Origin: Desulfurispora thermophila DSM 16022
GTDB lineage: Bacteria > Bacillota > Desulfotomaculia > Desulfotomaculales > Desulfurisporaceae
Length of the DNA stretch: 41,470 nt
Direction of reading: 5' to 3'
Assembly: GCF_000376385.1 (NCBI RefSeq)
Contig: NZ_AQWN01000013.1
Span: 1-41,470 of the forward strand
How positions within the stretch are numbered: position 1 is the first letter of the stretch; each line of letters opens with the position of its first letter. The notes beneath the pieces are model-generated. The model saw nothing but the letters and a program-made list of their open reading frames with translations. It was not told the origin of the DNA and ran no database searches. A program made the position numbers and the translations under genes. Below are positions 1 through 41,470 of the stretch, piece after piece.

Positions 1-95
1 GGTTCTGGGTATACGAAAGAACACAGTTGTCTGGTATAGAGGAAAACTTTACCGGACAGGAGGTACCACCAAAGGCAGATTGAGCCTTCACTCTT
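1..95. repeat. Terminal direct repeat, left copy
   Basis: Bases 1-95 are identical to 41376-41470. The window is therefore either a circular molecule of 41,375 bp, or a linear region whose two ends stop in two copies of the same IsrB transposable element. The repeated stretch is wholly isrB coding sequence, so both readings remain open. Confidence 0.97.
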
Positions 96-202
96 TCGAC
101 TTTGAAAACAAGAGAGTATCACAAAACGCAAGAAAAGAACATTGCAAGCCGCTGTTTCAGCAGACCTGGTATTACAAAAAATCCTGTAGCGAAAGGAGGT
201 AG
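2..202 (+). CDS. isrB: IsrB nickase, 3' part (continues from the right end of the window)
   Basis: This is the C-terminal 66 codons plus the TAG stop (200-202) of the isrB gene that starts at 40549. When the circle is closed the reading frame runs through the junction without a break and gives a 342-residue protein. The tail is basic and aromatic (…WYRGKLYRTGG…, then …CKPLFQQTWYYKK). Bases 90-181 of this tail occur again at 17013-17104 with one mismatch, so the element or its end was present at least twice. A palindrome directly follows the stop. The domain description is given with the 5' part. If the circle is an assembly artefact, this tail belongs to a different copy of the element than the one at the right end. 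Confidence 0.8.
   Translation, partial: VLGIRKNTVVWYRGKLYRTGGTTKGRLSLHSFDFENKRVSQNARKEHCKPLFQQTWYYKKSCSERR
90..181 (+). repeat. IsrB 3'-end repeat, copy A
   Basis: This 92-bp stretch is shared with 17013-17104 (one substitution, C166 versus T17089). Here it is the last part of isrB. In copy B it is fused to a nuclease remnant. Confidence 0.95.
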
Positions 203-246
203 CACCGTTTCCTCCCCGTGGCTAAAGCCAGGGGTCTCCACGGTGC
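202..246. mobile_element. Palindromic probable right end of the IsrB element
   Basis: The imperfect palindrome has outer arms GCACCGT (202-208) and ACGGTGC (240-246). Inside it lies CCCC-GTGGC-TAAA-GCCA-GGGG (214-234). The inner hairpin is the same as the one that opens the omega-RNA at 40338 and nearly the same as the one at 17869. It directly follows the isrB stop. Subterminal hairpins of this kind are recognised by the TnpA transposase of IS200/IS605 elements. It could be the right end, or the left end of a second decayed copy inserted in tandem. Confidence 0.6.
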
Positions 247-257
247 GATTGGTGCTG

Positions 258-1844
258 ATGAACTATCCATACTGGTCCCGGCGCTTTGCCCTGTATCTGG
301 GTTTGGCTATAGCGCTGATGCTGGCGGTTCCGGCATGGGCCGCCGGTCCGGCACACGGCCCGGTACAGGACGCGGGGGGCTTTTTGGAACGTGCCGTAGC
401 CGCCCTGATCGATGCCCTGGCTCTGCCCTTTCGTCTGCTGGGGGATGCCCTGGGGATGAACCCGATCACGGAAGTGGTCTGGGCGAAGGAGATCTGGACA
501 CCGGAACAGGCGAGCTGGCTTAAGGCCTGGTATGTAGCCAGCGCTGCCTTTGTAGGCGTGTTTTTCCTGGTTTCGGTAGTGGCGGCCGGGATCAGGCTTT
601 CTTTTACTAGCCCTGCCCAGCGGGCCGAGGCGGTGAATACCCTGTGGCGCTGCATCTTTGCCGTAATAGCGCTGGCAGCCGCCCCGGTACTCATGGACAC
701 GGTGCTGGAGCTGTTCTCACTCACTGCGGAGGGTATAGCGGCGCTATACCAGCAAGTGCAACCGACCTTCTCGCTGCCCAACCTGACCGCTTGGGACGGC
801 GGGCTTTTCGGAGGCGATGCTACCCTGGTGACTGGTAGCGTGTTAGGCACAGCGATAGTGAAGCTGGCTTTCCTGGGCTTTTGGATCTACCTGAATATCA
901 TCTATGTGGTCAGAAAACTGGTGCTGACCGGACTTCTCTGTGCTTTTCCCTTCCTGATCGTCGCCTGGACCGTGAATGGCAACGTGCCGGCCCTGACCAT
1001 CTGGCTGGGCGAGGTTGGGTCAAACGCAATCATGCCCGTAGCCCACGCGCTCATGCTGTGTTTCGTCCTCGGTATCACTGACGTGTCGAAGGCCGCCGAG
1101 GGCAGCTGGCTCACCGCCCTGGTAGCGATATACACCTTTTTCCCCCTCACCGAAATGCTGCGCAACAGCTTCCAGAGCCTTTTCGCCCGCTGGGCCGGCG
1201 TGAACGAAGCCGGCATAGCCGGGGGCGTGCTGGGCAGTGTGCTGGGTGTGGGCGGCCTATTGCGGGTGGGCCGGGCCGCCTTCGCCGGTACCGGACCGCC
1301 GCTTCCAAAGACCGTGAGCGTAGCCAGTACAACCGGTCCGGGTAGCCCGGGCGGGCCCGGCTCCGGAGGGTATGGCGGCCCCAGCGCCGGCGCTCCGGTT
1401 CCAGTATTTACACCGGCCTGGTCTGGCGGCCCCGGCGGCCCGGCCCTGGCCCGGAGTAGTGTTGCGACTGGCGGTTATGCCCCGCCAGTGTACGGTGGTG
1501 AAGGAGTAGGAGGGAATGAAGAGCAGGCATCACCCGGAGAATACCGGCAACAGGGCCGCCAGGTACCGACATCACTGATAAACCCTCCCGCGGGAGAACC
1601 CGGCAGCCAGCTTCACGCTTCCGACAGCCAGGCCCAACCTACCCCGGCCCAGCAGGCCTGGAGGGTGGCGGCAACAGTGGCCAGCGCCGGCGCTGCGGTG
1701 GCTACCGCAGCTGCCTTTGGTGCAGCGCCGGGTCTGGCAAATTATGCCCGGCCTGCCGCCCGGGCGGTGTGGAGCCTGGGGCAGAAGGCTGCGCAGTACG
1801 GTGTGGTGGGGCCGTATAGCCTTTCGGGTGGCTTCAGACCGTAG
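258..1844 (+). CDS. VirB6/TrbL-like polytopic conjugation membrane protein
   Basis: This is a probable inner-membrane channel component of a type IV secretion apparatus. From the ATG at 258 the protein has 528 residues. It starts with a signal-like hydrophobic segment (about residues 11-30, ending PAWAAG). Next comes an amphipathic stretch (LIDALALPFRLLGDALG) and about six membrane segments between residues 90 and 320. The last 180 residues are rich in Gly, Pro, Ala and Ser with no membrane segment. This is the usual layout of TrbL/VirB6-like proteins of Gram-positive conjugative elements. The frame is open upstream to 102, but that part is IsrB sequence in another frame, so 258 is preferred although no clear ribosome site precedes it. 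The IsrB element ends only a few bases before and may have removed the native leader. The family call rests on topology and composition. Confidence 0.6.
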   Translation: MNYPYWSRRFALYLGLAIALMLAVPAWAAGPAHGPVQDAGGFLERAVAALIDALALPFRLLGDALGMNPITEVVWAKEIWTPEQASWLKAWYVASAAFVGVFFLVSVVAAGIRLSFTSPAQRAEAVNTLWRCIFAVIALAAAPVLMDTVLELFSLTAEGIAALYQQVQPTFSLPNLTAWDGGLFGGDATLVTGSVLGTAIVKLAFLGFWIYLNIIYVVRKLVLTGLLCAFPFLIVAWTVNGNVPALTIWLGEVGSNAIMPVAHALMLCFVLGITDVSKAAEGSWLTALVAIYTFFPLTEMLRNSFQSLFARWAGVNEAGIAGGVLGSVLGVGGLLRVGRAAFAGTGPPLPKTVSVASTTGPGSPGGPGSGGYGGPSAGAPVPVFTPAWSGGPGGPALARSSVATGGYAPPVYGGEGVGGNEEQASPGEYRQQGRQVPTSLINPPAGEPGSQLHASDSQAQPTPAQQAWRVAATVASAGAAVATAAAFGAAPGLANYARPAARAVWSLGQKAAQYGVVGPYSLSGGFRP

Positions 1845-1877
1845 TACTGGTGGATATGAGGAAAAACTGATTACAGG

Positions 1878-1911
1878 GAAAGCCGCTCGGTAGTCCGCCG
1901 GGCGGCTTTTG
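1878..1911 (+). terminator. Rho-independent terminator, copy 1 of a duplicated pair
   Basis: An AAGCCGC/GCGGCTT stem with an inner CGG-TAGT-CCG hairpin is followed by TTTT. It is repeated almost exactly at 3034-3075, on the other side of the Abi gene. Confidence 0.8.
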
Positions 1912-2051
1912 TAAGGAGCTGAAGAAGACAATTCAAGTAAATCTAAAATAAAAAGAGTATACTGGTAATATTAACTTCGTATGTTTAATCATTCTGGTTT
2001 TCTTACAAAACTTCCATAAAACAGGACTGTACTTAATTTATAGTAGTTGTT

Positions 2052-2057
2052 TATAAT
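2052..2057 (+). promoter_or_regulatory. -10 box of the AbiF RNA/gene
   Basis: A perfect TATAAT lies in a very AT-rich stretch, with no strong -35. Transcription would begin near 2063-2065, just before the structured RNA. Confidence 0.5.
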
Positions 2058-2062
2058 CTAAG

Positions 2063-2130
2063 TAACAGAGCCTACCGCGCCTCTGGGTACATGCGTGTAT
2101 TCATGCGGACCAGGGTAGGCCGGTTTTATT
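2063..2130 (+). ncRNA. Structured RNA in front of the AbiF-type gene, candidate antitoxin RNA
   Basis: A long nested hairpin begins with GCCTACC (2070-2076) paired to GGTAGGC (2114-2120). Inside it, CTGGGT pairs with ACCAG around a top stem GCGTG-TATT-CATGC. The hairpin is followed by CGGTTTTATTTAT. It lies between the TATAAT box and the ribosome site of the HEPN gene. Abi_2/AbiF genes are reported to carry a conserved small RNA directly upstream that acts as an antitoxin. Position and structure here fit that pattern. The U-rich tail also allows it to be a terminator that attenuates the gene. Confidence 0.6.
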
Positions 2131-2145
2131 TATGAGGGAATGGCC

Positions 2146-3033
2146 ATGGCTTGTTCCGAACATTCTCTAGATGAATTTCCAAAACCACCCTTAAGTATTG
2201 AGGAACAGATCAAGTTATTAGTTAGTCGGGGATTGGTTGTGGAAGACGAAACATTCGCAACAGATGTTTTAAATCATGTAGGGTATTATAGATTAAGTGG
2301 CTATACTTTAAGTCTTAAAACAGGTGACCTATTTCATGAGGGCGTAACATTTCAGAAAGTTTATAATATATATGAATTTGACCAGAAATTACGATACTTA
2401 TTGCTCGGGATTATCGAGATAGTTGAAATAGCTTTCAGAGCGCAAATAGCCAATTATATGGCGCTAAAATATGGTGCTTTAGGCTATTTAAACAGGGTTT
2501 ATTTTTCAAATGGTGACTATCATAAAAAATTTCTTGATGAGTTAAATGATCAAATAACAAAAAACCAGGAAAAAGAATTGTTTGTAAAGCATCACATTGA
2601 GAAGTATGAAGGTAAGTTTCCTATATGGGTAGCGGTAGAGGTTTTTTCGTTGGGCATGTTATCTAAATTTTTTAAAAATATGAAGACTAAAGATCAGAAG
2701 GCAATATCTCGCAAATTTTATGCATTTTCTCATGAATATATTTCTAGTTGGCTACACTCTTTGGTTAATCTAAGAAATATATGTGCTCATTATGGGAGGC
2801 TCTATAATAGAAGATTTACAATAATGCCGAAATTTAGCAAGGATGCTAAAATAAAGGGTATTCAGGGTAATAGCTTATTTGCCTGTATATTTTTATTGAA
2901 GTACCTTGTTAATAATAAGAAGAAGTGGAATAATTTCCTTATAAACCTTCAAGCAATTGTCGATGAATATAAGGATGACATAGACATTTCATTAATGGGT
3001 TTTCCTGATAATTGGTATGAAGTACTAAGTTAA
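2146..3033 (+). CDS. AbiF/AbiD-type (Abi_2) HEPN abortive-infection protein
   Basis: This is a probable RNase of a phage-defence or toxin-antitoxin system. The 295-residue protein matches the Abi_2 family along its length. It has an N-terminal helical part with L-x-x-x-G-L-x-V and the typical V-G-Y-Y-R-L-S-G-Y motif near residues 45-55. The HEPN active-site motif R-x4-H lies in LRNICAHYGRLYNRRF (R210, H215 from the 2146 start). ATG 2146 is preferred over ATG 2140 because GAGGG (2134-2138) is seven bases from 2146 but touches 2140. The gene is far richer in AT than its neighbours, so it is recent cargo. It is bracketed by two copies of the same terminator and preceded by a structured RNA. Related HEPN proteins are neutralised by such an RNA. 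Confidence 0.88.
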   Translation: MACSEHSLDEFPKPPLSIEEQIKLLVSRGLVVEDETFATDVLNHVGYYRLSGYTLSLKTGDLFHEGVTFQKVYNIYEFDQKLRYLLLGIIEIVEIAFRAQIANYMALKYGALGYLNRVYFSNGDYHKKFLDELNDQITKNQEKELFVKHHIEKYEGKFPIWVAVEVFSLGMLSKFFKNMKTKDQKAISRKFYAFSHEYISSWLHSLVNLRNICAHYGRLYNRRFTIMPKFSKDAKIKGIQGNSLFACIFLLKYLVNNKKKWNNFLINLQAIVDEYKDDIDISLMGFPDNWYEVLS

Positions 3034-3075
3034 AAAAAGCCGCTCGGTAGTTCGCCGGGCGGCTTTTCGTTTTTT
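3034..3075 (+). terminator. Rho-independent terminator, copy 2 of a duplicated pair
   Basis: The same AAAGCCGC…GCGGCTTTT hairpin as at 1878 starts directly after the Abi stop codon. It is followed by GTTTTTTGG and the ribosome site of the next gene. Confidence 0.85.
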
Positions 3076-3087
3076 GGGGGTGAAGAG

Positions 3088-4776
3088 ATGCACGGAAACA
3101 GAGACCGGCCATCGCTGACAGGACATTTTGTGCAATTTGCTGGCCGCCGGTTGGGCCGTGCTTTAGCCCGACTGCTGGCGAAACTACTGGTCTGGTCGGC
3201 GCCGGTGTGGGTGCCGGTGGTGCTGGCCCTGGTAGCAGTGACGCTGATCTTTTCGGCCATGCCTCAGTCCGGTGCCCTGGGCGGCGCACAGCCCGGTGAT
3301 GCCGATCCGGCCATCCGGCAGGCTGCCGAAAGCGCTGTGGCGGAGGTGAATGCAGCCGAAACCTGGCTAAACTCCCCCGACGGCAGCCGGGAGCACCTGG
3401 GCCAGCTGGCCGATGCCTATGGCCGTGATGCACAGCTGGTGCTGAAGTGGTCGGACATATATACGCCTCTGCTGGCCCGGGCGCTGGCTACCGGGGAGGA
3501 CACGGATCTTTTTTCCCGTCCGGAAGCGTACGGGCAGCGCCTGCAGGAGCTGGCCCGGCGTTTTGGGCCGCGTTTCGAGTATTACCCTAGCACGGTGGTG
3601 ATCACCGATGCTGAAGGGAACAGCGAGGAATACGCCGTGTACCTTTTGCGCCGGTCGGATACCCTGGCCGGCACATACGAGTACCAGTACGAGCGAGTGA
3701 CCGACCAATACCCGGACGGCAGCTCGCGCACCTACGACCGGCCTGCCGGCCAGCGGCTGGTCAGTCAGTCATATGAACGGCTGGATGCCTGGATCGGCGA
3801 GAACATCGACCCCAAGGACGCCGACATGACCCGCCGCATGATCCTCGAAGCCTCGCGAGCTTTCGATACCCGGAAAGAATGGGTGGACTGGATGCTCTCT
3901 CGCTACAGCAGCGCTTTCTGGGCCAGCGGGGCTATGGTGCCATCGGAGCTGGTGCCGCTGTTTCAGGAAGCTGAAGAGAAATACGGTATACCCTGGTGGT
4001 TTCTGGCAGCGGTGGCGTTCACAGAGAGCTCATTCAACCCCCTGGCGGAAAACCCCTCCACCGGCTGCTACGGCCTCATGCAGGTGGCTCCGGCCAACTG
4101 GCAGGAGTACGCCCCACAGCTGGGCTTCGATGTACAGGCCGACCGGGACAACCCCCGGGCGCAGATCCTGCTGGGTGCGTTCCTCCTGAAAAGCTACTTC
4201 GGCAGTGTGGACTGGAACGCCGACGACTGGCGCGATCAGACCCTGCGCGGGCTGACATTCTACGGCGGTTTCCGCACCAACGGGGAAATCGACGCCGCGG
4301 CCATGGAACGCTGCCGAAACGAGTATGCCGGGAAGATATGGGAGCTGGCCGACGCTTTTCGGGGCACCGGTACCGGCGGCACCTGGCCCGTGCCGGGGCA
4401 TACACAGATCACTTCATACTTCGGCTGGCGGGTGCACCCAATCACTGGTGAACGCAAGTTCCATGAGGGCATAGACATAGCTGCACCGGAAGGTGCGCCG
4501 GTGGCGGCCGTGGCCGGCGGCATGGCCACAGTAAACCCGGATGCCGGCGGGTACGGGATGCTGGTCACCATCACTGACGGTGTGCATGAATACCGCTATG
4601 CGCACCTGTCGGGCTTCACTGTTCAGAGCGGCCAGGTGGTGAAGGCCGGCGAACAAATCGGCCTGGTGGGCAGTACCGGGGCCAGCACTGGACCGCACCT
4701 GCACTTCGAGGTGCGAGTGAACGGTCAGCCGGTGGACCCGCTGCCACTTTTGCGGCCTGGAGGTGAACATGAATGA
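3088..4776 (+). CDS. VirB1-like bifunctional hydrolase: lytic transglycosylase plus M23 peptidase
   Basis: This enzyme would open peptidoglycan locally so that a secretion or conjugation apparatus can cross the wall. The protein has 562 residues. A basic cytoplasmic N-terminus is followed by one membrane segment (about 32-58). A linker and a helical region come next. An SLT domain spans about 290-400, with IPWWFLAAVAFTESSFNP (catalytic Glu in TESSF, near 312) and YGLMQV. An M23 domain spans about 445-555, with H459-x3-D463 and H537-L-H539-F-E as the zinc ligands. The start at 3088 has GGGGGTGAAGAG at good spacing. The order membrane anchor, SLT, M23 is that of Gram-positive conjugation hydrolases. 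The next gene overlaps by four bases. Any transfer role depends on the VirB6-like and VirD4 genes elsewhere on the element. Confidence 0.9.
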   Translation: MHGNRDRPSLTGHFVQFAGRRLGRALARLLAKLLVWSAPVWVPVVLALVAVTLIFSAMPQSGALGGAQPGDADPAIRQAAESAVAEVNAAETWLNSPDGSREHLGQLADAYGRDAQLVLKWSDIYTPLLARALATGEDTDLFSRPEAYGQRLQELARRFGPRFEYYPSTVVITDAEGNSEEYAVYLLRRSDTLAGTYEYQYERVTDQYPDGSSRTYDRPAGQRLVSQSYERLDAWIGENIDPKDADMTRRMILEASRAFDTRKEWVDWMLSRYSSAFWASGAMVPSELVPLFQEAEEKYGIPWWFLAAVAFTESSFNPLAENPSTGCYGLMQVAPANWQEYAPQLGFDVQADRDNPRAQILLGAFLLKSYFGSVDWNADDWRDQTLRGLTFYGGFRTNGEIDAAAMERCRNEYAGKIWELADAFRGTGTGGTWPVPGHTQITSYFGWRVHPITGERKFHEGIDIAAPEGAPVAAVAGGMATVNPDAGGYGMLVTITDGVHEYRYAHLSGFTVQSGQVVKAGEQIGLVGSTGASTGPHLHFEVRVNGQPVDPLPLLRPGGEHE

Positions 4777-5060
4777 AGCAGTTATACTGGGAAATTTCTG
4801 GCACCTGCTCAGGGATGGTGATGACGATCGAGACTGACGAAACACCCGATTACGAAGACCTCTGGCTAGCGGCGGCAGAACTTCTGCGGGTGCCGCTAGA
4901 TCAGGTTCATGAGATTTCTGCAGAAGAGTTCGAACAGAAACAGGTACAGCACCGCACTCGGGTATATCACCACCCCCGTCGGGGATGGCGGGCGATCATG
5001 GCCCGTGACGGCCGGTATGCGGGTGTGCATGTACCAGTGATCGTGGAATGGAACCGGTGA
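4773..5060 (+). CDS. Small hypothetical protein coupled to the hydrolase
   Basis: The 95-residue soluble protein starts at the ATGA that overlaps the hydrolase stop, so it is translationally coupled. It has an acidic middle (ISAEEFEQKQ) and a basic C-terminal part (HHPRRGWRAIMARDGRYAG). There is no signal peptide, membrane segment or motif I recognise. A strong terminator follows, so the hydrolase and this gene close one transcription unit. It may be a cytoplasmic partner of the secretion apparatus. Confidence 0.7.
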   Translation: MKQLYWEISGTCSGMVMTIETDETPDYEDLWLAAAELLRVPLDQVHEISAEEFEQKQVQHRTRVYHHPRRGWRAIMARDGRYAGVHVPVIVEWNR

Positions 5061-5066
5061 ATTTAA

Positions 5067-5102
5067 CTCCCCCTGGCAAACCCGGGGGGATTTTCTTTTT
5101 TG
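5067..5102 (+). terminator. Rho-independent terminator
   Basis: TCCCCC and GGGGGGA arms flank TGGCAAACC, followed by TTTTCTTTTTT. It separates the hydrolase unit from the first Tad block. Confidence 0.9.
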
Positions 5103-5117
5103 TAGGAGGTATGGTCC

Positions 5118-6308
5118 ATGAAAATACTGGTTTTTGCCCCGGATGAAAGCATTTCAGCATACCTTTCCGTATCCGGATACGATGTAGCGGAAGTATACTC
5201 AGTCGAGTTGGTAGCCCAGGCAGCGGAAAAACGGGAAGTGGACATAGTGGTCTACATGCCGGCCGCCGCACCGGATGCGATCACCCAGCACCAGCACCGG
5301 GCCAACATCAAGGCGCTGCGGAATATATGCCGGGTGATACTGGTTACAGCTTCGGAAGACCCGCTACTACCATGGTCGGTGGCAGTGGGAGTACATGACA
5401 TTCTTCTTACCCCGCTGGAGTTGCCTGCGCTTTTGTACAGGATACAGCACCCGGCAACGCTAGACGATGCAACTGGGCTTTTGGAAAAGCTGAGCGGGCC
5501 GAGTGAAAGGCTGCATGAAAAAGTAGATTCGCAAGAACAAGTGGGCGGACATGACACAGGACAGGGGGCAGAGGAACCCCGCCGGGAAATAAAACTGCCC
5601 CGGCTGGAGGTAAAGCTGCCCGAGATAAAGCTGCCGGAAATAAAATTTAGTAAACGGGAGGATAGAGCGCAACTAAAAAGAGAACGAGATGCAGAATTAG
5701 CTCAGACAGAAATAAGTGCGGCAGAAGACTATCTTTGTAAAATTATTGACATCAGGACACGCCGTGTAATAACGCCATTAAAAATTTGTGTGGTTTCCCC
5801 CTGTGCCACCGGAGTAACTTTCGTTAGCTGCAACCTGGCATATTATCTGGCACAAAAAAAGAAGCAGGTGATGCTGCTCGGTGATGAAGACTGTTTGGAA
5901 TACCTGGGCAACAACAGACAGAACATTACTCTGGGGTATTCATCTGGGCAATATGACGTTGCTATTGTGGATACCCACGCCCCACATGAGGCTGACCTGT
6001 ATGTGCTTGTTTACACACCAGACCTGCATTACATCCCCAAAATCAAACAAATGGAACTTACCATAAGCGGGCCAAAACTAAGGATGCTCAATAAAAGCCA
6101 GCCCATGCCAATTTCAAATGAGAAAATACTTGGCTTTAAGCCGGATGCAGTCATTCCCGCCATTAACAACCCCAGGCAAATACTGCTGGCAAGGCCAGCA
6201 GTGTTGGATTATAAAGAAGTTCAAAATGCATTTACCACAATATTTCAAAAAATAGGAGGGTTCTTTTGTGACAGTGAAGGCCAAATTTCCCAGTATGCCG
6301 GTAATTAG
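5118..6308 (+). CDS. TadZ/CpaE-like protein with a degenerate P-loop (paralogue 1)
   Basis: This is a probable localisation factor of the Tad pilus. The 396-residue protein has a receiver-like N-terminal domain (about 1-115, MKILVFAPDES…) without an obvious phospho-acceptor site. A charged linker follows with a repeated K-L-P motif (…RLEVKLPEIKLPEIKF, about 155-180). The MinD/ParA-like domain starts near 218. Where active members have GKGGVGKTT, it reads SPCATGVTFVSC, so the P-loop lysine is lost and ATP hydrolysis is unlikely. The ATG is preceded by TAGGAGGT. The next gene starts inside its last 41 bases. Two paralogues are on the element (6939, 26036), and only the 6939 copy keeps an intact P-loop. 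TadZ proteins lacking a full P-loop are known to mark the pole for pilus assembly. Confidence 0.75.
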   Translation: MKILVFAPDESISAYLSVSGYDVAEVYSVELVAQAAEKREVDIVVYMPAAAPDAITQHQHRANIKALRNICRVILVTASEDPLLPWSVAVGVHDILLTPLELPALLYRIQHPATLDDATGLLEKLSGPSERLHEKVDSQEQVGGHDTGQGAEEPRREIKLPRLEVKLPEIKLPEIKFSKREDRAQLKRERDAELAQTEISAAEDYLCKIIDIRTRRVITPLKICVVSPCATGVTFVSCNLAYYLAQKKKQVMLLGDEDCLEYLGNNRQNITLGYSSGQYDVAIVDTHAPHEADLYVLVYTPDLHYIPKIKQMELTISGPKLRMLNKSQPMPISNEKILGFKPDAVIPAINNPRQILLARPAVLDYKEVQNAFTTIFQKIGGFFCDSEGQISQYAGN

Positions 6309-6936
6309 AAAAATCAACAGTGTATTAATATGGGTGCTTGGAATTATGGTCATACTTGGATATGCGTTTACATTTGCAGGAATGGTTTTGGTTGGGGCCG
6401 GAATAATGGTAATAGTGACAGTAGTGCTGTTGATATATTTTGGTTTTCGTAAATATTTCATTGGTAAGGGGTGGAGGTTGGCAAAAGAACTGGGCCTGAA
6501 AGAATACATGATTATCCCTACAAATATTGAAATTCCTTTCCTGCCTCCAGGCAGGGTTTATGAAAACCATCTTCAGGAAAGCATCTTGCGCGGCCTTAAA
6601 CATTTTATTAAAAAAGTAGACTTAAAAGAGAGGACTGCTCAAATGAAGCAGTCCTATTTTGATGACTACATGAAGATAGCTGAATATCTCAGAAAACAAG
6701 GCGGTCCGGCATATATCGTTGGGACGACGCATTCAAACATGATGAAGTGGTGGGTAGCCGCGTTCGAGGCTGCAGGACTTAAAGCGATCTATTTGGATAA
6801 GAATATTGATCCTCTTGCAGAAAAGAAAATGAAAGGCTTTGCCTGGAAGATGGCACAATTTTGCGCTACCGGACGTGTGCGGACGAAAGAACCATTAGGT
6901 GAGTGGAAAACCGTGATCGCCGTATTGGAGGGATAA
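6268..6936 (+). CDS. Membrane protein with two N-terminal TM segments, unknown
   Basis: I do not recognise the family. The GTG start at 6268 has TAGGAGGG seven bases before it and lies inside the end of the preceding TadZ-like gene, so the two are coupled. The 222-residue protein has two adjacent membrane segments (about 17-60), then a soluble domain with basic helices and the stretch IVGTTHSNMMKWWVAAFEAAG. The position between two TadZ-like genes suggests an accessory of pilus assembly at the membrane. The stop is two bases from the start of the next gene. Confidence 0.7.
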   Translation: MTVKAKFPSMPVIRKINSVLIWVLGIMVILGYAFTFAGMVLVGAGIMVIVTVVLLIYFGFRKYFIGKGWRLAKELGLKEYMIIPTNIEIPFLPPGRVYENHLQESILRGLKHFIKKVDLKERTAQMKQSYFDDYMKIAEYLRKQGGPAYIVGTTHSNMMKWWVAAFEAAGLKAIYLDKNIDPLAEKKMKGFAWKMAQFCATGRVRTKEPLGEWKTVIAVLEG

Positions 6937-6938
6937 AT

Positions 6939-8168
6939 ATGGTAATATGGTACTGCGACGACAACCTTGCTCGGCAACATGAAGTGCTAAACAAGCTATC
7001 CGAGTATGACGTAAAAACATATGGCAGAAAAGAAGCTGAAAGACGTATCGAGCAGGCCCGACCGGCGGCTCTGGTGGTGCACACCAGTTGCAGCACTCTA
7101 CTGGAAAAAGCCGGGGACGTACCAGCCATTGTAGTGACTGACGAGGAAAGCACCATTGAAGATTTGCGGAACATCAGTTGCCGGGCGGATGTAGTAGAAC
7201 TGGAGCAAATTAATGAAGGGTTGCAGAAAATCCTCCCCAGAAGCTATGACATAACCAGGACGCACCAAGGCAACCAGGAATCTGCGCGCCATCAAGAAAG
7301 CACACCGCAATACCAGCTGGAAGCACTTAATAGACATAAGCGTGAGCAACTTGTTTATACGGATTACGAACATTATGTGCGCCTATCTTATGATACAATA
7401 ACCCCTCTTAATAGATGTGAGATTGTACTTATAGCCAGCGGCAAGGGTGGTGTGGGCAAAACTACAATAACGGCCTGCCTGGCCCAGGCCCTGGCCAGGA
7501 AACAGGTTGCTACCTGTGCGGTTGACCTGGATATAAAATGCCCCACACTGGGGGCAGTATTGCAAATTGACCACAATAGGGGTGTTGGCGAGTTGATTAA
7601 AGCCCCTGAAAATGTGGGCGACGCTTTTATGGATGACCTGCTTGTCACCCACAGGAGTGGAGCAAGGTTACTGCTACCCAGTGGTACAGTTAAACTATCT
7701 GGCAACGATGTAATAAAGATTGTACGCAATCTGGTCAGGAAGAACGAAGTTGTTATTATTGATGTGGGAATTGCCAGAGACGAATACGTCAGGGCCTGTG
7801 CAGATATTGCCACCAAAATATTCCTGGTAACAAAGCTGACAGCCCCCTCTCTCCAAAAATGCAAGGAGTGGTTGGCAGAAATAGCACCGCGTGACAAGAG
7901 CAAAGTTTATCTGCTGGTCAATATGTATGGCAAAATGTCTGCATTTCCCCCAACAGCGGCCCACAGAATAATGGGCATAAACCTGGCTGGCACACTGCCG
8001 TGGGAGCTTAAAGTAGAAAAAGGGGAAGGCAATGGTAATCCGCTACCGGAAAGGAGTGCGTTTGCCAGAGAAATCATGAACCTCGCTGATGTCATTTGGC
8101 CGTGGAAACAGTGGAAAGAGCCGGGTGGGGGCCTCCTGGCCGGTATAAGGGGGCTGTTTGGGAAATGA
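6939..8168 (+). CDS. TadZ/CpaE-like ATPase with intact P-loop (paralogue 2)
   Basis: This is a MinD/ParA-type ATPase of the Tad pilus. The 409-residue protein has a divergent receiver-like domain (1-100), a short variable linker, and a MinD-like domain from about 160. That domain carries the deviant Walker A GKGGVGKTT at 168-176 (K169, K174) and the Walker A' region VDLDIKCPTLG. The frame is open to 6903, but ATG 6939 with GGAGGG at 6927 is the natural start. The prepilin peptidase gene begins in the stop codon (ATGA). It is the only one of the three paralogues with all catalytic motifs, so it may provide the ATP switch for the two degenerate ones. Confidence 0.85.
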   Translation: MVIWYCDDNLARQHEVLNKLSEYDVKTYGRKEAERRIEQARPAALVVHTSCSTLLEKAGDVPAIVVTDEESTIEDLRNISCRADVVELEQINEGLQKILPRSYDITRTHQGNQESARHQESTPQYQLEALNRHKREQLVYTDYEHYVRLSYDTITPLNRCEIVLIASGKGGVGKTTITACLAQALARKQVATCAVDLDIKCPTLGAVLQIDHNRGVGELIKAPENVGDAFMDDLLVTHRSGARLLLPSGTVKLSGNDVIKIVRNLVRKNEVVIIDVGIARDEYVRACADIATKIFLVTKLTAPSLQKCKEWLAEIAPRDKSKVYLLVNMYGKMSAFPPTAAHRIMGINLAGTLPWELKVEKGEGNGNPLPERSAFAREIMNLADVIWPWKQWKEPGGGLLAGIRGLFGK

Positions 8169-8641
8169 CAGGTTACGTGTTAATCCCATATCTTCTTGTA
8201 CACTCCTACACCGACATCAAAACTGCCCGGACATCGAACATAGTAAATATGATGGCGCTTTTGGCCATGATTTACCTTGGCAGGAATAATCTAAAGCCAG
8301 TAATGCTGGCGCTATTATTTTGCCTGATTGTCGGGCTGATGCTGGAAAAAGTAAAAGTGTGGTGTCCGGGTGATACCCGGATGTTTGCCATTGCCGGCGG
8401 TTACATGACGTTGCTGGGAGTACCACTTTGGGTATATTTAGTTTCGTTTTTTGGGTGCTATCTGGCGCTATCCGTTTTACTGCTAGCCGCAAACGGGCAA
8501 CTGAAAATTAACAACTATACCCTGTACTCGGCATTCAACCCTAGATTACGAGAAAAAGGCATACAATTTCCCGGCGCACCGCTTATCTCATTGGTAGCCA
8601 TGTTGAGCTGGGGGGTGGCAAGGTGGATTTTGCCAACTTAA
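8165..8641 (+). CDS. Prepilin peptidase, A24 family (CpaA/TadV type)
   Basis: This membrane aspartyl protease removes the leader of Flp-type prepilins. The 158-residue protein starts at the ATG overlapping the TadZ stop. It has about five hydrophobic segments and lacks the N-methylase domain of the long PilD type, as is usual for Tad systems. The two catalytic aspartates fit D17 in SYTDIKTARTSN and D70 in CPGDTRMF (the GxGD position, with Cys-Pro-Gly-Asp here). The first glycine of GxGD is replaced, which is uncommon. The probable substrates are the pilin at 9104 and the TadE/G-like proteins. The following gene overlaps its end. Confidence 0.85.
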   Translation: MTGYVLIPYLLVHSYTDIKTARTSNIVNMMALLAMIYLGRNNLKPVMLALLFCLIVGLMLEKVKVWCPGDTRMFAIAGGYMTLLGVPLWVYLVSFFGCYLALSVLLLAANGQLKINNYTLYSAFNPRLREKGIQFPGAPLISLVAMLSWGVARWILPT

Positions 8642-8919
8642 CTTTTCAACCTTACCGCTTGAAGGTAACATATATGCATGGCAAGCCCCAGCACTATAGC
8701 TTTTCCTTTGAGGAAGAAGTCCGTCACGGGGGCGTTCGCGGGGTGGCTGCGATAATAAAAAATTGTGCCCGCATATGGCCTTTTGTCACGGTTGACGCTA
8801 AAGACCAGGGAGGACGCTGGGTTGTAGTTGTTGAGTACAGGGTCAAACCGGAAGAACTGGACGAATTCGTGGAAAGCATATCTATGCAAAACGGAGGTAA
8901 TGTGGTAAAATTAACCTAA
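8623..8919 (+). CDS. Small hypothetical protein after the prepilin peptidase
   Basis: The 98-residue soluble protein starts at GTG 8623, behind GGGGGTGG, inside the end of the peptidase gene. A shorter form from ATG 8674 is possible. It shows alternating beta-like and helical stretches (RWVVVVEYRVKPEELDEFV). I recognise no family. It closes the first TadZ/peptidase unit before the large hairpin at 8923. Confidence 0.6.
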   Translation: MDFANLTFQPYRLKVTYMHGKPQHYSFSFEEEVRHGGVRGVAAIIKNCARIWPFVTVDAKDQGGRWVVVVEYRVKPEELDEFVESISMQNGGNVVKLT

Positions 8920-8922
8920 TAA

Positions 8923-9012
8923 CCCCACCGGGGAAACTTAATATCGTACCGACGGCGGGAGCCCCGCATCGGAAAGTTTTTAACTTTTCCGGTGGGGGCT
9001 TTTGTGTTTTTA
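8923..9012 (+). terminator. Large nested hairpin with U-rich tail before the pilin gene
   Basis: The outer stem is CCCCACCGG (8923-8931) with CCGGTGGGG (about 8989-8997). Within it AAACTT pairs with AAGTTT, then CCGA with TCGG, then GCGGG with CCCGC around AGC. GCTTTTGTGTTTTT follows. This is a terminator by its end, but its 75-base length and four stacked stems exceed an ordinary one. It may act as an attenuator or as a 5' stabiliser for the pilin message. Confidence 0.7.
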
Positions 9013-9072
9013 GGGCCAATCATGGTGGAGAAAGGAGGCTGCTGTTTTACCGCAGGCCCGAAAAATTTTTAC

Positions 9073-9103
9073 AGGAGGTGAGCCCGGAGATTTCCGGGAA
9101 ATT
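9073..9103 (+). promoter_or_regulatory. Hairpin-bridged ribosome binding site of the pilin gene
   Basis: AGGAGG (9073-9078) is 25 bases from the ATG at 9104, too far for normal initiation. Between them lies a perfect hairpin, CCCGGA-GATT-TCCGGG (9083-9098). When folded it leaves about nine bases between the two, which is the optimal distance. Confidence 0.6.
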
Positions 9104-9298
9104 ATGAAAACAATTATCAACTGGTTGAGAGACGAGCGTAGTTCAGTTGTCAGTGAAAAAGGTCTGTTGATTGCTGTTGGTGTAATCGCTGCACTGGCGG
9201 CTAGTTCGGTGATCTTCCCTGGGATCAAGAACGTCTTTACTACCGCAAATGACAGGATGGATACCGTGAACAGCGACGCCACATACTGGCAGCCTTAA
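9104..9298 (+). CDS. Flp-like small pilin of the Tad system
   Basis: This is the probable major pilin. The 64-residue protein has a basic N-terminal leader (MKTIINWLRDERSS), then SEKG followed by a single hydrophobic helix (LLIAVGVIAALAASSVIFPGI) and a short polar tail. Leader-helix-short tail with a Glu near the processing site is the layout of class III (Flp) pilins; the exact cleavage site after Gly is inferred. It stands alone between two strongly structured RNA regions, which fits a gene needing high, tuned expression. The prepilin peptidase is two genes upstream. Confidence 0.75.
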   Translation: MKTIINWLRDERSSVVSEKGLLIAVGVIAALAASSVIFPGIKNVFTTANDRMDTVNSDATYWQP

Positions 9299-9308
9299 TA
9301 AGAGGAAA

Positions 9309-9359
9309 GGAGGAAAGGCCCGAAGGCTTTTCCTCCGGGAGCCTTCCGGGCCGGGTAGC
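9309..9359 (+). promoter_or_regulatory. Two mutually exclusive hairpins at the ribosome site of the RCC1/FnIII gene
   Basis: GGAGGAAA (9309-9316) can pair with TTTCCTCC (9329-9336) and hide the ribosome site. Alternatively GGCCCGAAGGCT (9317-9328) pairs with AGCCTTCCGGGCC (9340-9352) with one bulged base. The second fold frees GGAGG and brings it to about ten bases from the TTG at 9360. The two folds share bases and exclude each other, which is the layout of a translational switch. Confidence 0.55.
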
Positions 9360-12300
9360 TTGATCATTAAACGAATATTTACCACATTAATAGTATTATC
9401 AATTCTGGTGGTGATAGCTCAGCCGATTCCAGCAGATGCTGCAGGTATAATCAAAGTGGCAGTGTCAGCTTATGGCGGTCACGAGTTAGCCTTAAAAAAT
9501 GACGGCACAGTATGGGCTTGGGGGGATAACAACCTTGGTCAGCTGGGTGATGGTACCACTACCAACAGATACACCCCGGTGCAGGTACTGGGTCTTAGTG
9601 GAGTGACCGCCATTGCAGCAGGGTATGGTCACTCACTGGCCCTGAAAAATGACGGCACGGTATGGGCTTGGGGGTATAACAGCAATGGTCAGCTGGGTGA
9701 TGGTACCACTACCAACAGATACACCCCGGTGCAGGTGACAGGTTTAAGTGGCGTGACTGCTATTGCAGTTGGGCGTTCTCACTCACTGGCCCTGAAAAAT
9801 GACGGCACGGTATGGGCTTGGGGGTATAACTACCGTGGTCAGCTGGGTGATGGTACCACTACCAACAGATACACTCCGGTGCAGGTACTGGGTCTAAGTG
9901 GAGTGACCGCTATTGCAGCTGGGGAAATGCACTCACTAGCCCTGAAAAATGACGGTACAGTATGGGCTTGGGGATATAACGGTTTTAATCAGCTGGGTGA
10001 TAACTCTTATACCGACAGTACCACCCCGGTGCAGGTGACAGTGTCATCTACAACAAAGTTGAGCGGAGTAATCGCTATTTCAGCTGGGCGTAATTTTTCA
10101 CTTGCCCTTAAAAATGACGGAAAAGTGTGGGGTTGGGGAGATAAAAGCTATAATCAGTTGGGGAATGTTGCTTACGGCAATAGGGCAGAATTTACAGGTA
10201 TAACTGACATGACTGCTATTGCAAGTGGGTACTCCGACTCACTGGCCCTTAAAAATGACGGTACATTATGGACATGGGGTGGTGGTAATACACTTACGCA
10301 GGTGTCATATATAAATGGAGTGACTGCCTTTGCTGTAGGGAGTGGCCTCAAACTAGCTGTTAAAAATGACGGTACAGTATGGTCTTGGTACGCGACTAAT
10401 GGGTATGACGCTGTACAGATCAACTTTCTAAATCCACCGGCAGCCCCTTCTAGTTTAACTTCAGGAGTATTCGGTAAACAGGTCACAATATCATTTGCCG
10501 CATCCAACGGTGCAACAAGTTATGACCTGCAGCGTAGCACCGACCAGGTAAACTGGGTAGATGACCAGATAAATATTGCTGCCGGGACGGTTACCCAGGG
10601 AGGTACCGTAACCATCACCACAACCGCGCCGGAATGGGACAGAAAGTTTTACTATCGTGTCAGGGCCAGCGCTTCCGGGGTTCAGTCCGACTGGTCAGCT
10701 GCTGTATGTGCCACAATTCCGCCCGCAGCTCCTACTGGTATGACGGCAACAGTATCCGGCAAGCAGGTCACGCTGACGTTTCCGGCAATTAGTGGTGCAG
10801 TATCGTATGATATACAGCGCAGTAACGACCAGACGAACTGGGCAAACGACCAGACGGGCATTGCGGCTGGTACAGTTACCCAGGGCGGTACTGTGACGAT
10901 TAACACGACAGCACCTAACTGGGATAGAACTTTTTATTACCGCGTCAGCGTGGTCACATCAAATGGTCAGTCTGACTGGTCGGCTGCAGTAACAACAAAA
11001 ATCCCACCAGCCGCTCCCACCGGCCTGATAGTATCAGCAAACTATAAGCAGGTTACGTTAACATTCCCGGCAGTTGATGGAGCAACAAGCTATGATCTGC
11101 AGCGCAGCACCGACCAGACTAACTGGGCAAGTGACCTCTCAGGCATAGCAGCCGGTGCTGTTACTCAGGGTGGGATAGTAACAATTACCACAGCAGCACC
11201 TGAATGGGACAGGACGTTTTACTATCGAGTCAGGGTTACCACTTCCGGCGGCCAATCCGACTGGTCAGTTGCAGCGTCCGTAGCGATTGTACCCAAGCCT
11301 GTACCGGAGCTTGTATCACTGAACGAAACTGGTAACTCCATACAAGTTAAAGCAAAAGCCTGCAGCATAGCAACAACATATATCTTAAAGCGCAGTGAGG
11401 ATGGTCAGAATTACGTCATTGTGAAAACCATCCCGGCTGCAAGCCTGCAGGTAGAAAATGGTCAGGTAACGATAACTGATGACAGTATCACCTATGGCAA
11501 GCACTATTATTACAAGCTCGGGCTGGTATTGACAGGCGGAGAAGAAACCGGCGATTCCAGCCCGCTTGACATCGTGCCCATCCCGCCAACACCACCGGCC
11601 CCGCAGGTTGTAAGCATAGACGGTAGCCCGGGCACAAGTGTTAAAATCACTGTCAAAAGAGCGGATAATGCTACCAGCTATATAATTGAGCGGAGCCAGA
11701 ACAACGGGGGAAGCTGGACGGAATTTGAACAGGTTAAAACAATTCCCCAGATGGATGCCGACCCGTATGGCAACATCTGCCTTGTTGACGACAATGGCGT
11801 CCAGCGGTTGACCACCTATAAATACCGTGTCAGGGTACAGGTTAATGGAATCACCGGCGACCCGTCCCTGGAAAAGACGGTCACAACTGAATACGGTCAG
11901 ATTAATCCGCCGACCAATGTCCAGGCTGTCTGGGTGGATAACGGCATTAAAGTAACGTGGGAAGATGACAGCAACGTTGCCGGGTACCAAATCTTTCGCC
12001 GGACTCCGAGTGATAGCAAATTTAGCTCGCTGCCCATTGCTACCATTCAGCCTGGCGTACGGGAGTACATTGATACCAAAGTTACTATAGCTACTTACAT
12101 TTACATGATCAAGGCTTTCTACTACAACCTGAAATCTGACCCATCAAGTGAGGTAACAGTTACCGGTACCGGGCCTCTCCCGGCTCCATTGGGCCTCACA
12201 GCTTCCCCCGGTTCTACCAGGGTGGAGCTTTCCTGGAAGCCGGTTAACGGTGCTCCCGGTTATGTGGTTGAAATGTCGCTGGCTTCCACTACGGCTTCCA

Positions 12301-13517
12301 CTACCAACTGGCAGCAGGTTACCATGGAATTGAACAACGTTGCAGATAAAGTGACCACCGCCGTAACCGGACTTACACCGGGGACGGGCTACCAGTTCCG
12401 GGTTAAATGTGCCGGTCACCCAATGAGCAAATATACCCTGCCGGTTAAAGCTACTACGTTCCCGCCGGCACCGGAAGCTGTAAGCAACCTGGTGGCCAGT
12501 GTTGAAGGGAACACGACAACCCTGACATGGGACGGTGTGGCCGGTGCAAGCAGGTACAAGGTTGAGCGTTACATTGGCCAGACGCTATCAAGAGTTACAT
12601 TTTGCACCAGTCCTCCTTTTGTTGATACCGGGCTCAAGTGGGATACCACTTACACCTACAAAGTATTCAGTATGACGAACATCCTGTCCGAACAGGCGGC
12701 TGAAGTGGAAATAACAACATCTCCACCGCTTAGCCCTGGCCCCATAGTAAATGTGGCGGATGTTAAGCATGACAGCGTAACCCTGACGTGGTACGAAGTG
12801 GAAGGCGCGGCCGAGTATATTATCAGCCGCTCAGTTGATGGCAAGGTATTTGAGCAGGTTGGCACAACGGCAGAAACCAGGTATACTGACGACGGGCTGG
12901 CACCTTTTACGACCTATACCTATAAAGTAAGGGCCAACAACAGCGTGGCCACAATAAAAAAGGTGACCACACTGCTTGCCCCGCCTGCATCGCTGGGCGA
13001 AGTAAGGGCTGAAGTAACGGCGACCGCTATTACGCTGACCTGGGACAATGTAGAGGGCGCTACCAGCTATTATGCCGAAAGGTACTTGCAGAGCGCTCCG
13101 GAAACGGTGGAAAGAAGGCTGTACGTCCGGCTGGGCGAAACAAAGCTGGTGGACACATCATTTAAGACCGGGACTGGCTATATTTACAAGGTTTACCCGT
13201 ACAATGGCCAGAACGCAGGTGAACCGGGAGATGTGGAAGTAATGTCACCGCCGGCCAAGCCTGTAGTGAGGTATACAATACTGACAGCCAGCAAAAGCGT
13301 TAAATTGACGATGACCTGCCCCACCCCTGATGTGACATATACCATCGAGCGGAGCACCACATCATACAATGAAGGCTTTACAGAAGTGCAGGCAGGCAAC
13401 AATGGCGATTTTACCGACACCGAGCTGGCCCCAGGGACGTACTACTACAGAGTTACGGCTGTCAATGCGGACGGAGTCAAATCTTTACCGGCCTTGTTGA
13501 TAGTCCGCATAAGGTAA
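9360..13517 (+). CDS. Giant secreted RCC1-propeller / fibronectin type III protein
   Basis: This is a probable surface adhesin or pilus-associated protein. From TTG 9360 it has 1385 residues. A signal peptide covers 1 to about 27 (hydrophobic LIVLSILVVIAQP, then ADAAG). About seven RCC1-type blades of 50 residues follow (about 35-355), each with ALKNDGTVWAWG-x-N and QLGDG; together they can close a seven-bladed propeller. About ten FnIII-like domains fill the rest, each ending in a YYRV or YKV strand. The first three FnIII units (about 360-640) are near copies of each other. There is no sortase motif or C-terminal anchor. The TTG is chosen because the signal peptide starts there and the upstream leader folds onto it. 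Terminators before and after give it its own unit. Ligand unknown. Confidence 0.85.
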   Translation: MIIKRIFTTLIVLSILVVIAQPIPADAAGIIKVAVSAYGGHELALKNDGTVWAWGDNNLGQLGDGTTTNRYTPVQVLGLSGVTAIAAGYGHSLALKNDGTVWAWGYNSNGQLGDGTTTNRYTPVQVTGLSGVTAIAVGRSHSLALKNDGTVWAWGYNYRGQLGDGTTTNRYTPVQVLGLSGVTAIAAGEMHSLALKNDGTVWAWGYNGFNQLGDNSYTDSTTPVQVTVSSTTKLSGVIAISAGRNFSLALKNDGKVWGWGDKSYNQLGNVAYGNRAEFTGITDMTAIASGYSDSLALKNDGTLWTWGGGNTLTQVSYINGVTAFAVGSGLKLAVKNDGTVWSWYATNGYDAVQINFLNPPAAPSSLTSGVFGKQVTISFAASNGATSYDLQRSTDQVNWVDDQINIAAGTVTQGGTVTITTTAPEWDRKFYYRVRASASGVQSDWSAAVCATIPPAAPTGMTATVSGKQVTLTFPAISGAVSYDIQRSNDQTNWANDQTGIAAGTVTQGGTVTINTTAPNWDRTFYYRVSVVTSNGQSDWSAAVTTKIPPAAPTGLIVSANYKQVTLTFPAVDGATSYDLQRSTDQTNWASDLSGIAAGAVTQGGIVTITTAAPEWDRTFYYRVRVTTSGGQSDWSVAASVAIVPKPVPELVSLNETGNSIQVKAKACSIATTYILKRSEDGQNYVIVKTIPAASLQVENGQVTITDDSITYGKHYYYKLGLVLTGGEETGDSSPLDIVPIPPTPPAPQVVSIDGSPGTSVKITVKRADNATSYIIERSQNNGGSWTEFEQVKTIPQMDADPYGNICLVDDNGVQRLTTYKYRVRVQVNGITGDPSLEKTVTTEYGQINPPTNVQAVWVDNGIKVTWEDDSNVAGYQIFRRTPSDSKFSSLPIATIQPGVREYIDTKVTIATYIYMIKAFYYNLKSDPSSEVTVTGTGPLPAPLGLTASPGSTRVELSWKPVNGAPGYVVEMSLASTTASTTNWQQVTMELNNVADKVTTAVTGLTPGTGYQFRVKCAGHPMSKYTLPVKATTFPPAPEAVSNLVASVEGNTTTLTWDGVAGASRYKVERYIGQTLSRVTFCTSPPFVDTGLKWDTTYTYKVFSMTNILSEQAAEVEITTSPPLSPGPIVNVADVKHDSVTLTWYEVEGAAEYIISRSVDGKVFEQVGTTAETRYTDDGLAPFTTYTYKVRANNSVATIKKVTTLLAPPASLGEVRAEVTATAITLTWDNVEGATSYYAERYLQSAPETVERRLYVRLGETKLVDTSFKTGTGYIYKVYPYNGQNAGEPGDVEVMSPPAKPVVRYTILTASKSVKLTMTCPTPDVTYTIERSTTSYNEGFTEVQAGNNGDFTDTELAPGTYYYRVTAVNADGVKSLPALLIVRIR
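9480..9990 (+). repeat. Near-identical tandem RCC1 units (about 156 bp)
   Basis: At least three successive blades are nearly identical in DNA (for example GGTGATGGTACCACTACC recurs at about 9545, 9701 and 9848). Such units can gain or lose copies by recombination. Confidence 0.85.
10440..11290 (+). repeat. Three near-identical FnIII units (about 285 bp)
   Basis: Three consecutive domains share blocks such as IAAGTVTQGG-TVTI and FYYRV at the same spacing. This indicates recent tandem duplication within the gene. Confidence 0.8.
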
Positions 13518-13525
13518 AGCATTAA

Positions 13526-13555
13526 GGCCCCGCGTAAAAGCGGGGTCTTTTTTTT
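13526..13555 (+). terminator. Rho-independent terminator
   Basis: GGCCCCGC-GTAAAA-GCGGGGTC is followed by eight or more T. It ends the RCC1/FnIII gene. Confidence 0.92.
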
Positions 13556-13571
13556 CGGGAGGGTGATTGGC

Positions 13572-14450
13572 ATGGACAATATACCTTACACAATACCGGT
13601 CGCCGTATTCCTGGTCAACGTCTGGGCTTTTAATGTGATGCTAAGCGGCCCGGAAGACAGGGACTACCCGGCAATATCATACCTCATGCAGCTGACCAGG
13701 AAAGAAGAAGCGGGCCTGAAAAGAATACTCAAACCCTTTATGTATCTTGCTGGTAAGATGAATGAGGGGAAGAAACAAACTATGGCGGAAGAAATCAGGT
13801 TCGCCGGTTTGAACATTACCCCTGAAGAAGTCCTCGCCAGACAGGTTATATCAGGGTTGGGCGTTTTCCTGGTAGCAGTAACAGTTGCAATAGCTCTGAA
13901 AAACAAGCCGATTCTAGTCGCAGCCCCATTCCTGGGGATACTCAGTTACACGTCGCCCAAAACAAAACTGAAAAAGAAAGTAAAAGAGAAAAAAGAAGCT
14001 ATCCGCAATGAGTTACCGGACTTTATAGATACTATGCTTTTGCTTACCGAGGCAGGCTTTACTCCCTATGAAGCAATCAAACAATCTACTCAATATATGG
14101 GCGGAGTGCTGGGTGAGGAACTGCGGGAGATGGTTATTGAGATGGAAGCCACATCGGATGACATTGGGACGCTTCAGAGATTTGCCGAGCGGCTTGGTAT
14201 AAACGAACTACGCAACTTCGTGGCAGCCATGATCCAAGCCAGTACGGTTGACACTACAAAAGCCAACGAAATCTATGCCCAGCAATCACAGTACATGCGT
14301 GAAATGCGGGCAGCGAACATTCGGAAACTTACCAAATCAGTACCGGGCAAAGTAAGGAAGTACAACTTTCTCATCTTGGTACTGGTGCTGGCTACAGTAT
14401 TCATACCCCTTATGGTAACGGTATCACGTAGCTTCAATTTCGGGTTTTGA
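13572..14450 (+). CDS. tadC: TadC-like inner-membrane platform protein (T2SSF fold)
   Basis: This is a Tad pilus platform protein that works with TadB and the TadA ATPase. The 292-residue protein has one N-terminal and two to three further membrane segments. The cytoplasmic T2SSF domain carries the typical ELPDFIDTMLLLTEAGFTPYEAI region (about 150-175). ATG 13572 is preferred over the in-frame GTG 13563, because GGAGGG ends eight bases before it. Its partner TadB lies 15 kb away with TadA, so the Tad genes are split over two blocks. The following TadE-like gene is closely spaced. Confidence 0.85.
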   Translation: MDNIPYTIPVAVFLVNVWAFNVMLSGPEDRDYPAISYLMQLTRKEEAGLKRILKPFMYLAGKMNEGKKQTMAEEIRFAGLNITPEEVLARQVISGLGVFLVAVTVAIALKNKPILVAAPFLGILSYTSPKTKLKKKVKEKKEAIRNELPDFIDTMLLLTEAGFTPYEAIKQSTQYMGGVLGEELREMVIEMEATSDDIGTLQRFAERLGINELRNFVAAMIQASTVDTTKANEIYAQQSQYMREMRAANIRKLTKSVPGKVRKYNFLILVLVLATVFIPLMVTVSRSFNFGF

Positions 14451-14473
14451 AGGCAAAGGGGGATAAGAGTGAA

Positions 14474-14899
14474 ATGCTTAATGCTGCAAGGGTGCCAAAA
14501 ACGGTGCCAAAAACCAGGCCGGGAAGCGCAACTTTTGAATTTGTCTTGTTTTCAATACTGTTTGCTTTTCTTATAGTTGCCGGCCCCGACATGGTATGCA
14601 TAGCCAAAAACTTCTACGCCGCACACCGGGCAGCAACCTATATTGTGGAACAGGGAGCGATTACCGGAGAAATAGAACAGAGCGTATATGACAGTGCCGT
14701 AAACTACCTCAAGAGAACATCTGCTGGAGTCAGGGACTGGACAATAACCCGCAATACCGGACGGTATGCCTGGGGGATGAGGATGGAGTGCCTGGTGGTA
14801 GGGAAGTACGAAATAATCTCCTTGAGGATATTTGGCGTCAAGAAGGAAATCACAATCGTGGCCAGGAAGGTGGGTGCTTCACAGCTCTATGTCAGGTAG
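14474..14899 (+). CDS. TadE-like pseudopilin
   Basis: This is a minor pilin of the Tad system. The 141-residue protein starts at ATG 14474, behind AAGGGGGA. A frame from TTG 14447 is open but poorly placed. A short basic leader (RVPKTVPKTRPGSA) runs into TFEFVLFSILFAFLIVAG, with the Phe-Glu-Phe pattern of TadE, followed by a soluble domain. It would be processed by the A24 peptidase at 8165. Its end overlaps the start of the next gene by eleven bases. Confidence 0.75.
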   Translation: MLNAARVPKTVPKTRPGSATFEFVLFSILFAFLIVAGPDMVCIAKNFYAAHRAATYIVEQGAITGEIEQSVYDSAVNYLKRTSAGVRDWTITRNTGRYAWGMRMECLVVGKYEIISLRIFGVKKEITIVARKVGASQLYVR

Positions 14900-15377
14900 A
14901 GAAACCAGCGTTCAGCGCATTACAGTGATAATAATGCTCTTGCTGGCTGGCGTAGCCGCATACAAAGCAAACGGAGTGTGGAGCATATCCGGGATATTGT
15001 TTTACGCGCTGACGGTAGGAGCGCTTTTAATAAGGGTTTCCATAGCTAAAAAAATGCTGTGGGCCGCGTTTATATTTCACTCGCTATTGACGGTGCAAAT
15101 GTTATATGACCGGGTAAATAGTGGCTCTAACATTTGCCCCTACTGCCTGGCAGCTGGCGGCTTAGTTGCGGCTGCCCTGATTGTTTTGACCATACCCCGC
15201 CTCGTATTTATTCCGGCCATACTGGCAGCAATGATCTGGTACCTCTGGCCGTTTTACCTCGCACCGACAACCTATGAATTTGGATATCAGCGCACCCGGT
15301 CGGACATCCTGGGCGTACCGGACTACCCCGACCGGCCGCCGCTTCCCAAACCAGAAGTAAAGCCTAAAAGCGGGTGA
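14889..15377 (+). CDS. Four-TM membrane protein with a C-P-Y-C motif
   Basis: The 162-residue protein has about four to five membrane segments and one C-x-x-C (NICPYCLAAGG, near residue 80) at the edge of a segment, with a proline-rich tail (YPDRPPLPKPEVKP). This arrangement recalls VKOR/DsbB-type and MauE-like membrane oxidoreductases; I cannot confirm the family. ATG 14889 lies inside the end of the TadE-like gene. A thiol oxidase here would make sense because the element also encodes a secreted protein with 18 cysteines (20885). Membrane topology is clear, function is inference. Confidence 0.65.
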   Translation: MSGRETSVQRITVIIMLLLAGVAAYKANGVWSISGILFYALTVGALLIRVSIAKKMLWAAFIFHSLLTVQMLYDRVNSGSNICPYCLAAGGLVAAALIVLTIPRLVFIPAILAAMIWYLWPFYLAPTTYEFGYQRTRSDILGVPDYPDRPPLPKPEVKPKSG

Positions 15378-15418
15378 GGGTGTGGCTGTGAGAAAGCCTC
15401 TCCGGTGGAGGGGACAAA

Positions 15419-16045
15419 ATGAGAAATGCACTTGTTCTAACAATAGTCTTTGTTCTTTCACTTTCCGGTGCTTCACTGCTCAGCAGGCAACTTGCGGCCG
15501 GGGTGCAGGACAGACCCGCCGGCTGGGCCAAAAACAATACAAGGCAAATTGTGGAACAGGATAGTTGCCACGTAACAAAAATGCTTGCTGCGGTAGAGCT
15601 GAACAAAGTCTCAATGCCTCTTGCAAATGATAACGGTAGCTATAACGCAATTCTGGCCGCAAAGCACCTGGACGGGGCAATCATCGAACCCGGCCAGGTG
15701 TTTTCTTTTAATGAGCGGGTAGGGCCGCGTACCAGAGAAAGGGGTTACAAGGAAGGGGTATCAATCATGCAGACACCGGAAGGCCCGCAGCCTGTACCCG
15801 ACATAGGTGGTGGCGTATGCCGCACGGCAACACTGCTGCACAGGCTGGTCCAGGAAAGCGGTCTGAAAGTAGTGGAACACCACAGCCACAGCTTGCCGGT
15901 AGCCTACGCCAGACCGGGCGAAGACGCCGCCGTGGCCTGGCCGGAATGGGACTACCGGTTTCAGAACACCCGGAATAAACCTGTAATGCTGACCAGCAGC
16001 ACGAAAAACGGCCAGCTGGAGCTGGTGATGTGGGCGGTGAGATGA
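15419..16045 (+). CDS. VanW-family exported protein
   Basis: The 208-residue protein has a signal peptide (1 to about 27) and a VanW domain from about 60. Recognisable motifs are A-K-H-L-D-G-x-I-I-x-P-G-Q-V-F-S-F-N, VGPRTRERGY, PDIGGGVCRTATLLH and H-S-H-S-L-P-V-A-Y. VanW domains occur with vancomycin-resistance clusters and in many exported Firmicutes proteins, and their activity is not established. There is no G5 domain and no peptidoglycan-binding domain. The ATG has GGAGGGG at good distance. The next gene starts one base after the stop region, so both form one unit that ends at 16347. A cell-wall role for the pilus is plausible. Confidence 0.85.
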   Translation: MRNALVLTIVFVLSLSGASLLSRQLAAGVQDRPAGWAKNNTRQIVEQDSCHVTKMLAAVELNKVSMPLANDNGSYNAILAAKHLDGAIIEPGQVFSFNERVGPRTRERGYKEGVSIMQTPEGPQPVPDIGGGVCRTATLLHRLVQESGLKVVEHHSHSLPVAYARPGEDAAVAWPEWDYRFQNTRNKPVMLTSSTKNGQLELVMWAVR

Positions 16046-16046
16046 A

Positions 16047-16334
16047 ATGTTCGATGAAGACCTGGATTTTATATTTGACACCTTCAGCACAGCTCTTGAT
16101 CTGGCCGACAGAATGACCGGTATAGCCAATAATTTCAATGGGGTGAGCGTGAATGTATCCGTATCGCATGACAGCGTTTCTACGCTGGTGATGGTAGCCT
16201 GGGTGCTGCTTAGCTCGGTGATATTGAAGAACATCCCCTTCTGGGCCAGGGCGGTGAGTATTATGGTGGGGGCCTGGGTGGGAGGACAGATGCTGCCTTT
16301 CAGGATGGGGGGCAAAGACGGGGGATGGATGTAG
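16047..16334 (+). CDS. Small membrane protein after VanW, unknown
   Basis: The 95-residue protein has an acidic, helical N-terminus (MFDEDLDFIFDTF) and two short hydrophobic segments (about 44-60 and 66-82), ending in a Gly/Met-rich tail. It starts right after the VanW stop and is followed by a terminator. I recognise no family. It resembles small membrane proteins of secretion loci only in a general way. Confidence 0.65.
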   Translation: MFDEDLDFIFDTFSTALDLADRMTGIANNFNGVSVNVSVSHDSVSTLVMVAWVLLSSVILKNIPFWARAVSIMVGAWVGGQMLPFRMGGKDGGWM

Positions 16335-16346
16335 TTTACGCGCGTA

Positions 16347-16373
16347 GCACCGGGAAAACCCGGTGTGTTTTGC
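16347..16373 (+). terminator. Rho-independent terminator
   Basis: GCACCGGG-AAAA-CCCGGTGT is followed by GTTTTGCTT. It closes the first Tad block. Confidence 0.85.
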
Positions 16374-16443
16374 TTATGTGAGCAGGAAAATGGCGGAATA
16401 TGCCGAAATAAAGCAATGGGAATAGCTGGTTAACCAGGGCGGG

Positions 16444-16485
16444 CCTCACCTGCCGGGGATGGAAACATCCAGAAAGGGGGTGAGG
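16444..16485 (+). promoter_or_regulatory. Hairpin hiding the ribosome site of the small toxin
   Basis: CCTCACC (16444-16450) is the exact complement of GGTGAGG (16479-16485), which overlaps the ribosome site AAAGGGGG (about 16473-16480). Inside is a second stem, GGATG-GAAA-CATCC (16457-16470), with a GNRA loop. Ribosome access would require opening this fold, as in type I toxin messages. Confidence 0.65.
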
Positions 16486-16489
16486 CGGG

Positions 16490-16579
16490 ATGCTGACTGT
16501 ATCGGATACGACGCAAATAGTTACAGCTGTCATCCTACTGATCACCCTTGTAGTGTTAATCGCCGACCGCAGGCGTTAA
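16490..16579 (+). CDS. Small membrane toxin candidate (holin-like, 29 residues)
   Basis: The 29-residue peptide begins MLTVSDTT, has one hydrophobic helix (about 9-25, QIVTAVILLITLVVLIA) and ends in DRRR. This is the shape of the putative holin-like/TxpA-type toxins of Firmicutes, which depolarise the membrane when free. The ribosome site AGAAAGGGGGTGAGG is strong but locked in a hairpin. A minus-strand promoter 110-130 bases downstream points back at the gene, and the message would end at 16742, beyond that promoter. Hidden ribosome site plus converging antisense RNA is the type I toxin-antitoxin layout. The toxin nature is inferred from size and context. Confidence 0.65.
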   Translation: MLTVSDTTQIVTAVILLITLVVLIADRRR

Positions 16580-16587
16580 AAGCGTAG

Positions 16588-16678
16588 CCCCTTGAACTGT
16601 TGCCGCAGTCCAAGGGGCCGTAATTAAAACCTCGGTATGGTGAGGCACCACAAGCCGTTTCTGGTTACCAGTATTCCC
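16588..16678 (-). ncRNA. Candidate antisense antitoxin RNA
   Basis: A transcript from the minus-strand promoter at 16685-16713 would start near 16678 and run left through the 3' untranslated region of the toxin message. Near 16617-16588 it meets a stable hairpin (CCCCTTG…CAAGGGG arms, plus-strand reading). The U-run after this hairpin is short (GCTTTTAA), so the exact 3' end is uncertain and may reach the toxin stop codon. Confidence 0.55.
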
Positions 16679-16684
16679 ACTTTT

Positions 16685-16713
16685 ATTATGAGACAACAGT
16701 GAAAGTCTGTCAA
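16685..16713 (-). promoter_or_regulatory. Minus-strand promoter of the antisense RNA
   Basis: Read on the minus strand: TTGACA (16713-16708), a spacer of exactly 17, then CATAAT (16690-16685). This is one of the best sigma-A-type promoters in the window, and no minus-strand gene follows it. Confidence 0.7.
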
Positions 16714-16714
16714 G

Positions 16715-16742
16715 GCCCGCTTGGTGCGGGCTTTTTATTATT
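16715..16742 (+). terminator. Rho-independent terminator of the toxin message
   Basis: GCCCGC-TTGGT-GCGGGC is followed by TTTTTATTATT. It lies beyond the antisense promoter, so the two RNAs overlap. Confidence 0.88.
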
Positions 16743-16767
16743 CCTAAGGGGGAGGTGAATTTAAACC

Positions 16768-17010
16768 ATGACACTGGAGGAACTAAGGAAAAAGTGCATA
16801 GAGCAGGTCGAACTGCAGGGTGAGGGTGCCGAAGTTGGCCTGATCATACCCAGGCCCTGGAGGACGCAAAAACGTATACGCCTGGTGAATGTATCTGGCG
16901 CACCATATGGTGAACCTGTGGCGGATGCATCTGGGGGTACTTTGTGTTTCTTTCGGGCCTGTGAAGTGCTCCAGTGGTTGGAGCGGTGCGCACAAGCGCA
17001 GGAAAACTGA
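16768..17010 (+). CDS. Small conserved-looking hypothetical protein
   Basis: The 80-residue soluble protein has a good start (AAGGGGGAGGTGA before ATG 16768). It begins with a charged helix (TLEELRKKCIEQVELQ), continues with IIPRPWRTQKRIRLV, and has a C-terminal helix (CFFRACEVLQWLERC). I recognise no family. Directly after its stop the IsrB-tail repeat begins, so the original downstream neighbour has been replaced by an insertion or deletion event. Confidence 0.65.
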   Translation: MTLEELRKKCIEQVELQGEGAEVGLIIPRPWRTQKRIRLVNVSGAPYGEPVADASGGTLCFFRACEVLQWLERCAQAQEN

Positions 17011-17012
17011 TT

Positions 17013-17104
17013 ACTCTTTCGACTTTGAAAACAAGAGAGTATCACAAAACGCAAGAAAAGAACATTGCAAGCCGCTGTTTCAGCAGACTTGGTATTACAA
17101 AAAA
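17013..17104 (+). repeat. IsrB 3'-end repeat, copy B
   Basis: This is 92 bp with one difference from 90-181. It stands without the rest of isrB and is joined in frame to an Rpn-type nuclease remnant. It looks like the scar of an excised or deleted IsrB element. Confidence 0.95.
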
Positions 17105-17671
17105 ATCATCCGCACCGTGGTTATCTACGCCGGGGAAATTAGCCGGGCTGCTGATACGCTGCTTAAAGGTACTCTTGACTACCAGGTGCGCAACGTTTAC
17201 CTGTACAGCTACGACAGAGATGCCGTCTACCAGCGGCTGCAGCAAAAAGCAGAAAAGGGCGAGCCCTTCACGCGGCAGGAAATGCTGGAGCTGATCTTCC
17301 TGCCCCTCATGAAAAGCAGCGCAGACCGCTCCGAAATGGCCATCAAAGCTGCAGAACTGGCCAAGACCAACGAGATACCGGAAACACCGTTCCTGCTGGG
17401 GGCAATCATAGCCATCAGCGACAAGATCATGGAGGAAGACGCCAAAAGAAAACTTTTGGAGGTGCTCAAGATGACCAGGATTGAACAATGGATTAGAGAA
17501 GAAGCCCGGGCGGAGGGCTGGATGTTGGGTAAACAGGAGGGCAAACAAGAGGGCAAACAGGAAAGCGCCCTGGCCGCCCTGCGGGAGGGCTTAGACCCGC
17601 AGCTGGTGAGCAAAATCACCGGCCTTTCGCTGGAAGACGTTCTGGAGCTACAGAAGAAGGTTGTGCATTAG
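17105..17671 (+). pseudogene. Rpn/PD-(D/E)XK recombination-promoting nuclease, C-terminal remnant
   Basis: The sequence from IRTVVIYAGEIS to the end matches the C-terminal two thirds of Rpn family nuclease/putative transposase proteins. It includes the FLPLM region, the EEDAKRKLLEVLKMT helix, IEQWIREEARAEGW and the typical repeated GKQEGKQEGKQE. The N-terminal part with the PD-(D/E)XK active site is missing. In its place the frame continues upstream into the IsrB-tail repeat and the antisense-like part of the preceding gene. The open frame from 16889 is therefore a chance chimera and is not expected to be active. Confidence 0.8.
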
Positions 17672-17683
17672 AACCCCGCCGGC

Positions 17684-17710
17684 AAACCACCGCTCACCCG
17701 GTGGTTTTTT
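17684..17710 (+). terminator. Rho-independent terminator, copy 1 of a second duplicated pair
   Basis: An ACCACCG/CGGTGGT stem with a CTCACC loop is followed by TTTTTT. A 25-base identical copy lies at 19510-19534, on the far side of the AT-rich HicA-like pair. Confidence 0.88.
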
Positions 17711-17795
17711 AATTTTAGGAAAAGGATGAAATTCAGCAGCGGGTTCAAAGGTGGGTATCGAAATCTGAAAATTATTATGAATTTTAGAAAACACC

Positions 17796-17823
17796 TTGAA
17801 CATGCTCAGTGTTGGTGTAAGAT
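17796..17823 (+). promoter_or_regulatory. Possible promoter of the HicA-like pair
   Basis: TTGAAC, a spacer of 16, then TAAGAT lie in an AT-rich stretch. The non-coding mobile element sits between this promoter and the genes. Confidence 0.35.
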
Positions 17824-17868
17824 TAATGTAACTACCGAATGACTGAGTTTGTCATAGACCCCATGGCT

Positions 17869-18047
17869 AAAGCCGGGGGCTTCCACGCGGCGCATACTCG
17901 GTGATGAGAGGCGGGCTGGCAATAAAGCGGAGGATGCTGGTTGCCAGATAAAGCGTATCGGGCTTTCACGAGGCCTGCGGGGAAGGTCTGCGCTGGCAGG
18001 CCGGTTGAGCCGTGAAGCCCCGGAATTTATTCCAGGGAAGCGTCACC
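17869..18047 (+). mobile_element. Non-coding IS200/IS605-derived element with an orphan omega-RNA-like end
   Basis: The left end is the hairpin CCCC-ATGGC-TAAA-GCCG-GGGG (17869-17889), nearly the same as the IsrB end hairpins. The right end is GAAGCCCC-GGAATTTATT-CCAGGG-AAGCGTCAC (about 18013-18047), the characteristic 3' hairpin of TnpB-type elements. No transposase or nuclease gene lies between. Several GC-rich inverted repeats fill the roughly 180 bp. TnpB guide RNAs end at this right end and take their guide from the bases beyond it (here CATTAACAAGATG). Confidence 0.65.
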
Positions 18048-18091
18048 ATTAACAAGATGTCCCAAAATTTAATCAAAGGGGGGATGCGTTT

Positions 18092-19156
18092 ATGGACGAA
18101 AGGAGCCTCGTTTTAAAAATAGAGGGCCTTTCAGTCGGTAAGGGCAGAATCCCTTTTTCTTTATTAGTAAAGATTCTTAAAGGTATTCAGGAAATAATTT
18201 ATCTCGTAGCATTATCTGAGCAATGCCGTGATATAAAAAAAAGAGCAAGGATTCCATCAAATATCCAGCGCTCTTGTGAGTTAATAAGGGTACTTGAAAG
18301 TCCAGGAAGCTACGAGATACTTGCATCACTCCCTGAGCCTCAGCAAAGGATTATGTTTAGTGAGAATGATTATGATATAGGGATAGCAGCCAGGAGGAAG
18401 TTGCTAGAATTAATGGATGCCGTTTCAATATCATACAACGATAAACACATTGAAGATATAATACCAGATAGCAGTTATCGTAAGCGAATATTAAAAACTA
18501 TAGAATCCTTTAGCCCACGTCCTGGACAAGATTGGAGTTTATATGTTGGCGGGAGAAATGGAGAACCTTATGGGTATGTTAATTCAGAAACTCGAAAAAA
18601 TGTTAGCAGGCTTTTAGTTGGACAATGGTTGGAACATCGTACAATAACAGGGGAATTAATGAGGATACATTTGGATGAGAAAAGTTTTGGTATTCGATAT
18701 AAGCCTACTGATCAAGTGTTGATCTGTTATTACGATCCAGATTTAGAAGACATAATAATTAACAACCTGAGAGGCGTTGTACGAGTGACTGGTACTGTTA
18801 AGCTAGATCATAATGGACATCCTGAAAAAGTAGTAAACGTTTATGAAATAGATGAGGTGGATTTGAGTCCAATTAGTTTTTCTAGAATTGCTTCAGACGG
18901 TATTGAACTTGTACTTAAAAAACCTATAGAAGTAATACCAGAGTTAAATGAGCAAGAAGTGATTATTGAGTTTCAAGAGTTAAATATTATATCATCAGGG
19001 GAAACGGTAGATGAGGCAGTTATGGAACTGCAATCTGATATTGTGTGGCTATGGAAGGAATATGCAAAGGAAGAAGACGATGCTTTAAGTGTTGATGCTA
19101 TTAAATTAAAATACCTTTTACTAGATATGGTAGCGGAGGAGCATCATGAGCAGTAG
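18092..19156 (+). CDS. Large partner of a HicA-like toxin, HicB-like C-terminus
   Basis: The 354-residue soluble protein starts at ATG 18092 behind AAAGGGGGG. The first 270 residues show no family I recognise. Near 285-330 there is a stretch (EVIIEFQELNIISSGETVDEAVMELQSDI) that follows the HicB pattern of a short beta strand, S-G-E/D-T-x-x-E-A, then a helix. The next gene is HicA-like and overlaps by eleven bases, so the pair looks like an antitoxin-toxin module with an unusually large first protein. The pair is AT-rich against its surroundings and lies between duplicated terminators, so it was acquired as cargo. The antitoxin role is inference. Confidence 0.65.
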   Translation: MDERSLVLKIEGLSVGKGRIPFSLLVKILKGIQEIIYLVALSEQCRDIKKRARIPSNIQRSCELIRVLESPGSYEILASLPEPQQRIMFSENDYDIGIAARRKLLELMDAVSISYNDKHIEDIIPDSSYRKRILKTIESFSPRPGQDWSLYVGGRNGEPYGYVNSETRKNVSRLLVGQWLEHRTITGELMRIHLDEKSFGIRYKPTDQVLICYYDPDLEDIIINNLRGVVRVTGTVKLDHNGHPEKVVNVYEIDEVDLSPISFSRIASDGIELVLKKPIEVIPELNEQEVIIEFQELNIISSGETVDEAVMELQSDIVWLWKEYAKEEDDALSVDAIKLKYLLLDMVAEEHHEQ

Positions 19157-19442
19157 AAAACGGAGTGAGGTTGAAAATGGGCTGGTTAGAAAAGGATTTG
19201 TGAAGTCAAATAGTGATCATAAAAAATTTATTTATTATACTTTTAACGGAAAAAAGACAAGTGTTTGGACTAAAACAAGCCATGGTTCAGGCCATAACGA
19301 GCTCTCTGAAGATATATTGAGGAAAATTGCAAAACAGTGTTGTTTAACAAGAATGGACTTGAATAGATTGCTTGACTGTCCCTTAAATAGGGAGGACTAT
19401 GAAAGAATGTTAATAGAAAAGGGACGTATTATCGTTAGTTAA
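19146..19442 (+). CDS. HicA-like mRNA interferase candidate
   Basis: The 98-residue basic protein has the order of secondary structure of the HicA/YcfA dsRBD-like fold. It begins with EVENGLVRKGFVKSNSDHKKF and a short beta hairpin (YYTFNGKKTSVWTK). SHGSGHNELSEDILRKIAKQC and a C-terminal extension of about 25 residues follow. The usual G-S-H is replaced by SDHKKF, so the catalytic His position fits but the glycine does not. The start overlaps the end of the 354-residue partner. HicA toxins cleave mRNA. A divergent member is the best reading; a plain dsRNA-binding protein is the alternative. Confidence 0.6.
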   Translation: MSSRKRSEVENGLVRKGFVKSNSDHKKFIYYTFNGKKTSVWTKTSHGSGHNELSEDILRKIAKQCCLTRMDLNRLLDCPLNREDYERMLIEKGRIIVS

Positions 19443-19508
19443 CTGTCAATTACCCCCGGCACAAGACTGATGGTTTCCAGGTGGCATTTTTCAATTAAAA
19501 AACACTCA

Positions 19509-19541
19509 CAACCACCGCTCACCCGGTGGTTTTTCTCTTTT
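19509..19541 (+). terminator. Rho-independent terminator, copy 2 of a second duplicated pair
   Basis: ACCACCG-CTCACC-CGGTGGT is followed by TTTTTCTCTTTT. It is identical over 25 bases to the copy at 17684. Confidence 0.88.
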
Positions 19542-19619
19542 CAGGGGGTGTCAACAATGGAACAAAACCAAACACCGATTCGTCATTTAGTAAAATATCC
19601 CAGAAAGGAGATGCCTGAC

Positions 19620-20828
19620 GTGAAAAAGCGAATTGTTGCCGCTGCGCTCTCGCTCATGCTGGTATCCGGCCTGGCTGGCTGCGGTGTCAAAGAACAGGCG
19701 CAGCAGGTTGCCCAGGACGTTACCGGAAAGGCCGGCAGCATTGCCGGCGTAGTTGCCGAGCAGGCGCAAATTGCCCTGCACAAACTGCCCTTCGGCATTG
19801 GCCGGGCCGAGGCCAAAGTGCTCACGCCCGACCAGACCGACAAGGTGCGCGTGGCCAAGTTCTGGATTGGCAAAAAATACTACGAAGTGGACGGCCAGCG
19901 CTATGAAATGGACGTGGCTCCATATGTAAAGAACAACCGCACCATGATGCCCGTCCGGTACGTCGCCTACGCCCTGGGTATCCCGGAGGAAGACATCAAG
20001 TATGCCCGGAATGACAAGGAAGACGATGAAATGGTTGAAACAAAGCGGTATGCTAAAGAAACATATACACTCAAAACAAAATATGACCCCCGTTATGACA
20101 CTTCTGCGGATGTTACACACGGGCTGGATTACTTCAAGATACTGTTTGACAATAAGAAATACCTGTTTATGGAAATGGCTGGCTATCCTTCAGTCGTAAA
20201 TCTTGACGTACCCCCAGAAATCATCCCCCCCGGCCGCACCATGCTGCCTTTCCGGGCCGTAGTCCAGGCCCTGGGCGGGCTGTGCTTCTGGGATGAAAAA
20301 GAGCAGAGCGTCACCATCGTTACCTGGCGGGAAACGCCGCCGCCCACCAAACAGACCGTGAAGAAAGTCACCGTTTACAAGGGTAAGAATTATGCTGACG
20401 TGGTGTATGTGGACGGCCAGCAAAAGCGGGTGTACACCGAAAAGCCGGCCATGATCCACGACCCGCGCGACGGCGGCTGGACACTGGATGTGATTGAATG
20501 GTTCAAGCTCTGGGGCGTACCCGATGAAAACATCCTCTTTGACCCGCAGCGGGGCGGCATTGCTGTCCGCGCTGCGTCGGGCGAATATCCCTGCAAAGCC
20601 AGCGGGTATATCTACTTCTACCAAGGTGAAATCAAAGCCTGGAACAACTTCTACGAGCGGTCGGTGTTCAGCAAGCAGGCCAAGGTATTTGAAATGTTTA
20701 TGAGGGACGGAAGGCTTTATTCCGGGGGGGCTGCAAAAAGCGCTGTTATGTGGATGTTTGGCAGAGTATCTAAAACCGACCCGTATTCAACCGAAATGTT
20801 TGGACTGGAGATGCCTACCTCAGACTGA
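19620..20828 (+). CDS. Lipoprotein with two copper-amine-oxidase N-terminal-type domains
   Basis: This is an exported, membrane-anchored protein. From GTG 19620 it has 402 residues. A lipoprotein signal with lipobox LAGC (about residue 18) is followed by two stalk-type modules: KKYYEVDGQRYEMDVAPYVKNNRTMMPVRYVAYALG, and then VPPEIIPPGRTMLPFRAVVQALGG with VTI. This N-R-T-M-x-P-x-R pattern is the copper amine oxidase N-terminal-like domain common in exported Firmicutes proteins; it is a binding module without oxidase activity. GTG 19620 is chosen because AAAGGAG lies ten bases before it and the lipoprotein signal begins there. The frame is open up to ATG 19557, which would place the signal internally. 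A terminator follows. Confidence 0.82.
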   Translation: MKKRIVAAALSLMLVSGLAGCGVKEQAQQVAQDVTGKAGSIAGVVAEQAQIALHKLPFGIGRAEAKVLTPDQTDKVRVAKFWIGKKYYEVDGQRYEMDVAPYVKNNRTMMPVRYVAYALGIPEEDIKYARNDKEDDEMVETKRYAKETYTLKTKYDPRYDTSADVTHGLDYFKILFDNKKYLFMEMAGYPSVVNLDVPPEIIPPGRTMLPFRAVVQALGGLCFWDEKEQSVTIVTWRETPPPTKQTVKKVTVYKGKNYADVVYVDGQQKRVYTEKPAMIHDPRDGGWTLDVIEWFKLWGVPDENILFDPQRGGIAVRAASGEYPCKASGYIYFYQGEIKAWNNFYERSVFSKQAKVFEMFMRDGRLYSGGAAKSAVMWMFGRVSKTDPYSTEMFGLEMPTSD

Positions 20829-20858
20829 GCGCCCGAATATGGGCGTTTTTATTTTTTA
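20829..20858 (+). terminator. Rho-independent terminator
   Basis: CGCCC-GAATAT-GGGCG is followed by TTTTTATTTTTT, directly after the lipoprotein stop. Confidence 0.85.
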
Positions 20859-20884
20859 GCACACTTTTTCAGGAGGGATGCCTA

Positions 20885-23422
20885 TTGCCAAAGCGCAGAG
20901 TAATTCTTTATTTACTGCTGGCAGTATTCCTGCTCACCTTTGGTGGCCAGCACGGCCAGCCGCCGCCAGCTGTAGCAGATGGAGGAACAGGAGATACTGA
21001 CACTCCCCCCTTTGGCGATACCTATGTCCAGGTCGGCTACACCCCGGTGCGTTTCATCTTCCCGGACGGCAGCGAGGAATGGCACTGTGCCGGGCTGTTT
21101 AAAGACCCGGTATTAAAAACCGGTGGCAAGGCGGCCATGCCGACCGGGATTGCCAGCGCCAGGCTGTCGGCGTTTTTGCGCGACTACGGGGTATTACAGA
21201 CTGGTGCCGGAAGCAATACTAGTTGGGATTTGTGGACAGGCTTCTCCGCTGGTTCGCTCACCACCCTCGACCTGCGCCCCTGGTTTGTTAATCACACCAA
21301 GGTATACAGCTACACCCAGGGCACATACAGCGGCGACCCGTACAGTATGCCGGAAGCCAGCGTCAGGACTTACATGAACAGCAACATATTCCTGATCAAT
21401 GTGCCTCCCGGCACGCCCAGGCCGCCCAGCAAAGATGCCCCCAAAGGCGAAAACGTCATCCGGCACTTTGCCCCGCCCGACCTGATAGCCAAAGAAATCA
21501 TCCCCGGCTATCCCGAGCAGGGCGGCCCCACTCCCGGTGCGGCATACACCGGCCAGGCCAAGTTTTACAACAACGGCAAGATGGCTGGCCAGGCAAAGGT
21601 GCAGATATTCCAGAGGTCGGGAGGCCGGGAAACTCTGGTCGGTGAAACAACCGTGACCCTCAATAAGATGGGCGAAACCACCGTAGAATTCCTCTGGACG
21701 GCCACCGGTGCGGATGATGAAGCGTTAATTGCTTTCATCAATCCCGATTTAAACTTCACTTATACCGACCCGGCCCTGTCCGGCATGGTCTGCCATGAAG
21801 AAATAAACCACACCCAGTATTATCCGGAAAAATTCAACTGGCCGGGTAACAACCGCATTGAAAAGAGCGTGGTCAACAACAACAAGAACCTGAAAGTAGA
21901 AAACGTCCTGCCCCAACCGGGCAAACCCAAGACAGGGGCCACGGTAAACCTGACGGTGGATGTGGTTAACGACAATACTTTCGGCTATTACCTGCCCATT
22001 ACCACCGACCTTTACTGGTACGTTGACGGTGTGCTTATGGGCAAGCGAGAGAACATCACCATACCGGGCGGCAGTAGAGTGACCCTGGACGGTTTTAGTT
22101 TCAAAGGTACAAAGGGTAAGCATACCGTGAAATTCTTTGTCAACCCGAACAAAAACAAGCCTGCTGTGGAGAAAATCTACCCGCTGGATAACGTCCTTGT
22201 GAAGGACATCTACTTCAGCGACGACCTGGACCTGTATGTGACCGACTGCCGGGGCGGCTATTTCCTGGCCGGGAGCACCAATACGCTCTCTGTCAAAGTG
22301 GGCTCCAGCCAAGAGAGCGTTAAGACGGTGACCGATACGGTGGACTTCTATGTGGCCGGGGAAAAAATAGATACCCAGCAAGTCACCCTCGACCCCGGCG
22401 AGCAAAAAATACTCACCGTGGACTGGACAGCTCCGGACAGCAACTGGAGCGGTGTATTTAAAGCGGTGGTCAACAGCGACATGAACCCCGGCGAGATCAC
22501 CTATGCCAACAACGTCTGTACCGCCGACCTGCGGGTGAACAAAATAGCGGCGTCCATCTCCTGCCTGCCGGACTGGATCAGTAACACCAGCCTTTACTGC
22601 TACGATGGTGATTGCCAGTGCGGTGACTGCGATGAAGACCCTCACTACGAAACACTGACCGTAAACATTAAAGACCTGCAGCCTACCACCATACGGGCCG
22701 GTGAGGGCTTTTCCTTTAAGGTAATTACCAACTACGACTGCAGCAGCTGCTCCCGGTGCAGCACCTCCTGCGAAGATGGCAGCTGTTCGGCCGGTGAAAA
22801 TAAAACCTGCCCCGAATTTGGTGGTGCCAGAGAGGTGGTGGCCTTCTTCCCGGAAGGCACGCCGGGTGTGGATGATACTTTGAGCAACATTTTTGTTACC
22901 CGAAACGGTTTAAAAGGCATCAAGCTCATACCCAAATACCTCCCCGGCAGCAATTACAACGAGTGGACGCTGCCCAGGGTGGTCATCACACCTTCCGACG
23001 TAGAAAAATCCGACCGGGGTGACGACATTAAATACGTTGAGGATGACTACATCCTGGATGTAGGTGACCCATACGATGAATGTGACGATGAGCTGGAGGG
23101 CGGACACAAGCACTACACCCCGTTCCCCACAAAGGATGGGGCATACACATTTGTTGTGGCCGCCTGGGGCGGTAGCGAAGGTTACAACCTGGTGGACTGC
23201 AAGCAGACATCGGTCACAATAAAGGGCTCGCCTTATGATGACTTTATAGTGCGCCGTGTCCACCCGGAAAAACCGTTTCCCGCCGGGATAGGCATCAACT
23301 GGCAGGGCCATGTGGAGGAATTCTTTACCGAGGACGTGATTGAATTCTGGCGGTCATACGGGGATAGCGCAACTGATGATGAGTGCTGGTGGACGTTTGA
23401 TTTTGACCCAATGCTGCCATGA
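20885..23422 (+). CDS. Secreted cysteine-rich CARDB-domain protein
   Basis: This is a probable surface or pilus-associated protein. From TTG 20885 (AGGAGGG just before it) it has 845 residues. A signal peptide covers about 1-32 (ILYLLLAVFLLTFG…VADGG). The mid part has two CARDB-like beta-sandwich domains (about 340-430 and 455-555, with VTLDPGEQKILTVDWTAP). A Cys-rich region spans about 565-650, with CYDGDCQCGDCDE and CSSCSRCSTSC, followed by a beta-rich C-terminus. I count 18 cysteines, many in C-x-x-C and C-x-C spacing, so disulfides or metal sites are likely. There is no sortase motif. It stands between terminators in its own unit. The CxxC membrane protein at 14889 could oxidise it; this is inference. 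Confidence 0.8.
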   Translation: MPKRRVILYLLLAVFLLTFGGQHGQPPPAVADGGTGDTDTPPFGDTYVQVGYTPVRFIFPDGSEEWHCAGLFKDPVLKTGGKAAMPTGIASARLSAFLRDYGVLQTGAGSNTSWDLWTGFSAGSLTTLDLRPWFVNHTKVYSYTQGTYSGDPYSMPEASVRTYMNSNIFLINVPPGTPRPPSKDAPKGENVIRHFAPPDLIAKEIIPGYPEQGGPTPGAAYTGQAKFYNNGKMAGQAKVQIFQRSGGRETLVGETTVTLNKMGETTVEFLWTATGADDEALIAFINPDLNFTYTDPALSGMVCHEEINHTQYYPEKFNWPGNNRIEKSVVNNNKNLKVENVLPQPGKPKTGATVNLTVDVVNDNTFGYYLPITTDLYWYVDGVLMGKRENITIPGGSRVTLDGFSFKGTKGKHTVKFFVNPNKNKPAVEKIYPLDNVLVKDIYFSDDLDLYVTDCRGGYFLAGSTNTLSVKVGSSQESVKTVTDTVDFYVAGEKIDTQQVTLDPGEQKILTVDWTAPDSNWSGVFKAVVNSDMNPGEITYANNVCTADLRVNKIAASISCLPDWISNTSLYCYDGDCQCGDCDEDPHYETLTVNIKDLQPTTIRAGEGFSFKVITNYDCSSCSRCSTSCEDGSCSAGENKTCPEFGGAREVVAFFPEGTPGVDDTLSNIFVTRNGLKGIKLIPKYLPGSNYNEWTLPRVVITPSDVEKSDRGDDIKYVEDDYILDVGDPYDECDDELEGGHKHYTPFPTKDGAYTFVVAAWGGSEGYNLVDCKQTSVTIKGSPYDDFIVRRVHPEKPFPAGIGINWQGHVEEFFTEDVIEFWRSYGDSATDDECWWTFDFDPMLP

Positions 23423-23424
23423 GG

Positions 23425-23452
23425 AAGCCGGGCCAAGAGAGCCCGGCTTAAT
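23425..23452 (+). terminator. Rho-independent terminator
   Basis: AAGCCGGGC and GCCCGGCTT arms flank CAAGAGA, followed by AATTT. The U-run is weak. Confidence 0.75.
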
Positions 23453-23470
23453 TTGCGGAGGTGTTTTGCA

Positions 23471-24580
23471 ATGTTTCGCCTTTGGGAAATATTTGCCAGG
23501 AAAAGAATACTGGGAACACCGGAGACATATTACTATCCCTATTCGGGTATAGCTTTTTGGAGCGGATATATAGCATTTTTTGCCTTTAGTTATTCTTTGA
23601 CAAAAGTAGTCACACTGGTTGTCATGGCTGTCACATTCCTTTTAACAGCTTTTCTTATATCTTATGTAATAGCACGCAGGTTGCAGGATGCGGTATTTAT
23701 GATGGATTTACCCGAATACCTAAAAAACAGAGAAATTTGTTGCGATAATTACTCCAATTGTAGTAAGAGCAAGTATGATAGCAAAGATGAGCCATCCCAC
23801 ATTTTTTTCCCTTTTTCCACTAGACATCCTGGTATGGTCAACCAGCCAGCGGACATCCACGTTTCTGATAATAGCACGAGCGACAATGTAAAACAGATAC
23901 CCATCAGTGAAATAGGTAACGGGCAGTGTATTAATGATTACCAAAATGATATTAGCACTGATATAAGGAACTGCAATAGTTTTGGGAATAACAGCAAACT
24001 GCATGAGCAGATAGAGCAAAGCGATACAAAGCAAGTTGGCTGCAATCCCGGCCCCCAGGATTGCGAGCATATGGGTCTTCTTCACTGGATCTGTCGCAGT
24101 TGTGCACCTTCCTTCCGGCCATACGCCAAATTTGACAATACAGTCTCTGATTTTAAATTGGAACAAAGTTTTGGAGCCAAACTCAATGGACTGGATACGC
24201 AGCCCCAACGTTTTCATGATGAGCGCATGACCGAGCTCATGAAGAACAGTGCAGATATAAAGGCCAACCAAAAGATGAAAGGAAAATGCAAATATGTAAG
24301 ACATCTTACTGAACCACCCTTTTCACGATATAACCTGAAAGACAAGTTGAGCATTATCATTACCTCGCCTGTTTGGTTATTCCACCTGTTACTTGATCCT
24401 GGGCCGATCAGAATAATCAGTCCAGAAAAATACTATGCCTGTTCATCTACTGAGAGTTCCGGGTTTGTGATTAAAGACGAACTATTTATTTTTCCTCCAT
24501 GTGGTGCAGTGTGGGACTTTGTTGTAGGATGTACATTCTGGGGTCTAGTAGCGCTGTCAGTACAAAAATTCTTTCTTTAG
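23471..24580 (+). CDS. Two-TM membrane protein reading on through a long antisense frame
   Basis: The ATG at 23471 has GCGGAGGTG and opens a frame of 369 codons. The first 85 residues look like a real protein: MFRLWEIFARKRILGTPETYYYPYSG followed by two membrane segments. From 23720 to 24304 the frame is exactly antisense to the site-2 protease gene and has a composition unlike a normal protein (many Asn, Ser, Cys, His). The last 90 codons again look plausible, and a terminator follows at 24622. Possibilities are a plus-strand gene split by insertion of the protease gene, a short gene that once ended near 23720, or true overlapping coding. I trust only the N-terminal part. Confidence 0.45.
   Translation: MFRLWEIFARKRILGTPETYYYPYSGIAFWSGYIAFFAFSYSLTKVVTLVVMAVTFLLTAFLISYVIARRLQDAVFMMDLPEYLKNREICCDNYSNCSKSKYDSKDEPSHIFFPFSTRHPGMVNQPADIHVSDNSTSDNVKQIPISEIGNGQCINDYQNDISTDIRNCNSFGNNSKLHEQIEQSDTKQVGCNPGPQDCEHMGLLHWICRSCAPSFRPYAKFDNTVSDFKLEQSFGAKLNGLDTQPQRFHDERMTELMKNSADIKANQKMKGKCKYVRHLTEPPFSRYNLKDKLSIIITSPVWLFHLLLDPGPIRIISPEKYYACSSTESSGFVIKDELFIFPPCGAVWDFVVGCTFWGLVALSVQKFFL
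23720..24304 (-). CDS. Site-2-protease-like M50 metallopeptidase
   Basis: This membrane-embedded zinc protease of the M50 family is involved in regulated proteolysis or precursor cleavage. The 194-residue protein has about five membrane segments. The zinc motif H-E-L-G-H lies in VLHELGHALI (H22, E23, H26), and the second motif NTLPVTYFTDGY supplies the Asp ligand, as in SpoIVFB-like members. The start has AAAGGGTGG ten bases upstream on the minus strand. It is the only minus-strand protein gene I accept in this window. Its codons are in exact register with the plus-strand frame, and TTA, CTA and TCA codons are therefore absent. It may cut a membrane regulator or pilus protein; the target is unknown. 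Confidence 0.9.
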   Translation of the reverse strand: MSYIFAFSFHLLVGLYICTVLHELGHALIMKTLGLRIQSIEFGSKTLFQFKIRDCIVKFGVWPEGRCTTATDPVKKTHMLAILGAGIAANLLCIALLYLLMQFAVIPKTIAVPYISANIILVIINTLPVTYFTDGYLFYIVARAIIRNVDVRWLVDHTRMSSGKREKNVGWLIFAIILALTTIGVIIATNFSVF

Positions 24581-24621
24581 TCATTTGTTCCTGTTTGCAA
24601 CAAAGTATACAACACGACAAA

Positions 24622-24648
24622 AACTGGGCTGTTGCCCGGTTTTTTTTG
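24622..24648 (+). terminator. Rho-independent terminator
   Basis: AACTGGGC-TGTT-GCCCGGTT is followed by TTTTTTG. It lies between the 23471 frame and the second Tad unit. Confidence 0.88.
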
Positions 24649-24685
24649 TTGGCATGTGACAAATTTCAAAGGAAGGGGGAGCCAG

Positions 24686-25117
24686 TTGCAGAGCGGCAAA
24701 TGGTTAATACTGCTCATAGTATTTGTAGCCTGTTTCCTGGTGGCATTTGACCTGCTGCGGATGGTTACTGTCGAACACGATATTCAGACAGCGCTCAATA
24801 ACGCCGCAGCAGGGGCAATGGTAAAGTCGCTCGACCCGGCACCACTCCGGGTGGGCAGTTATCCGCGCATTAACCCTGCACAGCTTCAAACGTACCTGCC
24901 GGACTTGATGCGCAGCAACTTTAAGATGAAGGCCATGCGCGTAGCAACCAGAGTGTACAAAGTCAAATGCAACCCGCCGGCCATAGCCGTCTCGGCCAAA
25001 GCCACAATTGACAGCCTGGCACTTAAATATTTTTATTACCGGCAGCCGGACGCGGATGTAAACAAAGAAATGAAAGGCCGGGCTGTGGTCATCTACGAGA
25101 GCAAGTCCACGAATTAG
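24686..25117 (+). CDS. TadE/TadG-like pilus protein
   Basis: The 143-residue protein starts at TTG 24686 behind GGAAGGGGGA. A frame from 24632 is open but overlaps the terminator. It has a short leader (LQSGKW), one hydrophobic helix (LILLIVFVACFLVAFDLL), then VEHDIQTALNNAAAGAMVKSL. This last stretch is the pattern of TadE/TadG-type pseudopilins, where a helix rich in Ala and Asn follows the membrane segment. A soluble C-terminal domain follows. It opens the second Tad unit, with CpaB 16 bases downstream. Confidence 0.7.
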   Translation: MQSGKWLILLIVFVACFLVAFDLLRMVTVEHDIQTALNNAAAGAMVKSLDPAPLRVGSYPRINPAQLQTYLPDLMRSNFKMKAMRVATRVYKVKCNPPAIAVSAKATIDSLALKYFYYRQPDADVNKEMKGRAVVIYESKSTN

Positions 25118-25133
25118 GAAGGAGTGCTGCTAA

Positions 25134-25973
25134 TTGGCGAAAAAACTGCTGGTGCTTGTATTAAGCATACTGGTTACTGCCGGCTTCTGGCTGGGGACAC
25201 AGCTAACCGTGAAGCAGCAACTGCGCAAGGCCCCAGTGGTAATTGCAGCGCGGGATATTCCCGAGCATACTAAAATAACAGCGGACATGCTGGCCGTGGT
25301 CAATATCCCGGTTAAAGGTGTCCCGCCGGGGGTGTACCAGAAGAAAGAGGAAGTGGTGGGGAAATGCACTGCTTCGGGATACGGTATAGCCAAAAACAGC
25401 TTTATCTTCAAGGCTATCGTCAAGAACGAGGAAGAACTACCGGAAGGTGCGCTGCTGCAGGTTAAACCGGATGAAGAACTGGTGGCCATGAACATAGACC
25501 TGCAAAAATACCTGGGTGGTAACGCTGTAACGGGCGAAAAAGTAAACCTCTGGTTTATTGCCCGTGAAACAAAAACCAAAGTGCCAATCGTTGGGATGTT
25601 CGCCAGGAACATCCGGATTGTGGGCGCCCGCGACCAGTCGGCGATGGAAATAAGAGGTACCCCCAGCGAAGAAGAAGCAAAGAAGGATGAGGCCCAGAAA
25701 AGCGGTAATAACACCAAACCGCGCCTGGCCAAAGTTCTGCTGCTGGCTTTCCCGAAAAATGAAGTGAAATACTTCTTCATGGCCCAGGCTGTGGGGCAGA
25801 TTTACCCAACGGGAATTGGTGAAGCAGTACAGGCACAGGAGGGTACAATAACGCAGACAAGCCTGGATGAATCCCGCAAGTGGCTGGAAGAAAACACTAG
25901 AGTGCTGTCATCCGAAACAAATAGCGCAGAGGGGCAGGGGCAAACACAGACAACCACTGAAGCCGTGCGGTAA
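25134..25973 (+). CDS. cpaB: CpaB/RcpC-like pilus assembly protein (SAF domain)
   Basis: This periplasmic/exocytoplasmic factor acts in Flp pilus assembly. The 279-residue protein has one N-terminal membrane segment (4-22). An SAF domain follows (about 34-100: PVVIAARDIPEHTKITADMLAVVNIPVKGVPPG). A second conserved region has ELVAMNIDLQKYLGGNAVTGEKVNLW, as in CpaB/RcpC. The Gln/Thr-rich tail is probably disordered. The start is TTG 25134 with AGGAAGGAG upstream. The stop codon lies inside a terminator hairpin. Confidence 0.88.
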   Translation: MAKKLLVLVLSILVTAGFWLGTQLTVKQQLRKAPVVIAARDIPEHTKITADMLAVVNIPVKGVPPGVYQKKEEVVGKCTASGYGIAKNSFIFKAIVKNEEELPEGALLQVKPDEELVAMNIDLQKYLGGNAVTGEKVNLWFIARETKTKVPIVGMFARNIRIVGARDQSAMEIRGTPSEEEAKKDEAQKSGNNTKPRLAKVLLLAFPKNEVKYFFMAQAVGQIYPTGIGEAVQAQEGTITQTSLDESRKWLEENTRVLSSETNSAEGQGQTQTTTEAVR

Positions 25974-25996
25974 TGAGCACGGCTTTCTCTTTTTTT
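25960..25996 (+). terminator. Terminator hairpin spanning the cpaB stop codon
   Basis: AAGCCGTGC (25960-25968) and GCACGGCTT (25977-25985) are followed by TCTCTTTTTTT. The TAA stop (25971-25973) is in the loop, so a ribosome ending translation there would open the hairpin. This couples translation of cpaB to read-through into tadZ and tadA. Confidence 0.75.
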
Positions 25997-26035
25997 GAGC
26001 AGCAAAAAAATCAATATCAGGCAGGTGGTTTTAAA

Positions 26036-27484
26036 TTGAACGTACTCCTTTGCACCGGAGTGCCCGAGCTGGACCGGGAACTGGAAAGGTATTATTCCGT
26101 CCAGAGAGCCACAACCCCGGAGGAAATCTTGAGTGCAGCCAGCTCATGGTTGCCCGATGTGGTGGTCATTTCTGTTTATGTACAGGAGACAGCACCCCAC
26201 CTGGTAGAACTGTGCCGGGAACTGCGCTCATACGGCATACGGGTAATCGCCCTGATTGGTGACGACCTGCACACCGGAAAACAACTTTTCGATGTGGGGG
26301 TAACGGACTTTATCAAAGGTAACAGGGTGGTATTGAACCAGATACTGCACCTGATCAAGTACCCGATGGAAATAGCGGAAGCGGCAGCACTGTTTAAGAA
26401 CCTGAAAAGCCTGGCACTGAGCAAATCTTACGAGATTAACAAAACAGTGACCCTAAAGCCGACCGTAAGACCTGACACGCAGGCCCCCGGGAGCGCTGGC
26501 GAGCACGTTGAGTATGCGGTGCAGGAAGGGCCGGGGTACAGATTACTTGCCAGGCAGCAAAAGAGGGAGAAGCAGGAGGAACAAGAACAACAGGGCACGC
26601 CTGTGCTGGGCATCTGGAGCCCGAAACCGGGGACAGGTACCAGCTCAATAGCCAGGGCCATCGCCTTAAAAGTTGCCGAACAGCTGAAAGTTATGCTTAT
26701 TGAAACCGACAAACGGTACCCCTCGGCCATGTTCCATTTTGGCGTGAGCAGCGAGGAAAGGTGTTTGGATAAAGCGCTGCAGGGTCTGCTATCCGGCACC
26801 GGAGGGGTCAGCCAGTGCGTACTAAACAGGCGCACATATGGCAAAAAGAATACCCTCCCGGAAGGCTTGAATATGCTGGTGCCCAGCATTGAGCGGGCTT
26901 TCAACCTTTTTCCGCTCATTACCCCGGAAAATGCAGACGTGTTGGTAAAACTGCACGACCACCTGAAAGATGAATATGACCTGATTATCTACGACCTGGC
27001 CAGCGACATTGATAATCTATTGAGCATTGTTCCAATGCGTCAGTGTACGCACCTGGTGATGGTGCTGGACGGCGAACCTTCAGTAATCGCTTATCTGCAG
27101 GACAGGCTAAACATTCTCAAACGACTGAAAGTCAGGGCAGCAGACGACATCATTTTGGTCGCCAACAAACTGCCGGAAGAAATCTCGCCCCAACGCCTCA
27201 GTACCCTGACCGGTTTAAAAGTGTTTCACAACATCCCGTATGACCGGGAAATGAACGCTGCGCTTTTGAACCTGGAACCGGGCGGCAGGCTTTTTATGAA
27301 GGCCGTTGACGAACTGTGCAACAAGCTGGGCCTGGTAACTGAAAGCAGGGAAAAGGCCCGTACGAGTACCACTGTTACCAGCTTATCAAACGCGCCAGTA
27401 TGGCACGCGCCAGTATGGCAGCAGATCAAAGAAGGGGGCAGACCAAAATGGAGTTTGGGGCAGATTTTTTCCAGGGCGAGGTAA
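26036..27484 (+). CDS. TadZ/CpaE-like protein with a degenerate P-loop (paralogue 3)
   Basis: This is a Tad pilus localisation factor. From TTG 26036 (AGGTGG upstream) the protein has 482 residues. The frame is open back to ATG 25973, but that part is the terminator. The receiver-like domain (1-120) has PDVVVISVYVQET and LIGDDLHTGKQLFDVGVTDFI. A Gln/Glu-rich linker (KREKQEEQEQQ) follows. The MinD-like domain begins near 195 with SPKPGTGTSSIA, in which the P-loop lysine and the following Thr are lost. It overlaps the start of tadA by 37 bases, the usual neighbour of tadZ. With paralogue 1 it makes two putative pseudo-ATPases against one intact copy. Confidence 0.82.
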   Translation: MNVLLCTGVPELDRELERYYSVQRATTPEEILSAASSWLPDVVVISVYVQETAPHLVELCRELRSYGIRVIALIGDDLHTGKQLFDVGVTDFIKGNRVVLNQILHLIKYPMEIAEAAALFKNLKSLALSKSYEINKTVTLKPTVRPDTQAPGSAGEHVEYAVQEGPGYRLLARQQKREKQEEQEQQGTPVLGIWSPKPGTGTSSIARAIALKVAEQLKVMLIETDKRYPSAMFHFGVSSEERCLDKALQGLLSGTGGVSQCVLNRRTYGKKNTLPEGLNMLVPSIERAFNLFPLITPENADVLVKLHDHLKDEYDLIIYDLASDIDNLLSIVPMRQCTHLVMVLDGEPSVIAYLQDRLNILKRLKVRAADDIILVANKLPEEISPQRLSTLTGLKVFHNIPYDREMNAALLNLEPGGRLFMKAVDELCNKLGLVTESREKARTSTTVTSLSNAPVWHAPVWQQIKEGGRPKWSLGQIFSRAR

Positions 27485-29043
27485 ACCTTAACCACTTGCT
27501 GAGTAAGGATGATCACCTCCCAAACCGCAGAGTGGTCCGGCTTTCCGATGTTCGTAGCTCTGGGAGTGACTATGAAAGCGGAGAAGCAAGTGAGGCCGGT
27601 GCTGCCAGTAATGATTGGCAGAACAGCGGGGGAACAGCGGGGTGTGAGGAACTGAAAACCCATTGTCCGGACATGCAGGACTGCCACGAGCTAATGCAAT
27701 CGCTCTGCAGTTCCTTTGACCTGGGCAGTTATATTTACGGCAAAGAAACACCCGGCCAGAAAAAAGTTGTTGGCTTAGTCAATGAAGAAACAGTGAACAG
27801 TGTCAGGAAATATCTCCTTGACCATCATTCCCAGCTTTTTTCCAGGTCGGTACTCGACCCGTCTGTCCGTCCTGTTGTAAAAGAGAAAATCGACGAGTTC
27901 GTGAGGATAAATGAGATCCGCTCCGCGAGCCTCTCGCTGGAAGACCTGGTGGAAAAACTGGTGCAGGAAATATGTGGCCTGGGTGTACTTGACCCGCTTT
28001 TGCAGGATGACAGTATCACCGACATTCTGGTATATGGCCCGGAGGAGGTATATATCATTCGGCACGGCCGAACAGAAAAAGCTGACTGCAAATTCCGGGA
28101 CAATGACCACATCATGACGGTGATCCGCAAGGTGCTCAACGCGGCCAGTGAGAGTGCCACAAAGGCCAAACCAGTAGTGGACGCTCGGCTGCCTGACTGC
28201 CGGGTCAATGTGGTTATCGAACCTATTGCCAGAGGCGGGAACACTATAATTATCCGCAAGTTTCCGCCTACCAACTTAAACGAGGAAAAACTTGTAAGCA
28301 GTGGACAGATGAGCGAAGAAATGCTCCGCTTTTTCAAGGTGGTGATGGCCGGCTCCGTCAACGGGGTGGTATGCGGGCCTACCGGCAGCGGCAAGACCAC
28401 TCTGCTCAAAGAGCTTGTCCGCTACATGCCGGATAAAGACAGGATAATGACAATCGAAGATACAGAAGAAATGCGTCTTAAAAAGCTGTACCCCCACAAA
28501 ATCATTGACTCCCTGGAGTGCCGCAGTACGGGCAAAACTGAAACAACTGTTGATATGGAAGTGCTCTTGAAAGCAGCACTCCGGCGTACACCACAGCGGA
28601 TCATTCCCGGCGAGGTGCGTGGCCCGGAAGCTATGGTAATGCTGGAAATCCTTAACACCGGGCATTTCGGCTTCACAACACTGCACGCCAAAAATGCTCG
28701 TGATGCAATCAGCAGGATACTATTAATGATTACCCGTGGTTCATCTAAGTTAAATGAGGACGCTATCGGCAAGTTAATAGCCAGCACAATCGACATTGTG
28801 ATTTTTCAGCGCCGCCTGAGAGACGGGAAATTCAGAATTTTGGAGGTAGCGGAGGTACGGGACTATGTAAACAAAACCCCTGTAATCAATATGCTTTACA
28901 AGTTCCGGGTAACCCGCGCTACCAGAGATGAGATAGAGGGTGTGCATGAGCGCTGCGGCAATATCTCACAGGAACTGGCCGAGCGGCTGAATCTGGACGG
29001 TATCCCCTGGGAAGAAATCAAGGAATTCACGGGGGAGAATTAA
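27448..29043 (+). CDS. tadA: TadA/CpaF secretion ATPase
   Basis: This hexameric ATPase drives assembly (and retraction) of the Tad pilus at the inner membrane. ATG 27448 with AAGGGGGC upstream gives 531 residues. The variable N-terminal 85 residues are followed by the CpaF N-terminal region, with LEDLVEKLVQEICGLGVLDPLLQDDSITDILVYGPEEVYI. The ATPase core has Walker A GPTGSGKTT (K316), the Asp box TIEDTEEMRL, Walker B region RIIPGEVRGPEA and the His box TTLHAKNA. All catalytic residues are present. TadB follows after one base. It is the only secretion-type motor ATPase visible on this element, since no VirB4 was found. Confidence 0.95.
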   Translation: MEFGADFFQGEVNLNHLLSKDDHLPNRRVVRLSDVRSSGSDYESGEASEAGAASNDWQNSGGTAGCEELKTHCPDMQDCHELMQSLCSSFDLGSYIYGKETPGQKKVVGLVNEETVNSVRKYLLDHHSQLFSRSVLDPSVRPVVKEKIDEFVRINEIRSASLSLEDLVEKLVQEICGLGVLDPLLQDDSITDILVYGPEEVYIIRHGRTEKADCKFRDNDHIMTVIRKVLNAASESATKAKPVVDARLPDCRVNVVIEPIARGGNTIIIRKFPPTNLNEEKLVSSGQMSEEMLRFFKVVMAGSVNGVVCGPTGSGKTTLLKELVRYMPDKDRIMTIEDTEEMRLKKLYPHKIIDSLECRSTGKTETTVDMEVLLKAALRRTPQRIIPGEVRGPEAMVMLEILNTGHFGFTTLHAKNARDAISRILLMITRGSSKLNEDAIGKLIASTIDIVIFQRRLRDGKFRILEVAEVRDYVNKTPVINMLYKFRVTRATRDEIEGVHERCGNISQELAERLNLDGIPWEEIKEFTGEN

Positions 29044-29044
29044 T

Positions 29045-29989
29045 ATGCTGGGCGAGCTTGTTTTCCTGTTCTCCGGGGTAGGGCTATTTTTGCTCATACA
29101 GCTTGTTGCCGGGGAAAGGTTGCAGAAAAGGTATGCAGCTGTAGAGTATTTGATGGCCAGGCAGAGGGCAAGCCGGAGCATGTTCAGGTTCTTCCGGGGA
29201 AACAGTGGCAAAGAGGATAAAGTAAGCGGTGGCCTTCTGGAAAACTATATCCGCAACTATATCCGCAGGGCACATAACGCTGGCTGGTATATCAGGCCGT
29301 CCGAAGTTGTGGGTATAGCCGTGGTAAGTGGAGCGGTAGGTGCGGGTTTCGGTATGTTCCTGGGGAATGAATATGTTTCGCTTGCCGGTCTGTCCCTGGG
29401 CTATTATATGCCGCAACTAATTCTCGCCTCGATGGAGAAAAAAAGACGAGATGCAATTACGCTCCAGCTGGAAAGCGCCATGAATAGCATATCATCCGCG
29501 ATGGACGTTGTGGGTAACGTCATGGACGCATGGAAAACAAGTATACCGGTAATGGAATCGCCCATCAAGGACGAGTTTGTGCGGGTGGTTCAGGAAGTGG
29601 AGAGCGGTGTGCCGCTCGAAAAAGCGCTGGTGGATATGGAGGACAGGGTAAAGAAGAAAGAGCTGGCCATGTTCAACCGGGTGACGGTGATTGCAGAGGA
29701 AGCCGGGGGTAAAACCGGCGCAATTATGCAAAAGTGTGCGCGCTTGATTGCAGAAAACCGGATACAGAAAGCTGAGCTAGAGGCGGAACTGGTACAGGTA
29801 AGGCAGGACACCCGAATGATGTTCGGGGTATTTTTAACAATCCTTTCTGCCTTCAGGGTGATGGGTTCATCGCTATTTACTTTTTACCAGACTTTTTATG
29901 GCAAGATTGTCATGTTTGCATTAATTGGCATGGCGTTGTTCATAGTATTCCTCGCTGATAAATCAACTAAGGTGAAAGAGCTGGAATGA
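29045..29989 (+). CDS. tadB: TadB inner-membrane platform protein
   Basis: This is the T2SSF-fold partner of TadC and TadA. The 314-residue protein has an N-terminal membrane segment (about 3-22), two segments near 95-130, the cytoplasmic T2SSF domain (about 145-260, with ALVDMEDRVKKKELAMFNRVTVIAEEAGG) and two C-terminal segments. The start is one base after the tadA stop behind GGGGGAG. The tadA-tadB order is standard; TadC is in the other block at 13572. The HD-GYP gene starts one base after its stop. Confidence 0.92.
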   Translation: MLGELVFLFSGVGLFLLIQLVAGERLQKRYAAVEYLMARQRASRSMFRFFRGNSGKEDKVSGGLLENYIRNYIRRAHNAGWYIRPSEVVGIAVVSGAVGAGFGMFLGNEYVSLAGLSLGYYMPQLILASMEKKRRDAITLQLESAMNSISSAMDVVGNVMDAWKTSIPVMESPIKDEFVRVVQEVESGVPLEKALVDMEDRVKKKELAMFNRVTVIAEEAGGKTGAIMQKCARLIAENRIQKAELEAELVQVRQDTRMMFGVFLTILSAFRVMGSSLFTFYQTFYGKIVMFALIGMALFIVFLADKSTKVKELE

Positions 29990-29990
29990 G

Positions 29991-30536
29991 GTGGATGCTG
30001 TTATTATACTGGATAGACTGCAAAGGCATTTGGAAATTGCATCCTGGGCTGAACTCACTCACCACAGCAACCGAGTGGCCAGCCTGGTTACGCGCGTAGC
30101 ACAGATACTCAATATCCCAGCAGTACCAATGGCCATAGCCGCCTATGCCCACGACCTGGGCAAAATATCCTGGCCGGTAGAACTGCGTGACAAACACCCG
30201 CTGTCGCCAATTGACTGGGGGCTGATACACTCGCACCCGGTTGTGTCGGCAAAAGAACTGGCGCAAATATGGCCACAGGCCCCGCCGGACATCCTGGCCC
30301 TGGTGCGCGGTCACCACGAAAGGCCCGGCGGCCGGGGATACCCGGATGGGTTGAAGGAAATAAGCACTGAACTGTCCATCATCGCCGCCTGTGACGTATA
30401 TGACGCCATCACCAGTGAGCGGGCATACCGCCCCGGCGGTGCACAGGACGCCAGGCAGGCACTGCTGGCCGTGGCCGACTTTGCGCCGGCCAGGGTGGTG
30501 GCAGCGCTGGCGGCAGTGGTGGGGAAGATAGCATAG
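29991..30536 (+). CDS. HD-GYP-type c-di-GMP phosphodiesterase, short stand-alone form
   Basis: This is a probable hydrolase of cyclic-di-GMP, the second messenger that controls pili and biofilm. The 181-residue protein is almost only the HD-GYP domain. It has H54-D55 in AAYAHDLGKISWP, a second His region (LIHSHPVVSAKEL), HHERPGGRGYPDGL with the GYP signature, and AACDVYDAITSERAYRP. There is no sensor or receiver domain, which is unusual because most members carry one. It is translationally linked to tadB (GTG 29991 right after the stop) and followed by a terminator. It therefore belongs to the tadZ-tadA-tadB unit and probably tunes pilus activity. Confidence 0.9.
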   Translation: MDAVIILDRLQRHLEIASWAELTHHSNRVASLVTRVAQILNIPAVPMAIAAYAHDLGKISWPVELRDKHPLSPIDWGLIHSHPVVSAKELAQIWPQAPPDILALVRGHHERPGGRGYPDGLKEISTELSIIAACDVYDAITSERAYRPGGAQDARQALLAVADFAPARVVAALAAVVGKIA

Positions 30537-30539
30537 GAG

Positions 30540-30573
30540 AGCCCCGGTCGCAAGGCCGGGGCTTTAAAATTTA
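30540..30573 (+). terminator. Rho-independent terminator
   Basis: AGCCCCGG and CCGGGGCT arms flank TCGCAAGG, followed by TTAAAATTT. It ends the second Tad unit. Confidence 0.85.
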
Positions 30574-30600
30574 AGTGAACCTTAACGGGAGGAAAACGTC

Positions 30601-32715
30601 ATGCCCAAAACCCTAATCATCGCCGAAAAACCCAGCGTAGCCCGTGATATAGCCCAGATCATTTGTGCTGGATGGCAGCGTCAAGAAGGCTACCTGGAAA
30701 ATGACCGGTACATTGTCACCTGGGCCATCGGTCATTTGGTTACTTTGGCCGAGCCGGAGGACTACGCCCCGGAATTAAAAAAGTGGAGCATGGATACCTT
30801 GCCCATCATCCCTGACAAATTCAAGTTGGTACCGGTGTCCAACACCGCCGGGCAGTTCAGGATAGTCAAGTCTCTGCTGCACCGCCCGGACGTGCAGGAA
30901 GTAATAAACGCCTGTGACGCCGGTAGGGAAGGGGAACTTATCTTCAGGTATATCCTGGCCCTGGCCGGAGTTAAGGACAAGCAAATCAAACGCCTCTGGC
31001 TGTCCGAGACCACACCGGCAGCTGTCAAATCAGCCTTTGCCAGTCTCCTGCTGGCCAGCGCCAAGGAAAACCTGGGCCGGGCAGCCGAGGCCCGCAGCCA
31101 GGCCGACTGGCTGGTGGGCATGAACGCCACCAGGGCTTTCACCGTCCGGCACGGCGAACTGCTTTCCGTGGGCCGGGTACAGACGCCCACACTTTATCTG
31201 CTGGTGAGGCGCGAGCAGGAAATCCGCAATTTCCAACCCCAGAAATACTGGGAGCTGGCAGCTACCTTTGACAGTATACTGGGCAGCTATCCCGGCAGAT
31301 GGTTTGACCGGGAGACCGGAAACAGCCGCCTGGACAGCCTGGAAAAAGCCGCCCAGCTGGTGCGCAAAGTCCTGGGCCAGCCGGGTAAAGTAATACAACT
31401 GGAGCAGAAGGAAGTCACCGAAGAGCCGCCCCAGCTTTTCAACCTCAACGACCTGCAAAAAGAAGCCAACCGGGTGTACGGCATGACCGCCCAGAAGGCA
31501 CTTTCCATTGCTCAGTCCCTGTATGAAAAGAAACTGCTCACCTATCCGCGCACCGACAGCCGTCATATCAGTACGGCCATAGCTGCCGACATGACCGGCC
31601 GGGTGAGTGCCGCTGCCGCCTTTCTGGGCATAGTGTCGCCCAGTCCCCTGCCACATCCGGGTAAGCGCAATGGCAAGCGCTATGTTGACGACAGCAAAGT
31701 CACCGACCACCACGCCATTATCCCCACTGACCAGGTGCCGAAGGAAATAACCGATGATGAGCGCAAAATCTACGACCTGGTAGCCCGGCGTTTTCTGGCC
31801 ATGTTCTACCCGGCAGCCAGATACCTTAAGACCAGTGTTGTCACCGAAACTGCCGGTGAGTTGTTCAGAAGCCAGGGCCGGGTGGAGTTGGAGGCAGGCT
31901 GGAAGGTACTGCAGCAGAAGGCGGCGGAAGAAGAAAAGGACGACGAGGACGAAACCACAGCCCTGCCGCCACTCAAGCAGGGCCAGGACGTGCAGACTAA
32001 AGCAGCCAAACCTGTCGAAAAGACCACCCGGCCGCCAAAACGGTACAATGACGCCTCTCTGCTGGCCGTCATGGAGACAGCCGGGCGGCTGATAGATGAC
32101 GACGAACTGCGCAGCGCCATGCAGGGCCACGGCCTGGGCACACCGGCCACCCGGGCGGCCATCATTGAGCGCTTGATCAAGGTGGGCTATGTGGAGCGAC
32201 AGAAAAAAGCCCTGGTGCCCACAGCAAAAGGAGAAAAGCTCATTGAGCTGGTGCCGGAAGTGGTGAAAAGCCCGGAGATGACGGCAAAGTGGGAACAGGC
32301 CCTGGCTGATATAGAAGCCGGAAAGCTAAGCGCTGAAGACTTCATGCGCAACATCAAGCAATTCACCGGGGAAATAGTGGCCCTGGTCAAGGGACAGGAA
32401 AAGGCCGATGTGAAGGCCCTGACCAGAACGGTGGTAGGCAAGTGCCCGCTGTGCGGCAAGGACGTGGTGGAGGGTAAGAAAGGCTTTGGCTGCAGAGGCT
32501 GGAAGGATGGCTGCAAATTCGTAATATGGAAAGAGGTAGCCGGGAAGAAGATCACCGCCAAACAGGCGGAAACACTGCTGGCCGGCAAGCAGACCGGTGT
32601 AATGAAAGGCTTCAAGAGCAAGGCCGGCAAGGAGTTCAGTGCGGCGCTGAAGCTGGCTGCCGGGGGGAAGATAGAATTTATATTTGAAAGGAGCAAATCA
32701 AATGCAGTGCATTAA
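30601..32715 (+). CDS. topB: DNA topoisomerase III
   Basis: This type IA topoisomerase passes single strands and decatenates DNA, and is common on conjugative elements. The 704-residue protein has a TOPRIM domain (KTLIIAEKPSVARDI at 3-17; DAGREGELIFR near 103-113). The catalytic tyrosine is Y315 in LTYPRTDSRH. The late core motif is GLGTPATRAAIIERL. The C-terminal zinc-finger-like repeat has CPLCGKDV…GFGCRGWKDGC. The start has GGGAGGAAAAC. The small gene at 32702 overlaps its end. Length and motifs are normal, so it should be active. With VirD4 nearby it supports a DNA-transfer function for this block. Confidence 0.97.
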   Translation: MPKTLIIAEKPSVARDIAQIICAGWQRQEGYLENDRYIVTWAIGHLVTLAEPEDYAPELKKWSMDTLPIIPDKFKLVPVSNTAGQFRIVKSLLHRPDVQEVINACDAGREGELIFRYILALAGVKDKQIKRLWLSETTPAAVKSAFASLLLASAKENLGRAAEARSQADWLVGMNATRAFTVRHGELLSVGRVQTPTLYLLVRREQEIRNFQPQKYWELAATFDSILGSYPGRWFDRETGNSRLDSLEKAAQLVRKVLGQPGKVIQLEQKEVTEEPPQLFNLNDLQKEANRVYGMTAQKALSIAQSLYEKKLLTYPRTDSRHISTAIAADMTGRVSAAAAFLGIVSPSPLPHPGKRNGKRYVDDSKVTDHHAIIPTDQVPKEITDDERKIYDLVARRFLAMFYPAARYLKTSVVTETAGELFRSQGRVELEAGWKVLQQKAAEEEKDDEDETTALPPLKQGQDVQTKAAKPVEKTTRPPKRYNDASLLAVMETAGRLIDDDELRSAMQGHGLGTPATRAAIIERLIKVGYVERQKKALVPTAKGEKLIELVPEVVKSPEMTAKWEQALADIEAGKLSAEDFMRNIKQFTGEIVALVKGQEKADVKALTRTVVGKCPLCGKDVVEGKKGFGCRGWKDGCKFVIWKEVAGKKITAKQAETLLAGKQTGVMKGFKSKAGKEFSAALKLAAGGKIEFIFERSKSNAVH

Positions 32716-32887
32716 CAGGAAGTGCAAGTATTACACGGACATTGGCAAAATAATCAATATGCAAGGTTGGGCCTGGTGCGAATACCAGGACAAGCCTGTA
32801 AGACATGACGACAAATGCAATATGCCGAAACGGATTATCACGAGAAGGCAGACCAGCAGTGCAAACAACAGGGTGGTTGCACGCTAG
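32702..32887 (+). CDS. Small Cys-containing protein, possibly zinc-binding
   Basis: The 61-residue protein starts at ATG 32702 behind AAAGGAGC, overlapping the end of topB. It has four cysteines (MQCINRKCKYY…WAWCEYQ…DKCNMPKR) and a basic tail (RIITRRQTSS). The spacing could bind one zinc ion. I recognise no family. The overlap with topB suggests joint expression, perhaps as a DNA-binding accessory. Confidence 0.6.
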   Translation: MQCINRKCKYYTDIGKIINMQGWAWCEYQDKPVRHDDKCNMPKRIITRRQTSSANNRVVAR

Positions 32888-32928
32888 GCAGCAGCTGCTA
32901 AAAACACCAAACTGAAAGGAGAAATACC

Positions 32929-33150
32929 ATGCCTGCATATGCAGTAGATGTAGGGTACGGCTTTACCAAAGCTATATCTGATCGGGGAAACAAAATTTGC
33001 CTGCCGTCTGTAGTAGCGCCGGCCCGGGCGGACCTTCTGGATGGCCTTTTTGCAACTGCCGGTGCTCACAACTATCGCGTCTGGCTCAAACAGAACGATC
33101 AGGAAGCAGACAACGCCGGGAAGCGCCAGCCCTTGGCACACAAGGCATGA
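32929..33150 (+). pseudogene. Truncated ParM/StbA-like actin-type segregation protein
   Basis: The first 57 residues (MPAYAVDVGYGFTKAISD…LPSVVAPAR) match the N-terminus of ParM/Alp-type plasmid actins. They include the phosphate-1 loop D-V-G-Y-G-x-x-K and the S-V-V region. Family members have about 300-350 residues; here the similarity stops near 33110 and the frame ends at 33150. The sequence that follows, to 33440, is low-complexity and GC-rich and shows no actin motifs in any frame. The start (AAAGGAGAAATACC before the ATG) is intact. A ParR-like gene lies at 34906, on the other side of the HicA-HicB-SecB module, so the module may have split a parMR operon. Confidence 0.65.
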
Positions 33151-33549
33151 GCGGCTAAAAAAGACTATGTTCGCCGGGAAGGCCGCCGGCAAATCGCCGG
33201 GAGGCGCAAAGCCAGTAACGGCGCGGCATACAGGGCAAAAAACGGCCACAACGCCGGTGAAGACAAAACCATTGCCAACAAGCACCCGGTCCTTTTTCCG
33301 GCGAAGACGCAAAAAAATGCCCTCAAACCCGCACCAGTACTGGCATAGGTGACACCGGCAAATAGCCAGCACCCTATCCCGGCGAAGCGGTGCAAAAATA
33401 CCCGCCAAGCCAGCGTCATTGCTGGCATAAACAACACCGACAAATTTCTATTGACTAGTTGGTATGATAAATATTATTATTTTGTTGTCGGCGTGGTATC
33501 GTATATGGTGCTTAAGTCATAGTATATACTATTAGGGAATGATGCCAGT
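33151..33549. other. Gene-free stretch with recurring GCCGG motifs, then AT-rich
   Basis: From 33113 to about 33390 the motif CGCCGGGAAG or its variants (CCGGCGAAG, CGCCGGTGAAG, CCGGCAAAT) recurs about seven times at irregular spacing of 20-55 bases. The rest is rich in A, G and C and has few T. After 33430 the sequence turns AT-rich and carries a promoter. Decayed parM, a partition site or an origin are all possible. No clear iteron array can be proven by eye. Confidence 0.4.
33451..33479 (+). promoter_or_regulatory. Promoter of the HicA-HicB-SecB module
   Basis: TTGACT, a spacer of 17, then TTATTA (or TATTAT two bases earlier). TATACTATTAGGGAATG follows just before hicA. The direct and inverted AT-rich bases around it could hold a HicB operator, which I cannot define. 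Confidence 0.5.
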
Positions 33550-33831
33550 GTGAGTAAGTTGGAAAAAAGGCTTTTGCGTTTTCTAAATAATCCCAATGAT
33601 GCAAAATGGGATCACGTGGTTATACTGTTGCGTATTATTGGTTTTACTGTCAAGGAACCTAACAGTGGTAGCCATTGGATAGTGGAATATCCTGGTAAAG
33701 GATGGCATGAAAGTATACCAGTACATAGTAACAGAACAAAGCCTGTATATTACAAGAAGCTAAGAAGGCGTATAGAAGAATGTTTGCAGAGTTACAAAGA
33801 GACGGAGGATGAAAACGATGAAGACGAATAA
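33550..33831 (+). CDS. hicA: HicA mRNA interferase toxin
   Basis: The 93-residue protein has the HicA dsRBD-like fold. It carries WDHVVILLRIIGFTVKEPNSGSHWIVEYPG, with the catalytic His in G-S-H, then a SIPVHSNRTKPVYYKKLRRRIEE segment. An acidic tail (KETEDENDEDE) is added at the C-terminus. HicA cleaves mRNA and is blocked by HicB. The GTG start at 33550 is used, because the nearby ATGs are in other frames. hicB begins inside its last codons, so the two are coupled. The gene is AT-rich relative to the surrounding DNA block. Confidence 0.88.
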   Translation: MSKLEKRLLRFLNNPNDAKWDHVVILLRIIGFTVKEPNSGSHWIVEYPGKGWHESIPVHSNRTKPVYYKKLRRRIEECLQSYKETEDENDEDE

Positions 33832-34357
33832 TAGGGACTTAGAATTCTACATGAACCTTAACTACAAGATTATATTGTCTCCTCTGTCCGATGTAGATGG
33901 TGGTGGATGGTTTGCCGAACATCCCGAACTTCCCGGTTGCCAATCAGATGGAGAGACTCCTGAAGAGGCTATTGCCAATTTAATGGAGGCGCGTAGCGCT
34001 TGGCTGAGCTTTGCTATTGAGAGAGGAAAAGAAATTCCATTGCCCAAGGAGTATCAGGTTGAGGAATACAGTGGTAAGTTTACTTTAAGATTACCAAAAT
34101 CATTACACCGCAAATTATCTGAAGTGGCAAAAAAAGAAGAAGTTAGCCTGAATCAACTGGTACTTTCATTAATATCTTATGCCCTTGGGTGCAGAACAAG
34201 AATTGAGCATATGGAGCATCATATTGGAATTATTGCAATTCATGCACAAGAACAGGAGAGCGAGGGAATTTCAGAAGAGGTATTGCAAGGGCTTATAAGC
34301 AGTATTGATGAACAATGGTCTCGTGCTAACAAATCCAGCAACTCGTTTACTCGTTAA
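33818..34357 (+). CDS. hicB: HicB antitoxin with RHH domain and C-terminal extension
   Basis: This is an antitoxin and probable autorepressor. ATG 33818 is chosen, with GGAGG ten bases before it; ATG 33809 is too close. The 179-residue protein has a HicB partial RNase-H-like domain (about 15-70, GGGWFAEHPELPGCQSDGETPEEAIANL). A ribbon-helix-helix part follows (about 88-125, FTLRLPKSLHRKLSEVAKKEEVSLNQLVLSLI). The last 45 or so residues (…EHHIGIIAIHAQEQ…DEQWSRANKSS) exceed ordinary RHH-type HicB proteins. In toxin-antitoxin-chaperone systems such a tail makes the antitoxin depend on a SecB-like chaperone. A SecB-like gene follows 47 bases later. Confidence 0.9.
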   Translation: MKTNNRDLEFYMNLNYKIILSPLSDVDGGGWFAEHPELPGCQSDGETPEEAIANLMEARSAWLSFAIERGKEIPLPKEYQVEEYSGKFTLRLPKSLHRKLSEVAKKEEVSLNQLVLSLISYALGCRTRIEHMEHHIGIIAIHAQEQESEGISEEVLQGLISSIDEQWSRANKSSNSFTR

Positions 34358-34404
34358 ACTTTTAAAGTTGTTAAAAATGAACAAGGTTTACAAGGAGGAG
34401 TATT

Positions 34405-34815
34405 GTGGAAAAAAAGAACGTTTTTGAATATGTCAAGGTATCATCTGTCAGGTTAAACAACCTGAATATACAGAAGGGAAGTAATAAAGTAGCAAAACGG
34501 GTTCAAATACGAAGAGAGCATAATTTAGAAATTTCTGGTGTTACGGAGGACGGTTTTAATATTGTTCTAAATCTTAAAGTTTTTTGTGAACCAGATGGAT
34601 TATTTAAGATGGATATGGAGTTAGTTGGCAGATACAGGTATATTAATATTGATTCTGTCAATTCTTTTACCACTGAGGATATAAAGCATAATCTTAGCAG
34701 GTTGAGTGAGCCTCTGTTTTCCCAGGCAAGCCTGATTATCGCATTTTTAATCGAAAAGTTTCTTGGTTGGCCTGTAATTTTACCACCCTTTGCCTTTGAA
34801 GAAGAGAATGAATAG
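34405..34815 (+). CDS. SecB-like chaperone of a toxin-antitoxin-chaperone module
   Basis: The 136-residue protein has the SecB pattern. Beta strands FNIVLNLKVFCEPDGLFKMDMELVGRY are followed by a helix (EDIKHNLSRLSEPLFSQASLIIAFLIEKFLG) and the closing WPVILPPFAFEEE, equivalent to the P-x-x-L-P-P motif near the SecB C-terminus. GTG 34405 has AAGGAGG six bases before it. Clostridia normally lack the SecB export route, so a lone SecB-like gene directly behind hicAB is best read as the chaperone of a TAC module, which folds and protects the antitoxin. The gene is AT-rich like hicAB and ends at a terminator. Confidence 0.8.
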   Translation: MEKKNVFEYVKVSSVRLNNLNIQKGSNKVAKRVQIRREHNLEISGVTEDGFNIVLNLKVFCEPDGLFKMDMELVGRYRYINIDSVNSFTTEDIKHNLSRLSEPLFSQASLIIAFLIEKFLGWPVILPPFAFEEENE

Positions 34816-34835
34816 AATTAGCAAGTATCTTTATT

Positions 34836-34857
34836 CCGGGCAAGCGCCCGGTTTTTT
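34836..34857 (+). terminator. Rho-independent terminator of the HicA-HicB-SecB module
   Basis: CCGGGC-AAGC-GCCCGG is followed by TTTTTT. Confidence 0.92.
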
Positions 34858-34905
34858 ACTTTTTAAAAAGTATTTCCGCCAGACAGAAAGGACGGTGAAC
34901 AACCA

Positions 34906-35190
34906 CTGGACCAACCCTGCAAACGCATAGAACTTCGCCTGCCCCGTGACCACCCGCTCTTTAACCTGCCGCCACGACAGCGCGGCCAGGCGGCCAGAGA
35001 ATACCTGGAACTGGGCCTCGCCCTGGCTGGCATCATCGAGCGCCTGGAAAGGCTGGAGCAGAAAGTGGACACTCTGCTAACCGGGGACCAAGCATTCGGC
35101 CGGAATGCCTGTACCATCAGGGAAACACAAACAGTTGTAGAACAACAGAAAACCGCTACCCTATTCCTGGCCGCATTCGATGCTCTGTGA
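34906..35190 (+). CDS. Ribbon-helix-helix protein, ParR-like
   Basis: The open frame of 94 codons has no ATG, GTG or TTG in phase near its beginning. Initiation would have to be at CTG 34906 behind AAAGGA, or the first codons were lost when the preceding module was inserted. The product has an RHH-type stretch (CKRIELRLPRDHPLF…QRGQAAREYLELGLALAG) and a short coiled coil (IIERLERLEQKVDTLL), then a variable tail. Partition adaptors that load on ParM-type actins have this build. With the broken ParM-like gene upstream it suggests a damaged parMR locus. The RHH call is fairly good; the ParR role is inference. Confidence 0.55.
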   Translation: MDQPCKRIELRLPRDHPLFNLPPRQRGQAAREYLELGLALAGIIERLERLEQKVDTLLTGDQAFGRNACTIRETQTVVEQQKTATLFLAAFDAL

Positions 35191-35220
35191 AAAACACCAG
35201 AAAAGGAGGTGCACTACTAA

Positions 35221-35745
35221 ATGACCATTACCGCAACAGCACAGTTCGTCCTGCAACTGCGCAAAACCACCGCCAACAACCTGCTCTGCTACGACGAACC
35301 GGCCGGCAGAATCGGCCGCCTGTATATCCACCCCGGTTTCGCCGACAGACTGGGGCTGGAAAAAGAGATTATCCTGCAGCTGTCTCCGGACAAAACAAAC
35401 CTCAAACCCGGCGGCTACCAAACGCGGCTCTTTCCCGTCAAAACAACATCACAGAAAATCAAATTCATCGAATGCTACGACGAAGCCGGCGAAATCGGGG
35501 ACCTGTACATCTCCAAAGTAGTCCTTGAACACCTGGGCTACAACCTGAAAACCCTGGCTCAGCAATTGGCAGTAGAAGACCCGGCAGCGCAGCGCAGTAT
35601 CATTGCCGCCCGTATCGCCGCGGCGGCAACCGAAACAGCAGCTGCCACCGGCGCATCAATGCCAGAACAAACAGAAAAAAGCACAGGCCTTAAGCTACCC
35701 GAACCGGGAGCAGTGGGGGGAACAGCCATTGCTGCCGCTACCTAA
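35221..35745 (+). CDS. Hypothetical protein with an internal duplication
   Basis: The 174-residue protein starts at ATG 35221 behind AAAAGGAGGTG. It holds two related units of about 60 residues, each with C-Y-D-E-x-A-G-x-I-G-x-L-Y-I followed by L-G (about 22-46 and 83-108). A low-complexity Ala/Thr-rich tail ends it. I recognise no family. The two copies could be a pseudodimeric DNA- or protein-binding fold. It overlaps the start of the coupling-protein gene by 17 bases and so belongs to the transfer unit. Confidence 0.7.
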   Translation: MTITATAQFVLQLRKTTANNLLCYDEPAGRIGRLYIHPGFADRLGLEKEIILQLSPDKTNLKPGGYQTRLFPVKTTSQKIKFIECYDEAGEIGDLYISKVVLEHLGYNLKTLAQQLAVEDPAAQRSIIAARIAAAATETAAATGASMPEQTEKSTGLKLPEPGAVGGTAIAAAT

Positions 35746-38119
35746 GCTCAAACTGCCACTGCCTTTCCGAACACTGCAGAAGCATATAGCAGAACTCAAA
35801 CTTTTCGATGGGTTGTCCGGCAGACTATCCAGCCTGTCCCTAAGCACCCTACTGCGCCTGCCTCTTGTGTCTGAGCTGACCCGCAGCAAAAAACTCATCA
35901 CCTGGCTGGTCCTGGTGCCGGCAATCTATCTAACAGACGTCTGGCTCCTGGGCAGCCTTTCGGCATACATCTACGACACCTCGCTCAACATCAAAAACCT
36001 GACAAACCACATCATCCACGGCAACGGCAGCGCCATACAAAAAGCAAACAACACCACCTGGTACCTGCACCACCCCCTGATCACAGCCAGAGCATGGCTT
36101 ATTACCCCGGCAGAAAAACTCTCCCTGCCGGCAGTCAAAAAAATCTGGCTGATACTGAACGGTATCACCATTACAGCCATTGCGGCCGTTTATCTAAAGA
36201 AAAAACAAAACCGCAACGATACCGACACCGTGCACGGCCTGAAAACCGCGGACAACCCCGCCTATGGCACCACCCGCTGGGCCAGCGAAAAAGACATTGC
36301 CTGCATTGCCGAATTTGGTCCGCCCCGCCCGGGCAGCGGCGGCGTGGTAATAGGCAAACTAAAACCAAAAATATTCCCCGGGAAAATTATCCGCATCATA
36401 CCCGGCAAAAACACCAACAAAGGCCAGCTCGGCATCACCGGCCACGTCGCCGTCTTCGGCGTCACCGGCAGCGGCAAATCATACAGCTTTGTCCGGCCCA
36501 ACATGATAGCCGCCACCTGTGAAGAACAATCCATGGTCCTCACCGACCCCAAAGGCGAACTGCTGGAAACCATGGGTGCCTGGCTAAAACAACAAGGCTA
36601 CCAGGTGCTGGTATTCAACCTGGTGGACCCGGCAGCCAGCCACCGCTGGAACCCCATCGCCGAATGCAGAAACGACGAAGAAATAGCCGAAATGGCCGCT
36701 TGCATGATAGAAAACGCGGCCAAAGACAACCAGGGCTACTTCGTCGCCAAAGAAGTCCAGCTCTTAGAAGCCCTGGCCGGACTCCTCAAAAGCGCCTTTC
36801 CCGCTCAGCAAGCACACCTGCGGGCAGCGCTTTCCCTGGCCTCCTGGCCGCAGGAAAAACTGGAACAGTTCTTCGCCGCCGCCTACCAGCAGAAAAAAAT
36901 CAGCCCCACCATCTACGAACGCTGGCGAGGCGCATCGGCCAAGAACCTGGACTCGGCCATATCTGGGCTTACGGCGAAACTCAAAATCATCACCACCCGC
37001 GGCCTGGCCGCACTCATGAGCGAACACGAAATCGACCTGGAAAGCATCGGCAAACAAAAAACCGTCTGCATCCTCATCCTGCCGGTCAAAGAAAGCAGCG
37101 TATTAAAACCCATACTCTCAGTATTTTACCTGTTCATGTTCAACCGCCTATACGACCTGGCCGCCCAAAACGGCGGCAAACTGCCCGTACCGGTGCGGTT
37201 CATCCTGGACGAATTTGCCAACGTGGGCAAAATCCCCGGCTTTGCCGAAAAGATCTCCACCGCCCGCAGCCTGGGCATACTGCTCCAGTACATCCTGCAG
37301 GGCCGCAGCCAGCTGGACGACGTATACGGGCCACATGAAGCCCATACCATCATGGCCAACACACCCATCTCGCTCCTGCTGGGCGTAGCCCCTACAGACT
37401 TTGTGACCATGGAAATGTTCAGCAACTCCCTGGGTGAAGCCGCAGTATATATTGAACAGCACAAAAAAGACATCGCCACACCCCTTCAGTACCTGGACCT
37501 CACCCAGAAGACCAGGCAAATAGCCAAACGCCGGCTCATGGAAAAATACGAGCTGCGCGAAATACCGACAAACCAGTGTATAGCCGTCATCCAGGGCCAA
37601 AAGCCGCTCTATATGGAAAAAGTGCCCTGGACCGACATCCCCCAGGCTGGCGCAATAAAGAAAGCCGGCCTTTTGGCGGTCCACGAAATCGTACCGCCCA
37701 GGCCGCTGGACGTAAACCTGCCGGCAGAAAAACAGGAAGCACAAAGCCTGCAGGCCTTCACAACTGCATCAACTACCACTGTGACCACTGCGCTGGACGA
37801 AGCAGAAACCAGAACAGAAGCAACCGGAGCACCTCTTTTAGCCCGGGCCAGAAAAATGTACAACACAGCTGCAGCGGCCCCAACAATGACTCCAACAGGC
37901 CCTGAAGTAGTACATGCAGCATCCGAAACAACCGGGCCTGAAACCGGGTCAAAAACTGACAATCAAGGAACATCGCCCAAAAGAGAAACTGCCCGGGCAA
38001 ACACCGGCACAAACAGCACTGGCATTCCAGGTTTCACAACTGAACCAGACACAGACCGGGAAACAGACGATAGCAGTGACACAACCCTGAGCCATTTCAA
38101 AAAATCATCAATATTCTAG
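35729..38119 (+). CDS. VirD4/TraG-type coupling protein (T4CP)
   Basis: This ATPase brings the DNA substrate to a conjugation channel. TTG 35729 behind GGGGGGA gives 796 residues. The frame is open to 35603, but that part shadows the preceding gene. Two N-terminal membrane segments lie near residues 55-80 and 150-170. Next is YGTTRWASEKDI, typical of TraG/VirD4. Walker A is GVTGSGKS (K250), followed by LTDPKGELLE, and Walker B is FILDEFANVGKIPGF (D494, E495). A conserved LQGRSQLDDVYG follows. The last 150 residues are Thr/Pro-rich. All catalytic motifs are intact. Members of this family act with a VirB4 ATPase and a relaxase, and neither is visible in this window. Confidence 0.95.
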   Translation: MLPLPKLKLPLPFRTLQKHIAELKLFDGLSGRLSSLSLSTLLRLPLVSELTRSKKLITWLVLVPAIYLTDVWLLGSLSAYIYDTSLNIKNLTNHIIHGNGSAIQKANNTTWYLHHPLITARAWLITPAEKLSLPAVKKIWLILNGITITAIAAVYLKKKQNRNDTDTVHGLKTADNPAYGTTRWASEKDIACIAEFGPPRPGSGGVVIGKLKPKIFPGKIIRIIPGKNTNKGQLGITGHVAVFGVTGSGKSYSFVRPNMIAATCEEQSMVLTDPKGELLETMGAWLKQQGYQVLVFNLVDPAASHRWNPIAECRNDEEIAEMAACMIENAAKDNQGYFVAKEVQLLEALAGLLKSAFPAQQAHLRAALSLASWPQEKLEQFFAAAYQQKKISPTIYERWRGASAKNLDSAISGLTAKLKIITTRGLAALMSEHEIDLESIGKQKTVCILILPVKESSVLKPILSVFYLFMFNRLYDLAAQNGGKLPVPVRFILDEFANVGKIPGFAEKISTARSLGILLQYILQGRSQLDDVYGPHEAHTIMANTPISLLLGVAPTDFVTMEMFSNSLGEAAVYIEQHKKDIATPLQYLDLTQKTRQIAKRRLMEKYELREIPTNQCIAVIQGQKPLYMEKVPWTDIPQAGAIKKAGLLAVHEIVPPRPLDVNLPAEKQEAQSLQAFTTASTTTVTTALDEAETRTEATGAPLLARARKMYNTAAAAPTMTPTGPEVVHAASETTGPETGSKTDNQGTSPKRETARANTGTNSTGIPGFTTEPDTDRETDDSSDTTLSHFKKSSIF

Positions 38120-38144
38120 ATTCTAGGAGAAAGGAAGGATACAC

Positions 38145-39056
38145 ATGCAATTCAAGTACGCTCCGGAAGGAAAAACACTGAGCGAATGTAACGTCTGGGA
38201 CAGATTCTATGACGCCATGGATATTGGCGAACCGCTCGAAGCCAAAGTAGTGGGAGCCAGAAAAATCAACGGTGAAAGAGTCTGGGAACTGTATTTCCCC
38301 GACACCCCCGGCATCAAAGGGTTATGTCCCGCCTCGGAAACCGGCCTGGAAACCGAGCGGGATATGGTCATATTTGTGGGCCAGGCCATCAACTGCAAAA
38401 TCAAGGGCATAGATAAGCAGAACATGTTGGTAATCTGCAGCCGCCGGGAGCTGGTAGAATTCGCCAAACTGAAACTGCTCCGCTCTATAAGCGAAGGCGA
38501 TATTATACCCGCCCTGGTTCGTATTGTCCGTGAAGGCAGCATCACCGTGGACATAGGTGCCGGTGTGCTCATCCGCATCGAAAACGAACGGGCCAACCTG
38601 GCCAACACAAAGCTTAACTACCAGTATAACCAGGGCGACACCATCAAAGTGCAGGTGACCAAATTGGACAAAACAGAGCGTGTCATAGAAGTTGAACCAG
38701 TGGATCCCTGGCGGGAGCAAAGGTACGTCCGCGGCGATGTCCTCATAGGCAAAGTCGTTGAAGCAAAAGACAAGCTGACAATAGTGCAGATCAGCCCCGG
38801 CGTAGTTGGCATGTACTCCGGCAAGGACAGATACCGCGTCGGCGAATATGTATCCTTCCAGGTGCTCAGGTTCGACCCGGAACTGAAACTGCTGCGGCTC
38901 AAGAAATACAACCCGGATACAGTCAATGCCCGACAGAGGGAACGAATAAGGCAGGTAATATTGAGGAAGCTGGACCGCAGGAAACTGGAGCACCAGAAGC
39001 AGACAAGCGGGGACCCCGGTGCAGCCGAAGTCGGGGAAGCTGCCGGGGTTAGTTAG
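38145..39056 (+). CDS. S1-domain (OB-fold) RNA/DNA-binding protein
   Basis: The 303-residue soluble protein has three consecutive S1-like units: about 28-105 (GEPLEAKVVGARKING…), about 110-190 (EGDIIPALVRIVREGSITVDIGAGVLIRI…) and about 200-270 (GDVLIGKVVEAKDKLTIVQISPGVVG). A basic helix (ARQRERIRQVILRKLDRRKLEHQK) and an Ala/Gly-rich end follow. This resembles ribosomal protein S1 and related RNA-binding proteins but is a separate plasmid-type gene. The ribosome site GAGAAAGGAAGG is strong. It follows virD4 by 25 bases and so sits in the transfer unit, where a single-strand-binding role is a reasonable guess. Confidence 0.82.
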   Translation: MQFKYAPEGKTLSECNVWDRFYDAMDIGEPLEAKVVGARKINGERVWELYFPDTPGIKGLCPASETGLETERDMVIFVGQAINCKIKGIDKQNMLVICSRRELVEFAKLKLLRSISEGDIIPALVRIVREGSITVDIGAGVLIRIENERANLANTKLNYQYNQGDTIKVQVTKLDKTERVIEVEPVDPWREQRYVRGDVLIGKVVEAKDKLTIVQISPGVVGMYSGKDRYRVGEYVSFQVLRFDPELKLLRLKKYNPDTVNARQRERIRQVILRKLDRRKLEHQKQTSGDPGAAEVGEAAGVS

Positions 39057-39072
39057 GAAGGGAGTGGGTCAT

Positions 39073-39720
39073 TTGAAGCCGGGGGATAGTGTTTTTGCCA
39101 AGGGTATGAGTATGACTACATTGAAAGCCCCTGTGGAAATTGAATCTGTTGACTACGGGGGTTACTCATACCAAATTGTACAACTTTTAGCGGAAGCAGA
39201 GGCTTTTCCTGTACTACCGCTGACCTACCTATTGGAATGTAACAAAAAAGCAGTTGAAATGTCACTCATGAGTCTGTGGCACGCCAGAATTGTGAACCGC
39301 CTGCTGCTCTGGACACGGTCTAAATCTTTAACACACGTATGCAAGTTATGGGTAGCAACCGACGTGTCCATGCCCAAGACACCGGATGAAGCCTGTCGAT
39401 TGGCCGCATTAGGTTTGTTCTACGCTAAAGCCAAGAAAGAAATTCCCGGCCTGGAGTGGAAGCTCTATCGGAACACCAAAAGCACCCGGGCCGAAATGAC
39501 ACTGCAGCCGCCCGGCAAAGGAAAACTCAAACTTACAGTAGCAGCTCCCCGCCGGGACGAACAACCGGGCGAAGCAGATATCTATATCTTCCCCACACCG
39601 GGAGAAGCACAGCAATTTGCTGCCTCTCTCAAGGGCAAACGCTTCACCAGTGACCTGTTACTCCTGGAAAATATGAACCCTGCAGGTGTGGACATAAACC
39701 AGCTAATCTATGAATTCTGA
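39073..39720 (+). CDS. Hypothetical protein with winged-helix-like N-terminus
   Basis: TTG 39073 behind GGAAGGGA gives 215 residues. The first 100 residues hold helices like a winged helix (IVQLLAEAEAFPVLPLTYLLECNKKAVEMSLMSLWHARIVNRLLL). An alpha/beta part follows (CRLAALGLFYAKAKKEIPGLEW … KLKLTVAAPRRDEQPGEADIYIFPTPGEA). The order of wHTH followed by a nuclease-like domain brings to mind the replication-relaxation (Replic_Relax) proteins found next to VirD4 genes on Gram-positive elements. I cannot confirm it by eye. If correct it would be the nearest thing to a replication/mobilisation factor here. A terminator follows. Confidence 0.65.
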   Translation: MKPGDSVFAKGMSMTTLKAPVEIESVDYGGYSYQIVQLLAEAEAFPVLPLTYLLECNKKAVEMSLMSLWHARIVNRLLLWTRSKSLTHVCKLWVATDVSMPKTPDEACRLAALGLFYAKAKKEIPGLEWKLYRNTKSTRAEMTLQPPGKGKLKLTVAAPRRDEQPGEADIYIFPTPGEAQQFAASLKGKRFTSDLLLLENMNPAGVDINQLIYEF

Positions 39721-39756
39721 AAAAAGCCGGATTCCAGGGCCAATTCTCTACAAAAC

Positions 39757-39790
39757 AACCCCAGTGGAAAAGCTGGGGTTTTTTGTTTTT
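39757..39790 (+). terminator. Rho-independent terminator
   Basis: AACCCCAG and CTGGGGTT arms flank TGGAAAAG, followed by TTTTGTTTTT. It closes the transfer unit. Confidence 0.92.
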
Positions 39791-39843
39791 GCAGGAAAAG
39801 GCTACGCCATGGCGAATATTTGTTTTAGAAGGGGTGATGAAAA

Positions 39844-40374
39844 GTGTCCCAAAAGAAAACGGAGAGAGTAACAATTCCAGAATACCCCTTTTTTATGTGG
39901 GGTACCTACGAAGAGCAAACTAAAGTTAAGCATAAAGTTGTCAGTGAATACTTCGATAAGTGGCTAAAGATTGTCGGAAAAAACAGCGAAGTTCTCTATG
40001 TTGATTGCTTTGCAGGCTGCGGGGCATACTGCGGTGACGACGGACGGGCTGAATACGGCTCACCAATCAAGGCAGCGCAAATAATAAAAGATAACTTTTC
40101 AAAATTGGGACGCCAGGCAAGATTAATACTTATTGACCGGGATCCGGATAACCTGGGAAATATTAAGAAAATACTTGAATATTTACAACTCGAAGTCGAA
40201 TGCATACTTATGCCCGGTGACTATGAAAATAACATCATCTCAATACTATCCGGTGCTTATGGGAAATTGCCGACATTTTTCTTTGTAGATCCGTTTGGCT
40301 TTAAGATCAAATTCAGCATCATAGAAAAGGTCAACAACCCCGTGGCTAAAGCCAGGGGCTTGCAATGGCGGTAG
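39844..40374 (+). pseudogene. TcmP (three-Cys-motif partner protein), cut by the IsrB element
   Basis: From GTG 39844 (GAAGGGGTGATG upstream) about 165 residues match the N-terminal half of TcmP. They show FMWGTYEEQTKVKHKVVSEYFDKW, then VLYVDCFAGCGAY and YGSPIKAA, RLILIDRDPDNLGNI and FFFVDPFGFKI. This is a methyltransferase-like Rossmann pattern. Full members have 300 or more residues. The real reading ends at about 40337; the last residues (PVAKARGLQWR) come from the omega-RNA hairpin of the inserted element. The missing half is not found on the other side of the element at position 247 onward, so either a deletion followed the insertion or the two contig ends come from different loci. A three-Cys (DUF5131-type) partner gene is not present. 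Confidence 0.85.
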
Positions 40375-40548
40375 CAACGCAAGTGTTGACTAGACCATAC
40401 GCTCCGGCGGGCTACAAGTACCCTGGGATGCACGCCCTAGTTCCAGGCTCTACGGCAGAACCGCTGAATGCCATGTTGAGCAATCAACTAAGCCTGCCGG
40501 GCAAGGTCGAAGGGCACTAAACTCCTGTCGGAAGGAGAACGAATACCG
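40318..40548 (+). ncRNA. Omega-RNA of the IsrB nickase with its guide
   Basis: The 210 bases before isrB hold no reading frame but many stems. They begin with CCCC-GTGGC-TAAA-GCCA-GGGG (40338-40358), followed by several GC-rich arms up to the ribosome site GGAAGGAG. In IscB/IsrB systems the scaffold lies just upstream of the gene, and the guide is the 5' flank outside the element. Here that is the last 16-20 bases of the tcmP remnant (ending GGTCAACAA). The exact 5' end is inferred. Confidence 0.75.
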
Positions 40549-41470
40549 TTGAAAATTCCAGTCGTACATCTTGATGGGACACCGCTCATGCCCTGTTCAC
40601 CGGCTAAAGCCCGGAAACTGCTCAGGGCAGGCGCCGCACAAAAGAAATGGACCAGGGCCGGGGTGTTTTACATTCAACTAACTACCCCGACTGGAAAAAA
40701 CACACAACCATTAATAATGGGCATTGACCCTGGAGCCAAATACGACGGAATATGCATTGCCAGCAGACGGCAGATGCAGATATCGGGAATGCTTGTAGTA
40801 AAAAACCGCATAGCCAAAAAGATGGAACAACGCAGGAATATGCGCAGAGCCCGGAGATGGCGAAATTGTCGGAGGCGACCAGAGCGATTTAATAACAGGA
40901 CAAGGCCTGAAGGGTGGCTGCCGCCGTCAATCAAAGCCAGAGTAGATACCCGCATCGCACTTATCGACAGCCTGCTATCAATCTACCCGGTAACAGAATT
41001 TGCAGTAGAAGACACCAGGATTGACGGCAATAAACTCAAAAACAAAGACGGCAGGCAATACCTGACCTGGGTCATGACCGGCAAAACCAGGCTGTACAAC
41101 CACTTAAAAGAAAAAGGTGGACTGACCCTGTACTTGCCGGAGCAAACAGTCCGGGCACGGGAAGTGTGCGGCCTTATCAAAACACCCGGGAAAGGCGAGC
41201 TGGTATTTACCTCGCAGGCAGTTGACGCCCTGGCTTTGTGCTGGCTAAAAGCAGGGACAGAAAACTTGTCTGTAATCAGCTTTATGGCCTGGCGCAGGCC
41301 GGAAATATCCAGGAGACAACTGCACCGGTTTGAGCCGGAGAAGGGTGGAAAAAGAAAGCCCTACGGTGGCAGTCGGGTTCTGGGTATACGAAAGAACACA
41401 GTTGTCTGGTATAGAGGAAAACTTTACCGGACAGGAGGTACCACCAAAGGCAGATTGAGCCTTCACTCTT
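40549..41470 (+). CDS. isrB: IsrB RNA-guided nickase, 5' part (continues at 2-202)
   Basis: IsrB proteins use an omega-RNA to nick the non-target DNA strand and are relatives of IscB, the ancestor of Cas9. TTG 40549 with GGAAGGAG upstream opens a frame that gives 342 residues when joined to 2-202, the usual IsrB size. The PLMP domain comes first (HLDGTPLMPCSPAKARKLLRAG, about 7-28). RuvC-I is MGIDPGAKYDG with D60. The Arg-rich bridge is RRNMRRARRWR. RuvC-II is FAVEDTRIDG with E154. RuvC-III is SQAVDALALCW with D226. Only about 70 residues lie between RuvC-II and RuvC-III and no HNH motif is visible there, which separates IsrB from IscB. The catalytic triad is complete, so it should be active. 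Confidence 0.9.
   Translation, partial: MKIPVVHLDGTPLMPCSPAKARKLLRAGAAQKKWTRAGVFYIQLTTPTGKNTQPLIMGIDPGAKYDGICIASRRQMQISGMLVVKNRIAKKMEQRRNMRRARRWRNCRRRPERFNNRTRPEGWLPPSIKARVDTRIALIDSLLSIYPVTEFAVEDTRIDGNKLKNKDGRQYLTWVMTGKTRLYNHLKEKGGLTLYLPEQTVRAREVCGLIKTPGKGELVFTSQAVDALALCWLKAGTENLSVISFMAWRRPEISRRQLHRFEPEKGGKRKPYGGSRVLGIRKNTVVWYRGKLYRTGGTTKGRLSLHS
41376..41470. repeat. Terminal direct repeat, right copy
   Basis: This stretch is identical to 1-95 and lies within isrB. Confidence 0.97.

What the first reader, a model, noticed from the sequence alone, without database searches (positions are those of the whole stretch)
2052..3033. AbiF-type HEPN gene with a structured RNA directly upstream
Seen: TATAAT box, then a 50-base nested hairpin with a four-base loop and U-rich tail, then an Abi_2 gene with R-x4-H. 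Known: AbiF-like HEPN RNases are reported with an upstream RNA antitoxin and are related to the origin of Cas13. The RNA here could be the antitoxin of a self-contained system.
Basis: partly seen in the sequence, partly recalled or inferred. Interest (0 to 1): 0.7.

Follow-up and report, generated by a model that had tools for sequence, protein, structure and literature searches.

The report
AbiF toxin gene with RNA antitoxin
A mobile conjugative element in a Bacillota genome carries a small defence module, a predicted RNA-cutting toxin of the AbiF family preceded by a conserved structured RNA of about 67 bases that most likely holds it in check; the module is of a known kind, but closely related copies of the RNA turn up alone, without any toxin, in many phages and bacteria.

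Summary
Window 2140-3033 (likely start 2146) encodes an Abi_2/AbiD-F HEPN protein: Pfam E 5e-54, PADLOC AbiD 2e-106, Rx4H intact, predicted fold matching only the PbAbiF-ncRNA structure 8VZ6 (TM 0.85). It is 42% identical to C. difficile AbiF, whose RNA antitoxin is experimentally proven.

The upstream RNA (about 2064-2131) is real. A covariance model built without the window and its nearest relatives finds it at E=1.3e-13. Across 58 homologues the outer stem, P2 and the base of P3 covary. The long P3 probably explains why Rfam abiF (RF03085) misses this copy while matching its relatives. A -10 box and a U-tract are conserved, so the RNA is its own transcript and probably an attenuator.

Verdict: a new member of the known AbiF-abiF RNA toxin-antitoxin kind, inserted between two conjugation genes.

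Unexpected: the same RNA is often an orphan. 61 of 68 evaluable viral contigs, and 23 of 39 hits in Bacillota genomes, have no Abi_2 gene downstream; lytic Bacillus and Enterococcus phages carry it. A phage RNA decoy against AbiF is a testable reading.

The parts
2052..2057 (+). -10 box (TATAAT) of the RNA's own promoter
   Evidence: sequence; at least 5/6 TATAAT at this place in 72 of 79 homologues against 15 of 79 in a control 60 nt further upstream. No clear -35 in the window.
2064..2131 (+). abiF-type RNA (predicted about 67 nt), putative RNA antitoxin
   Evidence: leave-out covariance model R2 E=1.3e-13; R1 62 bits, the only copy in the genome; covariation. 5' and 3' ends are inferred from the -10 box and the U-tract.
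2070..2076 (+). P1 5' arm GCCTACC
   Evidence: pairs with 2114-2120; all 7 pairs show two-sided changes among homologues
2078..2080 (+). P2 5' arm CGC
   Evidence: pairs with 2105-2107; 100% paired, middle pair G-C to A-U in 15 of 58
2084..2103 (+). P3 apical helix UGGGUACA[UGCG]UGUAUUCA, 8 bp, extended compared with the usual 2 bp form
   Evidence: 19 long-P3 RNAs (window included) fold better than shuffles, Fisher p 4e-16
2105..2107 (+). P2 3' arm GCG
2108..2113 (+). conserved single-stranded internal loop GACCAG
   Evidence: conserved ACC/ACCA across homologues; matches the position of the 6-nt internal loop of RF03085
2114..2120 (+). P1 3' arm GGTAGGC
2124..2131 (+). U-tract after P1; with P1 a likely intrinsic terminator or attenuator between RNA and toxin
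   Evidence: sequence; at least 7 T in 13 nt after P1 in 75 of 79 homologues
2134..2138 (+). ribosome binding site GAGGG
   Evidence: sequence
2140..3033 (+). abiF/abiD gene (Abi_2, HEPN RNase toxin); likely start 2146
   Evidence: Pfam PF07751 4.7e-54; PADLOC AbiD 1.7e-106; AF2 pLDDT 94, Foldseek 8vz6 E 3.4e-15, TM 0.85
2773..2790 (+). HEPN catalytic motif RNICAH (R212, N213, H217)
   Evidence: R212, N213 and H217 invariant in alignments of 24 and 23 sequences; aligned with RNSCCH of PbAbiF
1879..1910 (+). upstream copy of a 32-nt terminator direct repeat; ends the preceding T4SS gene
   Evidence: 97% identical to 3036-3067; these two are the only copies in the genome
3035..3067 (+). terminator of the toxin gene, second copy of the repeat

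Best explanation
It is an AbiF-abiF RNA toxin-antitoxin (abortive-infection) module of type III logic, carried as cargo of a conjugative element. A promoter at 2052 makes a short structured RNA (about 67 nt). Most transcripts stop at the U-tract after P1, giving excess free RNA; occasional read-through makes the AbiF mRNA. AbiF folds as a HEPN RNase and dimerises; the RNA binds each subunit and blocks the RNase site formed by R212/H217. When RNA supply fails (phage shut-off of transcription, or loss of the element) the free toxin cleaves RNA and arrests growth, which protects the population and stabilises the element. Shown here: gene family, fold, catalytic residues, homologous conserved RNA, covarying structure, conserved promoter and U-tract. 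Inferred from relatives: toxicity, dimerisation, RNA-protein binding, attenuation. Inferred from the family and from TA systems in general: the trigger, phage defence, stabilisation of the element.
For: Pfam/PADLOC/PDB matches; predicted structure matches only PbAbiF bound to ncRNA, 8VZ6, TM 0.85; RNA upstream of 79 of 116 homologues; covariation and leave-out model; Rfam RF03085 matches the same RNA in L005, L013, L017, L043 and in C. difficile phage phiC2; promoter and U-tract conserved. 42% identical to AbiF of C. difficile phages, where toxicity, neutralisation by the RNA in cis and trans, direct RNA-protein interaction, and a mostly short transcript with read-through were shown (PMC12373285).
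Against: No expression or activity data for this copy. RF03085 does not reach even E=10 in the window, although the divergence lies mainly in the long P3. Thermodynamics of the single sequence prefers another fold (-24.7 or -22.8 against -19.9 kcal/mol). No clear -35 box in the window.
Confidence: 0.88

Rival explanations
1. The RNA is only a cis-acting leader (attenuator or translational regulator, as proposed for the 5'UTR of lactococcal abiD1) and does not act as a trans antitoxin.
For: U-tract directly after P1 and close spacing to the ribosome site fit attenuation; the abiD1 leader is a translational control region (cited in PMC12373285).
Against: Conserved loop nucleotides and a covarying internal structure are not needed for a terminator; the homologous RNA acts in trans on the 42%-identical AbiF (PMC12373285); orphan copies with no gene downstream keep the structure.
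Confidence: 0.07
2. The hairpin is only the terminator of the preceding transcript, and its similarity to abiF RNA is chance.
For: GC-rich hairpin with U-tract; z-score against shuffles weak.
Against: The preceding gene has its own terminator at 1879-1910; independent model E=1.3e-13; conserved -10 box directly upstream in homologues.
Confidence: 0.01
3. The module is decaying: either the toxin or the RNA no longer works and it is retained as passenger DNA.
For: The RNA is a divergent copy; several relatives have truncated toxins (L126, L161, L164, L172).
Against: Open reading frame intact, catalytic residues intact, model confidence 94, P1 to P3 all paired.
Confidence: 0.04

Closest known systems
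AbiF-RCd22 of Clostridioides difficile phages phi027/phiC2 (PMC12373285)
   Same: Abi_2 HEPN protein 42% identical; promoter, RNA, U-tract terminator, toxin gene in the same order; RNA of the abiF family
   Different: RCd22 has two abiF motifs and a separate terminator hairpin; here there is one motif with an extended P3, and P1 itself carries the U-tract
Rfam RF03085 (abiF RNA)
   Same: same P1, P2 and internal-loop architecture; relatives of the window RNA exceed the gathering score
   Different: window copy not detected even at E=10; 8-bp apical helix instead of a short loop
PbAbiF-AbiFr complex, PDB 8VZ6 (Zilberzwige-Tal et al. 2025, known here through PMC12737573 and PMC12373285)
   Same: 28% identical in the structural alignment, TM 0.85 over nearly the whole length, same catalytic RN-x3-H
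   Different: homologue from a Prevotellaceae bacterium; its RNA sequence could not be compared with the tools
Lactococcal AbiD/AbiD1/AbiF abortive infection
   Same: same protein family (PADLOC AbiD)
   Different: plasmid systems of lactococci; no trans RNA antitoxin described there in the papers read
Pseudo-ToxI of phage PhiTE (PMC3475682), for the orphan RNAs only
   Same: phage-borne stand-alone mimic of a type III antitoxin RNA
   Different: ToxI family, repeats, function shown; the abiF orphans are a different RNA family and untested

Membership tests
[quoted passage not shown]
   PF07751 183.9 bits, cut-off 25.6, profile 2-184 of 184
[quoted passage not shown]
   RNICAH; R212, N213, H217 invariant
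[quoted passage not shown]
   Foldseek 8vz6 E 3.4e-15, TM 0.85, no other significant hit
abiF RNA (RF03085) | Score at or above the Rfam gathering threshold | tested here: not met
   no match at E up to 10; relatives of the same RNA do pass. So it is not an RF03085 hit; it is filed as a homologue of that RNA on the strength of the covariance model
abiF RNA (RF03085) | P1, 1-nt spacer, P2 of 3 bp, loop, 6-nt internal loop, P1' | tested here: met
   identical layout; leave-out covariance model E=1.3e-13
Type III-like AbiF toxin-antitoxin system | RNA encoded directly upstream of the toxin with its own promoter and a terminator between | tested here: met
   -10 box, RNA, U-tract, gene; conserved in homologues
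Type III-like AbiF toxin-antitoxin system | Toxicity of the protein | not testable with these tools
   inferred from AbiFCd (PMC12373285)
Type III-like AbiF toxin-antitoxin system | RNA binds and neutralises the protein in trans | not testable with these tools
   inferred from RCd22 and PbAbiFr
Classical type III TA (ToxIN) | Tandem-repeat RNA antitoxin processed by the toxin | tested here: not met
   single RNA motif, no tandem repeat in the upstream region; processing not testable

The most novel reading that the evidence does not exclude
Stand-alone copies of the abiF antitoxin RNA, common in phages (61 of 68 evaluable viral contigs; about 40 Bacillus and Enterococcus phage records) and in toxin-free bacterial genomes, are functional RNA decoys: phages use them to disarm AbiF, and bacteria keep them as protection against AbiF-bearing mobile elements such as the one in this window. 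That would make abiF RNA mimicry a widespread natural RNA-based counter-defence.
Probability: 0.5. Interest if true: 0.78.

Novelty: new member of a known kind. Interest (0 to 1): 0.48.

Why it matters
The module itself adds a well-supported member to the family from which Cas13 is thought to have arisen, and the structural alignment (58 sequences, variable P3 helix, U-tract fused to P1) gives a broader model of the RNA than the 37-position Rfam family, which misses forms like this one. The orphan RNAs matter more: if phages carry AbiF antitoxin mimics as widely as the counts suggest, RNA mimicry of an antitoxin is not limited to the one phage in which it was shown (pseudo-ToxI) but is a common phage strategy, and well-studied lytic Bacillus phages offer ready material to test it.

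Tried and rejected
Single-protein scans of genome contigs and viral contigs found nothing; replaced by the genome search and an alignment query. RF03085 search of the window and its genome was negative, which first suggested a different RNA; rejected when the same RNA in relatives matched RF03085. A recurring new gene downstream of viral orphan RNAs was looked for: the largest cluster is 7 contigs with the same-length ORF at the same distance, apparently related phages, and no family is shared broadly, so no alternative toxin is indicated. The Cell 2025 (AbiF to Cas13) paper and the paper with DOI 10.1093/nar/gkx699 are not held, so whether they mention orphan RNAs is unknown; searches of the held library found no such proposal.

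Full report
What is there. The window is one whole contig (41,470 bases) of a Bacillota genome and reads as a conjugative element: a T4SS-pilin-like protein, an SLT/M23 peptidoglycan hydrolase, a T2SSE-type ATPase, a T2SSF-like protein, a topoisomerase and a TraG-type coupling protein.

Protein. The 297-residue ORF 2140-3033 matches Pfam Abi_2 over its full length (4.7e-54), PADLOC AbiD (1.7e-106), and by sequence the PbAbiF chain 8VZ6 (1.7e-34). An AlphaFold2 model from a 23-sequence alignment (pLDDT 94) matches 8VZ6 with TM 0.85 and nothing else significantly. R212, N213 and H217 of the Rx4H motif are invariant in the alignments. AbiF of C. difficile phage phiC2 is 42% identical. The better start is ATG 2146, 7 nt behind GAGGG; the nearest homologue (L003) has an ATG at the corresponding place.

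RNA. Homologues from whole genomes, plasmids and named genome contigs show the same upstream arrangement: TATAAT, about 6 nt, (U)AACAG, P1, CGC-CUCU, variable loop, AUGCG, (G/U)ACCA, P1', U-tract, ribosome site, gene. Choosing loci by the central motif only, 79 of 116 have it; in 28 distinct P1 stems 95% of positions pair, against 76% (sd 2%) with 3' arms re-dealt. On a MAFFT alignment of 58 sequences the P1/P2/P3-base structure has 92% standard pairs against 80% in shuffles, 9 of 12 pairs with two-sided changes, and slid controls fall to 32-46%. The apical P3 varies in length; in 19 long forms it folds far better than shuffles (Fisher p 4e-16). In the window P3 is UGGGUACA[UGCG]UGUAUUCA. A model built without the window and its three closest relatives finds the window RNA at 59 bits, E=1.3e-13.

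Relation to Rfam. RF03085 (abiF) does not match the window even at E=10 but matches the same RNA upstream of the genes in L005, L013, L017, L043 and in phiC2 above its gathering score, with the same structure. The window copy is therefore best read as an abiF-family RNA with an extended apical helix, not a new RNA class.

Mechanism. Conserved -10 boxes (72 of 79 against 15 of 79 in a control) and U-tracts (75 of 79) suggest that the RNA is an independent transcript that ends just before the gene, with read-through making the toxin mRNA. In C. difficile this was measured, and the RNA neutralised the toxin in cis and in trans by direct interaction, with stem integrity required (PMC12373285). The review PMC12737573 summarises the PbAbiF work: each subunit of the dimer binds one RNA, and bulge nucleotides block the RNase. 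Applied here, the RNA is an antitoxin and P1 plus U-tract an attenuator. Toxicity, binding and phage defence of this copy are inferred.

Arrival in the element. The cassette is flanked by two 32-nt terminator copies, 97% identical, which are the only two in the genome. Related elements in the same order have one terminator and no AbiF at this junction (for example L260, L262, L268). Insertion at a terminator with duplication of it is the simplest account; the mechanism is not known.

Orphan RNAs. Searching 113 and 398 genomes with the 58-sequence model gave hits in genomes without the protein. Intersecting with a Pfam Abi_2 search of the same 398 genomes: 16 of 39 RNA hits are followed by Abi_2 within 600 nt, 23 are not, and 14 of those genomes have no Abi_2 match at all; seven further genomes of the order also have RNA hits (two of them weak, E about 0.007) but no Abi_2. 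A few orphans sit beside toxin remnants (L161, L164, L172, L126). Two species of one genus keep an orphan at the same locus with P1, P2 and the internal loop unchanged and differences in P3 (L173, L174). In IMG/VR, 73 contigs hold an exact core; 7 have Abi_2 downstream, 61 do not, 5 lie near a contig end. P1 of the viral orphans is 91% paired against 63% re-dealt (sd 3%), so the stem is maintained. Published phages carry it: 31 Bacillus and 9 Enterococcus phage records (the latter by a shorter match), nearly all with no annotated gene under the match, no Bacillus phage among tblastn hits of the toxin, and no Abi_2 within 2 kb in the four read. In phiNIT1 and phage P59 it lies among tRNA genes. 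An abiF RNA in cyanophage S-CREM1 was reported as probably functional during infection, with no role proposed in the passages read (PMC9964418). The pseudo-ToxI of phage PhiTE (PMC3475682) is the precedent for the decoy reading. Limits: the viral scan needs an exact short-P3 core, contigs overlap in origin (26 distinct P1 stems), covariance-model hits are selected for intact structure, and no activity is shown.

Verdict. The finding is real and correctly interpreted in substance; it is a new member of a known kind. The orphan RNAs found on the way are the part that deserves follow-up.

Noticed in passing
L177-L249 (61 viral contigs); phages phiNIT1 L254:1999-2054, SBSphiJ4 L255:1999-2054, phiSHEF4 L256:1988-2045, P59 L257:2000-2056: abiF-type RNAs without any Abi_2 gene downstream in many phages, with a covarying P1 stem; some lie inside tRNA arrays. 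Candidate RNA decoys against AbiF.
   Followed up: partly
L128, L129, L135-L137, L141-L145, L153, L155, L157, L160, L165, L167, L169-L171, L173-L176: Orphan abiF-type RNAs in bacterial genomes, several with no Abi_2 gene anywhere; genome G034 has five copies.
   Followed up: partly
L142, L144, L145 (match start 1501): Orphan RNAs directly after a repeated tRNA-3'-end-like sequence (GGTTCAACTCCCGCCGCCAGTACCAG) in one genome; may be a dispersed repeat or tRNA-linked unit.
   Followed up: no
window 1879-1910 and 3036-3067: Near-identical 32-nt terminators flank the AbiF cassette; related elements have a single terminator and no cassette at this junction.
   Followed up: yes
window 33809-34357: HicB-type antitoxin-like protein on the same element, a possible second toxin-antitoxin module.
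   Followed up: no
window 9360-13517: 1385-residue ORF with RCC1-like repeats and fibronectin type III domains inside a conjugative element, probably a surface protein.
   Followed up: no
L244:4736-4833 and L189:6240-6306 with 10849-10905: Viral contigs with two abiF-type RNAs, in L244 in tandem.
   Followed up: no
L168 (G167:C1): abiF-type RNA lying downstream rather than upstream of a divergent Abi_2 gene.
   Followed up: no
upstream of L034, L035, L037, L033, L029: More distant Abi_2 genes (24-31% identical) have other hairpins upstream (for example ATGCTCCTTNCGAGGACTGGGC in L034 and L035), perhaps different RNA types.
   Followed up: no
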